From NCBI GenBank assembly GCA_020746835.1, contig JAGPNK010000005.1, positions 124,001-188,000 of the forward strand: DNA of 64,000 nt, read 5' to 3'. The notes below the pieces were generated by a model. The model was not told the DNA's origin, searched no databases, and saw nothing but the letters and a program-made list of their open reading frames with translations. The position numbers and the translations under genes were made by a program. The stretch comes from Stachybotrys elegans (lineage: Eukaryota; Ascomycota; Sordariomycetes; Hypocreales; Stachybotryaceae). Positions within the stretch are counted from its first letter, which is position 1. Every line of letters begins with the position of its first letter. Positions 1 to 64,000 of the stretch are shown here, piece after piece.

Positions 1-2160
1 GCACGTTGGCATCAAGATTTATCCGCAATTCTTCTCGGTATGTGAAGTCCCAAGGTCAACCCAATAACAGTACCAGATAAGCATGATGATGAGAAAAGGT
101 ATACAGTCCAAGGTAGAAGCGCAAGTAAAAAGGGCTATGGAGCCAATGCAGTAGGGGAAATCACAACAAATCGCTAAGCTGCCCTACCATACAGGGTAGC
201 CGACTGGCCGAGCCATACGGACCCAAGCCACAAGGACCAGAGCCCAGCTGCGTGGGTGGCTGCGGGTGCAGAGGTCTTCGTGGGTAGTGGGACCCAGGTA
301 GCTGCTCGAAGGGTGGAGTAAGAGTCGATAAGAGGCGATGACAAGGAGCTACACTGAGTCAGCGCCAGATCAAGGGCAACGGCAGCATGCTACCTTGGAT
401 GCCCATTGTCAATATAAAGACAAAATAATGCCGCCGACTATGCCATAGGCGATGGACGTGAGGTGCGGGCCGTTGCTAAACATGTCTGAAAAGGTAGTGG
501 TCTAAGTCCATATGCTGAAAGCACAATGGGAAGAGGGCGTGGACGCCAAGGTAGGTACCAAAGGATGTCGGGGACAAGAGAACTACCCATCAACTGGGAC
601 AGAGTCCAACGTCGAGTGCTAACTAAGTGTTCTGCACTTGCTGCTAAGTTGGGGATGCAGACCTGCAGTGCTGGAATTGCAACGTTGGTGGGTTACACGG
701 CAGGCTTAGTGGTAACTATTGGCCAATACCCAAATTTAGTGAATGACGCCCAACAATCAACAAAAGGACAACTACAGAATGGTGCGGGTGCAGGGGTGGA
801 GGCATGCAGGGTGGCTGCAGACACAGCCTCCAGCTAGCAATGCCAGGGCTGAAATACCACCCTGACTGCATTGATTGTGCGAGAAGCGCTAAAGTATCTC
901 TGCGATGCAATGCTACTGCCGGGCGTATAGCAACGCACGAAAACGAAAACGGGGTTGATGCCTATTGTTGTCCATGTATGGCGTAGTGAGTCATAACGGG
1001 ATGTGGCATGATGATGACAGGCAGTACACAGCCTGGAACAGGGAAATGATAAGTTCAGAAAAGGGATTGGTTTATGACCCCCTATGCAATAAGTAATGTG
1101 CAACCAGCCTCAGTTAAGTACTTGTCTATCAAATGTAAACCTGTGGATCCGTCTCTGGTATGCGAGGAAGTAATAGTAAGAGAACCATCAGAAATTGCAA
1201 TGGAACAAGAGTACACTGTCGTATGTCGCGGATGATCATGGCAGCAAACGGAAACAAAGTCCCACCAAACGCGGACCGTGCCGATCCGATACCCGTACCC
1301 TAGCACTGACCTTGGTGGCCAATCCTGTCAACTCAAACTCCCTAATTAATTACTCCTTGCTCACGACTCTTGGCTGTCCAATGATCCGGTAGCTGCCTGC
1401 TGCATCTTTGCTGACAGTATGCCTGCAGGTCGCCGTTGTAGGCAAATTTAAGGCGGTCCTGTGCACCCTGCTGGGCGTCGAGCTCACTTCCCGCTGGCCA
1501 CCAAACACCTCCCCCCGTCCGTGTACCTTGAGTCATAGTCGTCCACTGATCTTTCTCCATCCATCGCGATCAATTAGCCTGATTATACCATCGTGCAGCT
1601 TGTGATATGCATGCGCATCCGTAACGAGGTCGGCCTGGTCTTTTCGCGAACCCAGCTTTAGGGACTCCTCAATTGTATGAGCAGAGCTTCTCATCTTTCC
1701 TTTGTCATTGTGACTTTGGTCGAATAATTCTGCTCCGACAGATAGAATAGAAGACGCAATAGGGCACAGTAGACATGGAGCTGAACACTTGCTGACATAC
1801 ACCTCTATGAAAAATGACCCCAAAATGGGCGTTACTACCTACTAGGTAGATATTACCATTCCCGGACCACGACGTTAGTCGACACCCCCGGCCTTGATGC
1901 GGCATGGCCCTGGAAGACACAGCCTGGCCAAAGTTCCCTTTACTACAGCAGGTGTAACGTTACTTCAGAACATCAACTCCGCCTGAGATCAGCTGCCTGC
2001 AGCTTACAAGCGACAGGGGCTGCAGAGCCTCACGATTCTGCATAAAATCTCAGTCATCATTCTTCGTCAAGACCACAAGAACCGCATTCCCATTTATGTC
2101 TTTACGTTTTCGCTTCGTTGGGTTTGTTTCTCGCTATTTATCAATTCGTTTTAGAGCAAA
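1..2160. other. Gene-free stretch
   Basis: No reading frame here has homology I recognise, and no splice-joined frame could be built. The short open frames overlap one another on both strands and look random. The last 100 bases or so are pyrimidine-rich and probably form the promoter and leader of the STAND gene that starts at 2161. Confidence 0.6.
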
Positions 2161-5100
2161 ATGAAAGAACATCAACATGTAGCCGCGCACGGGGAGAAGA
2201 AGCCGACCGAGGCGGAAATCTCCATGCAGGAGTTATGGGCAGAAGCCGCCAAGTCCTTTGAGGACATATGCGGCAAATCCTTGCAGAAAGGAGAAATCAA
2301 GAAATTCGACGACGTTCAAAAGAAGATTGAGGAAGCCGGCAGGACATCAAACGACTCTGGCGGAGGGAAGGAGGATAAGTGGGATAAGGCTAGGAGCGTG
2401 GCCTTCAAGTCGCTCGGATATCTGAAGCTCATCGCAGGAGCTGGCCTCCAGGCTGCATCATTTGTAAGTTGCAGTTTCCGTCTGTGAGAACAGCCAGCTG
2501 ATACACTCAGGTTCCTGTCCCTGCATCAGCCGTCAACATTGCCAGCTGCGCCATGTTCTTTGTGTTCGACATCCCCGAGAGAATCAAAGGCTACAACGAT
2601 GCTGTTGAAGCTGTCTTTGGCGAGATATCCTCGGCTTTGTCGCAGTTCCAAATCTACACGTCCATGGAGCAGATCGACCCCAAGCTTCTCCATAGTATCC
2701 AGGCTGTCATGGTCAGCTTTGTTAAGCTCTGCGCTCATGTTGTTCGGTATCGCCAAAGTCGGAAACGCGATCGCTTCGCGACCCAATTCAAAACCATCTT
2801 CCAAGATGACTCGGGCCTCAGTGACGAGCTAGCCGAGTTCAAAAAAGCTCTGCAGCAGCAGCGCGACATCGAGGGGACCTTGACACTCGCCATGGTCATC
2901 GAAACACGGCATGACATGGCTGTTAATCTTCAGAACTGGGCCATTATCAATGACAGGACAGAAAAGACCCATCAAGTAGTCCAAGAAACCCAAAAGGGCG
3001 TACAAGCCATCAACGACGATTCTGCTCGGGTCAAGAAGCTCGGCAAGATTCGCGACGCACTTGGAATACCAGAAAGGATGGGATTGGAGACCAGCAGTAC
3101 GCCAGAATGCACCACCCTGGCCAACGGGTGCTCTGCGGGTACCGGTGCCTGGATCTGGGATCACGGCGATTACAAGACCTGGACAGCACCTACTCTAGAC
3201 AAGGAAGATGGCTCTCATGTGCTCATCGTTTCGGGACCCGGGTCCTCGGGCAAGTCGTCGGCTGTCGCGCTCATCACCAAAAGGCTGGAGGAGCAAAAAG
3301 AACGTACGTACGTGGCGCACTACTTCTTCACTCGTCGTGGCGAGAAGGATGACGACAACTCCTCCACTGCTCGGGTTAAGAAGGGTGTCGACGAGAAGGC
3401 CTCTGTGCTCTCCGCCCTCAAGAACATGGCCTTCCAGTTTGCTCGCGTCGACGAGACTGTCAGAGAAGGGCTGGGTAATGCTTGCGATACTGTGGCCCAG
3501 GCGTTTCGTCACGCCTCGGCCAACGCCGACTTGTACAAGCTATGGGAGGAACTGAAGATTGTCACGCCTGGTTCAGGTGCTATCCACTACCTCGTTTTTG
3601 ACGGCCTCGAACACCTCTTAGAACCCGAGGCTCAGAAACTTCGCTCATTCATTTTTGACCCCCGGCTGGCTAACCAAGCGCCTGGGCGGGTTCGATTGCT
3701 TGTGAGTGGGACGGACGAGAAGTTTGACCAGCCCGGCCTGATTAGAACCAACACCGTGCCTCGAATCCGGATAGCGGACCACAACGAGGTAGACTTGCGC
3801 ATTGTTGTTGAAGAGGCGCTCAAGCAAGAAGACATGCTTCAGAGCGCTGAACCAGACTCCATCCAGCAGAAGACACGGGAGAAAATCATCGAGAAGCTGC
3901 CAAAGAATGTTGGTGGCAGTTATTCTTCGCTGCAGTTCGGTATCCAGGACGTGATCCGCCTACTGAGCAGGCGTACGCCAGCGGAGGATCTGGACCGCGT
4001 ACTTGAACAGTCGACTAGCAGCCAGGAAGCAGCCATTAAGAACCTGCAGCGATCCCTAGCCATGGAAGAGATCGAAGAGCTGAATGAGTTGCTGAAGTGG
4101 GTACTCTTTGGCAGAGTTCCATTGACCTTGAATCAGCTCGAAGCTGCCATGGTGAGTTTCTCTAGTAGGTACACATGGACAATTAATTGACCACGTCAAG
4201 TTCCTCTATTCCGATACTGAATCATTGGTATCGCTTCAGTACGTCATAAAACACAAGTATTCCGCCATTTGCAATATCAAGGACGATTGCATACAGGTTG
4301 AAGACAAAGTCAAGGAATACCTACAAAAGGTGGCGGAAGCATCGAAAAAGTCCCCGCACCAAAAGAGCGACTCTACCATCAGCATGACGATTCAGATACA
4401 AAACGTGGAGCAGGACGTCGTTGGTCATTTTCTTTGGGACCTTGCGCATAAGGGGATTCGGGACAAGTTCAAGTTCGACTTTAACATTGCCGCGCCCGGC
4501 ACCACCCTGTCCGGAAGCCATGCCGCGATTGCGGTGGATGAGTTTGACGCGCACCATACTATTGTTAACCGTGCATTCAAATACTTTAAGGGTGAACCAA
4601 ATGAAAAGACAAGGAGGCTTGGCATGCATTTGGGCAGCGAACTGCCGCACCATCTGGCTCAGCTGCGCCAACTCGAGGATGAGGACAAGGGGTCACTGGA
4701 TTCGAAGGAGAAGATGGAAATTGGCCAAAATCTCTACCGCCTTTTCAAGGACCCTGAGATTTTCCAACGCCACGCAGACATCTTTGGGGAGTTGTGGTGG
4801 TGGGGGTTCGAGATGGTGGGCATGCAGGAGTGGTTCAACGACTCTACCGCAATTCGACGAGTGGATAAGAAGTGGCGAGACGAAGTGCGCAAGTCCACGA
4901 GGCCGACAAGGGGATACTTGAAAGAACTGGTGAAGATGGTTATTGAGGGATTCCTCAGGGCTCGGACCTGGGATTCCCGTAATGCTGTTGATTGGATCAT
5001 AGAATTCATGGCGGCGGTAAGTCAATGCCTGGAGTTTTTGCCTCGATATATCTGCTAATCTGCTCTTCTATACAGGATAAGCTGAAGGCAGAGCAGAATG

Positions 5101-7151
5101 ATAGGCCCTCTGATGACAACAGCTCGGATTCATCGGAGGAGAGAGTGATTGACTTGGATCGCTTAAGCACCTGGGAGGACATGGGTGCTTGGTGCCAGGA
5201 ATTCCTTAAACTCCCTGATTCAGAGGTTGATGCGCTCTGGTACGAGCGCCTAGCTGAGGCATCCTCCCGCTACGACTGTGCAGCAGATACTGTCTTTTCA
5301 CTTTACCAGCGAGCCATTGACAAAGGAAACCACAGCTGGATGTGCCACGATGGGTTGGCCAGAGCAAACCACCGCAAGGGGAAGAGGACGGAAGCCATCG
5401 CACAGCTAGAGCTGGCCTTCGAAGAGATTGAGAGAGCAGATGTAACGCCCAAGCCAGAAGCGAAAGACGTAATGCTACTGCGTCTGCAACTAGGTGAATA
5501 TGCCTACGAGGTGGGCGAGAACGAGAAGGCGGGGGAGAATTACCTGATTGCATCCAAGTCCGAGGATACGACACTAGCCAATTGGGCGCACTTTGGCTAC
5601 TTTAAAGTGCGATTGAGGTCTTCGGATGTAGGGGCCGTGCGAGAATTCTTGAGGAGCAAGTTGACCGAGAAGAGCAACAAGGAAGCGATGGTCGACATGC
5701 TCAAAAAAATTGCGGGAGATGCAACTTACAGTGAGCTGATGTGGAAAATCTTCCATGTGGCCGAGGGGGATCCTGAGCTCCTCAAAGACATCATGGACGC
5801 CATGGAGATGACGTCTCCTTATGACCTGGACGCAGTCGAAAAGGGTGGCTCAGAAGATTATGAGGCGCGTATTCGTGGAATACTGCTTTTCGAACGTGGT
5901 GTTGGGGCATATGCGTACAACATCTCGTCTGATAAGTCCAAGGACGTCAAGAATGCTCTTCGGTTTTGGAACAAGAGTCGTGACATACTGTCTAACGTTG
6001 ATGCGCTGAATGCATCCGCCGTTCGGGAAGAGGCCACCGATATGTTGGCCCAGCATTATTTCCACGACATGGTGGACGGGAAGCATTCGGACCACCTTGA
6101 CGCACTGGCCAAACTAGCCAAGCCTGACACGGATACGTACTCGAGTGCTTCTAAAAACCTTGCCATGATCTATTCACTTCGTGGCGACAAGGAACAGGCG
6201 ATTAAAAGCACAGCGGCGTGGGTCAAGTATGGCCTGCAGATCCTTTCAGATGACACGCCCGCGAACGACTGGCTGGGACTCAAAGCCATCCGACAGGCAG
6301 TTGAGGCGAACCAGGACTACAAGAGACTCGCCGTTGTCGTGTTGATGCGCGGTCAGCCGGATCTCGTCACATATACCCTGACTTTTGAGATTGGGGATAT
6401 CCAGGCAAATGAAAAAGCAAACAAGGAACAGATCCTGGAGCTTGCCACAAAACTCTCTGCGGATATTATAGAGGTTGTCAAGGCCAAGGTTCCAGCATCA
6501 TCGCAGCAAGTTGAGCGAATTGCAGCTGCCAAGGAGCACGTGGATTCTCTTGCTGATACCTGGAAGATGGTTTCTAAATCAGATGGAGACAACTCCGAAG
6601 ACCAGGACAAGGCAGATGAAGTAAAGACTGCAAGCACTGAAATGGCCCTGGCGTACGACTTTGTGTCCTCCCGGCTGACTGAGTTGCAAGCGAGGCACAA
6701 AATGGAAGTTGACTTTGACGACGTTTGGCTGGGCGTGCGGACCTGTGACGGCTGGCTCCCAGACGGCAAGAATTGCGGCGTCAGCGCCAGTTTCGAGCGG
6801 GAGTTCTTCCACTGCGTCATGTGCGTAGACCGAGATTTTTGCAAGTCCTGCCTCGTCCGCATGCGCGATCCCGCGTCCGGCACGCACGTCAAGCCGTGCA
6901 GCCCGAAGCACAAGTGGCTGCGGGTCCCGCCGCTGGGCCAGGACGTGTTTGCGGGAGACAAGGCCAAGACGGTGCGGGTGCCAAAGGAGGTAAGGGCCAT
7001 GGAGGGTGACGAGAGCATTTTGGAGATGTATCATGGGGAGGATGGGGGAGACGAGGTGGAGGTTGAGAAGTGGACAGAGATGTTGGCCAAGGATTGGGGG
7101 ATATCACTGGATGAGGTGAAGAAGCAGACGGAAAAGACTGACGGAGAGTAG
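2161..7151 (+). CDS. STAND/NLR-like protein: Goodbye-like N-terminus, P-loop NTPase, helical repeats, C-terminal ZZ-like zinc finger
   Basis: Four exons (2161-2463, 2511-4151, 4201-5016, 5076-7151), all phase 0, give 1611 aa. Residues about 20-230 resemble the fungal STAND N-terminal Goodbye domain (LWAEAAKSFEDICGKSL near the start, then a long helical segment). A Walker A loop, GPGSSGKSS, sits near residue 340 and a Walker B-like LVFDGLEHLL near 460, as in NACHT/AAA STAND ATPases. The region from about 920 to 1450 is helical with TPR-like character. Near residues 1475-1530 are paired cysteines and histidines (RTCDGW, FHCVMCVDRDFCKSC, then HVKPCSPKHKW) resembling a ZZ-type zinc finger. Such proteins act in fungal non-self recognition and programmed cell death. 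That family role is known; the role of this copy is inferred. All splice junctions keep frame, so the gene looks intact. Confidence 0.85.
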
Positions 7152-8093
7152 GATAAAGAGGATCAGGAGAAGGCAGAATGAAACGATGCAGGATATCTAT
7201 GACATGTGATTATCAACAAGATATAATATACCGCTACTCAAGAAGCGTGATAAGAAGGACCAAGGATGAGGTAGATTGGAATGACGGGGGATGCTTGTTG
7301 ATAAGATGCAGATTATAATTCCATGATGTTCTCCTTTGTCTACCTGCAGATCAGGCTCTCAGGAACACTGCTCCAATGGTGTTGTCGAATTGTATTGACC
7401 ACGATGGAGCAAGTCAAGATTACAGGAATGAGGCCGGTCTTGAGATGCATCGAGACTGGCAGAACTGGATATAAATCGTCCAGATTCCACATCCACTAGA
7501 GCGCCGTAATTACTCAGAGGTCACAGGGGAGGACAAAGTATCTATCTACCGCTTCGGTCAGCCCGCCTGATGTGTCGAGTCGATTTCAAGCTTCAAATAA
7601 AACTGGATAAGACCAGAGCTAAGCTTCCTATGCTAAGCCCATTTCAGTAATCTTCGCTAGTGCATCAATCACTGCCCAATCATCCTTGAGCCATCCATCA
7701 GTTGCGCACGGCTTACACGATAATTCAAGAGTGATTTCTGGCAAGCCAACGCTACGGGATACTGGTAATAAGTGGACTGTATGTGTCTCAAACATGATTC
7801 TAGTAATGCTTTGTTATTTTTCTTCGGAATTACGTCTAAAGTCCAGAAGCTTGTCGGAGTTTATGATAGTCTAGACGGGCACGATCCCGTCAGCTCGAAA
7901 GACTCGAGAGGTCAGTCCCCATGGTATCCGACTAGTGGCTTACAGATCTACATCACCAGTGGTAGAATTAAGTAATACAGGTACTCCATTATGTAGATTA
8001 TTTGCCTAGAGATAGGTGTCACTTTTTGCTTCTACTATCTAATTGGACTAGAGCCCTGTCTGTGACCTCAGAGGCCTTCCGTAGCGGAGGGGA
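7152..8093. other. Intergenic, no gene seen
   Basis: The AT-rich first part probably holds the STAND 3' end, and the remainder leads into the PEBP promoter. No coding frame is supported. Confidence 0.5.
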
Positions 8094-8100
8094 TATAAAG
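8094..8100 (+). promoter_or_regulatory. TATA-like box of the PEBP gene
   Basis: TATAAAG lies 119 bp before the predicted ATG, followed by a pyrimidine/CA-rich leader. Position and sequence fit a fungal core promoter. Confidence 0.45.
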
Positions 8101-8212
8101 GCTCCCTCTGCCATCCCTTGGATACCACCAACCATAGCATCCAGCACCAGATTCTCATTCAAACACCGTCCATCGGTCCAAAAACCTCAAACCTTTATCC
8201 TTTTCCATCAAG

Positions 8213-8930
8213 ATGATGCTCCAATTCGTTCGTCTGGCCAGCGTCGCTGCCCTCCTTGTTCAATTCGGACAGTCTGGTGCCCAAAGTCCGCCTGGGTTCT
8301 CTCCTCAGACAAACAACACCGTCTCCATTCGATATGTTGAATCTCCTGTTACCACTGGGTCTCCCATCCCGCTCGCTGGTGAGTAGTCGGAAAGAACCCC
8401 ATCCAAACTGTGCTGACCACCGTATAGATGTCCGCACTTCACCTGCCGTCCAACTCTCCCAGAGCAACTCTTCCCACATCGTCCTGATGGTAGACCTCGA
8501 CGCTCCCAGAGGCCCTTCCAACAGCACATGGTCTCCTATTCTGCATTGGTTAATTGCCGTACCAGCAGGACAGTCGCAGCTCTCTGAGAACCAAACCCTT
8601 GTCAGTGCGACGGCGGCCTACTTTGCCCCGGCTCCTCCCGAGGGTACTGGACCCCATCGATATGTCGTCCTGGAGCTCGAAAACCCAAGTGGAAGCTTTG
8701 AGATCCCTTCCGGATTTCCTACTGCTTATCAGACTGTCGAGAGTCGACTCAGGTTCAATGTCTCTCGTTTCGTGCAGGAGGGAGATTTCCGCCTGGTAGG
8801 CGCCAACTGGTTCACCGTGGAATACTCCAACACCACGACTCCGCCATCAGCTTCATCTCATATGGCTTCATCCTCCATAGCATGTATCATGGCTGCAGCA
8901 GCTGCAGTCATGATAACTGATCTTGTGTGA
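8213..8930 (+). CDS. Secreted phosphatidylethanolamine-binding-protein (PEBP) family protein
   Basis: Exons 8213-8378 and 8428-8930 give 222 aa. The start has two adjacent ATGs (8213, 8216) in one frame; either gives a hydrophobic signal peptide of about 22 residues (LASVAALLVQFGQSGAQS). The PEBP ligand-site signature follows: MVDLDAPRGP, then LHWLIAVPAG, then PPEGTGPHRYVVLELE. This matches the DPDAP and GxHR motifs of the family, with DLDAP in place of DPDAP. The C-terminus is Ser/Thr-rich and ends in a hydrophobic stretch (IACIMAAAAAVMI) that could be a GPI-attachment signal. PEBPs bind phospholipids or inhibit proteases or kinases; which applies here cannot be told from sequence. Confidence 0.85.
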
Positions 8931-8993
8931 AGCAAGAAAGATGGAACGATCGACATTAGGCTGGCGTAAAGGGAAGGAGTCGTCACTAAATAG

Positions 8994-10387
8994 TTATTTG
9001 CCATCCCTGATAGTAGCAGTTTGCCCGAGAATAGAATGTAGACCCATGAAACCAGAGTTTAGAATCCAAGTATCCAGGGCGGAACGTGCCTCGGCCCTGA
9101 GCCGTAGCGGCCCATGCAGTGATACCAGCGCCAAGGGAAAGAAGATACGGAGCGTAGCGCAGTTTGTGGGTTTGGTAGAAAGGAAGGAGACGCAATCAAG
9201 TATGCTCTGACTTGAGTTTTGCATCTGCACATCATATATGCTTGGCTCGATGGGATGCGTGAGCATTGTCAATATGCGAGCGGCTTCAAAGTAAGCCATG
9301 GTGATGGCTGTGATCTCGTCTCGATACTGCATCTCGCCTGCGAGATTCCACTGAAGCAGCTCATTCCGTTGGTTGGCCTCTTGGGCGTATTCTTCGAGAA
9401 GCAGCTCCAAAGCTCCAGATACGCCCAGAAAGGTGCTGGTGCCATGATCAGAGCCAAGCCGGAATCTGGCAAAGTAGTCCCCAAACTGGAAAAGATGATT
9501 GACTAGTCTGTCCATAACAGACGGAAGTCCAACACACTCGAGTCGCCCCAAGATCGTCCAGAGTTTTGGGTCGGGGTTGGTGGCAAGGTACTGTGCTGGC
9601 GTAACTATCATAGCCAGCAGCTAGAAACATTAGTTGAGTTGGACATTGAGCACAGCATAGTACTGACTGTCTGGTATTGAACATAGATCAGTATATCGCT
9701 GACCATGGATAATGTCGACAGCACCGAGGCAGCCAACATTAACATGAGCCTGGCGCCCGTCAAATGAAACACGAACGCTTCAACGCTGGTAGAGTCGACA
9801 GACTCAAATAGCGACAGAGTCACAGTGGTGAAGAACATGCCAGCCGTGGGCGCACCATGATTGCAGGCGATGTGTTGGTAATGGCTCGCCACGACAGTTT
9901 CATACATCCGGCGAGCCTGGACAAGCACATCGTGATCTCTGGTTGCTACGCCACAGGCCGCCGTCGCGGCGGCTTCTATGGCGAGGTCCAATGCTGGCCC
10001 TTTATCCCGCTGGGGCAGCATCCGCACGCTCACAAGCCACGGTCGGGCTCTCTTGGCCTTCGTTACCGGTGTCATGCCGTCAAAGAACTTTTCGGTATAG
10101 GCAATAAGCACGAATGACCGCGGTGGGGGTTGAATAATCAGAGCAGGGGACTGGTTGCGGATAACCTGTCGACTACGAGCAGACCGTTGGCGAGAGGTGA
10201 CAGAACGGGTCTCGTTGATGATCAATGCCCCCTTTACTGGGCCGGAGCAGGTCCGGTTGGTGATGAGGCACTGCCGACAAGACGGCGTCCCGAGATCGCA
10301 GCCGATTCGCCGGGCTTTGCATTCTTGGCAGCCTCTACTTCGCGGAGCCATGGTCGTGGGTCGTTTGCCAATGGTACACCTGTGCAT
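8994..10387 (-). CDS. Zn2Cys6 fungal transcription regulator
   Basis: Read leftward, exons 10387-9668 and 9620-8994 (intron 9621-9667, GTCAGT donor, phase 0) give 448 aa. A second in-frame ATG at 10351 (MAPRSRG) may be the true start. The N-terminus carries a binuclear zinc cluster, RGCQECKARRIGCDLG followed by SCRQCLITNRTC, with spacing C-x2-C-x6-C-x6-C-x2-C-x6-C. The rest is helical and resembles the fungal-specific transcription factor domain (Fungal_trans_2 type). The zinc cluster sits at the extreme N-terminus, as is usual. Targets are unknown. The neighbours are a PEBP-like gene and an NTF2-like gene, neither obviously a pathway partner. Confidence 0.85.
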
Positions 10388-11203
10388 GCGTTTAGATGTA
10401 GACGCAGATGTTGCGGTGCTGACGAGAGATTTCGATCATGCTGCTCGGGGTTTGGATTCCTAACTCCGATGTGTCCACATGGAAGCCATTATCATAGTTG
10501 TGTACCCCTTGCCCTCCTCGACGGGCTGCGCCGGAAGAACACTTGTGTTTAGACGGCCAGTCTCCAGTTCATCTCAGACTCAAGAGACAAGACGTCTTCC
10601 GTTGGATCATCCAATCAGCCGAGAGGTCTAGTCGAGCGAGTTACCTAGATCGCCAAATAACGTAACGACGAGCGCATAACTTAGGAACGGTTGTGAGAAT
10701 GGCTGAAGCGACAAATTGGGCGGTATTGAGCTCGCTGGCCTCGGAAAGTGGGACTGGGGGAAGGCCTAGATCTAGCAAGTTATAAAAAGGAATTTGTGCC
10801 GTCCTTTAATTCGCCGAAGGTGGTGGTAGGGTTCTACGCAAGGATAATAGCCGACGAGACAACTAAGAACAGGAAGTACATCTGAAGCTAACTACCGCTA
10901 ATACTACTGTAGTAGCAGCGCCATAAATGAATGGGAGGAGAGAGATTATCTCTAATCAACTGATATCGGCGGGCTAGAGCCTGGTAAGTAATAAGTATTG
11001 AGATATTAACACTGGAGTGCTAGTGGGCTATCTACCTACTGCCGCCTCGGGTGTTTTTACAGGGCTGAATGGAGGGGTAAGCAGCTTATTTTTGGGAACA
11101 AGGTTCCATGAAGGCACAGGCCCTGCGCAAAATTAGCGAGACACATGGAGTGACAAAGGCGGGCGTGGTAGAGCGCCGAAGATTCGTGGCATATCCTGAT
11201 TGT
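10388..11203. other. Intergenic, AT-rich in part
   Basis: No gene is supported. About 10880-11040 is rich in TA/AT dinucleotides with stop codons in all frames, which could be an old repeat-induced-point-mutation (RIP) remnant; this is not proven. Confidence 0.4.
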
Positions 11204-11211
11204 TATAAATA
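11204..11211 (+). promoter_or_regulatory. TATA box of the NTF2-like gene
   Basis: TATAAATA lies 133 bp before the ATG at 11337, followed by a CA-rich leader typical of well-expressed fungal genes. Confidence 0.5.
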
Positions 11212-11336
11212 TCCATGGATGGCCTCCAAGCACCTCAGAGTCTTACACAACAACTGTCTCATAACCTAACTCAGACTATTTCCACCACCTCCAAGAATCA
11301 CACCCAATTCATAAGACAACAAACATAATACGCACA

Positions 11337-11804
11337 ATGTCATCCAAACGGCTTGAGACGGCAGCGAGCTTCATCAGCCACTTTGAGCACCTCGACGCCT
11401 CTATTCTTGAAACTATTTTGGCGGACAATTATTTCCACCAGTTAGCCCCCGGTGCATTGACTGGCCAAGGACCTTCCGACAAAAGGGGCCTCATCGAGTT
11501 CGTCACCAGCATGAAAACCATGATGACTGGATCACCTATGGTAGCGAAGCAGATCGTCGACAGCGAGAGCAGCAACGCTGTCACCATATGGGCTTCTGGG
11601 CAACTCAAGTTTAGGGATGAGCTTATGGATGAGCAGGGAGACTGGGACTGCCCTGGAGAGTACATGTTCATACTATTCATGGACGAGACGGGGGAGAAAA
11701 TTGTCAAGACGATTGAATTCGTGGATAGCAAAGCTGCAGATCGTACACTTGAGCTTTTCACGAGAGCTGGGGAGAATCTTTCCAAGGCATCCAAGGCAGC
11801 ATAA
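11337..11804 (+). CDS. NTF2-like / SnoaL-like fold protein
   Basis: Single-exon gene of 155 aa with no signal peptide. The pattern of an N-terminal helix pair (ETAASFISHFEHLDASILETILADNYFHQLAPGAL), a mid-protein GLIEFVTSMKTMMTG segment and beta strands ending in CPGEYMFILFMDETGEKIVKTIEFVDS is that of small NTF2-like/SnoaL proteins common in fungi. These are often uncharacterised, and some act as cyclases or dehydratases in secondary metabolism. No catalytic residue can be assigned with confidence. It has a clean promoter and no broken codons. Confidence 0.7.
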   Translation: MSSKRLETAASFISHFEHLDASILETILADNYFHQLAPGALTGQGPSDKRGLIEFVTSMKTMMTGSPMVAKQIVDSESSNAVTIWASGQLKFRDELMDEQGDWDCPGEYMFILFMDETGEKIVKTIEFVDSKAADRTLELFTRAGENLSKASKAA

Positions 11805-13759
11805 GGAGGTTAGTTGGCTCTGAGTTTTGCAAGCAATATACACATCGTGAGGGTAAGATAAAGGTTTCTGCTCATTACTCTGAAATAGTGTCTTGGGTTC
11901 ATATTGCTTCGCATCACCGACGGGACAAAATGGATTAAGATTTTGATCTACGTTTGCCCCTTATTGATCACAACATATACTAGCAGATCAGGCATGTGTC
12001 TGTTCTTCTAATGTCAACTAGTTGAGTAAGTAATAGAACTAAGATATCTAAGCATCTCTAATGCTAATAGCGCATGAGAAAAATCAGTATACTAATGTCA
12101 ATGGTACCTGTAATACGTACGAGCTCCAGACTGCCTTGTCCTTTCTTGTTGCTGCAATGTTAATTACTACTAACTGGATATTTTCTATTCTACTGATTGT
12201 GCTGTGCTAATATGGAACTTATAAATGGCAACGCGCGTTAAAGCCTCAGTAGCCGGACAAATATCTCGTCTACTTTCTGAACCTCTTACTGTCTCGGTGT
12301 TGTCCCAGCTTCATGGAGCACGTCGCCCGGATCTACAACACGATCGTGTTCTGGAGACAGCTTCATGCACTGCATGCTGGTTTCCCTGAAGTTCAACTTA
12401 TTTTCGTTGATTTCACTTAGAACCTCCACAATGCCTCGTGGCACAGGAGCGAGCGCAGACACTAGTCGCCACTCCCAACACAGACAACGACCACTAGACA
12501 GAGAACAGCCCAGCCAGGACTTCAATCGGAATCTCTAAATGTCCAAAGAATAAAATCATCTTGTTCCGGGCTGTTCTTATCCCTTCTACCTGTCTACGAT
12601 CAATCCAGGACCGTCTGATCTATAACGGCGGGCTCAAATCGTCGCAACGTTCCACTCCGTAACCCACACTAACTCAAGCCCGAGCGTAACCATCAGATTA
12701 TTTACGATGAGGCGAAATGCTTCATGGCTGGATTGTTATCTCGACTGTAAAATTAATAGTAGCAACCCACTGCCGCGTCATCAGCCGTATCCCTCCGTAG
12801 TGATTGAACTATGATGCAGCGCGTACCATATTGTAAGTGGCTTTGAACCATAGAGGCAGGGCGCTTCGTGGTAGCTTGGACACTGCAAGTGTCAATGCCC
12901 AACGTCAAAACACATGTACCAATGACGGGACGGGGGATCAGACGGCAAGCCAAGGGGGTATAACGTCTTAGCATATAGCTTATTACGCGCACGGGCACGG
13001 CGCCAGCCGATGAAGACGCCTAGTTTCCTGGCATGAAACGCAAGGTCACCACACTAGTAGAAACCTTCTAAATAAAATCCTGGGTGTGCCAAGGGGGTCA
13101 ACTGCCGGAGGGACGCGCAATTCGTCATTGGCGGATGAAATGAAGAGGAGCATCATTAGATGAGAGAGAGTTCCGTATCACGGACATGACATAGCAAAGC
13201 GGCTCAATAGATCCAGGCACGCAGACCGCTATGACAGACGCTGATTGTGGTATCCAAGGATACGCCAGTCCGATCCCCGTTTTATTCGACGCCGTTTCCA
13301 TTTTTTAAACGGCGGCACAATCCGAACTTCCTTTTTCCATCAAACGAAACTTGGAAGCTTTCTTCGTTGTCGGAGCCAAAGCGCATCCGTACCACCAATT
13401 GAACCAATCGTATGATGAGGTGCCGTGAAGCGACCATCAGTCTCATGCGAAACACCAAACCCCCCGTGCGGGATGTCCGGCAGGGGTTCTGTGACGCGAG
13501 GCCAAGCCACTCGGCAATTGACGCCTTGGCTCCATTTGTTTCAGATGCCAAGAACAATTATGCGTCTCCTTACAAATAACGGAAACGATTGTATATTCGA
13601 GAAGCATTTAAAGAAGCCGTACAGCAAGCCCTTTGCTGGATTCTTTCGAAGCATCATCAACGGGCTGGACTCACGATTGACTTTCTATTCTCTTCTCCGC
13701 AACTTTATTTGTTAATTGACTTTCTATTCTCTCCATTCCCATCCACTCCCATTTTCAAG
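11805..13759. other. Long gene-free stretch
   Basis: Nearly 2 kb without a supportable gene. About 11950-12200 is strongly AT-rich with many TAA/TAG triplets, suggestive of RIP-mutated or decayed sequence. The last 250 bp are the probable promoter of the small secreted protein gene and contain a duplicated phrase, TTGACTTTCTATTCTCT, at about 13677 and 13716. Confidence 0.5.
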
Positions 13760-14279
13760 ATGAAGTGCCCCATTGCTCTCATTGCCCTGGCGCTGGCTGG
13801 ATCAGTCGTCAACGCAGGTATGCCATACTCGCATCTGGTCTTTGTCCTACGAGCATAATCTGACATTATTCCAGGACCTATCGCTGCCCGTCAACTCGGC
13901 AGCATCGAATGCAACCTGGCTCGCTTCCGCATCGTCAGTGCCCTCGGCAGCGCACGCTCGTCCATCAATAACATCGAGGACGAGACGATCAAGACGGCTG
14001 CCACGGCTGGTCTGGAAGAGGCCAACAGCGGCATTTCCCAGATTGCAAAGGCCATTCTTACCGGCCAGGCCCCTCCCCAGGAGTCACGAGATGTTGTTGC
14101 CGCTGGACTCAGCGCCATGGACGCTGCCCTGTCGTCGGTCAACAGGTCAGTTTACAGAACCAGGATTTATTGCATGTCGCTAACTGATTGACTACAGCAC
14201 CGATGTTAACATCGCCAAGTCTCGATCCTCGTTGCTCCGAGCCACCGCCGCCGGCCAGGATGTTGTTACCAACTGTTAG
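13760..14279 (+). CDS. Small secreted protein, two cysteines, unknown function
   Basis: Exons 13760-13817, 13875-14145 and 14198-14279 give 136 aa. The first exon encodes almost exactly the signal peptide (MKCPIALIALALAGSVVNA). The mature part is Ala/Ser-rich and predicted helical (IVSALGSARSSINNIEDETIKTAATAGLEEANSGI and onward), with one cysteine near its start (SIECNLARF) and one as the last residue (VVTNC). These could form a single disulfide closing the helical bundle. I do not recognise the family. Size, secretion and composition suit a cell-wall-associated or effector-like protein, but that is inference. Confidence 0.75.
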
Positions 14280-15872
14280 AGTGTATAATATGAGTGCCAG
14301 GATGGATGGGATATGTAGCAGATATAGACGGTGTTTCGGAATATTAGCATTGTTTTGCCAGAATAATTAAAGCTGGTTCAGTGAACTACCCTTCTGTGTG
14401 CTCCAGTCCTTTCCACTACACAGTTGGTGTAAAGAAGTGGGAAAGGGGTAAGCAAGCGCCTAACCCCTGCATCTCGAGGGTGGGAAGCCTGCCTCCCATG
14501 TCAAAACCTAGAAATTCGATTCATTCTGGATGTAACGTCATTATCAGAGTAGGGCCAGAAAAAGACACATGCAAGTTCTCTAGGGGGTAACGGAGGTGCA
14601 ATGGGCCTATATCAGACTCCAAGCAATGTCTAGGGCCGCACACCTTATACCCACAGCCCACAGGATGATGAATCTAGTGCATTAGCGATGGATATCGGGC
14701 TATCAGTGATGCCGATATCGACAAAGATACCATTGCTCGCGTCCAAGATTGGCATGTATCTGATAGCGATGGGCCACCTCCACCTCCTCTCTACCGTTGC
14801 CAACATCATTCCTCCTTTGTTATCCACTGTCATGACCCAGACTTGAGGCCGTAGCTCTGATAAGACTAGAAAGCCGAGAATAAAAGGACTCATCGCTCCA
14901 CACGTAGCCATGGACTCCCCGAGACTTCATCGCACACCTGCCCGTTCTTTTAGCAGACCTAAATTACCGATATTTTCTGTAATATCACGGCATTGCTGTA
15001 ATCGAAATATCCAAGTAATTCCATCATCACACTCGCTCTTCTTGTCTAGAGATCTTCGTCTGTTTTTTACGGATGCATCAAACACCCCGAGAAGATGCTT
15101 CTGGCTTTCAACAAGGTATTTACAAACTGTTGGGTTGTGGTTGAAGAGATAAGGATACCCTACAATTGAACCTGGACAACTCATGCATCCGAGAAACTTC
15201 CCCCACAAGCACTGCGACGGTATGTGAGATATTTTTCTTCAAAGCCCACCTTGAATTAGTCAACTCGGATCACCGGCAGATCCCAAGTGCCGGACACTTG
15301 ACCGTAATGCATGGCCAGCGTCAGCGTAACCTTGGGCAGCATCTCACCTGCATAATCCTGTACGAGGGTGTGATAAGAGATAACTGACATCATGGCACGG
15401 GGGATTTTTGCCACTCTGTCCTCCTTTGCAGGATACTCCGTCCCCCCTAACGCAGCTCTCCGAGGGTAGCCATGCTGTGTCTTAACTCCGTAGACTGGAA
15501 GTATCCTTTACGCAGCAACCCGATTTTCTCAACAATTGTCATCTATTGAGCTGATATCGTTTTTATCGTCAGAGGGGCCTTCCTCGGAGTCACTGTATCC
15601 CATTGGGGCACACGGACAGGAAATTCCACATCCTTTATGCAGCTTTACGCAGCGGCTATCTCTCGCACCCCAGCAAGCGGATCGTCTAGTGACTGGCTGG
15701 ACCCGAGCCGGATATTTTTGAGGAGCGTTACCCTAGTCATGAGCAACCCAGGGACCTTCAGGTCCTCGGCGTCAGATCTAGAGTCCGACCTGACATTCCC
15801 CGCGTCCCCATATTACCCCAGACACCGATACTTCTCCGCATGGCGCCAATCCGCCACGGAGAGAAAATAGCA
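14280..15872. other. Intergenic, no gene seen
   Basis: Scattered small frames on both strands show no recognisable similarity and no consistent splice joining. The right end is the promoter of the MFS gene. Confidence 0.5.
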
Positions 15873-15880
15873 TATAAATA
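15873..15880 (+). promoter_or_regulatory. TATA box of the first MFS gene
   Basis: TATAAATA lies 100 bp before the ATG at 15973. Confidence 0.5.
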
Positions 15881-15972
15881 CTTGGCTCATTGAGACCTGG
15901 GATCATCCTGTCCCTCTGGTTCTCCAAGCTGCCTTTCATCCAGCAGCCATCAACCATTCAGAATACATCGCA

Positions 15973-17812
15973 ATGGCAGCCCCTACAGACTCGCGACAGC
16001 CTGTCGCCTCCAAGGGGGAAGGGGCCCTGACGCATATCCCCAGCATTCCTGAAGACGAGAAGAATGCTGCGCATAGCGAGCACGACGAAGTCCGCGACTA
16101 CACGGGTACGAGCCGCAAGACGGATCCGGAGGAGATTCGCCTTGTTCGGAAACTTGATCTCTGCATCATGGTGAGCATTTAGTTGCGCCTTACAAGGAAG
16201 TCGGTGTTGACTTGGAAAAGCCCTGCTTGATGTTCATGTATTTCCTCAATTACATTGACCGAGCTGCGTTGCCACAAGCCCGTCTCAACGGTCTTGAAGC
16301 GGATCTTGGCATGCCTGAGGAGAGTACTCAATTTAACACGGCAGTCTCCATGTAAGTTCTTGGCAAATCCACTGAGGCGTCGCTAACATGGTGAATAGTC
16401 TCTTTGTTGGCTACGTCCTCATGCAGGTTCCCTCAAACATGATCATCACCAAGGTGAAGCCGGGACCGTACATGAGCTGTTGGATGCTCGTCTGGGGAAT
16501 TGTGTCTGGTATGTGGACTGTCCCATGCAGGAGTCTCGGTCTATTAACTACTCTTCCGTTTAGCCTGCGCGGCATTGGTTCACAACTTCCAGGGCCTCGT
16601 TGCCGTTCGATTCTTCCTCGGAATCACTGAAGCTCCCGTGTGTACCTTTCCATTCTCTCACCTACCGTTCTAACATAGATAGTTCTACCCCGGTGCCACC
16701 TACATGTTATCCACCTTCTACACTCGCCGCGAGATTGCTGCTCGCATCGCTCTCCTTTACTGTGCTCAAATCCTGGCAACCGGATTTTCTGGTCTCATTG
16801 CTGCCGGAATATTTGCTGGATTGGATGGTACCAGAGGCCTGGCTGGCTGGCGCTGGTAAGTACGGACGCGCTTCGTGCTCTCATACAGAATACTAACTTT
16901 TATCTAGGCTGTTCATCATCGAGGGCGCCGTTACCGTTTTAGTTTCGATCATCGGATTCTTCTTCCTCCCCAACACCCCCCTTACAACCTGGTGGCTGAG
17001 CCAACGCGAGAAGGAGCTTGCCCACGAGCGAATGGAAAGGGACAAGGTCGCGGATTCGGACGACAGCCCTGTCTCTGCCTTGGATGGTCTCAAGCAGGCA
17101 TGCAGGGACAAGAGGACGTGGCTGTTTTGCCTCATGCAGAACTTCCATCTCAGTGCCTGCTCCTTCAACTCGTTCTTCCCCACGTACGTTTGCACGCCTC
17201 AACAAGTCGATTGCATGACTGACTCAGAGACAGTGTGATTCGAACACTCGGATTCAACACTACCGTCACCCTCCTCCTTACATGCCCTCCCTTCATCCTT
17301 GCAGGAGCTACGGGTATCGCCTTTGGTTGGAGTTCTGGACGACTCCACGAGCGCACCTGGCACATCACGGCTGGTCTTGGTGTGGCCATTGGAGGGTTTA
17401 TCTTGGCCGCCGCCACCTTGAACACTGCTGCGCGCTACGTAGCCTGCTTCATCTTCGCCATGGGTGCTTACTCGGTCAACTCGGTCATTATTGGATGGGC
17501 CTCATCTACTCTGTCTCAGACCAAGGAGAAGCGAGCGGTATGCACACCCTGCCACGGGAAACAGAGTAACATGCTAATCCCTTTCAGGTTGTGTTGGCTA
17601 TGACCAACGTTGGCGGTCAGATTGGCTACATCTACGGTGCCTATCTCTGGCTCGAGTTTGACAGGCCGCGATATGGAATCGGCTTTGGCGCCTCTGCCGG
17701 CTTCGCCCTTCTGTCTATTCTCTGCGCTTGGGCGATTCGATGGATGCTGGTCAGGGAGAACAGGAGGATCCGGGCTTCTAGTTCCGAGGTGACGAACCTT
17801 TACGGCTATTAA
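15973..17812 (+). CDS. MFS transporter, anion:cation symporter (Dal5/allantoate-permease-like) family
   Basis: Eight exons (15973-16170, 16221-16351, 16399-16508, 16564-16637, 16683-16855, 16908-17183, 17234-17537, 17588-17812) give 496 aa. After a hydrophilic N-terminus of about 60 residues come the family hallmarks: LCIMPCLMFMYFLNYIDRAA in the first membrane helix, a cytoplasmic-loop motif in VRFFLGITEAPFYPG, then further helices and a central loop (SQREKELAHERMERD). The second half carries the usual six helices and a charged tail (VRENRRIR). Family members import carboxylates, vitamins or small amides by proton symport. Substrate cannot be told. It lies upstream of an alpha/beta hydrolase and a GMC oxidoreductase on the same strand. 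Confidence 0.9.
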
Positions 17813-18487
17813 GGGATGGATGGGCACAGCTGTTTCCCACGCCCAGTTCGGCCACTCCAGCCTTAACGATTGTGACGATAGCGATAGTCTAAGCATATAC
17901 TCGTGGGGCCAATGGTCAGGCCAAGCAATGGCGATCCAAGAGCAGGACTCATATGCAAGAATTGAATATTTCAAGATACCACATGTAAACAAATCAGCGC
18001 TGTATTTGCCTGCAAATGGCAACCAGTAGACTGGTCCTAAAGCCTGGAAGTTCAAAGTATTCGGCCCTGTTGCGCACACTATCTGCAAGAGCATGGTTCC
18101 TGTCAGCGCTTGTCCGCTCCACTGGAGCATAAGAGCCAGTAGGGCTGCGCCGATCCTTGAGCCAACAGCCCTGGGGCCACTATTGCTGACTTGTCTGTTG
18201 GCTTCCTTCTTGCTTGCCTCATACACTGCGGATTCAAGCCCAGCCGACGCCCAGATGAGGTACAGCTAGGCGCCGAACCCCATCGGGATTTCCACCGCGC
18301 CAACACTGACCAGGCCTGGCTCTAGAATGACGTTGGTCGAGATGGGTTATCTAAGTCGCCCAGGCCAGCATGGAGTACATAAAGAGGTGCCGCCGCCCTT
18401 GGCCTGGAGTTGTCCAACCTAAGCAGCATTCATCTCTTGATAACCCGCGTCATTGTCGCAGCTCCCACCACAAACACACGGCCCACC
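17813..18487. other. Intergenic, no gene seen
   Basis: Holds the MFS 3' end and the hydrolase promoter. The longest minus-strand frame overlaps the MFS last exons and has no recognisable content. Confidence 0.5.
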
Positions 18488-19326
18488 ATGAGCGCCGAAA
18501 AGCCAACAATCCTTATCGTGCATGGAGCATGGCACACGCCCAAGCATTACACTAAGCTAACAAAGGTCCTCGGGGATATGGGCTACGAGGTGCATTGTCC
18601 TATCCACCCTACTGTCAACGAAGCCCGGCCTCCTACCGCCAGTCTTGCAGAGGACACAAGCAACATTCGCTCATATGCCGAGGACCTTGTCAACCAAGGT
18701 AAAAATGTCGTCGCGTTGATGCATTCGTATGGAGGTCAGGTTGGCACGAATGCGCTGTACGGGCTGGGGACCAAAGAGAGGAGCGAGAAGGGCCTTCCAG
18801 GCGGCGTGTCCAGGCTCATCTACCTGAGTGCCCATGCCTTGGCTATTGGCCAATCAAGTCAGTATTTCCAATCCGTTTCCAACGAGGTTTTTGTGGTTTA
18901 ATAAATCATGTAGTGGTCGACAAGGTAAAGGAAATGGGCCACGAAGCACTCATCCCGCTTGTTTTCGACATTGCCGAGGACATGACGATTGTTATCCGCG
19001 ATTGCAAGGCGTTCCTCTTTGGCCAGCAGACCGATTACCCAGAAGAAGAAATGCAGGCATACATCTCGGATCTCAAACTGTGGAACGGGCAGGCAATGTA
19101 CGACCCGCTCTCACAGTGCGCCTGGAAGGAGATTCCAGCGAGCTTCATCGTGACCTTGAACGATACGGCTATTCTTGAGCCTTACCAACGAGCTAGCATT
19201 GAGATGATGAAAAGAGAGGGCATAGAGGTGGAAGCGTTTGATTTGGCGAGCGGACACTGTCCTAATCTCACAGCAGCTGATGAGGTGGCCAGCCTTGTGA
19301 ACAAGATCGTCTCCAGGGCTCAATAG
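18488..19326 (+). CDS. Alpha/beta hydrolase, small esterase-like
   Basis: Exons 18488-18857 and 18914-19326 (intron with GTCAGT donor) give 260 aa. The start at 18488 was chosen because CACCATGAG is a good context and the next residues (MSAEKPTILIVHGAWHTPKHY) open the fold at once; a longer frame runs upstream to 18410 without homology. The oxyanion segment is LIVHGAW, the nucleophile elbow is MHSYGGQ (Ser in H-S-Y-G-G), and the catalytic His is probably in the SGHCPNL segment near the C-terminus. There is no signal peptide, so it is likely cytosolic. Relatives hydrolyse esters or lactones of small metabolites; substrate unknown. Confidence 0.85.
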
Positions 19327-19868
19327 AAGGGTGGCACGAAGTGCGTTCAAACAAGAGAAGACCACGACGATGAACAGTCAATCTGTACACACAACACGGG
19401 CAGTCCATGACGTCTTGGCCGATTTTATTAATGACAAAATCATGTGTTTTGCAGCCTCTCATCTCCATTCCAGCCCGAATCACATGCCCACGGCTGTCTC
19501 GCACGCGACGTCGTCGCCTCGCATCACGAGCGCGCAGGTTCTTGGCACATAGCCACTTGCAGTGTTACATCGAGTCATTGAAACCCACCCCCCTGCCATT
19601 ATTGGGTGGCACCGCCGGCGCTCATACGGACGTGCCTGTGGCGTGGCTGGCTGACTGTAGCCGAAAGAGAAGGTGTCAGTGTCGGGCTCGGCGACACCAT
19701 CCAATCGTGTTCCTGTTCATGCGACTGTACGACGTGTCTGGACATGCCCTCGCAAGACATAATTTATCAATCCTTGGTGCCCTCTTCTAGCATTCTTCTC
19801 CTCCTCTCTCTTTCTTTCTTTTCCCCCCTTCACATTAGAAACACGCTGTGCTAAATATTGAGACAGAA
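19327..19868. other. Intergenic, promoter of the GMC gene
   Basis: No gene is supported. The last 70 bp are a pyrimidine-rich tract (CTTCTCCTCCTCTCTCTTTC) typical of a transcription start region. Confidence 0.5.
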
Positions 19869-21794
19869 ATGCTGCTGTCTCATCTTCTTTTCTTTGCCGC
19901 CGCCGTCCAGGCCGTGGACCTGGATGGCTACGAGTACATTGTTGTCGGGGCGGGAGCTGCAGGTGGTCCATTAGCCGCCCGTCTTGCCATAGCCGGTCGG
20001 AAGACTCTCCTGATTGAGGCCGGCGATGACCAGGCATCAAATGTCAACTACACTGTTCCGGCCTTTTCTGCTCTTGCATCGGAAGATCCCAAGATGTCGT
20101 GGGATTTCTTTGTTCGCTTTTACTCCGACGACGAGCAGCAGAAAAAGAACCACAAAACAACTTACGAGACGCCCGACGGCGCGCTCTACACGGGACTCAA
20201 CCCTCCACCCGGTTCTTCCATCAAGGGCGTCTTATATCCAAGAGTCGGCGCTTTGGGCGGCTGCACCGCTCACCATGCGCAAATCCAGATATATCCCTAC
20301 CGATCCGACTTTGAGGATCTTGCCACGCTGACGGGCGATGAGTCGTGGGACCCCGATAACGTGCGCCGGTACTACGTAGGCTTGGAAGACAACAACCACC
20401 TGCTCCCTCTTCTTCCCGGACACGGATACAACGGCTGGCTCGGGGTTGACACTGCACCACTCACGCTCGTTCTTCAGGACACGCAGCTTCTCAGCCTCAT
20501 CCTTGGGGGTGCATTCGCGCTGGGAAACAAGACTGACCACATCTTCAACCTCGTCACTCTTTTGGCTGGCGACGCAAATGCTGCTCGAGAGTCTCGCGAC
20601 AAGAACCCGGGCTTTTATCAGATGCCCCTTTCCGTCCGAGACGGGAAGCGTAACGGGGCGCGCGACTTTGTCGTCAGCGTCAGAGATGCCAGAAACTCGG
20701 ACGGATCCAAGAGATACCCGCTCGATGTGAGGACAAACTGCCACGTAACAAAGGTTATATTCGACGAGACAGTCAGCCCCCCGCGAGCGATTGGCGTTGA
20801 GTTCTTGGACGGTGCGCATCTCTACCGCGCCAGTCCGCTCGCCGGCGATGCGGCCCCGGGCGTTCCTGGTACTGCGAGGGCGTCGCGGGAAGTCATCATC
20901 TCGGGAGGAGCGTTCAACTCGCCTCAGATTCTCAAGCTCAGTGGTATTGGACCAGCTGACGAGCTTGAAGAGTTTGGCATACCCGTCATCGTGGATCTGC
21001 CTGGCGTGGGGACAAATCTGCAAGATCACTATGAAGTCTCAGTGGTTGGCCAAGCACCGTCTGATTTCGCCTTACTAGACGGATGCACCTTCAACCTCGA
21101 GGGCGAGGATCCGTGTCTCAGGCGATGGCAGAACCCTAATATTCTTGGCGACCGAGGAGTATACCAGACATCTGGTGCATCCGCAGCACTCCTCTACCCA
21201 ACAAGTGTATCCGCCAAGGGCGACTTCGACATCTTCCTGTTTGCCACGGTTGGGCAGTTTGCAGGCTATTATCCAGGATACAGCGTGGATGCTGTGGCTG
21301 AGCATAACAGGCTCAGCTGGGCCGTTCTCAAGGGCCAGCCGCGAAGCTCAGCCGGCTATGTGAAACTGCGCTCCGCTGATCCTCTTGACACTCCCGATAT
21401 TGTGTTTGAGTTCTTCAAGGACGGCGGGGAAGAGGACCTGCAGGCCCTGTACGAGGGCATCCTGTTGGCCCGCGACGCTTTTGACAGACAACTTGTGGAC
21501 GTCGAGGAGCAGCTACCGGGGGCCGAGGTGGAAAGCGAGGAGGATATCAAGGCGTTTATTCGGAATACTGCCTGGGGCCACCACGCTTCCAGCACGTGTC
21601 CCATCGGCACAGATGACGACCCCATGGCGGTCCTAGACTCCAAGTTTAGGGTGAGGGGGGTGACTGGGTTGCGAGTGGTGGATGCATCCTCCTTTCCCGA
21701 GATCCCTGGGACTTATACGGCGGCGTCGACGTATGTCCTGGGTGAAAAGGCTGCCGGAGATATTTTGTCAGAACTGCGACGGAGGGATCTATGA
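19869..21794 (+). CDS. Secreted GMC-family FAD oxidoreductase with non-canonical second catalytic residue
   Basis: Single exon, 641 aa. The start at 19869 gives a signal peptide (MLLSHLLFFAAAVQAVDL). A dinucleotide-binding motif, IVVGAGAAGGPLAARL, lies at about 25-40 with the flavin Glu in LLIEAGDD. The GMC signature YPRVGALGGCTAHH and GAFNSPQILKLSGIGP follow. The first catalytic histidine is H572 in WGHHASSTCPIG. The second catalytic position, His or Asn in most characterised GMC enzymes, aligns without gaps to Tyr616 in FPEIPGTYTAAS. Some fungal GMC clades carry an aromatic residue here, so activity is not excluded. Family members oxidise alcohols or sugars extracellularly with oxygen or quinones. 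Substrate unknown. Confidence 0.88.
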   Translation: MLLSHLLFFAAAVQAVDLDGYEYIVVGAGAAGGPLAARLAIAGRKTLLIEAGDDQASNVNYTVPAFSALASEDPKMSWDFFVRFYSDDEQQKKNHKTTYETPDGALYTGLNPPPGSSIKGVLYPRVGALGGCTAHHAQIQIYPYRSDFEDLATLTGDESWDPDNVRRYYVGLEDNNHLLPLLPGHGYNGWLGVDTAPLTLVLQDTQLLSLILGGAFALGNKTDHIFNLVTLLAGDANAARESRDKNPGFYQMPLSVRDGKRNGARDFVVSVRDARNSDGSKRYPLDVRTNCHVTKVIFDETVSPPRAIGVEFLDGAHLYRASPLAGDAAPGVPGTARASREVIISGGAFNSPQILKLSGIGPADELEEFGIPVIVDLPGVGTNLQDHYEVSVVGQAPSDFALLDGCTFNLEGEDPCLRRWQNPNILGDRGVYQTSGASAALLYPTSVSAKGDFDIFLFATVGQFAGYYPGYSVDAVAEHNRLSWAVLKGQPRSSAGYVKLRSADPLDTPDIVFEFFKDGGEEDLQALYEGILLARDAFDRQLVDVEEQLPGAEVESEEDIKAFIRNTAWGHHASSTCPIGTDDDPMAVLDSKFRVRGVTGLRVVDASSFPEIPGTYTAASTYVLGEKAAGDILSELRRRDL

Positions 21795-23506
21795 GCGATT
21801 ATTTGGGTTTCTGAAGATTGGTAATGAGTTCGGTTCAGCATAGAAGGGAGTATTGACTTGGTGAATCTAGTATCTGCATCGCGTACTCTCCGTAATCACA
21901 CACGGTGGCAACCTCCTTTGTAATCACGATAGACACCCTCCCTCTCACCTTATCTTGGGGACGGAAAATTCAGGAAGACGTCGAGGCAGAACTGCGGCAA
22001 CATCTTAATGCCACCATTATACCCCCACGATGGCACCTTCGGCGAGCGTCGTCACCACGATAAAGATGGTCGGGGCTGAAGAGCGCAGGGGGCTCAAGCA
22101 GCAGACACGCCCAGTTAGCAATGTAATTGAAACGATAAGCTTAGGAAATATTGGCGGCGGGCAGGACCCTTGCACCCGCGCGCGCTACGATGAATCTGAG
22201 TGTTTCCCCGCTGCGATAAACCTGGTTTTGGCGTGCCTTGATGCCGTCTTGGCACGTCGCCTTGTCTGGCTATCTGTGTGGGACAAGACAGGAATGACTA
22301 CTGCCAAGCCTCGAGCCGTCTTCCAACATCAACAGTTACCCGGCTGAACCAGACTGTGCTCTGAACAACGGTGATGCTGCCAACCGATGCTGTGCACGGG
22401 TGTTTCTGTCCGCCCAACCCTGTCTGCCCGCTCGTATCCCGCGTGGCCACGTCTCGTCTGCACCTACGGATACACATAAGCTTGTTCCCATCAAGCTTGT
22501 TCAAGATTAGCTTAGCTGCCGCGGGCCTTTTGCAGGGCGGGAAGTCGGGATATTCTGTAAGCCAATATTGACGGGGGAGTGGCGAGTGACCCGGCCCAAT
22601 CGAGATCGTGGCCTTGACGGCGGCTAGGAGGGGCTTATCATTTCACTGGCTCGATGAGGGCTTTGCTGTCGTGTCCCTTCCATGCCAGGGAGTTGCCTTG
22701 CCCAATCCCCGTTCCCGTAAAGCGCCCCCAGCCAGTCTCACGACTCTCCCTCCCACTCTACAGCCGATTTTTTTTCTCACCATCCTTCAAAGGCATAGGC
22801 TACGACCCCCTGCCCTGGTCTCCCTCGACTTCCGACAACACCGAGAATAGAACGTTTCCCAGATCGAGAGGGCCGTGGAATATTCTGGCACCAATCTCAG
22901 CAACTTGGCTTCTCTCGCAACCCTTAACAAAAGTTGCATTGAGGACTATAATGCTCGTACATGTCGCTCGTAGTAAGGAAAATAGGTCTTCTTCGTTGGA
23001 TGCAATTCGACAACTCCCCGTCTCACAGGGTCTGCCCGTTGGCAGATCTACCTCTTCGTCAGCCCGGTCTAATTGATTGGTCAGACTCTGAGATAGGAAA
23101 CCATGTCATGAAGACCAACGTGTTGACTAGACCCAAAACTGTTCAGAAATCAAGCCGCATAGTCGGGACAGTCGGGATGAACAAGCACAGCCAATCACGA
23201 ATCACAAGAGCGTCACTTCAACCTTGGAACTACGCCCTATTGAGGCTCAGCATCGTGGGCCATGTGACAACGAGGGCAAGGCCTCCCGTAATCTTTGCTC
23301 CGCGGGCATCGGGAATTCGGCATGCTGCTCAGCTTGCATGCGGCAACGTGGTGCATTAGCGACAGGCTGGGGTCGGCCGCCATGAATCCGCCACGAGTCG
23401 AGCATATGGAGAAGGGAGGAAAGAGAAGAGGAGATCAAGCATTCATTTCAGGCTGACGATGGTGCAAGTTACACGGCATGTTGGTATAATGCCGTCGGTG
23501 AAAAGG
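21795..23506. other. Intergenic, no gene seen
   Basis: 1.7 kb with only short overlapping frames on both strands. It holds several pyrimidine tracts but nothing I can name. Confidence 0.5.
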
Positions 23507-23513
23507 ATATAAG
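23507..23513 (+). promoter_or_regulatory. TATA-like box of the 23611 gene
   Basis: ATATAAG lies 104 bp upstream of the ATG, followed by a C/T/A-rich leader. Confidence 0.45.
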
Positions 23514-23610
23514 GGGGCATGCAGTCCCCCATCAAGATCCATCACCAAGCCTCGAGCCCTCTGTCTTCCCACCGCAGAAGCCCTTTAGTTCTTCATCTTA
23601 GACCGCCATC

Positions 23611-24607
23611 ATGATTTTCAAGACCTGTCTTCTCTCCCTGCTAACCAGCAGCCTCGTCGCTGCTCAGGGCCAGCCCGACAAGGGCGAGGGCCACTACATC
23701 ATCACTGTCGGCAACCGCGTGTACGAGTCCGAGGAGATCCGACTGAGGAACCTTCCCTGCACTGGCACCGTCACGGTCCGAGGACTGAACAACGGCTTCG
23801 ATATCGAATGTGCCACCCTGAACCTCTACAACTACTACTTCACCGGCGCACAGAACGGCGGCCGTGAGCAGAATCCCCCTTCCCTTCCCCCTCAGACCTG
23901 AGCTGACTCCCCTTCTTGCAGAATTGTTCAACAAGACCACAACCGTCTTCACTTCGAGAACGCTTGACCTCACGCCTCAGCAGCTCGGCACGCCCAGCAT
24001 CTCCGAGCTGCGCCTCCGCGGCGGCCGCGCCGTCATTCGATTCGCTACGGGCCTGGGAGGAGAGGTCAAGTACCAGTTCAAGGACAACACGCAGGGCGGC
24101 GTCTTTCAGACGGAGACGGAGTATCCCGTAGCCACCAATGTCACGCACACCATCACGCTCGCGCCCGACATCTTTTACTTCTTCAACGCCAACATGGACA
24201 ATGCGGTCCGCATGGGCAACGGCATCGTAAGTTTCCTCGGTACTGTACTAGATAGCCAGTGGCTGATGTATTTTTCCACAGCCCGCCCACCGCACGCATG
24301 TCGCCTTTGTTGGCAAGGACAGCCCGCAGGGTGCCAACAGACTGTACCAGGACGGACACGTCAGCCAGTGGAATGTTTGGAGCGGTGGCCGCATGGGAGG
24401 TAAGACCAGCTTGTCCAGCTACATCATAGCCTGTGCTAACAAACGTCAGCCGTCTTCGGAGAGGATGCTCTCGAGGACGCACCTCCTGCTACGGTCTGCA
24501 CGTCGGACTGCCAGGCTCAGAACCAGATCCGCGGGTCTCTCCCCGTCACCGAGCTTCCTGACACCATCATCCCTATTGGTGAGGAGGATGAGGAAGATGA
24601 CGACTAA
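23611..24607 (+). CDS. Secreted protein of unknown function with acidic tail
   Basis: Exons 23611-23863, 23922-24226, 24282-24399 and 24450-24607 give 277 aa. A signal peptide is clear (MIFKTCLLSLLTSSLVAAQ). The mature protein looks beta-rich, with four cysteines (LPCTG, DIECAT, TVCTSDC) that could make two disulfides, and N-glycosylation sequons at NKT and NVT. It ends in a very acidic tail (GEEDEEDDD). The family is not recognised. All three introns have clean GT-AG ends and keep frame, so this is a real gene. An extracellular or wall role is inferred from the signal peptide alone. Confidence 0.75.
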
Positions 24608-25249
24608 ACCGATAAGGGACGCCGCATCCCAGGATATGGCCAGTTCTGGCCGCAGTAACTTCTACATATGCTTGAACGGGAGGACGTGAGATATGACGAA
24701 GGGGTTTCAATTCGATAGGACATTCTTTATAGTTGAATACATAACTTGGCTCTGCCATAACACTTCCTCAAGCATGCAATCAACATCGGCCTCATGGCTT
24801 CATAATCCATAACGTCTGTCAGTAGTACAGTCAGCACATAGAAGATATAGATTGATATAAGTAAACAGTTGATGCGGCCCAATAAGGCTATAGGGATGAA
24901 ACTAGTGTGCAGTTCCGGCAATAAAAGCCTTGGTAACAGCTCCAATATATTGTCGCAGGAGAGACATGCTGCTCGTTGGCTCCAGACATATGGTGGGCTG
25001 AGAAACAAGGCAGAGGAACAAAAGAAGACGTACCGTGAATCATCCACTGTCACGGACGCAGAACACGAGCAGACACCGGAGGCCCTGGGGTGCCTCTGCG
25101 ACAGCAAATTCGGCGTAGTGAGGCTGTCTATGTACTCTGCTTCGACTGTCTTTATTTGATAGAGCAAATGCGCGCAGAAAGAGTCTGGTGGAGGGATAAA
25201 AACAGAAAGGGCCCATAAATAGCCTTTGCAAACAGCATCCCAAATTAAA
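24608..25249. other. Intergenic between convergent genes
   Basis: 3' regions of the secreted-protein gene (+) and the kinase-like gene (-). No further gene seen. Confidence 0.5.
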
Positions 25250-26314
25250 CTAATCCCAATCCTCCTCGTCGCTGTATTCTGACTGTGCCCTGTTTCTCAG
25301 CCGCAGTGGTGAGTTATCGTTGAGTATGAAATCGAGCAAGCGCTCCATACCCTGGGTATCACCTTCGAGTGTGCCTTGGAGAGCATGCTCAACCCAGCCT
25401 TTTGTCGTACCACCCCCGAAGTCAATAACAACAGCATTATTGTCCATATCGATCAAGACGTTGTCAGCCTTAACGTCACCCCATATGATGCCCAGACCGT
25501 GCAGCCTTGCTACCGTGCTTTCAACTTGCGACGCCCATTTCTCCTTCTGATCCTTAGAAACACTCTCCTCCACAGCCCACGTCAATGTTCCTGGATTGTC
25601 CGTCTGAATCCATTCGTAAAGTAATCCTTTGGCCCCCCCATTAGGATATACAACAATCCCAAAAAGCCTTGATGTACGAAGATCTGTCTGAGAATGGCCT
25701 GAAGCGCTGATCTTGGAGTACTTCTCGACTTCAGGGATTGCATCCAATGGTGAATAACAGGATTTATAGAACAGAGCCTTGTTGTTGACAAAGACTTTCT
25801 GCGGTATAATCTCGTTGATTGATGCGCCGTCGCTGTAGGGAACCTCTACGTCCCGAGGGCTGAAAAGAGGAAACGACGATTGGATAGACCGCATATCCCA
25901 GTCTTGACAGTAATCTTCTTGCTCTCTGATGCAAGGTGTGACCTCGCCTGGAATATGCTGTTCATTGACGACCTTGTATTCGCATTTGAATGATCCTCGC
26001 GTGGCCAGATCGGCAAGGGTCAACTTCCCAGCGTGAACGATCTTGGGTGCCAACCTCTGGAAGTCCGGTATGAACTGGTCAGCCACCAGCTCGCTATAGT
26101 CCCAAACTTCTGGTTCATGGTCATCGCCGGCCTCAAGCATGTCGCAGATGCTTTGGAAGTGCTCCAGGGCACGGGGGGAGTCGACAAAAGTGTCGGCGGA
26201 AATGGTGATTCGGAAACGGTAGCTGTTCACGTAAATATTCAGGTCGAATTCATCATCCCCGACATCCCAGCCGCGAACTTCATATGGACGTGGGTTTGGG
26301 GGAGGTGATGACAT
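25250..26314 (-). CDS. Protein-kinase-like / aminoglycoside-phosphotransferase-like protein
   Basis: Intronless, 354 aa. The N-terminal 150 residues are acidic and unassigned. The C-terminal half carries a kinase-fold catalytic core: LHGLGIIWGDVKADNVLIDMDNNAVVIDFGGG. The catalytic Asp is in WGDVKADN (in place of HRDLKxxN) and the metal-binding Asp in DFGGG. The hinge is probably LLYEWIQT. The small lobe is short and the ATP lysine is not obvious (possibly in NNKALFYKSCY). Many fungi carry families of such degenerate kinase-like proteins, so phosphotransfer activity is plausible but not certain. No signal peptide or membrane helix. Confidence 0.75.
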   Translation of the reverse strand: MSSPPPNPRPYEVRGWDVGDDEFDLNIYVNSYRFRITISADTFVDSPRALEHFQSICDMLEAGDDHEPEVWDYSELVADQFIPDFQRLAPKIVHAGKLTLADLATRGSFKCEYKVVNEQHIPGEVTPCIREQEDYCQDWDMRSIQSSFPLFSPRDVEVPYSDGASINEIIPQKVFVNNKALFYKSCYSPLDAIPEVEKYSKISASGHSQTDLRTSRLFGIVVYPNGGAKGLLYEWIQTDNPGTLTWAVEESVSKDQKEKWASQVESTVARLHGLGIIWGDVKADNVLIDMDNNAVVIDFGGGTTKGWVEHALQGTLEGDTQGMERLLDFILNDNSPLRLRNRAQSEYSDEEDWD

Positions 26315-27266
26315 CTTGCAGTTGGAGATTTATGAAGGTTTGTAGAGCCTTCTGATATAGTAGCAAGCTTCTCGCGGGAGAAAAGGTGAAATAAAAAAAA
26401 ACAAACGAGGTGAGGGTTTGGCGGGGGACAAAGAGGATGGTTAGGAAACTGACTGACGAAATAGGCGACCGGTGGATGGAAATTAAGCACTCTGGGACTA
26501 TGCGAACCACAATGTGGAGACGGAATTACTGTGCCCAATCCGTGTGGTTTTATCTGTATCTCCTACCAGAAATAGAGGAATTGATTCCACTTGCTTCCTG
26601 ACCAAATAGATGCAGCTTCCACTTGCGTTAGGCGTCAAGCGTAGGATCTTGAATGGCTGTCGCCTGCAGACTTTATGTCAGTAGTCAGCGAGATGGCAAC
26701 TTGGGACGACTCAATGACTCTAGACCAAGAGCCATCCAGGCTTTCTGCTGGCGCCTAGTGCCCGAGTATCGCGACGTGCTGTTTCGACGTCTCTGAAGAA
26801 TCGAACTCGGCCCAAGACGGGTTCCGAAAGGGTTCGTACAGTCAAAGTATATGTCAGCAAACCCCGTAAGCATCCACGCATAAACCCCCCCTCTGACAGT
26901 ACACACGATATTAATTCAACAAGCGACAAAGGACATTGTATCAACGGTCGTTATTCCTCGGCACGTTCAAGATGAGACAGCGGTCAATGCCTGAAGTCGA
27001 GCGATTTAGACTAGTTGTTGCAAGTCTTTGTGCAAGCTCAAGTCATGTTGGCCATGGCGATGATGGTCTTACACATTCCTGCCCCCTCCATCCTCGTTGC
27101 TACCCTTGCCATCTGTCAAAACAGAATCTTTCGCTCCAGACTGCCTATGTTGTGCTATTGCATCATACGGATATTGCGGCACAGACACATGCTAAACCAG
27201 CCCCGTACACTAAGCCTTGCTACACCGGGGCATCGCCTCTTGTCAAACAAGGGCGTGCTACCCCAA
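26315..27266. other. Divergent intergenic region
   Basis: Separates the kinase-like gene (-) from the LD-carboxypeptidase gene (+). Frames here overlap on opposite strands and show nothing recognisable. Confidence 0.5.
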
Positions 27267-27274
27267 TATAAATA
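27267..27274 (+). promoter_or_regulatory. TATA box of the S66 peptidase gene
   Basis: TATAAATA is only 51 bp before the chosen ATG at 27318, so the leader would be very short. It supports the start at 27318 over the longer upstream frame that begins at 27015, because that longer frame would begin before the promoter. Confidence 0.45.
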
Positions 27275-27317
27275 TCTCCCTCCTCACCCAAACCCTCACA
27301 TCAAACCCCCATCAAAC

Positions 27318-28397
27318 ATGAAGCCCATCACACCCAAGGCCCTCCCCCCCGGCGGCACAATCGCCTTCATCTCGCCCTCGGCGCGCCTCAACGCCCTCTT
27401 CCCGGACGTCTTTGCCCGCGCCACCGAAGCCCTCGAAGCTCGCGGCTACAAGGTCCGCACCTTCTTCACTGAGGGCAAGGCGGGCACGCAGGCCGACATC
27501 ACGAACCGCCTTGCCGAGATCCGCGCCGTCTTCTCCGATAAAGAAGTCGACGTGGTGATATGCACCATCGGCGGGACGACGTTTACGGAGCTTCTGCCGG
27601 CGCTCATCGCCGACACGGAGCTCCACGACGTGATCCGGAGAGACCCCAAGGTCGTCGTGGGGTACTCGGACATCTCGGGCTTCCACTGGTTCCTCCACGC
27701 CATGACGGGCCTCCGCACCTTCTACGGCCCCGGCGCCATCCCAGAGCTCGGAGAGCCGGGTTCCCTAGACGACGAAGCCTCCCCGCGGGCCTTCTGCCTG
27801 ACCCATCTCCTCCGCTGCATAACCTCCCCCTCGCCCCTCGGCGAGATCCCGCGCTCCCTAACCTACACGCCCCGGGAATCCCCCTTCTGGAAAGACCCTG
27901 CCTCCACAGAGCCGACTCCCACGGCACCCACGCCGCCCTGGACGTGGCTACGCCGCGGCAAGTCCCAGGGCAGGCTCTTCGGCGGCTGCCTGACCGTCGT
28001 CGCACGCCTCCAGGGCATCCGCGCCATCACGCCCGACTGGCGCGGCCGAATCGTCTTCCTGGAGACGGCCATGGCGGACGGCGACGATGCGGGCAACCCG
28101 CCGGAGCGCGTGCAGGCTGCCTTTGCTGATCTGATTGCGGGGGGCGTCTTTGAGGAGGCGGCGGGCTTGGTCGTCGGCCGGCCCTTTGGCTATGACACGG
28201 AGGAGCAGAGGAAGCAGTACGCTGGCATCATTACAAGTCTGCTGTGCGAGGGTCGGTTGGCCGACAGGGAGTTTCCCATCTTATTTGGCGTGGATATTGG
28301 ACATACCATGCCCATGGTTACGCTGCCGTATGACGTCCTGGCCGAATTGGACTCGGAGAAGAATTCTTTCAAGGTGATTGAGCCTGGGGTGCTCTAA
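27318..28397 (+). CDS. Peptidase S66 (LD-carboxypeptidase / MccF-like) protein
   Basis: Single exon, 359 aa with the start at 27318. The frame stays open 101 codons upstream but that part lacks homology. All three elements of the S66 catalytic triad are visible. The nucleophile Ser lies in VVGYSDIS near residue 117, just after the conserved TIGGTTFTELLP segment. The Glu is in IVFLETAM near 247 and the His in VDIGHTMPM near 329. In bacteria this family trims murein tetrapeptides or cleaves microcin C-type peptide-nucleotides and acyl-amino-acid adenylates. Fungi have no murein, so the substrate here must be something else, possibly a peptide-like xenobiotic. High GC and no intron fit, but do not prove, acquisition from bacteria. 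Confidence 0.85.
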   Translation: MKPITPKALPPGGTIAFISPSARLNALFPDVFARATEALEARGYKVRTFFTEGKAGTQADITNRLAEIRAVFSDKEVDVVICTIGGTTFTELLPALIADTELHDVIRRDPKVVVGYSDISGFHWFLHAMTGLRTFYGPGAIPELGEPGSLDDEASPRAFCLTHLLRCITSPSPLGEIPRSLTYTPRESPFWKDPASTEPTPTAPTPPWTWLRRGKSQGRLFGGCLTVVARLQGIRAITPDWRGRIVFLETAMADGDDAGNPPERVQAAFADLIAGGVFEEAAGLVVGRPFGYDTEEQRKQYAGIITSLLCEGRLADREFPILFGVDIGHTMPMVTLPYDVLAELDSEKNSFKVIEPGVL

Positions 28398-28531
28398 CAT
28401 CTCCAGCCCATAATGGAATATTTTTGTAGGGTAAATACAACCTCATGATGCCCTTCCCATCTTCTCGCCCTGGCAGCAACGACAGAATGTACAGCGCCTC
28501 AGCCTCCAAATCGCTAAAAACTTGCCTACCG

Positions 28532-31319
28532 CTATCCAAACTTGATCCCCGAGTTCGGATTCCACGTCCCCGATTTGTTCCCATCCGCTCCCTGTGCCGA
28601 ATTCGGCGTCCCGCCAAACCGAATCTTCATGCCCGGATTCCACACGCCTCCCATGGGGTTCGCCGGCGGCGCCACCGGCTGCGGCTGCTGCATCGTCTCG
28701 CCGCCCGTGGCCCACGATTGGATCGACGCCTCGGGGCTCTGGACGCTCTGCCGTGGTGGCTGCTGCTGCTGCTGGAGTGGCGGTGGTTGCTGCTGCTGTT
28801 GGTATGTCTGGTGCGGCATGGCGTGGTTCTGCGGAGGAGTCTGGTACTGCTGGTACTGCTGCGGCGCATTGGAGATGTTGAGATTCGACAAAGGCGGCAT
28901 GTTCAGCTCCCTACAGCCAACGTCAGTAACCAGCAACGGAAAGGAAAGGAAGGAACAAACTCACTCTTCCAACGCCCGCGCCTCCATCCTCCTTTGCGTC
29001 GCCCACTTCTTGGCCGTATCACGGAACCCCTGCCCAACCACCTTGTTAAGATCGTTGTAGAACTTGCGCCCTGCCTCGAGGTTGTTGACAATCTCCTTGT
29101 ACTTAAAGTACGCCGCCTCCAGCTTCTGCAGCGCCTGCTCTCGCTCGCGGTGCCCGCGGTCGCCAAACTGCCTCTTTTGCGACTCAAAGTCGCGGTTCGC
29201 TCGCTCCACCTGGCCCAGCAGCCTCTCCTGCTCCTCCGCCTCGCGCTCCAGCGCCTCTAGCTCGGGCTCGTACAGCCGGTCGAGCCGCTTCTCAAAAAAG
29301 TCCTCAAAGTGCGCCGGGACGAGCTGCGTCGTCGGATATGTGCGTTCCAGCCGCGCGGCCTCCTTCAGCATGTCGGGCTTGATGTCGTCTCGGCGCGCAT
29401 TCTCGCGCAGGCTTTCGACCTTTTTCCGGCGCCGGCTCTCGAGGCGCAGCACGTCGTTGTACGCGCTTCGAAGTCGCCCTATCGCCGGCTTCAGCTCCTC
29501 CACGGGCTCTTTGCTGCGGCTGGAGGGCACAAAGTCGAGCAGGGCGCGGTCCGATCCCGACAGCACCACCAGCAGATCCTGGATCGACGCAAACTTGTCC
29601 CTCACCACGCCGTCGCTGCTGATGCTGGTCTGGAAGTAGCCCTCGATATCGGCAGCATTGGCCCATAGCTCTGCACCCTGCGGGTCGCTGTGGCTATCCG
29701 GTCGCTGCCAGCGTTCCGTGCCGAACCTCATTCTCAGATTCTGGTCTTCCTCTTCCTCCGCAGCCAAGGCCGCCTTACCCTCTTCGAAGAGAGATAGGTC
29801 CGCCGCTCGCAGCTTGTCGATGTCCGCAAAGCTCCTCTGCAACCTCCCAATAGCGTCAGCTTGTCGAATCTCCTCGGCATGCTGTACCAGTCCAGGTGGT
29901 AGGCCCAGAGGTTTCTCCAGGGCTTGCAGCGATCCCGGTAGTCCCAGCGACGATAGCAACGTGTGTACTTTGGTCGTCAGATTCTCCAGCTCTTGGATGA
30001 TGTTCTGGTTCACAAGTCGGTCTCTGCGCTCCTCGTAGATGGATATGGCCACGTGCACAGAGAATGGCACCAGTCGTGAGAACAGGGGAGCGCCAAACTC
30101 GGCCTTGTCCCCTAGATGGTCAAACGGGTTCGCAACCTGGGGCGGCGTCCTCGCGATGGCCATATTGGCCCTCTCCAGAATCTTGAGGTCTTGCTTCGGC
30201 GGGACGGGATCTATAACACGTTAGCTGTGAAAGGCGCAACGACCGACCCGACTTACTGAGGAAGATCATATCGTTATCCTTTTCAGCCCGCTTCAGGTCC
30301 TCCTCCACCCTCCTCTTGAGCCCATTCAGATCATCAACCACCGTCTTGTTCAGATAGCCTCCCTTGGTCTCCTTGATGCCCTCCGTCACACATGCCACGG
30401 CATCCATCAGTCGCGCCACCTCCTCTCCGTATTTCCTCTTCTCCAGGCAATCGCAGGCCGCGCGGTACTGAGCCGCGGCTGCAAAATGATGGTGCTTGGC
30501 CGACATGTGGTGTATCCATGCGCTGCTGATGGCCTCGCTCTTGACGGCCGCCTCGCCCGCCAGGTTGTACAGGTCCGAGACGCGCGCGGCTAGCTTGGCA
30601 ATCGACGCGTCCTTGTAGCCGTCCATGACGGCCTTTTGCCAGAAGCACTCCTGGCTCTGCGCGAGCATCAGCTGTATCAGCGACTCGAGCGTGTGCTCGT
30701 CCATGTCCTCGGGAGGGTCAGACATGCGCAGCTCGGGGAGCACGGCCGACTTCATGTGGCTGAGGACACCTGCGGCGAGGGAGAAGTTGTTGGCGGCGGA
30801 CTTGATGCCGTCGGTCGTGCTGCGCGTCGTGTTGACGGCGAGCTGCGAGTAGAGGGCGGCGAGGTTGTAGAGGACGTTCATGAGCTCGTACTTGAGGTTG
30901 TTGCGCACCATCGGCCGTTCGGTATTGTATCCCAGAGCGGGATACCACGTAAACTCGGCGCCAATCTACCATTGTCAGCATCGCATCACGGCTGCCAATC
31001 TTCCTCGGCCAGAAGCTTACGTCGATAGGGAATTTGCCGCCGATCCAGGCCAGCTGCGCGGCATACGCCTGGAGCTTCTGCGCGCCCGAGGGATGCGGCT
31101 CCCTCACGTTGACGGCATCGCGCCTCAGGGCGTCAATGACGTCGAGGTCATGGCGAAACATGTCCGGGTGCTGGTCATATTTTTCGTTGATGTACTGGCG
31201 AATCGTGGACGCGAGGGAGAGGTTGTTGGACCTGCGGAACGGCAGCGACAGGATGTTGCTAGTTCTTGGGGCGGTCAGCATGCGCGCAGGCGCTGGCACC
31301 AGCAAACTTACGTAGCCAT
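28532..31319 (-). CDS. palA: PalA/Rim20, Bro1-domain protein of ambient-pH signalling
   Basis: Read leftward, exons 31319-31312, 31258-31021, 30965-30257, 30210-28965 and 28910-28532 give 859 aa. The first coding exon is only 8 nt (ATG-GCT-AC) before a perfect GTAAGT donor. The protein starts MATNILSLPFRRSNNLSLASTIRQYINEKYDQHPDMF, typical of PalA. A Bro1 domain covers about residues 1-380, followed by the coiled-coil V domain that binds YPX(L/I) motifs, then a Pro/Gln-rich tail. The tail ends with two related WNP motifs (VWNPGMKIRFG, TWNPNSGIKFG). PalA links PacC/Rim101 to ESCRT-III (Vps32) at endosomes, allowing alkaline-pH processing of PacC. Bro1/Vps31 is the main alternative, but the N-terminus favours PalA. 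Confidence 0.88.
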
Positions 31320-32287
31320 TCTGAGGGCGCGGCTGGTCGCCTGCGTGTGAAGATGGTGAAGAGTCAACTCGAGTTGGGAGCTTGGGAGCTGCATGACCTC
31401 ATCCCGTGCACCGCCACAGCCGAGGGGTAGCGGCAGCTGACTAACGATGCTGCCAGCCACCAAATTACCACTACGAGTACGGAGTACTCAGGGAATATAT
31501 TAGTAGGTACTAAAAGGCTTATAGGGGATTTCGTATGTTGGAATGTTTTTTCTATCCGTACAGCTACAATATTCACATGCAATGTTTGATGCAATCCATC
31601 TATTGACCAGCTCGTGTGTCGATACGTTGACGCGCCACCAACATGCTCATCACCCTCGTCCAGCTCTTCACCCGAGTTCGTCTCTGCCGGCAGTCATGTT
31701 CGTGATGGACAGCTGCCTGGTGTCGCGTCTCGCCGTCGCCATCGATTCGTCAAGGGTATGTACATAACTCATCCGCAGTCTATATCCAGAACGAGCCCTC
31801 ATCTCGCGTCTCCATCAACAAGTAAAGAAAAGATCAGTGCACGCCGTGGGCACTTGGGGCAGAAGAGATAAACAAGTGCCAAAACGTCAAATGCCAAGCG
31901 GCCATCGGGTCGAAGACGACGACGCCACCGTGGCGCCCGTGGAAAAGGAACACAGTTGTACGCCCTGAAGGGGGATCCGAAACGCCCGCCTCCCATGTGT
32001 GGTAAGTTGTAAGTGGCTAAATATTCAGTATGTAATTATTCGTGTTTTAGGTGGCGGCGCTCGACGCTGCCGGTAGGTGCGTGTGTGTGTGTGTATGTAT
32101 GTGCGTGAATTGGTCCGTCGGCCGCGGCATGTCGAGGGTATCGTGGTACATGAGCGATATGAAGTAGGGCTTGTTGTGGATGTCGTAGGTCCGAGACATG
32201 TCTCGTCTTGGAAGCTGGCATGCCGTCACCGGGTTTCCCAATCCAACAGCGGGGGTGAACACGATTGGTTGGTGTGTTGGGTGGATA
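31320..32287. other. Intergenic, PalA promoter and GT31 3' region
   Basis: No gene is supported. It contains a (GT)7 run and related GTAT repeats near 32081-32105. Confidence 0.5.
32081..32094. repeat. GT dinucleotide microsatellite
   Basis: Seven GT units followed by degenerate ATGTATGTGCGTG, downstream of the GT31 stop codon. Confidence 0.8.
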
Positions 32288-33937
32288 TCATGAGGGGATC
32301 CAGACGAGCTCGATCACGCCATCAATGTTGCTCATTGGGGTCTCGTCGGGGTTAACCCATCGCCAGTCGTCCTTCTTGCGCGTATACGTCTGGAGGATGG
32401 AGCCGTCGGGCTTGACCTCGGACTCCTGGAGCTCCCAGGCAATCTTGCGGCCCGTCTTGAGCAGGGAAGGTCGTTGGGGGCCGAAAACAAAGTCCAGGTT
32501 CCAGCCCTTGTTCTCGGGAGCGGCGTAGAGGGTTCCCTCCATCTGGTTATGGTCAAAGGTGATGCCCGAGGGGTAGTGGGCGACCGAGTAGCCCGAAATG
32601 ATGTAGTCGTCGGTCGTCTGGAATCGCATCATGCTGCAGTCCTCACCGCAGGTGTGCGCAATCTTGGTGATCTGGCCAGGGCGGGCAATGTGCCAGCCAC
32701 CGCCGCGGTAGTGGTGCAGGGAGAGAGGCTTGATTCCCCACTCGTAGAAGCCGCTGGGGTCGCCGTAGAAGTCGAGCTGCCAGAGGTCCCAGACGCTGGT
32801 GAGCCGGGTCTCGGTATTCTCGTAGATGCACTTGCGCAGCAGAATGTCGCCCTGTGGACCCCAGCCCGAGTTGGACTCGAGAATCTTTTGCTCAGCCGTG
32901 CAGTCCTTGTAGAGATTGGTGATGCGCTCAGCCATGGGAACGGACAGGAAGACGCCAGCACCACCAAAGGCCTGGGAGCCGTGACGGTCAAGGGCTCCAA
33001 CATCCTCCGACAGAGTGCCAATGTACATCTCGCGGGTGTGGTCATACGTCTCGAATCTCTCAATCAGGGCGTGCATGCTGGGGAAGAATGTATCGTCGTC
33101 GCAGGTAACGAGCCACTTCTTCTTGGGCGTTTCACGGTGGGTGAAGAGAGTGGGGACAAGGGTAAGGTAACGGACAGCCATCTCGACAGCCGAGTCGGAG
33201 TGGTAGACATCGACGTCAATGCCCACGTCGCCGAGCAGGTTGGCGACCTCTTGGAGCTCCTCATCGCTGGCATCGAGCAGCATGAGGAGGAGCTTGCCAC
33301 CATTGGTGTGGCCGCGGCTGTCAGTGAGCCAGAAGATCCACTCGTTGATAGGGGTGGTCGAAGGATCCATGAAGCGGGCGTAGGTGGTCGAGACACCAAA
33401 CATGAAGTCGGAGGCATTGACGGTGGAGGGCAGACCGGACTTGGGGACCTGGACGTCGAGAGGCTCGCCGCACTTGTCGTTGCTGGATTGGCCGTTGATG
33501 TCGACAATCTTGAAGGAGCCCTCGAGGAGATTCTGCTTGACCATGTTCATGCTCTTGCGCTTGACGTCGTCGGTGCGGGTAAAGCGAACGTAGCGCTTGA
33601 GGTACTGGAACTTTTCATCGAGGCTGAAGCGGTCTTTGACGATTCGGAGGTGATCGACGTCGGCGCCGCAGTCCATCTGGTGGGTATGGGTAGGCTCCTG
33701 GTTGGGGGAGACGGCGGCGGGGGCAGCATCCTCGTCGACGAGAGGACGCTGGACCTGGGAGCCCGGGCCAGACTTGATGCCAGCCTTTGCGAGAATCTGG
33801 GCGCGGACGTCGGCGGTGGTGTCGGACTGCCAGGTGACCATGATGATGACGAGGATCACCAGGGCGGCGAGCAGAGCTCGAATGAAGGGGTTTCGCATCT
33901 TGAGGGAGTTGTATGTGCGATGGGAGGCGAGCACCAT
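32288..33937 (-). CDS. Type II membrane glycosyltransferase, GT31 / fringe-like
   Basis: Intronless, 549 aa (an internal ATG at 33898, MRNPFIR, gives 536). One membrane anchor follows a short basic N-terminus (FIRALLAALVILVIIMVTW), giving Golgi type II topology with a luminal catalytic domain. The catalytic core includes WIFWLTDSRGHTNGGKLLL, the metal-binding acidic triad in VTCDDDTFFPSM near residues 278-280, FGGAGVFLSVPMAERI and GWGPQGDILLRKC. These features match the fungal GT31/DUF604 fringe-like group. It would transfer a sugar (typically Gal or GlcNAc) to glycoproteins or glycolipids. A GC-rich leader with CGAGG repeats lies upstream. Confidence 0.85.
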   Translation of the reverse strand: MVLASHRTYNSLKMRNPFIRALLAALVILVIIMVTWQSDTTADVRAQILAKAGIKSGPGSQVQRPLVDEDAAPAAVSPNQEPTHTHQMDCGADVDHLRIVKDRFSLDEKFQYLKRYVRFTRTDDVKRKSMNMVKQNLLEGSFKIVDINGQSSNDKCGEPLDVQVPKSGLPSTVNASDFMFGVSTTYARFMDPSTTPINEWIFWLTDSRGHTNGGKLLLMLLDASDEELQEVANLLGDVGIDVDVYHSDSAVEMAVRYLTLVPTLFTHRETPKKKWLVTCDDDTFFPSMHALIERFETYDHTREMYIGTLSEDVGALDRHGSQAFGGAGVFLSVPMAERITNLYKDCTAEQKILESNSGWGPQGDILLRKCIYENTETRLTSVWDLWQLDFYGDPSGFYEWGIKPLSLHHYRGGGWHIARPGQITKIAHTCGEDCSMMRFQTTDDYIISGYSVAHYPSGITFDHNQMEGTLYAAPENKGWNLDFVFGPQRPSLLKTGRKIAWELQESEVKPDGSILQTYTRKKDDWRWVNPDETPMSNIDGVIELVWIPS

Positions 33938-36900
33938 GTTCTAGGAGGCGGAGGACGGCGGAGGAGCGACCGTGAGACGTTTCTCGAGGCCTCGTCGTAG
34001 GGAGGTGAGGCACGGCAAGTCGAGGCGAGGCGAGGCGAGGTGAATGTCGGAGCGAGTTGGACTGCAGACAGCCCTTCTGCCAGTCGAGTGCTACAGCAGC
34101 GGCACTCTTGGGCGAAGGGTCAAGCCGTGGTACCCGAGGTCGGCCTGATGTCTGTCGAGAAGCGTGACTCTCGTCTCGGGAGTAGGGTCTCTCTCGTCAG
34201 AGGCTTTGGGAGAGGAAAGGAAAAGAAGGGGAGGGAGGTCAATGCGCCTGAGAGGAAAGCAGGCGAAGCTGAAAGCTGGCCAAACAGGGGGTAAAATGGC
34301 TGTGGAAGAGAAGAGAGGGAAAAAAGAATAACAATAACAATGATTAATTCGAGGACTGGTTAAGCGAGTGACAGAACCATGGCAGCACACCCTTTGTGGG
34401 GGGGTGTGTAAGGTGTATCGTGAACTCGAGTCTGGAGATGATGACAACAGAAACGGGAATCCAGATAGAAGGAAAGGAAAAGAGGATGGATGGATGGAGA
34501 GAAGCAATCCAAGGAAACGTACAGGGTCGGGGGGGGGAGGTGAGTGGAAGAAGGCCAGGGGATTAAATCTTGGGTCCTTGGCTCGACGAGGTTTTGGCGT
34601 CGGGTCTTGGAGCCAAGGTACCTGCGCGGCAAGTACCCACGGGCAGAGTACCTGCCAAGGAGCAGCACATCTACAGCAGGGCGCTCAGAGCAGAGCGCTG
34701 TAGGTCCAGGCTCTACAGCGCGCGCTGGGCCAGGGGTAAACCCGAAGCGTGGCGCTCCACATGCAGCATCGGCTTGGGCGAGTGATTGGCGCAGCCCGTA
34801 TCAGCCGTGGCTGCAGGTAGCCGGCCGTTAAAAAACACACACACACAAAAAATACATACAGAAGACGAACAAAAGTCAAAACTGTAAACTTTACTGCACT
34901 GCCTGCTCTTTGTATTCACAATTACGTTACATGTGCTCATGTGGAGTGGCTGAGGCTGCTGGCAGGGGTGGCAAGGGGAAAATGGGCACAAATGACGAAA
35001 GAGAGCTGATAGCATCCATCACATCACCCACTCCCGTGCCAAGTGCCAGGGGCTGACTGAGGAAGGGAGAGAAAAAATAGGGGACCAGAGAAAAAGACCA
35101 TCAAGCTGCTGACATGGTTGAGCAGGCAGGTAGGTAGAGAAATAGGGGTGCAGCCTTTGGACGGAAATCGTGCCGTGGGAAAGATGCATCTGTCAATGTG
35201 CAGCCCGATGCTTGTTTTGCCACTGCAACCTACATTATTTATTATTTATTATTCTCTTCTTTTTTTCTTCCACCACCCCATCCATACTTCATCAACCAGT
35301 TCTCCCACAACCATCACTACTTCTTCCATCGCTCTATAGATCTCTTCGTCATCGCAGCATCATCCCTCACCTTCAGTGCATCACTCAGCTGGCCCCTATT
35401 TTTATCTTCAATAAGTAAGTAGGTAATCACATTTCTCCTAGCAGAGCAGCTCCCGTTAGCGGTCATCGCATTGCGCCCCGCCGCCCTTGTACCCCCTGCG
35501 CTCGAGGTACACACCCCAACCACCGAGATCCATCGCATCTGCATGTCCATCCCTCTCTTCAGATACCTCAGCCAGCCATCAGCCGGTCGGTGCGCCTAAC
35601 GCCACGCCAATACGAAGAAAGGCTCGTACCTGATCCAGCTCGCTCAGGTTTAAGAATAGAGCAAACACTGCTCGTTCGTTTAGTAGTGCCCAGTCCGAGA
35701 ATGGCTAGGAGGGTAGATGGTAGTTAGTAAGGTACTGGTACTAGGGAGGCAATGAGGTACTCCTGCTCCAGGTACCTCTAGTCCTTGGTACCACACCCTC
35801 TCTTTCGCTCGTTCGCTCTCTTCACCTCCCTGGCTTCAGCCTTTTTTTTTTTTCCCATCTGTCCTCGATCGATCGTCCGTCACATCACATCCACCACAAT
35901 GTGCATAGACCAACCAACCAGGCCACTTGTCCTCCTCCCTCCGTCTGCCCGCTTCTCCCATGCCGACCCTGTCCATCTGTCCCCCGTACGACCCTGCATT
36001 GAAACCTTCTCCTCACGCTGCTGCCGTTGTCACTGGTTGGCTTTTAAAGAGTGCATACATAGTACATACTATCGCACCGCCTTGCCACCATCCCCCTCAT
36101 CTATCCTTCCTATGGTAGGACAGTGGCTGCAGCAGCGCCGGAAGAATCAGTCTAGGCCCAGCCTCCGCGCTACCCCTTAGACAGCGGGAGACCTACATCA
36201 GCCGGTCCTCTCCTCGCGATAGATGGCCCAAGATCATCCGGCCGTTGTTTCCTGCCTCTTGGCAGCCATGTTTCGTCTGGCCTTGCTTCTCTCCCAACGG
36301 CCTGTCCTGTATCCGGTTCTTGTCCTCGGAACCTCGGTGCCGTCCTTGTCTGATACTATCCACCTCCCTCCTCGTTGTTGCTTCTCTTACCTTGTCTCCA
36401 GCCGCTCACTAAGCCTTCAGGGGTTGGCCATGCGAGTGGGAATAATATGCCCCCATTCGAGACCCAGCACTAGTCGTTGTTCCCTCATCGGCTACCATGC
36501 TAGCAGGCCGACGGTTCTCTGGTCGTTATCTTGGATCTCATTTCTTAAATTGGGCTGGGCGCCATCATTTGCGATTGCATCCGTATATACTCGGTCCTGT
36601 CATCGGTAACAGGTGCAGCCATGTGAAACCAGACCGAGCACACAACCACCGCTGTCAAGGCGAGACATGAACGCGTGTGCACTCCATGATCTTCGCCCCG
36701 TCTCCACACCCTTCCCCAGTCTTGTTGCATCATGGACAGAACAAATCACCCGCGTGGTATGAGGTACATGGCGCATGGTGAGATTTTCATCAGCTAGCCT
36801 AAGTTCACTAGTCCTCCTCGCTGACCTTCAGCTGCGTTTAGCTGCGTGGCGCGGGCTGACCTGGCAGCCCTGTCAGATCAGATCCAACGAACCGTAAACT

Positions 36901-37437
36901 CAGGCGCGCGGTCGGAGGAGAAAAGGTTCTCGACGAGTGCGCCTCCGTCAGGGTGATACATACGCCGATGCACGTTCGGGCGTCCGTCCGGCCAAGTAGC
37001 CTCTGACCTGCCAGTTGGAGCATGGCTGGAGCGCGGCCGTTGATCCTGCCTATCACTTTCTGCCATGCCGATCTCTGTGCCGGCATCCCTGGCAGTTATC
37101 CACAGCTCTTCACCAACCCTGTCTGCCGAGCCGAGGGAGCTGTGCAGAGCAATCTAGGGTAGCTAACACCATGTTGGGTTCAGGGTAACTGGGCAAAATC
37201 GTATTCATCACAGCTTAAGTGTCCATCTAAGAACAAGAAGAGAAATGAAATGAATAATAAAATGAGTAAAATCTCATGCAATTGGAATTTAAGAATTGGA
37301 TACAAACCAACTGTTCCTTACACTGAAATCATCAACTGAACCACAAGCCGCTATTGCAACACGCAAACCATCCCACCCTACTTGTCCGCCTTCCAAGCGC
37401 AATCCCTACCCTGTACAACGTAACCTGATGCAGCTCG
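33938..37437. other. Longest gene-free stretch (3.5 kb)
   Basis: It holds the probable long 5' leader and promoter of the GT31 gene and the 3' region of the Ysc84 gene. Low-complexity blocks include four CGAGG units (34021-34040), a CA run near 34836-34846 and a T12 run at 35832-35843. The open frames at 35785-36180 and 36223-36609 have random-looking composition and no recognisable domain. No gene is supported. Confidence 0.5.
34021..34040. repeat. Short CGAGG tandem repeat
   Basis: Four perfect CGAGG units about 80 bp upstream of the GT31 start, in its leader or promoter. Confidence 0.75.
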
Positions 37438-38775
37438 TCAAGCCACTGATCGTTTAGAATCCAAAATCCCCGAATTGCTACCGTCATCCACGTAAGCCGG
37501 TGGTGGCACGCCAGCATCCACATCAAGACGCTCTCTTGTTTCCCGCTGTCTGTCCTGGTCCTCCGTCTCACCCGTCGTCTCATCCGTATATCTCATCTCC
37601 GATACGCCTGTGCTACGGGTTTCCGGCCTCGCTTCGGCCGCAGCAAGCACATCCATGAGCGCGGCGAGACTGGCCTCTTGCGGAACGGATACCTTGCCCT
37701 GGAGGATCTGTGCGACGGGGACTGGCTGGCCGTAGAAGGCGGCGTTGGCTTCTCTGCGCTCCACGATGGCGGTTCCGTCAATCTGTACGCCGGCGTAGAA
37801 GCCGCGCGAGGTCACGTAGGAGAAGACGGGACTCAGCACGCTGGAAGCGCTGCCCTGGGCGGAGGAAGCAGTAGCCTTCTCAGTCTGAACACTGTCTGGG
37901 CTCTGTCCCACCGCCACGGCCTTCTTCCCCTTGTTGCGCCCACTCCCAACCCCGGCGCCTACATCCAGCGCCGCACCCGCTCCATACGGCCCGGCCGAGA
38001 TGGCAATGTCGCTGCCCAGGCTGACGCGCGTCTGCTTCATAAAACTCGACAGCGCCTCCTGGGTGTTGATGACGCACACGCAGTCGTAGATGTCGACGCC
38101 GAACTGGAACCCCGTGCCGATGGAGAGCACCTGGATGCCCGAGGGCGGACTCCAGGATCCATCGGGCAGCCGCGACACGATGATGCCCGAGCCGGCGGAC
38201 CCGGAGAAGTGGAATCCCGCGCGGAGCGTGGTGAAGATGGCCAGTCCGACGGCGCGCTGGATGACCTGCGGCGGGATCGTCACGATGCCCCGGCTCTTGG
38301 ACTTGGGGCGCTTCCCGGGAGTGGAAGAGGATGGGATCTGGTTGGTGGGGTCGGCATAGACTCCTTTCTCTGCCACATATTAGCGATAGTTGTACACGGC
38401 GCAGAGGATGCTGATCTTACTGCAGAAGGATCGGAGAATGGCAGCAGCCTTCTGACACTCCCTATCCATCGGACCGGGGAGGAAGCTCGGCCCGTTTATA
38501 CGACGACCGAGGCTCCGGGACTTTTTACCAGCCGACGGAGCATCCGGCTGGGCATCTGGCCGACTATCGGCTGGGGGAGCGGCACGGGGAGCGGCACGGG
38601 GAGCGGCACGGGCCGGATCGTTGGCGTGTAAAGAGTCGCTGTAGATGCTGCTGTACTCTGGCGCAGGCTCCTCCGGCAAGGGCTGCTGGCTGGGCGGCAG
38701 CTGGGAGGGAGACTCGGGGCGAGGCTGGTCGGCCGCGAGTTTCTCTGCGGGAGCGTCGGAGGCAGGCTTGGACAT
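37438..38775 (-). CDS. Ysc84/SH3YL1-type (DUF500) lipid-binding, actin-patch protein
   Basis: Read leftward, exons 38775-38421 and 38369-37438 (intron GTAAGA...GGCAG, phase 1) give 428 aa. A Pro/Ala-rich, disordered N-terminus with three AAPR units precedes the Ysc84 domain. That domain starts at RECQKAAAILRSFCKKGVYA and contains IPPQVIQRAVGLAIFTTLRAGFHFSGSAGSGIIVSRLPDGSWSPPSGI (in parts), then VCVINTQEALSSF and SPVFSYVTSRGFYAGVQIDGT. In yeast the domain binds phosphoinositides and actin at endocytic sites. The yeast C-terminal SH3 domain is absent; the C-terminus here ends in an acidic PPPAY-containing tail, as is common in filamentous fungi. Confidence 0.85.
38577..38612. repeat. 12-bp tandem repeat inside the Ysc84-like gene
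   Basis: Three GGGGAGCGGCAC units in a row. On the coding strand they encode the AAPR repeats of the disordered N-terminus. Confidence 0.75.
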
Positions 38776-39690
38776 GATGGCGTTTGAAACAATGGTTGTT
38801 CAGTCAAGTATATTGTTGTTGAGGATAGTGTTGCTTAAATTGACGGTTCAACGCGAACGCCCAATATATTTATCCAACTCATCGACACACAGCGACTGTA
38901 GGATTCGCCTCGGATTCGCAACCCGCAGGCGCAGCACCTGCGCTTCGTCATAAAGTTGACGCGGCGCCTCGCTCTCCTCTCGGACTCGCCTCGGGCCAGC
39001 TCGCCACGCACGCTTTCCCGGCCGAGTCGACGAGGCGAAACACGTCGCCCGAGAAGGGCTGTGCAAGTACCGTCCAGGCTTCCATATTTTTCACCTATCC
39101 GTTGCATCCTGTGTCTTTTTCGTCGGCCATTTGTTCCCACGTCAGCCCTACGACACGCTCCGTCTTTTAGGCTCACGTATGTAGTAGGCTGACTCTATTT
39201 TTGGCGTCCTTCAGATCAGATCTGGGGATCTCTCTCTTTCTCGCTTCAATCGACCATGAACACTACCCTCTAACATCCGCCGCTCTGCGCATCAACAGCA
39301 GAAGTAAGTAAGAGTGTAAACATAAAAATACGAATGCATGATATAATGCCTGTACAACGATTCAACCTTCAACCGTTGAACCATTCCGAATAAGCACAGA
39401 CGGACCCCGAAGGATCGCCTCGGATTCCGGCGTGTTTCCCAGGCTCCTCCGAAATAAATATCGGCCATCCGCCTGTACCGTGGTTCATTTCTCTGTCTTT
39501 CCCGCCTTCTCTCATTTTTCTTCCTGTCTCATTATTTAGTCCGTGCAAGAGACAAACGCCATGAAAAGATAGTCCGAACGGCCACTTTGTCTGACCCGCG
39601 CGCCCCCGCCAGGATCGCCTATTTCGCTCATTCTTATCTCGTGGGGGTCCGACCTTCTTCCTGCTTCACTCTTGTATAGACTCCCCCGTC
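38776..39690. other. Divergent intergenic region
   Basis: Separates Ysc84 (-) from the FSH hydrolase (+). It contains two copies of the phrase ATCGCCTCGGATTC or close variants (near 38900 and 39413) but no gene. Confidence 0.5.
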
Positions 39691-40455
39691 ATGGCCGGCG
39701 ACCTGTCTCTCCCCCGGATCCTCTGCCTTCATGGCGGCGGCGTCAACGCCCAGGTCTTTGAGCTGCAGTGCCGCTCCATCCTCGCCCGCCTCAAGTCCAA
39801 CTTCCGCTTTGTCTTCATCAACGGGCCGTTCCCCTGCCCAGCCCACCCCGCCATCGTCGCCGTCTATGGCGACATGGGCCCTTTCTACCGCTGGGTGCCC
39901 TGGCTCGACGAGCATGAGCCCATCGAGGACTCCCTGGCCGCCACCCTCATCACCGAGCGCATCCTCGGCAGCATGCGTCGCGATCCCGGCACCGGCCCCT
40001 GGGTGGGCGTCCTCGGCTTCTCCCAGGGCGCCAAGATGGCCGCCAGCTTGCTCTGGGCCCAGGAGCGCGTCCGCGAGCTCCACCTCGGCGACCCCAAGAC
40101 CAATTTCCGCTTCGGCGTTCTCCTCGCCGGCGCCGGCCCCATCATCCACCTCGACTCCCGCGTGCCCCAGACGAGGCATGTCGAGGGCGCCGGGCAGATG
40201 GCCCTCGAGTTCACCGACTGGCCTGCCGACAGCAACGGCGATCATGCGATCCGCACAGAGACACTGCATGTCCACGGCCTGCGGGACTCGGGCCTGGAAT
40301 GGCACAGGCGGCTCTTCAGCAAGTACTGCAAGGGCGGATCGACGAGGCTGATGGAGTGGGATGGCGATCACCGCGTGCCGATAAAGACGGCAGAGGTGGC
40401 TGCTATAGTAAAGGACATTCTAGACATGGCTGAGGGCGTTGACGGCATGACATAG
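39691..40455 (+). CDS. FSH (DUF341) family serine hydrolase
   Basis: Intronless, 254 aa, no signal peptide. The family opens with RILCLHGGGVNAQVFELQ, carries FINGPFPCPAHP, and has the nucleophile Ser111 in VLGFSQGAKMAA. The acid is probably the Asp in HGLRDSG near 199 and the base His is in WDGDHRVP near 226. FSH proteins include yeast Fsh1-3, human OVCA2 and fungal LovG-type thioesterases that release polyketides from their synthase. No polyketide synthase is in the window, so a housekeeping esterase role is the simpler reading. Confidence 0.88.
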   Translation: MAGDLSLPRILCLHGGGVNAQVFELQCRSILARLKSNFRFVFINGPFPCPAHPAIVAVYGDMGPFYRWVPWLDEHEPIEDSLAATLITERILGSMRRDPGTGPWVGVLGFSQGAKMAASLLWAQERVRELHLGDPKTNFRFGVLLAGAGPIIHLDSRVPQTRHVEGAGQMALEFTDWPADSNGDHAIRTETLHVHGLRDSGLEWHRRLFSKYCKGGSTRLMEWDGDHRVPIKTAEVAAIVKDILDMAEGVDGMT

Positions 40456-40591
40456 ATGACAGTGTTTATATTGACACTATTTGCATTTAATTTATAGATA
40501 CCTGATTCATTTCATCGCATTTCTGTACAAGACATCCTGCTGCACTAGCCATGGATGTCCGTATATAACAGGGATCAACGTGCACACGCTG

Positions 40592-42322
40592 CTACCCAGC
40601 AAAGGGCTTTGGACGCAGCAAGGGGTGCGCCTCGGTATTCAGCACATAGTCATCCAAGCTGATGACGTCGGGCGGCGAAAATATGAGATAAAAGTACTTG
40701 AGCGTCTCGGCCAGCCAGAAGCTCTCCATCGAGTCCAGCTTCTTGGTCGCCCCCGTCACCGTCACGTCGGCAAACGCGCTGTACGCCAGCTTCGTCTCCG
40801 TCGCCATGATGATGGCCTCAAACATGTCCCAGGCAATCTCCCGGTACTCGGGGTTGCCCGTCATGCGGTACGAGAGGAAGATGCTCTCGATGGCCTCGGG
40901 CCGTAGCAGATAGCGCGGGTCCCTCGCGTTCTTGAAGCCCCTGGGCACTTGCGCAGCACCCACCTCGTCCTCCCACCGGTCCTGGTCCCAGGGACAGGGC
41001 CCTTCCGTCGACTCACATGCCACCATGTTGAAGATCTCCGGCATGATTCCCGTCGGCATGTTGGCATAGGCCCAGCCGCATCCACGCGCTAGACGCTCGC
41101 CAATCTGGCTATGCTTCTCAAGCTGGAAGAGCTTGCCTCCGAGGCCAAACATGCCTCCGACAAAGCATGTCAGATGCTGGCTCTCATTGATGCGCATAAC
41201 CTCGTCCTCTTTGACGAGCAGGTCGCCCGTGAAGTAAATGGCATCCTTGTCGCCGTCGTCGGGGATCATGGCGCGGAACAGCATGTGCTCAATGATGGTG
41301 TCGGCGGCCGCCTTGTACATGTCCTCGTAGCTCTTGTCCACGCCGCCGAGGAGAGCGTACATCTTGGGCAGGTATTCGTACAGCGAGTCGGCCAGCGCAC
41401 CCAGCGTAAACCTGTTTTGGTAGACCGTCTCGTGGCGAAAGTCAATCGTGGTAGGCCAGATGCCCGGAAGCAGCGTCTTGTTCTGCGTTTTCTCGAGGAA
41501 GCGGGTGACTCGATCGGTCGCGTCATAGTATTTCGGGTCGCCCGTGATCTGGGATAGGCGTGTAAACTCGAGCGAGAGCGAGGCTGGGCAAGCCGAGGGG
41601 TCGTTTGTGCCGGCCCACTGCAGGTTCTGCAGAGCGTCCTTAAAGTTCAGCCAGAACCCGGGGATGCGGTTTTCCGTATCGAAGCCGACGTAGAGCATCT
41701 CGCCCAGCTCGACGGCCTTGGCCAGCAGCACCGGCTCTCTGCTTAAATCATATGCACTCAGCAGGCCGCCGAGGTGTCGAATCGTCGTCTCGAAAATGTT
41801 GAGTGCGCCGGCTTCGGTATTCGCCCAGTCGAGCCGGCCGACAGCAGCTGCGGCCTCGCGGAACTCGTCCTTGAAGCCCATGATCCAGAGGGAATCGAGA
41901 GAGTCGACCAAGGTAGCGGCCCAGCCGCCAAAGGGGTCCTTCCCTCTGCCCGTGACGGGCGTGAGCTCATCGTGCAGCCAAGCATGGGACCTGTAGGCCT
42001 GGTAGCTGCGATCGAAGACGGCGCGGACGGCAGCGCGGCGTTCGTCGTTTACGCGCGAGGGCTTGAACAGAGCGGCATCGGCCTGGACGGGAGGCAAGCT
42101 TCGGGGCCGGGTGGTGGGCAGCGGCTTGATGTCGAGGACGGGGTTGAAGGGCGTGAATTGGGACCAATCGAAGGAGCTGGCAGCGAATTTAACGTCGCCA
42201 GCAAACAGCGGAGACGAGCTCGACGAGCTTGACGAGCCCAGGTGCCACCACACAATGAGGAAGATGGCCAGGCCAATGACGATTCGTTTGCGCTGGCTTC
42301 GCTGCGACAGGCGGAGCGACAT
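40592..42322 (-). CDS. GH47 class I alpha-1,2-mannosidase
   Basis: Intronless. The ATG at 42322 gives 576 aa; the frame is open a little further upstream but only with a GTG. A type II membrane anchor near the N-terminus (RIVIGLAIFLIVWWHLGSSS) points to the ER or Golgi. Conserved GH47 blocks are present in order: AWLHDELTPVTG, ATLVDSLDSLWIMG, FETTIRHLGGLLSAYDLS, LTCFVGGMFGLGG, LRPEAIESIFLSYRMTG and LNTEAHPLLRP, the last being the calcium-site threonine/glutamate region. The enzyme trims alpha-1,2-mannose from N-glycans during glycoprotein maturation or ER quality control. Two MNS1-type cysteines are present, so it is a processing mannosidase rather than an EDEM protein. Confidence 0.9.
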   Translation of the reverse strand: MSLRLSQRSQRKRIVIGLAIFLIVWWHLGSSSSSSSSPLFAGDVKFAASSFDWSQFTPFNPVLDIKPLPTTRPRSLPPVQADAALFKPSRVNDERRAAVRAVFDRSYQAYRSHAWLHDELTPVTGRGKDPFGGWAATLVDSLDSLWIMGFKDEFREAAAAVGRLDWANTEAGALNIFETTIRHLGGLLSAYDLSREPVLLAKAVELGEMLYVGFDTENRIPGFWLNFKDALQNLQWAGTNDPSACPASLSLEFTRLSQITGDPKYYDATDRVTRFLEKTQNKTLLPGIWPTTIDFRHETVYQNRFTLGALADSLYEYLPKMYALLGGVDKSYEDMYKAAADTIIEHMLFRAMIPDDGDKDAIYFTGDLLVKEDEVMRINESQHLTCFVGGMFGLGGKLFQLEKHSQIGERLARGCGWAYANMPTGIMPEIFNMVACESTEGPCPWDQDRWEDEVGAAQVPRGFKNARDPRYLLRPEAIESIFLSYRMTGNPEYREIAWDMFEAIIMATETKLAYSAFADVTVTGATKKLDSMESFWLAETLKYFYLIFSPPDVISLDDYVLNTEAHPLLRPKPFAG

Positions 42323-42564
42323 GGCAGAAACGAGTGCGAAGGGCACCAGCCAAAAATGCACGTCAGCAGCCTAGGTGTTGGATACGTTGTTGAAGAATGG
42401 CCAGCGAATCCGAAGTCGCGGCTGTTGACGGGCGCTACAGAGGGTTCAGGGTCGTTTCAGCCACCCCCTGTCGTTGTGGCTAAAAATATACATACCTATG
42501 TAGTGGACCTGACATTAGGTGTCATTTGCTCTTTTCCCCTGTGTTTGTCCGCCTACTCCGTACA

Positions 42565-43075
42565 TTCACTGCAATTTCTTGCTTCACAGAGGGGTTGGGC
42601 TACCTGATATGTCGGCCAGCGCGGCAGTTCTGCCACAGGGGACTTAGGTGGGGCACCAGTCCCGTGCTTAAGTACGTACCTGGAGAGAACTCCCGTTTCA
42701 CTGCGATTTCTTGCTTCACATCTTGGCCACCAAGACCATTTCACTGCAATTTCTTGCTTCACAGAGGGGTTGGACACTGCCTAAGCTGACGCTGCCCCAG
42801 TGGAGTGGGGCGGGCACCAACATGACGGTCCCTGGTTGTCTGCGTTTTTTTCACTGCAATTTCTTGCTTCATAGAGGGGTTGGACCTCGAGCTGTCCTGA
42901 AGACCGACGGAGGATCCGATTATCACTGCAATTTTTCTCTTCACAGAAGGGTTGGACACCAGGTCAGCACCCGACGGTTCTGCAGCAGACTGACTTGGTA
43001 GGGCACGAGTGCCACTTTTCTCATGTGGTGTGACTGTCAATTTCACTGCAATGTTTTGCTTCACAGAGGGGTTGG
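42565..43075. repeat. Six direct copies of a 34-bp repeat with variable spacers
   Basis: Copies at 42565-42598, 42697-42720 (truncated), 42740-42773, 42850-42883, 42922-42955 and 43042-43075. The first 20 bases of the consensus are TTCACTGCAATTTCTTGCTT, and the unit ends in GGGGTTGG. Three full copies are nearly identical; the fifth and sixth have several changes, and the second lacks the last 10 bases. Start-to-start distances are 132, 43, 110, 72 and 120 bp. Spacers are mostly different, but three share a GGGCACC/GAG-type phrase (near 42652, 42809 and 42993) and a preceding TTCTGC, suggesting one ancestral longer unit that has diverged outside the core. I do not recognise the element. Core conservation against spacer divergence is seen directly; a binding-site or structural role is inference. 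Confidence 0.85.
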
Positions 43076-43241
43076 AAGTACTGACTGCGTTCTTTTCACC
43101 CTCGGCACGGAGATGACAAATGTACTCTGCATGCAAACAACGGAACGGAGCCGTGTTCCTGAAGAGCCGGTTTGTCATTAAGAAGACAGGTAAATTTATA
43201 ATTGAAAGGCAAGCATATCAAGCTCTCGATGGGTTTGTATC

Positions 43242-43249
43242 TATATAAG
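43242..43249 (+). promoter_or_regulatory. TATA box of the SDR gene
   Basis: TATATAAG lies 108 bp upstream of the SDR ATG and 167 bp after the last repeat of the array, so the array is in the upstream promoter region. Confidence 0.5.
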
Positions 43250-43349
43250 TATATCACAATGACTGCCCTTTTATTCTATCATCATAACACAAACATCTCA
43301 CAAGTGCCATACACTCAGCCGTTTCACTCCAATTAACCGTTTATTCGCC

Positions 43350-44394
43350 ATGTCTTCCTACGTCATCTCGGGAGTCTCTCGTGGTCTTGGCGTATGTCTT
43401 CACTGCTACTTGGACAAGGCTCATCATTAACAAACAATTCGTCATGTAGTTCGAGTTTCTCCGTCAGCTCTCTGCTGACCCTGCCAATTCTGTCTTTGGC
43501 CTCGTCCGCGACAAAGCCGCTGTTGAGGCCAAGGTTGCCGGTGAAATCGGACGGAGCAACATCACCATCATCCAGGCCGACACCACTGATGCGGCTGCAT
43601 TGCAGGTAAGCGACAAATGAACCATGACATAGAGGTGGAAGTTGACGCAAAGCCTTTTCTCTTTCTTTAGAAAGCCGCCCAGATTGTTGCCGAGAAGACA
43701 AATGGCACCCTTGACTACATCATCGCCAATGCCGCGCTTCAAGCCAAGACTGCCCTGGTCGGCTTCGACGTCCTGTAAGTTCTCTAGTGGGATCGGCGCT
43801 TGGGTTCAATTATTGGAGTCTAACTTTCCTACAGTGGCCAGGATCCTAAAGCCCTCGAAGAAGACCTTATGGAGCATTTCAGGGTCAACACCATTGGACC
43901 CGTCCACCTATTCAATACTTTCATACCCCTGATTCTGAAGGGTCGCGCAAAGAAAGTTATTGCCATCTCCACTGGCGCCTCGGACCCGGAGATGACACTC
44001 AAGCCCGATATGTACCAAGCCACGGCCTACTCAATTACCAAGGCAGCTCTCAATATGGCAGTGGCCAAGTTCAGTGCTCTCTACCGCGACAAGGGCGTCC
44101 TCTTCATGGCGATTTGCCCTGGTGCGGTAGACACCGGCAGCTTGCAGATAGGTATGTGCTTGCCATAGACAACTGGAATAGTGAGCTTTACTAACGTTGA
44201 AAGAAACCGATGAGGATGGAAAACTGGCCATGGCTATGTTTGCAAAGTTCAAGGAGTACTCACCCACCTTTGAAGGGCCTGTTCCAGCAGCTGATAGCGC
44301 CAAGTCAGTCTTGGCTCTCATGAACAAGGCTACCGTCGACGGTGGATATGCGGGCGTTTTTATATCTCACACTGAGAAAAGGCCATATCTTTGA
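43350..44394 (+). CDS. Short-chain dehydrogenase/reductase (SDR)
   Basis: Five exons (43350-43391, 43450-43605, 43671-43774, 43835-44151, 44204-44394) give 269 aa. The first exon encodes just the cofactor-loop start, MSSYVISGVSRGLG, matching TGxxxGxG with G in place of T. The NAA-type motif is in DYIIANAAL, and the catalytic Ser is probably in VIAISTGASD. The active-site Tyr and Lys are in ATAYSITKAALN, and CPGAVDTGSL is the post-catalytic segment. It belongs to the classical SDR group that in fungi reduces small ketones or aldehydes with NAD(P)H. Cytosolic, substrate unknown. All junctions keep frame. Confidence 0.9.
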
Positions 44395-44967
44395 AAGCAT
44401 AGACCTCTCTCGTTGCTGGCTTACACTGGACCAGCCCAATTTACCTCTCTTTTGGCCTGACACTAGTAGCTTATCCTAATATTACCATTAGTACGTTAGA
44501 ATGAACTAAATCCAATAATCTACGTCTCTCCTGGCTGGAGTTATTACAACTCACCCTGCCTCGAATCGACCCATCTCATATTTCTCTGACTAGATAGGAC
44601 GAGTACCGGCGGGACCATGCTTTTAATTATTCTTTGCGGTTGTTACGTCGTAACACTTAGACTGCTGGCTCTACTAATTAGTTCTAAACTGCTTAGTCTA
44701 GTAGGGCGGCGGTCTGGAGAGTATTATGTATGTGGCCACGTAATCTTCAATCAAGGTGAGCTGTAATAAGAAGGGTGATTAGATCCTTAATCAATGTGTA
44801 GTGTGTGGATATATTTTAAGAAGCTGGTTTATCCAAGCATATGTGATTTAATTTCGTAAAAAGCAAAGAGCTCTTATATTGCTATAAATGACGGAGGAAA
44901 AAAGGGTTTATGGGTATTCATCCCAGACCCATCACGTCTCACATGCCTCATGTACCTTCCACGATGC
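44395..44967. other. AT-rich intergenic between convergent genes
   Basis: Strongly AT-rich from about 44440 to 44880 with dense TAA/TAG/TTA, suggestive of decayed or RIP-affected sequence. No gene. Confidence 0.45.
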
Positions 44968-46553
44968 TCAATATTTAGTCAAACTCTCCTTCCAACTCTT
45001 CTTCACCTCATCCAACATACCCTCAACACACAACAAATCCAAAGCAACCCCCGCCAACCCTTTGCCAGCACGACATGCCCTATCAAACGCATCCTTTGTG
45101 CCTGCTGCCTTTGCAAACTCGGGATTATGCGGCCCCTGCTTCGTTGGCCCCGGGTCAATAGAAAACCCTACACTCAGACTCGGCATCGCATAACTAACAT
45201 CCCCCTGATCCGTGCTCGCCTGCGTAGTCCCCTGGAGAAGATCTCTCGCCGGATTAATCAGGTGCGGTGGGTTAAGACGGTTGAAATAGCGCGTATACGA
45301 CTTGGCCATGACTTGGTTAGGCACGTGGTCTTTGTAATTCATCAGAGGGGTCATTTTGAGTTTCGCCCCGGTGGCCAAAGCACCAGCTTCGAAGCATGCA
45401 TCGACTTTCTTTTTCAATTCCAATAGGCGGGCTTGAGTAGGTGCACGGGCGACAAAGTGACCGGCGGCATAGGCGTGAATGATGTTGGGGGCGATACCTC
45501 CATCCGTGATGCGTCCTTGGATAATGTCGCCTGCCATGCATTGTTGACGAAGCATGGAGAAGCTGTTGTAGGCTGTGATGAGGGCGTCGAGAGCGTTGAT
45601 GCCCAGCCAGGGGTTTGCAGCAGCATGGGCTTCGCGGCCAAAGTATTCGACTTTGAAACCAGAGTAGGCTGTGGTGCGCATGAGGGCGGAGTCGTCGACC
45701 GCACCGGGGTGAGTGATGAGGTTTACGTCGCATTTGTAGTCGGAGTACGCGCCTGCATCGAGGAGTTTAATCTTTCCACCGCCACCTTCATTGCATTGTT
45801 TTTGTGTCAGTTCATCGTGTCCCAATTTGAGTAAGGAAGTCGGGAATAAGAGCACAGCAGGGCTACTGTGCTTATTACTGACCTTCTTCAGCTGGTGTGC
45901 CGAACAAGACAATCTTTCCAGGAAGAGAATGTTTCTTCATGATTTCAGCTGTGGCCACAGCTCCAACGACAGATGCAGATGCAATGAGATTATGGCCGCA
46001 TGCTTGACCAATGCCAGGAAGACAGTCTAAACAACAACAACAAAGTCAGAATTCACGTATGCGCAACTGTCATAATATGGTGAGAGAAGGTGGAGATCAT
46101 ACCCATTTCAGCATTATATGAAATCACTGGGCCAACTTTCCCGGAATCATAAACAGCTACCCAGGCTGTGTCCATCCCATATGCCGACCTCGTCACCTTC
46201 CACCCTGCACGACTCTCCATGAAATTGGTGAGGGCCTCATGAGCAATGTATTCTTGGAAGCCTTGTTCCGGATTATCGTGAATTTTCTTGTTTACAGGCC
46301 AAAACTCTTGATTGAGTTTATCGACAATTCGACTGATTTCGGCGAGATATCTGGGCTCTTCATCCTCATCACCAGAGGCGGCGGAGGAGACCGAAGTAGG
46401 TGTTGTGTTCGGGCCGTGGTCGGCAAGGTGGCGTCGGAGTTGGTGCTGGTGCTCAAATGAAACGACCACGTAGTCATCTTCGTCAACTGATCGTGTCGCT
46501 TGACAGTTTGACTCGTCTATAGGCAATGTACGTTTTCGCATGAATACCCCCAT
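44968..46553 (-). CDS. M20-family metallopeptidase / amidohydrolase
   Basis: Read leftward, exons 46553-46103, 46026-45883 and 45785-44968 give 470 aa (start at ATG 46553). The N-terminal 60 residues are unassigned and acidic. The M20 catalytic domain shows GPVISYNAEMGDCLPGIGQACGHN in parts: the first zinc His is in ACGHNLIA, and the general base and zinc Glu are in LFGTPAEEGGGGK. The dimerisation domain follows (YFGREAHAAANPWLGINALDALI), and the C-terminus has SLSVGFSIDP. This is the subgroup that includes PM20D2 and aminobenzoyl-glutamate or N-acyl-amino-acid hydrolases. It is divergently paired with an MFS carrier gene 447 bp away, suggesting co-regulation of uptake and hydrolysis of an amide or peptide substrate. 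Confidence 0.85.
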
Positions 46554-47000
46554 GATGAGCGACACTTCTCTCTCGTGTCCGTTTTCTGTTTGTCGGTTGA
46601 TAGAGGACAGATGAGCGAGTGAATTGGAGAAGTGAGCAGAGCTTCGGGAGCCAACGGATCAGAAACAGTACCTTGCCTTGAATAGTAGTAAGTGGGGAGG
46701 AGTGGTGGGCATGGTTTTATCAATTGTGGGGAGGAGGAGACACATCGATTGCCTCTTGCTGCCGAACCCGTCGTCCATTGCTATCAGCAATACACTCTTA
46801 TTATTACCATGTTTGATATGCTGCATAGAAATGCCGGGCAGCTCTTCTTATCTCTGCTTGCTTCGCTCCCTGAAAACGGGGCCTCTCACCGCTTTTCAAT
46901 CTTCTGTGTGATTCTTGAATTCTTCTTCCTGTTTGCTTCTCTACTACCTCTTCCCACCTAAGACACAAGGACGCAAAGGAGACACTGCAATAATACAACC
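46554..47000. other. Shared promoter region of the M20 and MFS genes
   Basis: 447 bp between two divergent ATGs. Pyrimidine-rich tracts lead into the MFS gene. No coding content. Confidence 0.5.
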
Positions 47001-48824
47001 ATGGCTGCAGAAGCAACCCCCCAACCGGCTGCCACAGCCTCCAATGGCCAAGCCAATAACGAAAAAGACAAAATCACCACCGCCGCCGCCAACGGCGATG
47101 ATGACAACGTTCCCGAAAAGGTCGACGCCCACATCACCGATGAAACAGGTGCTCTCGCCGCCGCCGCCCTGGCCGCTGGCTCAACAGTCGACCCAGCCAC
47201 CAGCAAACCAGTCCTTCGCAAAATCGACCTCCACATCTTACCCTTTTTATGCATCACCTACGCCCTCCAATTCATCGACAAGACCTGTCTCGGTTATTCC
47301 TCCGTCTACGGCCTCATTCCAGATAACAACCTCGTCGGCCAAGATTACAGTTGGGCCAGCAGCATTTTTTACTTTGGCTACTTGTTCGCCGAATGGCCCG
47401 GTGTCATCATCCTGCAGAAATTCCCTGTAGCCAAGTTCCTCGGCGCGAATATTGTCCTATGGGGTGCTATTCTCATGACCACGGCGGCTTGCTCGAGTTT
47501 CGGAGGGCTCGCGACCGTGCGGTTCTTGTTGGGTGTTGCGGAAGCGACCATTTCTCCTGGCTTCGTGGCCGTCACGGGAATCTGGTGGTCGCGTGCTGAA
47601 CAGGCCGGACGATCTGCTCTATGGATCTCGTTTCTCGGTGTCGGTAGCTTTGTCGGAACGCTCATCGCCTTTGGTATTGGTCATATTACGGGCAGCTTGT
47701 CGCCGTGGAAGTACATCTTCCTCATCCTCGGTGCTGTTACTATCATCTGGGGTGTCGTCTTCATTATCTTTGTGCCCGATGGTCCGGCCAAGGTAGGCTG
47801 GTTGACCCAGGAAGAAAAGGTGATTGCTGTGCAGCGTGTCATGGTGAATCAGACGGGAACGGGTCGAAGTCGCCAATTCGATAAGAACCACGTCATTGAG
47901 GCTGTGACTGATCCTGCCGTCATCATTCTCGGTCTCATTTCGTTTGTCAATGCCATTGCGAGCGGTGGTCTGAGCTTCGGCTCTCTCATCGTTCGTGGGT
48001 TTGGCTTCACTCCTATTAATACGACGCTCATGCAGTTGCCACTGTCTGCTGTCCAAGTTTTCGCGCAGCTCAGTTGCGGTTTCTTAGCCAGCAAGCTGCC
48101 TAATTCTCGTCTACACATTGCCACAGTGGCCATGATTCCTCCTGTAAGCTCACTTCACCTGGTCTTCTTCAGCCGATGAAATCTTGCCATTCGTGATTAT
48201 GTATGCGGAGTACTGACTATTGCCATCCTCAAGATCATCGGTACATGCCTCATAAACCAACTCGATGCTGATAACAAATGGGGCCGTCTCGTCGGTGTCT
48301 GGCTCCTCGGCTCCTACCCAGTCGGCTTCATGACCATTCTCGGCCTTCTATCCACCAACATTGCCGGCAGCACAAAACGCTCCATGGCCTCTGGCTGGGT
48401 CTTTGTCTGCTACTGCATCGGGCAAATTGCCGGCCCTCAATTCTTCAAGAGCACGCAAGCCCCCGCGTACCACGGCGGCATTATCGCCATGCTCTCCGGC
48501 TTTTGCATCAATTTGGTGTTGAATGAGGTATTGCGCTTTTGGTACGTGCGTGAGAATAAGCGCAGAGATGCCGAGATTGCCGGAAAGTCTGAGGAGGAGG
48601 TGCAAGAGTTGAAGAGGGAAAGTGAGATTCGTGGATTTGAGGATGCAACAGATCGGATGAACGTGAGTCCATACTTTTTATCTCCCAATCATCTTGGCAT
48701 TATTGTGATATGGTTTACTCCGCATATGCGTGACAGATCGCCAAAACCCTTTCCTTTTCTCTACAATGATACCTTGAAGCTAACAAGCGTATTCATACAG
48801 GCCATGTTTCGATATGTGCTGTAA
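47001..48824 (+). CDS. MFS transporter, Dal5/allantoate-permease-like, with an 8-codon terminal exon
   Basis: Exons 47001-48143, 48234-48662 and 48801-48824 give 531 aa. The last exon is only 24 nt and encodes AMFRYVL plus stop; the FRYV(L/Y) ending is characteristic of this family, which supports the splice. The N-terminal 70 residues are polar. Helix 1 includes LHILPFLCITYALQFIDKTCLGY (in parts). Later motifs are VRFLLGVAEATISPG, WWSRAEQAGRSALW and NQLDADNKWGRLVGVWLLGSYP. It probably imports an organic anion or small amide by proton symport. The divergent M20 hydrolase next door suggests an amide-type substrate. Confidence 0.9.
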
Positions 48825-50009
48825 AGCAAACTTGGGTAGCAACCTGATCTCAGTCACGGCCCGGCTACGTTATGCATTCATCCCATCCAAACGACTGGAA
48901 TGATGACAGCACGTGCCACCATATGCCATAATCAGTCTAATCAGTCTAATTAGTCTTGTTGAGAGGATTTGAATGTAGAAGCCACTTTGATATGGAAACG
49001 GTATGAGAAAATGCCTCAGTTACCTGAAACACGAATCTTTCTCATCCATTTACCACAAAATTTCATGCATGTACCGACCCAGTTACTACTAATCAACATG
49101 ACATAAGTTTGATAAACTTCCCGGGGCAATGGTAGTATCAGACGTCATTCCACATTACATGTAACAAACGTGCATTAGCAAGTTGTCAACTGGCAATCAC
49201 AATAACAAAATCGCATCCCCAACTTAAGAATCATGGGATGTCAAACGTCAGCACATCCAGCCAAAGTTAGGTCCCTCTGAAACAAAAACCCACGCCATGC
49301 CATTCAAATGATCGGCCATTCTGCATGTCTCATCACTTTGGCCCTAGTACATACATACATACAATATTCTGCCATACAGTCACTGCTCCCTCATGTACGC
49401 ACCGTTTTATACACCCAAATCGAGTTTAGTAGTTCACGGGGTTTGTGCCTCAACTGCGTAACATATTATACATGGTGCTCGCCCAGTAGGAACCACTGAA
49501 GCTCTGCCTATCATTATGCAGTTTACGAGACCCATCCGATATTAAGTGCCGCATTGACCTGAACGAGTCATCACCTGCACTTTGCATGCAGGTATTCTCG
49601 TGAACGCCTTCCACCAATACCAGCACGACAACATCGACAAGAATAGGAAGCTACTGCAAGCTATGCCATTCTAAACAAAGGAAGTGCGTCATATACCGTG
49701 GGACAAGCTCGCGTGATGGTGGGTATGGTGTATGGCGTGCTCGGGTGGGACCCTTCACGGAGGTGGCAGATTGGGCTGTCATTACCTAGCGTTGCAGCCA
49801 AACCGTCAAATTACGCTTCAGAGAGATGGCGTGCGAATGGGGAATTTACGGCAGTTGATGCAAAACAGTGTGTGACTGAACTATCCTCTGCTTTGCTGTT
49901 GTTAGCAGGCCAACGTTTGGACGTGAGGAGTTAAAAGGCACAGAAGATTCCGTTGCTTGAATAATCATGTTGTGACAGCAATCCTATACACACTTTTGGT
50001 ACAGTAAAA
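48825..50009. other. Intergenic, no gene seen
   Basis: 1.2 kb with no supportable frame. AT-rich in its first half. Confidence 0.5.
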
Positions 50010-51919
50010 ATGTTTCAGAAAGTTTGTGTGAGGTTATTGGTCACATTGACCTGGCTGCAGGCTGTAGCAGCTCGCCCCAACTTTCTGTTCATCATCACGG
50101 GTGTGTCACCATTCTCAACACCAAAGTTGGGGGTACTAACGTTACTCAGATGACCAAGATGCTCATATGGGTACACTGAAACATATGCCCGAGCTGGATC
50201 AATATGTCAAGTCGAAAGGGACCTTGTAAGTCGGGACCATTCCACTCCACGAATAACTGCTGAACCCCCTGCCGGTTTGATCGCCACTTCTGCACCGTGG
50301 CCATATGCTGCCCTTCCCGTGTAGACCTTTGGACCGGCCAAATGGCCCATAATACAAATGTCACGAATGTCCAACCGCCATGGGGAGGTTACCCCAAATT
50401 CATCGACAATGGCTACAACAACCACCATCTAGGATTGTGGCTGCAACAAGCTGGATATTCCACATTCTACGCCGGAAAGCTCTTCAATGGCCATACCATC
50501 AACAACTACAACAAGCCACTCATGAGCGGCTACACGGGCTCCAACTTTTTTCTCGAACCATATGCCTACGAATACTTCAACGTAACTACTACGAGAAACG
50601 GACGGGCCCCGGTGAGTCACCAGGGTAAATATTCCACTGATCTCCTGGCAGACACAGCCCAGGAGTTTCTGGACACTGCCCTCCAACAGCCAGAGAAGCC
50701 CTTCTTCATCGCCCTGGCACCTGTTGCCCCGCACAGCTGGCTCCAAGAGGTTCCGACAACCAGAGGTGGCCCCCCTCAAGTCGCGGAACGCCATCGCAAC
50801 TTGCTTCAGGACTATCAGATACCAAGGACAAGGAACTTCAACCCCGATCAACCCAGCAGCGTCAACTGGATCTCCAGGCTCCCCAAGCTAAACAGTACTG
50901 TTATCGAGTACAATGACGAGTTCCAGCGCCTGCGACTACGGTCACTGCTTGCAGTTGATGAGATGGTTGGTCGAACTATCCGTCGATTGGAGGAAGAGGG
51001 GGTTCTGGACAACACCTACATCTTCTACACTTCGGATAATGGCTTTCACATCAGCCAGCACCGTCTCCACCCTGGAAAAATGTGTGGTCTTGAGACGGAT
51101 ATCCGCGTGCATTTGCTGGTCAGAGGACCTGGAGTACCCCAAAATGCGATTCGAAGCGCGCCTTCAACGCATACAGACATTGCGCCCACCATATTGAAAC
51201 TGGCTGGAGTTAATATCACTGATAAGAAGTTTGATGGGACTCCCATTGAGCTTGGCATTCCAAAAGAGCCACGCAGTGCCCGTCTCGAACACACAGCCGT
51301 CGAATTCTGGGGCGTAGGGTTGCTCGAAAGTCCCTATGCCAGCCCCAGCAATAACGGCAACAACACGTACAAGGGGGTTAGGATCGAGGCGGAAGAGTAT
51401 GCCTTTTACTATTCCGTCTGGTGCAATGGCGCCAAGGAGATTTACGATATGAAGGTATGGCGTCAATGGGAAACCATGGTCAAGTCTAACAATATCAGGG
51501 TGACCAAGGACAGCTTACGAATCTCTTGTCACCAACCCATGCGGACAAGGCGAATGCTTTCAGACTGTACGACCAGCCTCTGCAGGCCATTACCGACAGA
51601 CTTGACGCGCTTATGATGGTGCTCAAGACATGCAAAGAGAAAACATGCATTGATCCGTGGTATGTGCGAGATGTTGTCTTGCTATGACTTGTCTAACGTA
51701 GCCAGGGGCGCCCTCCATCCCGAGGGCAATGTAGCGAGTTTGAAAGACGCTCTCAACACAACGTATGATGCCTTTTACCGTGGCCAGACCAAGGTCCAGT
51801 TCCGTCGTTGCGCGGGCGGATACTTGTTAGACGCAGAGGGCCCGCTGGAGTTTGAGGCCTACAACTCTCTGGAATTTATGCAGGCGCCATACGATCCAGA
51901 TTGGAGTATACGAATTTGA
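50010..51919 (+). CDS. Secreted arylsulfatase-like protein; second intron lacks an AG acceptor (possible pseudogene)
   Basis: Reconstructed exons 50010-50100, 50150-50225, 50275-51454, 51499-51659 and 51706-51919 would give 573 aa. A signal peptide is followed by the metal site PNFLFIITDDQDAHMG, then the formylglycine signature CCPSRVDLWTG (the first Cys, near residue 67, is the modified one), and later LDNTYIFYTSDNGFHISQHRL. All match fungal arylsulfatases. Introns 1, 3 and 4 have normal GT-AG ends. Intron 2 (50226-50274) has a good GTAAGT donor, but the frame-required acceptor reads CCG. No AG exists between 50231 and 50321, and retaining the intron gives an immediate stop. Either a base error in the sequence or a real splice-site loss is implied. 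The remainder of the gene looks intact. Confidence 0.75.
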
Positions 51920-51994
51920 CATAGGTCGGTGCATAGCTCTCCTCGATGCTGCGGATTCATGCCATCCATTGCAATGATCTCCATTTGATATGGC

Positions 51995-52862
51995 TTATAT
52001 CTTCTTAACTCGTATCTTCGATATTTGAATCAAAGTACTTGGATGAGAAGAAAGAGAGGTGTGTGAAGCTAATGCTGCTCGTGCCGTGATGGTCCTGGAA
52101 GATAGCCGTTGCATGGGTTCTGCGTCGACTCTGGTAATACAGATACGTGTATCTGACGATAAAGAATATCGGCTCTGAAGTGGTATAAACCCACAAATTG
52201 AAGCATTAGGGGTGACACTGCCGAAGTCGGGCTCGCCGAGGATAGTCTTGACATTTTTGACCCCTTTGCTATCAGAGGTCGGCAGTTCCGAAGTATCATT
52301 ACGTGCCGACTTCACGACTGCGCGACTACCGTTCTGCTTGGTGTTGCTTTTTCTTTCAACAACAGTTCGACTGCAAGATGTTAGCATTGAGGTGAGTCCA
52401 TGGAGCCAGTGGCTTATACTATTGGATTGCTTGGAGGAAGAGGTTCAAAGCATTGGTGTGGCGGTCGATAAGGACAAGATATGTAGAGATCTGCGACTCG
52501 TTCCACAGGTAGCAGAGCTTCTTTCGACGGCCCGATTTTGGCTGGCGGCGCGCGGCCACCTCTATCTTCCGGAGATGGTGTTCTAATGATGCAATCAGGG
52601 GAGAGAAGGAGGCCAGACATTGCTCCATTTGGAGGGCGAGATGGCATTGTTGCTGGTCATGACTACGGCGCGATGATTTCCAGCCCGATAACTGTTCGAC
52701 GGCAGCCTTGATGATAAATAGCTGACCGATGAGTGTTGCTATTTGGAGCGGTGCATCGTCGTATCTACTCTTGAGATTGGTGAGCTTACTGATGGTCTTG
52801 GCGATGAGTTCTGCAAAGGACACGACGGAGCTGACGAGGCCAATAGCGGAGAGGGGGTCCAT
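51995..52862 (-). CDS. Solo NLR/STAND N-terminal domain protein (Helo-like), no NTPase
   Basis: Read leftward, exons 52862-52420 and 52370-51995 (intron GTATAA...TTGCAG) give 272 aa. The start MDPLSAIGLVSSVVSFAELIAKTISKL is typical of fungal STAND N-terminal domains (PF17111-like). The following helical region (QIATLIGQLFIIKAAVEQLSGW, then ALNLFLQAIQYRTVVERKS and NGSRAVVKSARNDTSEL) fits the same domain. NLRs normally continue with NACHT or ankyrin domains. Here the frame ends after an unassigned tail, 75 bp before the sulfatase stop codon on the other strand, so there is no room for them. The tail from about residue 185 on may be mis-predicted. It is either a truncated NLR or a stand-alone signalling domain. 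Confidence 0.65.
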
Positions 52863-53931
52863 GACAGGGGACGGCGTGAATTGAATGACTGATGTTGCTA
52901 CGAAAGTCGCATGAAGATGACGTCCGAGGGGTATTTGCCATATCACTCTACAGTACACTTGCCGACGCCGGCGCTATGCGACGGACTGGTTTGGTCATTT
53001 CGATGACTCTTGGAAGGAATTCCTGTACGTATTGTATGGCCAGTGCTCGATTGAACTGCTATTGATGCTTGAATCGTGTGGCATGAGTCCGTGACATGAT
53101 CATGGCGCGGGTCGTGGCAATTGGTGAATGGGGCCACAGGCAGGGGGGATTTATCAATCAGATTCTTGGGTGGAGACGTCTCCAGCAATGCGAGCGCCTG
53201 TGTGGGTGGGGCTTCTCGTTTTCGTGTTCGCAGGCTTCTGATTGGCCGATGTTTGGTTCGCGAACGAGGCACTGCCAGGACTTTTCAGGCGATTGACTTT
53301 TCAGGTGATTGGATGCGGGGAAGAAAGGGAGGAACGAAGATAGGGATGACTGCTACACGTAATACAGCGTTATTTCTGCGTTACAACACCCATACAGTAT
53401 GTATTGTTTCTCGTTATTCTGTTCATATGCTAAACGCCTCCATCTTGCCGTCGAGGGAAAAATGTCACTGGTTCCTGACTAGCTGACAAGGGGATAGCCC
53501 GCTTTCGTCCTAATTGGGCTGGCTCGGGTTTATCGGACGGCTGGCGGGGTCCGTCGCTCTTGCCTTGTGCCAGTTCGACGCCAGAAGGCAGATCCTAGGC
53601 GAGGAAGGTGCCTGATACGCCAGTGACTAATCCGCGTCGTACCACACCGGCTGATCATTTTCCGGTCCCCAAATTTCCATGAAATTAAAAACACCCTTTT
53701 TTTCCCCTTCTCCTGGCCGTTCCCTTTCCCCTTGATATACCGCCGACGCGCGCCGCCCCTTATCGCTCCCTCTGTTTCCCATTCATTCAGCCAGTCTCAC
53801 TCCGATACCACTTTGCGATTCCATCCGTGGCTCGCTCAACTTCGGCAACCCGCCACGCCACCTGAAGAGCCGGCCCCCGTTATCTGTCCCGTCAATTGAT
53901 TGTATCGCAAGGCTTGACCTCTACCGCCGCC
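52863..53931. other. Divergent intergenic region
   Basis: Promoters of the solo NLR-domain gene (-) and of ERG3 (+). Pyrimidine tracts near 53688-53740 resemble those of strongly expressed genes. No gene. Confidence 0.5.
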
Positions 53932-55016
53932 ATGGACGTGGTCCTCGAAATCGCCGACGGGCTCTTCTTCGACCGCATATACTCCAATGTCCTGCCTGCG
54001 CCTCTCCATCCCGCCAATTCCACCTATGCTGGCCTCCCTGTCCACCAGCCCTACCAGTTCAAGCCTGCATCGCGCTACATATCTCTAGCGCCTGGCGACT
54101 ATGTCGATGGCTCTGCATTGGCGCGCGATGACCCTCTGAGGCAGTTCATCAGCCTCTACCTCCTCACCGCGTAAGTCCAACCCTCGCGCTGTGCGTGCCC
54201 GTCACCAGCGCCCATACTGACTGTGCCGCCAGCATCCTCGGACTCATCCTCTACTTCGTCTTCGCTTCCCTGTCCTACGTCTTCATCTTTGACCACCGCA
54301 CTTTCCAACACCCTCGCTACCTCAAGAACCAAGTCGCCCTTGAGATCCGCCAGTCTGTCGAATCCGTCCCCTTCATGAGCCTGCTCACCGTCCCCTTCTT
54401 CCTGCTCGAGGTTCGCGGCTACTCCAAGCTCTACGACCACACTTCGGAGGGCCCCGGCCCATGGTACAACTGGGCGCAGTTCCTCTTCTTCTTCGCCTTT
54501 ACCGACTTTGGCGTTTACTGGATTCACCGCGGCCTCCACCACCCTCGCATCTACAAGCACCTGCACAAGGCTCACCACAAGTGGATCATGCCCACCCCCT
54601 ACGCCGCAATTGCCTTCCACCCCGTCGATGGCTGGGCTCAGTCTGTTCCCTACCACCTGTTCCCTCTCTTCTTCCCCATGCAGAAGTGGGCTTACGTCGC
54701 CGCCTTCTTCTTCGTCCAGATCTGGACCATCATGATCCACGACGGCGAGTACGTGGCCAACAACCCCATCATCAACGGCTCCGCCTGCCACAGCGTTCAC
54801 CACTTCGCATTCAACTACAACTACGGCCAGTACTTTACTCTCTGGGATCGCATCGGTGGAAGCTACCGAAAGCCCGGCGAGGAGCTCTTCAACAAGGACT
54901 CCAAGATGTCGAGCTCCACCTGGAGCAAGCAGACCAAGGAGGCTGACAGCATGATGAAGGACATCGAGGGCAAGGACGACCGTGTCTACCTGACCGAGGA
55001 TAAGAAGACGCAGTAA
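53932..55016 (+). CDS. ERG3: C-5 sterol desaturase
   Basis: Exons 53932-54170 and 54233-55016 give 340 aa. It is an integral ER membrane protein with several hydrophobic helices (GLILYFVFASLSYVFIF; MSLLTVPFFLLEV; FLFFFAFTDFGVYWI). The three histidine clusters of the fatty acid hydroxylase/sterol desaturase family, which hold the di-iron centre, are all present: HRGLHH at 178-183, HKAHH at 191-195 and HSVHH at 266-270. The closing FNYNYGQYFTLWDRIGGSYR segment is diagnostic of ERG3. The enzyme introduces the C-5(6) double bond of ergosterol using oxygen and cytochrome b5. Fungi often have two ERG3 paralogues; which one this is cannot be told. No sign of damage. Confidence 0.92.
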
Positions 55017-55764
55017 GCCAATCACCAGGCAGCTTCACTGTACATATTAGCATTGGAAAGGAGTAATCAGAGGTGCATTTCATTATTAGAGGAATGTCAT
55101 GACGAAGCCGGCAGCACTACACTACGAATATACTTAATACATTATTGATCGTTAAGCAAGCCATTGTCCAAAGCCATTGTCGCGATTGTATTGGTGCCTC
55201 GCCCCATTTGAACCCAATCGCAAGGCATAATTCCTCAAGAGTAGAACCTAATGCTTAGCATCAGAACGGGAGCCGGGTGTGGTGCGAGGCAGAAGACGGC
55301 CCTCGCGAACTTGCCGTGCGCTTGAGCAAAGGTTCCGCTGGGACTGGACCCATCTCGGACGACAGTCGCGATGAGGTGGTTTTGGAGATTCTCACCAACC
55401 CCTTTCGCGCCGATGCCGGCGTTTTCCTCGCTGAGACGTTGCACGCCGCCAACGCCCGAGGTGAAGCATCTCGGGACAGCCCAGTGTTCCCGCCACCATC
55501 ATGGCCTCGCGCAGAGACTCTCATGGTCGCGCCGGTCTCCTCGCCATAATTTCTGGGTCCGGGAACACTAACATCTCGAGAGTATCCCCCAAACTCGGAA
55601 TACTCGTCCATGTGCTTGTCGACAGACTTGGGCGCCAGCGACATGGTTGCCAACCCATGATTAAGTCGCCCAGCGGCAATGCGCAACGCCCAAATTACGA
55701 ACACCACAGACACTGCACGCTAGTATGCGACTGTATTTTTGTAAAAGCAATATGCCAGAACCGT
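55017..55764. other. Intergenic between convergent genes
   Basis: 3' regions of ERG3 (+) and the peptide transporter (-). A minus-strand frame at 55261-55713 has no recognisable content and is not supported. Confidence 0.5.
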
Positions 55765-57693
55765 TTAATCTTCTCCCTCAGCCTCGTGATTTCCCTCCTG
55801 CTGAGCTGGTTCAGTACCGTCATACTTGTGGAAAATTAGCCAGAAAAGTACTGCAAATATCGTCATGACTCCGGCCAAAGAAGAGAACAGAATGACCAGC
55901 CAGGGATTCCTCGAGACTTGACCTAAGGCAATACCTATGGCAGCTCCTGCTGCAGCTGACAGGTTCTGTAGAGCCTGTACCATGGCTTTGAGATTGGTTG
56001 GAGCTTCTGTGTAGGTATACTCGTTGAGAGCGACCATTCCGAGAATTTCTCCAATAGCGAGTATGAAGAGATAAGGGGTCTGGAGCCAGATGTTGACATT
56101 ATTAGGCAATCTCTCGTTAGAACCTGGGTGAGGCGTTGCGGCAGGACACTCCAGAGGATACTCGTAACATGGGCCGCTTGAGTATATGACCTGTTGGATT
56201 CCTGCAGCATACGCAATGGCAGCGGCAGTAAAGAAGAAAGCCACGGTCATGCGAATGATTGGCCCGAAAGCGATTTTGTTCTCTCGGAGGAACTTGAACA
56301 GGAAGTCCTGAATCAACGGGCCCATGATGATGCAGGCAACTGGGTTGAGTGCTTGGATCGTGTCGTTGGATATGCCTCGGGCTCGCATCTGAGCTGCCTG
56401 AGAGATGATGTTGGTGGTTGTCTGGTCGTAGCAGAGCCAGAAGATGATGAAGAAAAGAATAACCCGGCAGCCCTTGAGGCCTCGGCGCATCTCGTCGACA
56501 AAGGCACTCGTCCAGGGCACGTCACGGTCGTGCAGTAGCTTTTGACGCATGGGGTCTGCTGCGTCCAGGCGAAACTTGGATCGGCAGGCAATCATGATGA
56601 CCTGACCTGCTTGGATAAGAATGTTGCCTTCTGGCGGCAGCTTGACTGTGCAGTAGTTCAGCATCAATGGGAGCAAGGCGGGTTGCCTGGCGTACTCACC
56701 CAACCTCCGATGCAACACAATGACAGGTATGATGGTCACAAACAGAATGCCTGTAGGCACCAGGAATGCCAACCAAAAGCCGACATGTCTCTCGAGCAAG
56801 GTGGTAGCTATTATTGCCATGGACGCCACGTTTACCATCCTGAAGGAAATGAGTCGACGATCAAGCCAAGGAGGCTCGTATAACGCACCAATAGTACCCA
56901 TTGAAGACGTACTGGACAGAGAGCTGCCGCTCGGTCACGACCAGCTCTCCCTTCTTATTTCTCTTCACTCGAGGCTCGTGTTCGGGAATCTGATCGGCTG
57001 AGAGCAGGTAAGCGTGTTGATACAACCGAGATATCCAGCAATCACGACATACCAATGAATGGGTACATGACTGCTGATAGACCACCATGACCAAGGCCAG
57101 TCAGGAACATGGTGACAATGAGGCCTGGGAGACCAGCGCCCCTTTCCAATGCGCTGGGGATCGATGTGAGTACCAAAACAGTATATCCCACGAGCAGGAG
57201 CCTGGCAGGATTAGCCCGAGAAATCGTTGACCGAACAATGACTGCTCTCACCCGAGACTAATGTGCATCGTCGTATGACGCCCAAGCCAGGCATCCGAAA
57301 TGATTGCAAATGGTAAAGGTGCTAGATAGCGGAAAAAGAGGTAACCGCTCTGTATGGCCGTGGCAGTGGACTGTCCGAGACCGAGGGCACCAGGCAACAA
57401 TGGGTTGCCAGGTTCATTTTGGAGATAATTCTCTACACACTCTCAGTACTGGAATAGCGACCTATGCTGGGAGCCAGCATGTCTACACACGTACGCCATG
57501 TTACCGTGATGCCAAATTTGGCCAGATTCGAGGCCGCCCCCGTGAAGGTGAGGAGCCAAGCGGCGACAGGTATGTCATCTACTTCGTGAACCAGATCGCG
57601 GATCTCTTCCGGAGTAGCCTTTCGGGGATACTCGTCTTTGCCGGCTTCCTCAAAGGACGCTGCCCGTAGGACGGTGATATCTGACGCCTCCAT
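55765..57693 (-). CDS. POT/PTR2-family proton-coupled oligopeptide transporter
   Basis: Read leftward, exons 57693-57495, 57432-57252, 57201-57053, 56997-56889 and 56839-55765 give 570 aa. The N-terminal 45 residues are polar. The first helices include NLAKFGITVTWQNYLQNEPGNPLLPGALGLGQ, corresponding to the FERF..YG..Q region of PTR2; the usual ExxER motif is modified. Then come SGYLFFRYLAPLPFAIISDAWLGRHTTM, FNGYYWMVNVASMAII (the PTR FYxxINxG-like signature, with YWMVNV) and LLEKxxx-type later helices ending in TIFAVLFWLIFHKYDG. Family members import di- and tripeptides with protons; some relatives export or import peptide natural products. It is the leftmost of the peptide-related genes at the right end of the window. 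Confidence 0.85.
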
Positions 57694-58264
57694 GGACTGA
57701 GCCGTAGCTGCTCGTTTCACCGGAAGAGTAAGAAGAAGAAAAAAGGGAGGGGGAGAGAAAGAGATTCCCGTTCTGGAGAGAAGCGAAATCTGCTGGCGGG
57801 GATCCAACAACCTAGACAAATTCTCACCCGAGGCCCTGCTGAAAAAAAGGCCACAGGGGTCACCGCCATCTAACGTGTGAGTAACGTAAGGGATATACCA
57901 GTGTCACATTCAGAGCAAAAGTCCCAACAGCGCAGCGCAAGATAAAGAAGCGGGCGCCAATCGCCGCCTGCATCGACTAAGCCCTATGCATGGGTCACAG
58001 GGATTCGGGATTCTAGATACTGCCAACACTCAGAGGCAATGCCGACGGGCCTCATCATTTGTTGTAGAGGAACAAGGCCACACCAAACACGCAAGCCCAA
58101 GCGGAATGGGGGGCGGATTGCAGGATGGCAAAAGTGCATGCATGCCTGATGTTACCTCGTAATCTTTGGAACGAAAGCCGTCGGATTGGATAACCAGAGC
58201 TGCAGTTATGTACGACGCAGGTCATGTACAGATAAGCTTAAGTCCATAATTGGCCGTTCTATGT
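57694..58264. other. Intergenic, no gene seen
   Basis: Promoter of the peptide transporter gene and 3' region of the iminopeptidase gene. No coding content. Confidence 0.5.
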
Positions 58265-59262
58265 CTACAGCTCCTTTATCCCCGGTTTCTGCACGACGCC
58301 GCCGCCGAGAAACGCCGCAAGCTCGTGCATGTACTTTTCCCGTTGGTCCACATGGGTGAAATGCGCCGCATCGCTAAACTTGATCCATGATGCGTCTGGT
58401 ATCTCGTCGAAAAAGGGCTGCATGGCAACATCTTGAGCCTCGTCCTGGTCGGCGTTCATCAGCAGCGTGGGGACCTTGATCTTGTGCAGCTCGGGGATGA
58501 TGGTCCAGTTGCGCAGCAGACCTGTAATAGTGAGCTCGCTAGGACCGTACCTGTCCAGCAAATGTCAGCTTGTCACTTCATCTGCCCGCCGGGTGCTTGG
58601 GCCTGGACTCACATGGTGCTATACGTGGTTCCATCTGCGGCGAACCAGTCCAGGGCGGCTTGAACTTCGGGGGCCGGCCAGGGTTGGGCGAGACTCAGGT
58701 GGCGCTGGTAGAACAGCTCAATGGCAGCGTTGTACTCGTCGCTTGTAAAGTCTCCCGTCTCTTCTGCTCGGGCGAGAGCCTCCTGCGTCTCGTCGGGCAG
58801 CTGGTATCGAAGGGCTGCGATGCCAGTACGCCAAACGTCCATGCTGGCCAGGCTGTTGGAGATGACGAGGCGGCGGAGGTTGGAGCTCGAAGGCGTGACG
58901 GCCCACTCGGCAGCCAGCATACCACCCCATGAGTGCCCGTAGATGTCGATTGGCCTCGTGTCCAGGCCGAGGTGATGGAGCAGGTTGTCGAGCTCGCTCC
59001 GAAACAGATCTACCGACCAGAACGTCTCGTTGCCGTTCTGCTCTGGGTAGTGGGACGACTTGCCGTTCCCAATCTGATCATAAAAGACAAGAGGGACGGA
59101 GAGATCAGTAAGCGGCAGCAGGTAGTCGTGGCAAGCCCCCGGGCCTCCATGCAGCACGATCAGCGGTGTCTGGTTTCCGTGAAGGTTTCCGAAGCTCCTG
59201 TACCACGTCTGGGCGGGCTCTGCCAAGCCAGGCACGTTGAAAAGGGCCGTCCCCTCACACAT
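58265..59262 (-). CDS. Proline-iminopeptidase-like alpha/beta hydrolase (peptidase S33)
   Basis: Read leftward, exons 59262-58613 and 58550-58265 (GTGAGT donor) give 311 aa. The fold opens with LFNVPGLAEPAQTWYRSFG, then the oxyanion HGGPG at 38-42 and VFYDQIGNGKSS (DQxGxGxS), both hallmarks of prolyl iminopeptidases. The nucleophile is Ser111 in GHSWGG, the acid Asp is in LLMNADQDEAQ, and the base His is in SDAAHFTHVD. No signal peptide is apparent, so it is probably cytosolic. S33 peptidases release an N-terminal proline, and some act as amidases or esterases in peptide metabolite pathways. It sits between the peptide transporter and the UstYa oxidase on the same strand. Confidence 0.85.
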
Positions 59263-59988
59263 TCTTGGCGTCCTCTTCTCTTGTCCTGAGATCGGCAGTG
59301 TGGTGCGCTTTGGGATTTCGGACGCGAGGATGCGGGCGGCAGAGTCAGTTTGTTAGGGTCGTATTGCTGCAGGCACTGTTCCTCCATACCATGGCTCGTT
59401 CGGGGGCGGCGGGCGGTAAGAGCGCTTTATATTCACCTGCGCTGCGGGTTGGCTGGATTGCAAGCACCACTTGATGCGATGCGATGCGTATGATGGGCCA
59501 ACATGTAGGCCCCGGCCCTCCACACAGCTTGGCTGATAACCAAGCCCGGACAAGAGATCCTGCCGAGCCGGGACGTGACAAGGTTATGATGCTTGTTTGA
59601 TAGCCCCCAATTCTGCCTCCACCTCCCTTGCTACATGAGCTTGCCACCTCCACCCAGGAACCTTCAGGGAACCTTCAGGATACTACACGCCACTTTGGAG
59701 CAATTATTGGACGGCTGAACTACCCCCCATCCCATCCTCTGTGACCCTCTGCTTTACACTCCCTGGTCAATGACCGATATTTGCTCCGAGCCCCAGTCGT
59801 ATAAGCCAGGGATTGTGGCGATGAGCGCTCTTTCTTGGTCTTCTGGTGCCTTGAAATGGTTCAACTCTTATCAAAGGTGTATTCTGCGTGCTGGGATCAT
59901 CCCAGCATACCCCCGGCGGTGTGTGTCTCCTTACCACCCATCGACGAAGTACTGTACTCAAGTACTCGCTCTAGCTGTCTACCTACCT
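59263..59988. other. Intergenic, no gene seen
   Basis: Promoter of the iminopeptidase gene and 3' region of the UstYa gene. The phrase GGAACCTTCAGG is directly repeated near 59658-59680. Confidence 0.45.
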
Positions 59989-60989
59989 CTAAGGCAGGGA
60001 TGTGTCTGTAGATACAGGCGATTTATGGGGCTTCTCAAACGGCCCTGCCTTGACCTTGTACCCGCTGGGCAGAAGCCGTTTCCTTGCCCAGCCATCCAGT
60101 GCCTCCCAGTTGATGCATACCGTGTCTGACTTGGAGCGCAGCTCCTTGTTTGGGTCCGCCGTGTGGTCGCCAATCCAGTACGCAGTGTAGATTGATGGGT
60201 CGGCTTTGCACATTAGGCTTCGCCGGATCGTATCAATGCAGTGCGCTGTCATGGTCAGTTTGATGTGGACATCCAAGCAGGAGCAGAGTCAATCTCACAG
60301 AGATGAAACAGCCGAAAAGTTTTTGAATCCTCTGTCGCATTTTGGTAGTAGCGGTCTGGCATTAGGCTGGCTCGTAGACTGTCCTGTAGTTTCTACAATC
60401 AATAGCTGGTCGGCAGCTCATCGGATTTCTTCAATCATACCAAACAGTGTAATTCGTGGTAAACGGACAAGACCGAGACATAGCCACCCCCGGAGGGCTG
60501 CACCATCTCCGTGTTGATGTCCGCATGTGCTTTTTGCTGCTCCTCTAGGCTGGTCCTGATGTTGAGAGCTGTGCGTCGTCAGTAAAGACTGTGCAAAGCC
60601 GAGATAGACTGATGACGAACGCTCCAGCAGTTTCTGCCAAGCCTCATCGACTTCATCTGTATGTCCCATAAACACAGGGTCTTCGCCAAAGTATAACTGT
60701 TTGCGCCTGTATGATATCGCTTCGTTTGCGGGTGCTGCCATACGTTAGCCATGAATCCGTTCTCACCCTTGCCCATAGAAATCTCACAGTAAGGCTGCGG
60801 CACCCGAGAGACAATTTGCCATATAAGAATTGGACACGATACCAGAGTGTACGCCAGCAATACGCCAAGCAACACTCGTCGCCACCGATTTGAAGCTGTC
60901 GATGTATGTTGACTCGTCAACAACGGGCCTTCGAGTAAGGGCTCGTGGCTCTCCGTCGACTCTGAAGAGTACTTCTCTCGGTTCTCCAT
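59989..60989 (-). CDS. UstYa-like (DUF3328) oxidase of ribosomal-peptide biosynthesis
   Basis: Read leftward, exons 60989-60788, 60734-60621, 60568-60441, 60392-60299 and 60245-59989 give 264 aa. After a polar N-terminus comes one membrane anchor at about 38-58 (RVLLGVLLAYTLVSCPILIW), then YSPANEAISY and a DEVDEAWQKLLEPLNIRTS segment. Both copies of the HxxHC signature are present: HELHC at 143-147 and HLSHC at 178-182, the latter running into HCIDTIRRSLMCKADPSIYT. All are hallmarks of the UstYa family, whose members carry out oxidative cyclisation, hydroxylation or halogenation of peptides such as ustiloxin, phomopsin and cyclochlorotine. Introns are 48-53 bp and keep frame. It is divergent from, and 662 bp away from, the repeat precursor gene. 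Confidence 0.9.
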
Positions 60990-61651
60990 TTCGCAGATTT
61001 TGCTCACTGGACAAGCAACACCAAGTTGGAGAGCGTGGATGAAGAGTTGAAGGACGGCTGAGCGGGTCGCAAGACGTATCCTTGGGATATCTATTACCTT
61101 CTCCGTCCTGTGGAAAGACCCCATGGCTAAATGTAGTAATCAAGATATTGATGTTACATTCGCATTTTGAGATTTGGGACTTTGGTCATGAGATAGCGAG
61201 GTAAACGAGCTACAGAGTGGCGAATGTTCATAACTTGGTCCATTATTGGTAGACCAAACCGACTGTAACGCTGCCAAGCACGAGGTGATGCGCGTACGCG
61301 TTTGCACGTACGATCAAAGCAGCAGTCTATACCCAATTGGATAGCTCGGTAGAGTTGGAGTGTGCAGTTTGCTGCTATCCACCTGCGAGTTCTGGACTGG
61401 CCCAACTACCCCTGATGCATCCCACCATCATGCAGTTGGTGCAGTCCCTTCAGATAAGCTTGTTGACCGGTGGGCCTGGTCAGACCAAGGGAGCAGAATG
61501 TAACGGACTTGTGCTTCCGTGAGTAGAGATTTTTATAAGTACAAGCGTCTGGTCTGGGCCAGTCAATCTCGACGGCGTATACCGGATCTCCAAGTACAGC
61601 TTCTTCATCAAGTCAGAAAACAAACATCACCAACCCACAAAGCCTCTCACA
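60990..61651. promoter_or_regulatory. Bidirectional promoter of the UstYa gene and the precursor gene
   Basis: 661 bp between the two divergent ATGs. The only supported element is TATAAG at 61534-61539, 118 bp before the precursor ATG. A divergent precursor/oxidase pair with a shared promoter suggests joint regulation (inference). A minus-strand frame at 61154-61405 is not convincing. Confidence 0.55.
61534..61539 (+). promoter_or_regulatory. TATA-like box of the precursor-peptide gene
   Basis: TATAAG preceded by a T-run, 118 bp before the ATG. The leader between has a CA-rich stretch just before the start (CCTCTCACAATG). Confidence 0.5.
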
Positions 61652-61904
61652 ATGCAAATCCTCAATCTTGTGCTCTTCACCTTCGCGCTCGGTGCTACCG
61701 CAGCGCCAGCTGGTATGTGATAACAACAACATGGCATCTCACCATAGTCTAATCTTAGCAGCCATCAAGAGGGCCAGCGTTCTGCCCCCCCTGGTCGATG
61801 CTGGAACTGAGAAGCGGGCCAGCGTTCTGCCTCCTCTCGTAGACGCTGGTATTGAGAAACGAGCTAGCGTTCTGCCTCCGCTGGTCGATGCTGGCATCGA
61901 GTAG
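61652..61904 (+). CDS. Kex2-processed repeat precursor peptide (dikaritin-like RiPP precursor)
   Basis: Exons 61652-61712 and 61762-61904 give 67 aa. The first exon encodes a signal peptide (MQILNLVLFTFALGATAAPA). The second encodes three tandem 15-residue units, each starting with the Kex2 site Lys-Arg: KRASVLPPLVDAGTE (61767-61811) and two copies of KRASVLPPLVDAGIE (61812-61856, 61857-61901), followed at once by the stop. Units 2 and 3 differ at nine bases, all silent. This design (secretory leader plus KR-flanked identical cores) is that of fungal ribosomally made peptides matured in the secretory pathway. The acceptor is a TAGCAG tandem (61758 or 61761), so an extra Ala is possible. The core, ASVLPPLVDAGIE, has no aromatic residue and a Pro-Pro pair. 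Product unknown. Confidence 0.9.
61767..61901 (+). repeat. Three 45-bp in-frame coding repeats
   Basis: Three exact-length units with no spacer. Nucleotide differences are 8 (unit 1 vs 2) and 9 (unit 2 vs 3), yet only one residue differs (Thr to Ile at position 14). That is the pattern expected under selection on the peptide itself, not of recent duplication. Confidence 0.9.
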
Positions 61905-62162
61905 GACAAGGCATAGCCTCATGTTTCTGCAGGACATTCACAGCGTGGAGGATAAATGGTAAAGCTGAAGTAGCCTAGACGTTTGTGTGTTTCTGGACGA
62001 CCAAGCAATAGATACTTCAAGTTTGCCTGCAACTTTCTCTGTTTTGTGATGATCGTTCTAGGACAGGCTTGACGTTTAACTAATTTGTCATTCAAAAACT
62101 CCTTGGGGTCACCCGAACAACTTAGGAGTACTTCTACGGAAGAGCAATGTACAATAAATCCC
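61905..62162. other. Intergenic between convergent precursor and SAT4-like genes
   Basis: 258 bp of 3' sequence; nothing further seen. Confidence 0.5.
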
Positions 62163-63415
62163 CTATCCACTTTGTGTCGTTTGTGTCGTGGATGGCTGGA
62201 GCTCTATTCCCTTCTGTTGCGAACCATACCTGTCATGAAGTTTTATGTAGTTTGAAGGGCCTCTGCTACTCATATCGGATTGACCAGCCGTTCCGTAAGA
62301 ATTGCCGACTGTGCGGCGATTTGCGTCATCGACCCTGAGGAATCCGGACTCCAGACTGAGCAGTACAGGCCGCAGGAATGGCACACATGCAGCCATGATG
62401 CTGGTTGCCTGAATTGCCTGCTTGCACACGACAACGACCCAGACGTCAATGGTGAAGCTATTTCCCAAATCAAGGCGTTGGAGAGCAACTAGATAGATAA
62501 TTGTTGCTACAAGAACGCTGCAGTCACCATCGGTTAGCAAGTAAAAAGATCAGGACATGTTGCCATGGTGGCTCACATGATGCGAGCCCAGAAGGCGCAT
62601 AATATTGTTATTCGCTGGCCGATTCGCACATTCAGCGGAAGAACGATGACGGTTGGAAGAGCGATCAAGATAACATCGGTCAACATATTCATGATTCCAA
62701 TATAACTTCGCCCCATAATCTGCGGCCAATGTTAGATGGTTGGATACTGGCATGCTTGTGATGGACAGAACATACTATATTGGTGCATTGCCGGTTTCGG
62801 ACATCCCATCTGTCTGGAGCCGGACACTGGAATGCAATAATGAAGATGGAAGAAACCATCCAGGCCGATACAAGCCCCCCGGTGATGGCAATGGCTATCC
62901 GGTGGCCACGGGCGGGGGTGATGTCGAGCAAGGAAAGGATAAGGGATGCTTTGACTGTCGCCAGTGTCAACACACTTAGCAATTCACTAGCGTATAGTGC
63001 CTGGAGATGGTGTTATTTTACAACACACTGCAAAGGGTTCGACAGCCATGCCTGAAAGCTTCGTTGGACTGTGCCATCTGCTATTCCTTCGGGGGAGGCT
63101 CCGATGTGCTTTCCCGGATCACTGACCAAGGCTGCCGTCTGCGCCGAAGCAAAGATCTATGCACGTAAAAGGGCCACATGTTAGGCTCAGTTGCGTTGTC
63201 ATTGCTGGGGCGAGATGTACCAGTGATAGGAGCAACAGCCCATCCGCCACGTTTGGGCGTCTTGATAAAGTCCATTTCGTGAGGAACTGCGAGATTACGA
63301 ATATGATGGAAAATGTCAGGCATAGCCAGGAGACGATCTGGACAACGGGCGAAAGATTGTCATCAGAAATACGGGGCCTGTCGGGCCCAGGCGGCAGCGG
63401 TGCGCTCATTGCCAC
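62163..63415 (-). CDS. SAT4-like fungal integral membrane protein (rhodopsin-like domain)
   Basis: Read leftward, exons 63415-63221, 63156-63052, 63000-62776, 62719-62577 and 62517-62163 give 340 aa. Seven hydrophobic helices are expected; those seen include VVQIVSWLCLTFSIIFVISQF, LLSVLTLATVKASLILSLLD, AIAITGGLVSAWMVSSIFIIAF, MLTDVILIALPTVIVLPL, and IVLVATIIYLVALQRL in the last exon. Conserved family phrases are DGLLLLSLIFASAQ, CPAPDRWD, QC..I and CAFWARI. The second intron (63001-63051) fits only with a GC donor (CAG|GCATGG) and a normal CAG acceptor. Function of the family is unknown; members occur near many fungal metabolite clusters and resemble PTH11-like receptors. It lies directly downstream of the precursor gene. 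Confidence 0.8.
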
Positions 63416-64000
63416 AAGGACGCAGGAGGTTGGCAGCGAACCATGAGAGAGGACTAGCCGATTGAGTGCGCGGCAGTAGACGTCTTATGGATATTTTGTA
63501 AGAATATCCCAAACTTGCTTGAAATTGTACCAACTCGAGTGCGTGTTCCTCTTTGCTCCTTCGAAGACTCTTGCGTCGTGGAAGCCTTGGATACCAACCC
63601 CTTCCCCTTGCTGTGCCTTTCAAAACCACGGCAGATGGCAAACCGCTGCCCCCAAAGTGATCGGCAAGTAGGAGGAGGATTGCGCCCGCTGTTGTTGGGG
63701 GGGGGGGGGGGGGGGGGGGGGTGTAAGAACAAGGTCGCATTGCATATCGCCCTGGCTCCCACACAGTTCGGAACGGATTCCACCAGGATCAAGGGTCATG
63801 CCATCCGCGATAAGCAATGGCACATGTTTAATGTAACCTCCCTGGGATGTGTTGGTTCTTTTCATTATGCACCTGTCGTACGACCTGCCACTTAGCGAAC
63901 TTGGGGGCGGCTCGCATCCGTTGCCAGGGCGTGATTGGAGCTTCCAAATGCAAAGGGGTGAAGCTGCAGTCGTCTTAGTAACATTATGAGGAGTGAGGAT
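63416..64000. other. Right-edge region without a gene, with a poly-G run
   Basis: No supportable frame. The minus-strand frames that look proline-rich (PPPPPPP) are an effect of the G run at 63697-63721. Confidence 0.55.
63697..63721. repeat. G25 homopolymer
   Basis: Twenty-five consecutive G residues, directly preceded by GTTGTT. Such runs are error-prone in sequencing and can form G-quadruplexes. Confidence 0.85.

Follow-up and report, generated by a model that had tools for sequence, protein, structure and literature searches.

The window, the whole stretch of 64,000 nucleotides analyzed here (C45:124001-188000 of the Stachybotrys elegans genome, which was searched as 43.4 Mb in 61 contigs), contains a predicted precursor gene (61652-61904, plus strand) that encodes 67 aa and is interrupted by a single 49-nt intron, and, divergently oriented, a gene of the UstYa/DUF3328 family. 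The two start codons are 662 bp apart, the spacing given in the initial annotation, which had proposed a new RiPP pathway for this locus; the observed gene pair is confirmed as real. The relevant features, in the order of their coordinates, are:

55765-56934, minus strand: PTR2 transporter, profile match; the gene probably extends to ~57903
58609-59352, minus strand: alpha/beta hydrolase, profile match, with a weaker piece at 58265-58564
59989-60989, minus strand: UstYa/DUF3328 gene, 261 aa, exons 60989-60788, 60734-60621, 60568-60441, 60383-60299 and 60245-59989
60990-61651, no strand assigned: divergent intergenic region of 662 bp in the coordinates of the gene models, presumed promoter of both genes
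61652-61712, plus strand: precursor exon 1, signal-like peptide MQILNLVLFTFALGATAAPA and the first base of codon 21, in agreement with public model P0001
61713-61761, plus strand: precursor intron, 49 nt, GTATGT...CAG; the public 67-aa model uses the acceptor at 61761
61762-61904, plus strand: precursor exon 2, AIKR and three cores, stop codon at 61902-61904
61773-61811, plus strand: core 1, ASVLPPLVDAGTE, preceded by KR
61818-61856, plus strand: core 2, ASVLPPLVDAGIE, preceded by KR at 61812-61817
61863-61901, plus strand: core 3, ASVLPPLVDAGIE, preceded by KR at 61857-61862 and ending at the stop codon
62689-63012, minus strand: fungal-rhodopsin-domain match, from a profile search

The alpha/beta hydrolase at 58609-59352 is, in our reading, a proline iminopeptidase, and the frames at 62163-62549 and 63119-63484, beside the rhodopsin-domain match, yielded no domain match. 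Further along, the flanking stretch L011 continues with an amino acid permease and a second alpha/beta hydrolase, which has an S33 aminopeptidase match; a PRISE reductase and a Band 7 protein come next. The PTR2 transporter and alpha/beta hydrolase (window 55765-59352, minus strand) are found on one side of the pair, and the permease and S33-type hydrolase (L011:974-4323, plus strand) on the other; these flanking transporters and hydrolases may serve in the uptake or trimming of peptides, or their presence could be a coincidence. Within the 662-bp region itself we detected one short palindrome, two short direct repeats and an inverted repeat whose perfect 10-nt arms are separated by 150 nt; none of these was regarded as meaningful.

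The precursor repeats and the UstYa protein

The gene model derived here for the precursor matches the public S. elegans model B0I35DRAFT_477216 (67 aa); the other possible acceptor of its intron, at 61758, would yield a protein of 68 aa. The protein consists of a hydrophobic signal-like start, AIKR and the series ASVLPPLVDAGTE-KR-ASVLPPLVDAGIE-KR-ASVLPPLVDAGIE. The three KR-flanked, near-identical cores of the initial annotation are thereby borne out, with the qualification that KR precedes each core and none follows the third, because core 3 runs up to the stop codon. The consensus of the 13-residue core is ASVLPPLVDAG(T/I)E, and its three KR-preceded copies give the protein the repeat organization of a KEP. 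As for the signal peptide attributed to the precursor, the hydrophobic, signal-like character of the start stands (best 12-mer 2.2 on the hydropathy scale, Ala-rich end), as judged by hydropathy and by eye only.

The three repeat units are 82-85% identical at the DNA level and vary in 9 of the 39 nucleotide columns. Seven of these nine columns are in codons for an unchanged amino acid (binomial P 0.0035, with ~29% of sites expected to be synonymous), and the remaining two both fall within the single Thr/Ile codon. The differences being mostly synonymous, the DNA of the units has drifted apart with the peptide preserved, and the repeats are demonstrably under selection. A repeat detector that requires at least three similar segments bounded by dibasic sites picked out the precursor locus alone in the final 9 kb of the window, and gave no hit in 40 mononucleotide shuffles of positions 54001-64000, in the stretch L035 of the same contig, which surrounds a tyrosinase gene, or in 124.5 kb of control DNA from the S. 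elegans genome.

The core contains two Pro, two Val, two Leu, one Asp and one Ile as aliphatic candidates for modification and is devoid of Tyr, Phe, Trp and His. Such a composition is by itself not improbable: at the combined Y/F/W/H frequency of 13.9%, taken from UstYa proteins, ~14% of random 13-mers are expected to lack all four residues. The computed [M+H]+ values of the linear unmodified 13-mers are 1280.7096 and 1268.6732.

The product of the UstYa gene is identical to the public protein B0I35DRAFT_477215 (P0002; 100% identity over 100% of the length) and matches Pfam family PF11807 over residues 32-233 with an E-value of 2.6e-41 (142.3 bits, cut-off 25). Its most hydrophobic 19-mer spans residues 39-57, and the two HxxHC motifs that mark the family are present as HELHC (143-147) and HLSHC (175-179), the latter visible only in the spliced sequence because the last intron splits the motif. 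Family membership and both motifs were thus correctly annotated at the outset, and the hydrophobic helix fits the membrane anchor named there. Among the 23 members of the UstYa clade, 17, the S. elegans protein included, carry both motifs in exact form; a single motif was found in P0015, P0017, P0020, P0023 and P0024, and none in P0018, all cases that involve gaps, an insertion or truncated models at the motif positions. The AlphaFold model of the protein, built from 21 sequences, is of low confidence (mean pLDDT 53.8) and places the motifs on two helices (140-155 and 166-190), an arrangement likewise described for CctR (PMC12435403). By analogy, the S. elegans protein may bind copper. A sequence search for solved structures of relatives produced no credible match (best E-value 0.51).

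Distribution of the two genes and other UstYa loci of the genome

The relatives of the UstYa protein (P0003-P0022; 40-58% identity) come from Clonostachys, Xylariales (Xylaria), Botrytis, Melanomma, Dothideomycetes and other fungi, whereas the protein searches recovered no precursor relative from any other species. A word-based search of 5.8 billion proteins with the 68-aa form of the precursor returned the precursor itself as the one candidate. A search with the repeat region in a 121-aa frame, which admits longer proteins and in which scoring was confined to the 7991 candidates with the most words in common, likewise gave only the precursor itself; searches of this type would miss short, diverged or unannotated precursors. 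No second copy of the precursor was detected elsewhere in the S. elegans genome, where the paralogues of the UstYa protein are alike only distantly, as judged from tblastn pieces. In the open-licence literature, we found no paper that mentions any of three pieces of the core and none that joins Stachybotrys, RiPP and UstYa. The earlier statement that the core matches no known one therefore holds for the protein searches and the open-licence papers, with the KEP-plus-UstYa layout itself being known.

The genome contains at least 28 UstYa matches, which were grouped into at least 18 loci, and 9.9 kb was examined around each of 17 loci other than that of the window. Frames with Kex2-type repeats were identified beside UstYa genes at six of these:

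L013:2186-2875, minus strand: Kex2-type repeat frame
L014:2238-2960, minus strand: Kex2-type repeat frame
L018:3436-3738, plus strand: Kex2-type repeat frame
L020:6914-7237, plus strand: Kex2-type repeat frame
L021:4509-4886, minus strand: Kex2-type repeat frame
L024:1418-1852, minus strand: Kex2-type repeat frame

With the window included, 7 of 18 UstYa loci have a repeat frame nearby, whereas the examined 9.9-kb stretch contains none at 11 of the 17 others. The 124.5 kb of control DNA, which is free of such frames, amounts to 12.6 stretches of this size (55 kb of the window itself, two flanking stretches and five others taken at round coordinates); the comparison of 6/17 UstYa loci with 0/12 control stretches gives a Fisher P of 0.026, just a guide given that the controls are few. 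At the six loci, a distance of ~0.6-1.8 kb separates the repeat frame from the UstYa match closest to it, which is oriented divergently in three cases, in tandem in two and convergently in one; a divergent UstYa match is present somewhere in the stretch at five of the six. The core types of these frames are EARHHQGGRAKGNG, AYGRHTDDVS, QYQLVVSQHGIEDG, DENLLDKKIGLSTDWI, EEIDVADAF and DEDxNVIYPDY. One representative core from each of the six loci contains Tyr, Phe, Trp or His, in contrast to the core in the window. Three separate UstYa loci are located within ~32 kb of contig C23 (C23:1884010-1915573).

Comparison with dikaritins and the possible modification of the core

A KEP next to a UstYa gene is the genetic hallmark of dikaritin-type RiPPs, for which DUF3328 is considered the class-defining enzyme (as cited in PMC12048977). 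In the 2020 survey of 1461 strains, a DUF3328 gene was reported within 15 genes of 1758 of the 7878 KEPs, with the count of DUF3328 genes peaking at the position that adjoins the KEP gene (PMC7329392), and nine KEP-plus-UstYa clusters are reported for Venturia inaequalis (PMC9632046), although by 2022 the dikaritins reported numbered only five (PMC10512285). Given these survey counts and the repeat frames at 6 of the 17 other UstYa loci of S. elegans, the designation of a new RiPP pathway was an overstatement; the pair is a good candidate for a dikaritin-type RiPP pair of a kind already known. In common with ustiloxin, phomopsin and asperipin-2a, the locus combines repeat cores separated by putative Kex2 sites with a nearby gene of the UstYa family; the signal-like start of the precursor would correspond to their signal peptide, and the presence of just one UstYa gene is shared with asperipin-2a (PMC7329392). 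The likeness to these systems that was originally proposed holds for the gene pair and is weaker for the chemistry: the rings of ustiloxin, phomopsin and asperipin are described as closed by ether bonds to the aromatic part of Tyr (PMC7329392), whereas the S. elegans core has no aromatic residue. Without Tyr, a Tyr ether of the ustiloxin type is impossible. Phomopsin further differs in its five UstYa genes and Tyr-based ring (PMC7329392), compared with a single UstYa gene and no Tyr here.

The older definition of dikaritin clusters, since relaxed, asked for the cluster to include a tyrosinase, methyltransferase, transporter or peptidase (as cited in PMC12048977). The tyrosinase match closest to the S. 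elegans pair is ~26.7 kb to the right of the precursor and belongs to a tyrosinase-domain gene with a signal-like start (L035:4062-5513, plus strand; C45:212062-213513 on the contig of the window). This tyrosinase (match at C45:212605-213333) was set aside as a cluster member because it is distant, is separated from the pair by unrelated-looking genes and would face a core that contains no Tyr. The genome contains a single match to S41 peptidases, on contig C23 rather than on that of the pair, and the nearest P450 on contig C45 is at position 527110 among the matches listed, from a search in which 92 of 352 candidates were scored.

On balance, we consider it somewhat more likely than not that the two genes form a minimal dikaritin-type RiPP locus in which cores freed by Kex2 would be oxidized by the UstYa protein at aliphatic residues. 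Under this scenario, the signal peptide would take the precursor into the secretory pathway, Kex2 would cleave after each KR and Kex1-type trimming would strip the KR, so as to release two copies of ASVLPPLVDAGIE and one of ASVLPPLVDAGTE. The N-terminal helix of the UstYa protein would anchor the enzyme in a Golgi-type membrane, facing the lumen, where a two-copper site formed by both HxxHC motifs would, with O2, oxidize C-H bonds of the peptide. The copper chemistry is extrapolated from CctR, which is described as a membrane-bound enzyme that has a binuclear copper centre, consumes O2 and electrons in the hydroxylation of C(sp3)-H, with 2-aminobutyrate as its target, and loses all activity when motif residues are changed (PMC12435403). 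The S. elegans protein resembles the published description of CctR in having one membrane helix and the motif HxxHC(x)nHxxHC, and differs in that the substrate of CctR is a non-ribosomal cyclic peptide (PMC12435403), as opposed to the presumed ribosomal one here. Because the core lacks aromatic residues, the likeliest change would be desaturation or hydroxylation of Val, Leu, Pro, Asp or Ile rather than an aryl-ether crosslink. The formation of dehydro-Ile, dehydro-Asp and dehydro-Pro is attributed to PhomYc, PhomYd and PhomYe, respectively (PMC10880069), desaturation by three UstYa homologues being described also in PMC10512285, and all three of these target residues are found in the S. elegans core. 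By analogy with these systems, we infer Kex2 processing, secretion, action of the enzyme on the peptide and the kind of change it makes, as well as any bioactivity.

The agreement of the gene models with public proteins, the synonymous bias of the repeats, the intact motifs, the adjacency of the two genes and the association at 6 of 17 other loci all speak for this minimal dikaritin-type locus. Counted against it are the failure of the protein searches to find a homologous precursor in other species, with the UstYa clade being widespread at 40-58% identity, the remoteness of tyrosinase and S41 peptidase genes, the low confidence of the structure model and the 11 of 17 other UstYa loci with no repeat frame. 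The occurrence of the clade without the precursor could mean that the enzyme has an older substrate unrelated to it, so the coupling of the two genes rests on adjacency and the within-genome association. The survey further reports Tyr in 65.6% of the repeated sequences of KEPs near DUF3328, compared with 38.2% of the others (PMC7329392), a bias that favors Tyr-bearing substrates and counts against a Tyr-less core, although Tyr is common in this set and not universal.

A serious rival, albeit an unlikely one in our estimate, is that the precursor gives rise to a linear, unmodified secreted peptide with a signaling or defense role, with the adjacent UstYa protein uncoupled from it or acting elsewhere. 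A DUF3328 gene is missing from the vicinity of 6120 of the 7878 fungal KEPs (PMC7329392), many KEP peptides are described as linear and minimally modified (PMC9769878), and UstYa proteins function also in non-ribosomal pathways such as that of cyclochlorotine (PMC12435403); the core without Tyr, Phe, Trp or His and the contrast between the widespread UstYa clade and the precursor of a single species fit this explanation as well. Linear KEP peptides such as alpha-pheromones, candidalysin and agaricomycete KEPs derive from Kex2-processed secreted precursors (PMC9769878), as the S. elegans peptide presumably would, but the KEP genes of the mating-factor and pheromone type have, with three exceptions, no accompanying DUF3328 genes (PMC7329392), whereas here a UstYa gene adjoins the precursor. 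The immediate divergent adjacency and the repeat frames at 6 of the 17 other UstYa loci, as opposed to none in the controls, argue for coupling. Closure of an aliphatic macrocycle by the UstYa protein, for example through a bond between an oxidized carbon of Val, Leu, Pro or Ile and either the oxygen of Ser or the carboxylate of a side chain, appears more improbable still: the family is implicated in macrocyclization as well as in hydroxylation and halogenation (PMC12435403), and Ser, Asp and Glu of the core are possible oxygen donors, but the literature examined yielded no aromatic-free UstYa ring, and the three KEP rings described in PMC7329392 are Tyr ethers. It seems very improbable that the repeat frame has no function as a gene or that the pair is silent; only one public member is available, but the synonymous bias among the repeats, the GT-AG intron, the signal-like start and the independent public gene model all contradict this explanation.

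The most far-reaching reading would be an aromatic-free dikaritin, in which a lone UstYa protein oxidizes only aliphatic residues of a 13-residue ribosomal core (to dehydro- or hydroxy-Val, -Leu, -Pro, -Asp or -Ile, or to an aliphatic ring) in a two-gene RiPP pathway with an undescribed type of product; we put this forward tentatively, as a possibility with somewhat less than an even chance. Should UstYa-dependent aliphatic oxidation be shown, the unusual core would make the pair a new variant. Such a one-enzyme, aromatic-free pair, free of the tyrosinase and the Tyr chemistry of ustiloxin and phomopsin, would be a clean case for the question of whether UstYa alone can oxidize aliphatic residues in a ribosomal peptide. 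S. elegans lives as a mycoparasite on Rhizoctonia solani (PMC4413796), so the peptide could conceivably play a part in its ecology.
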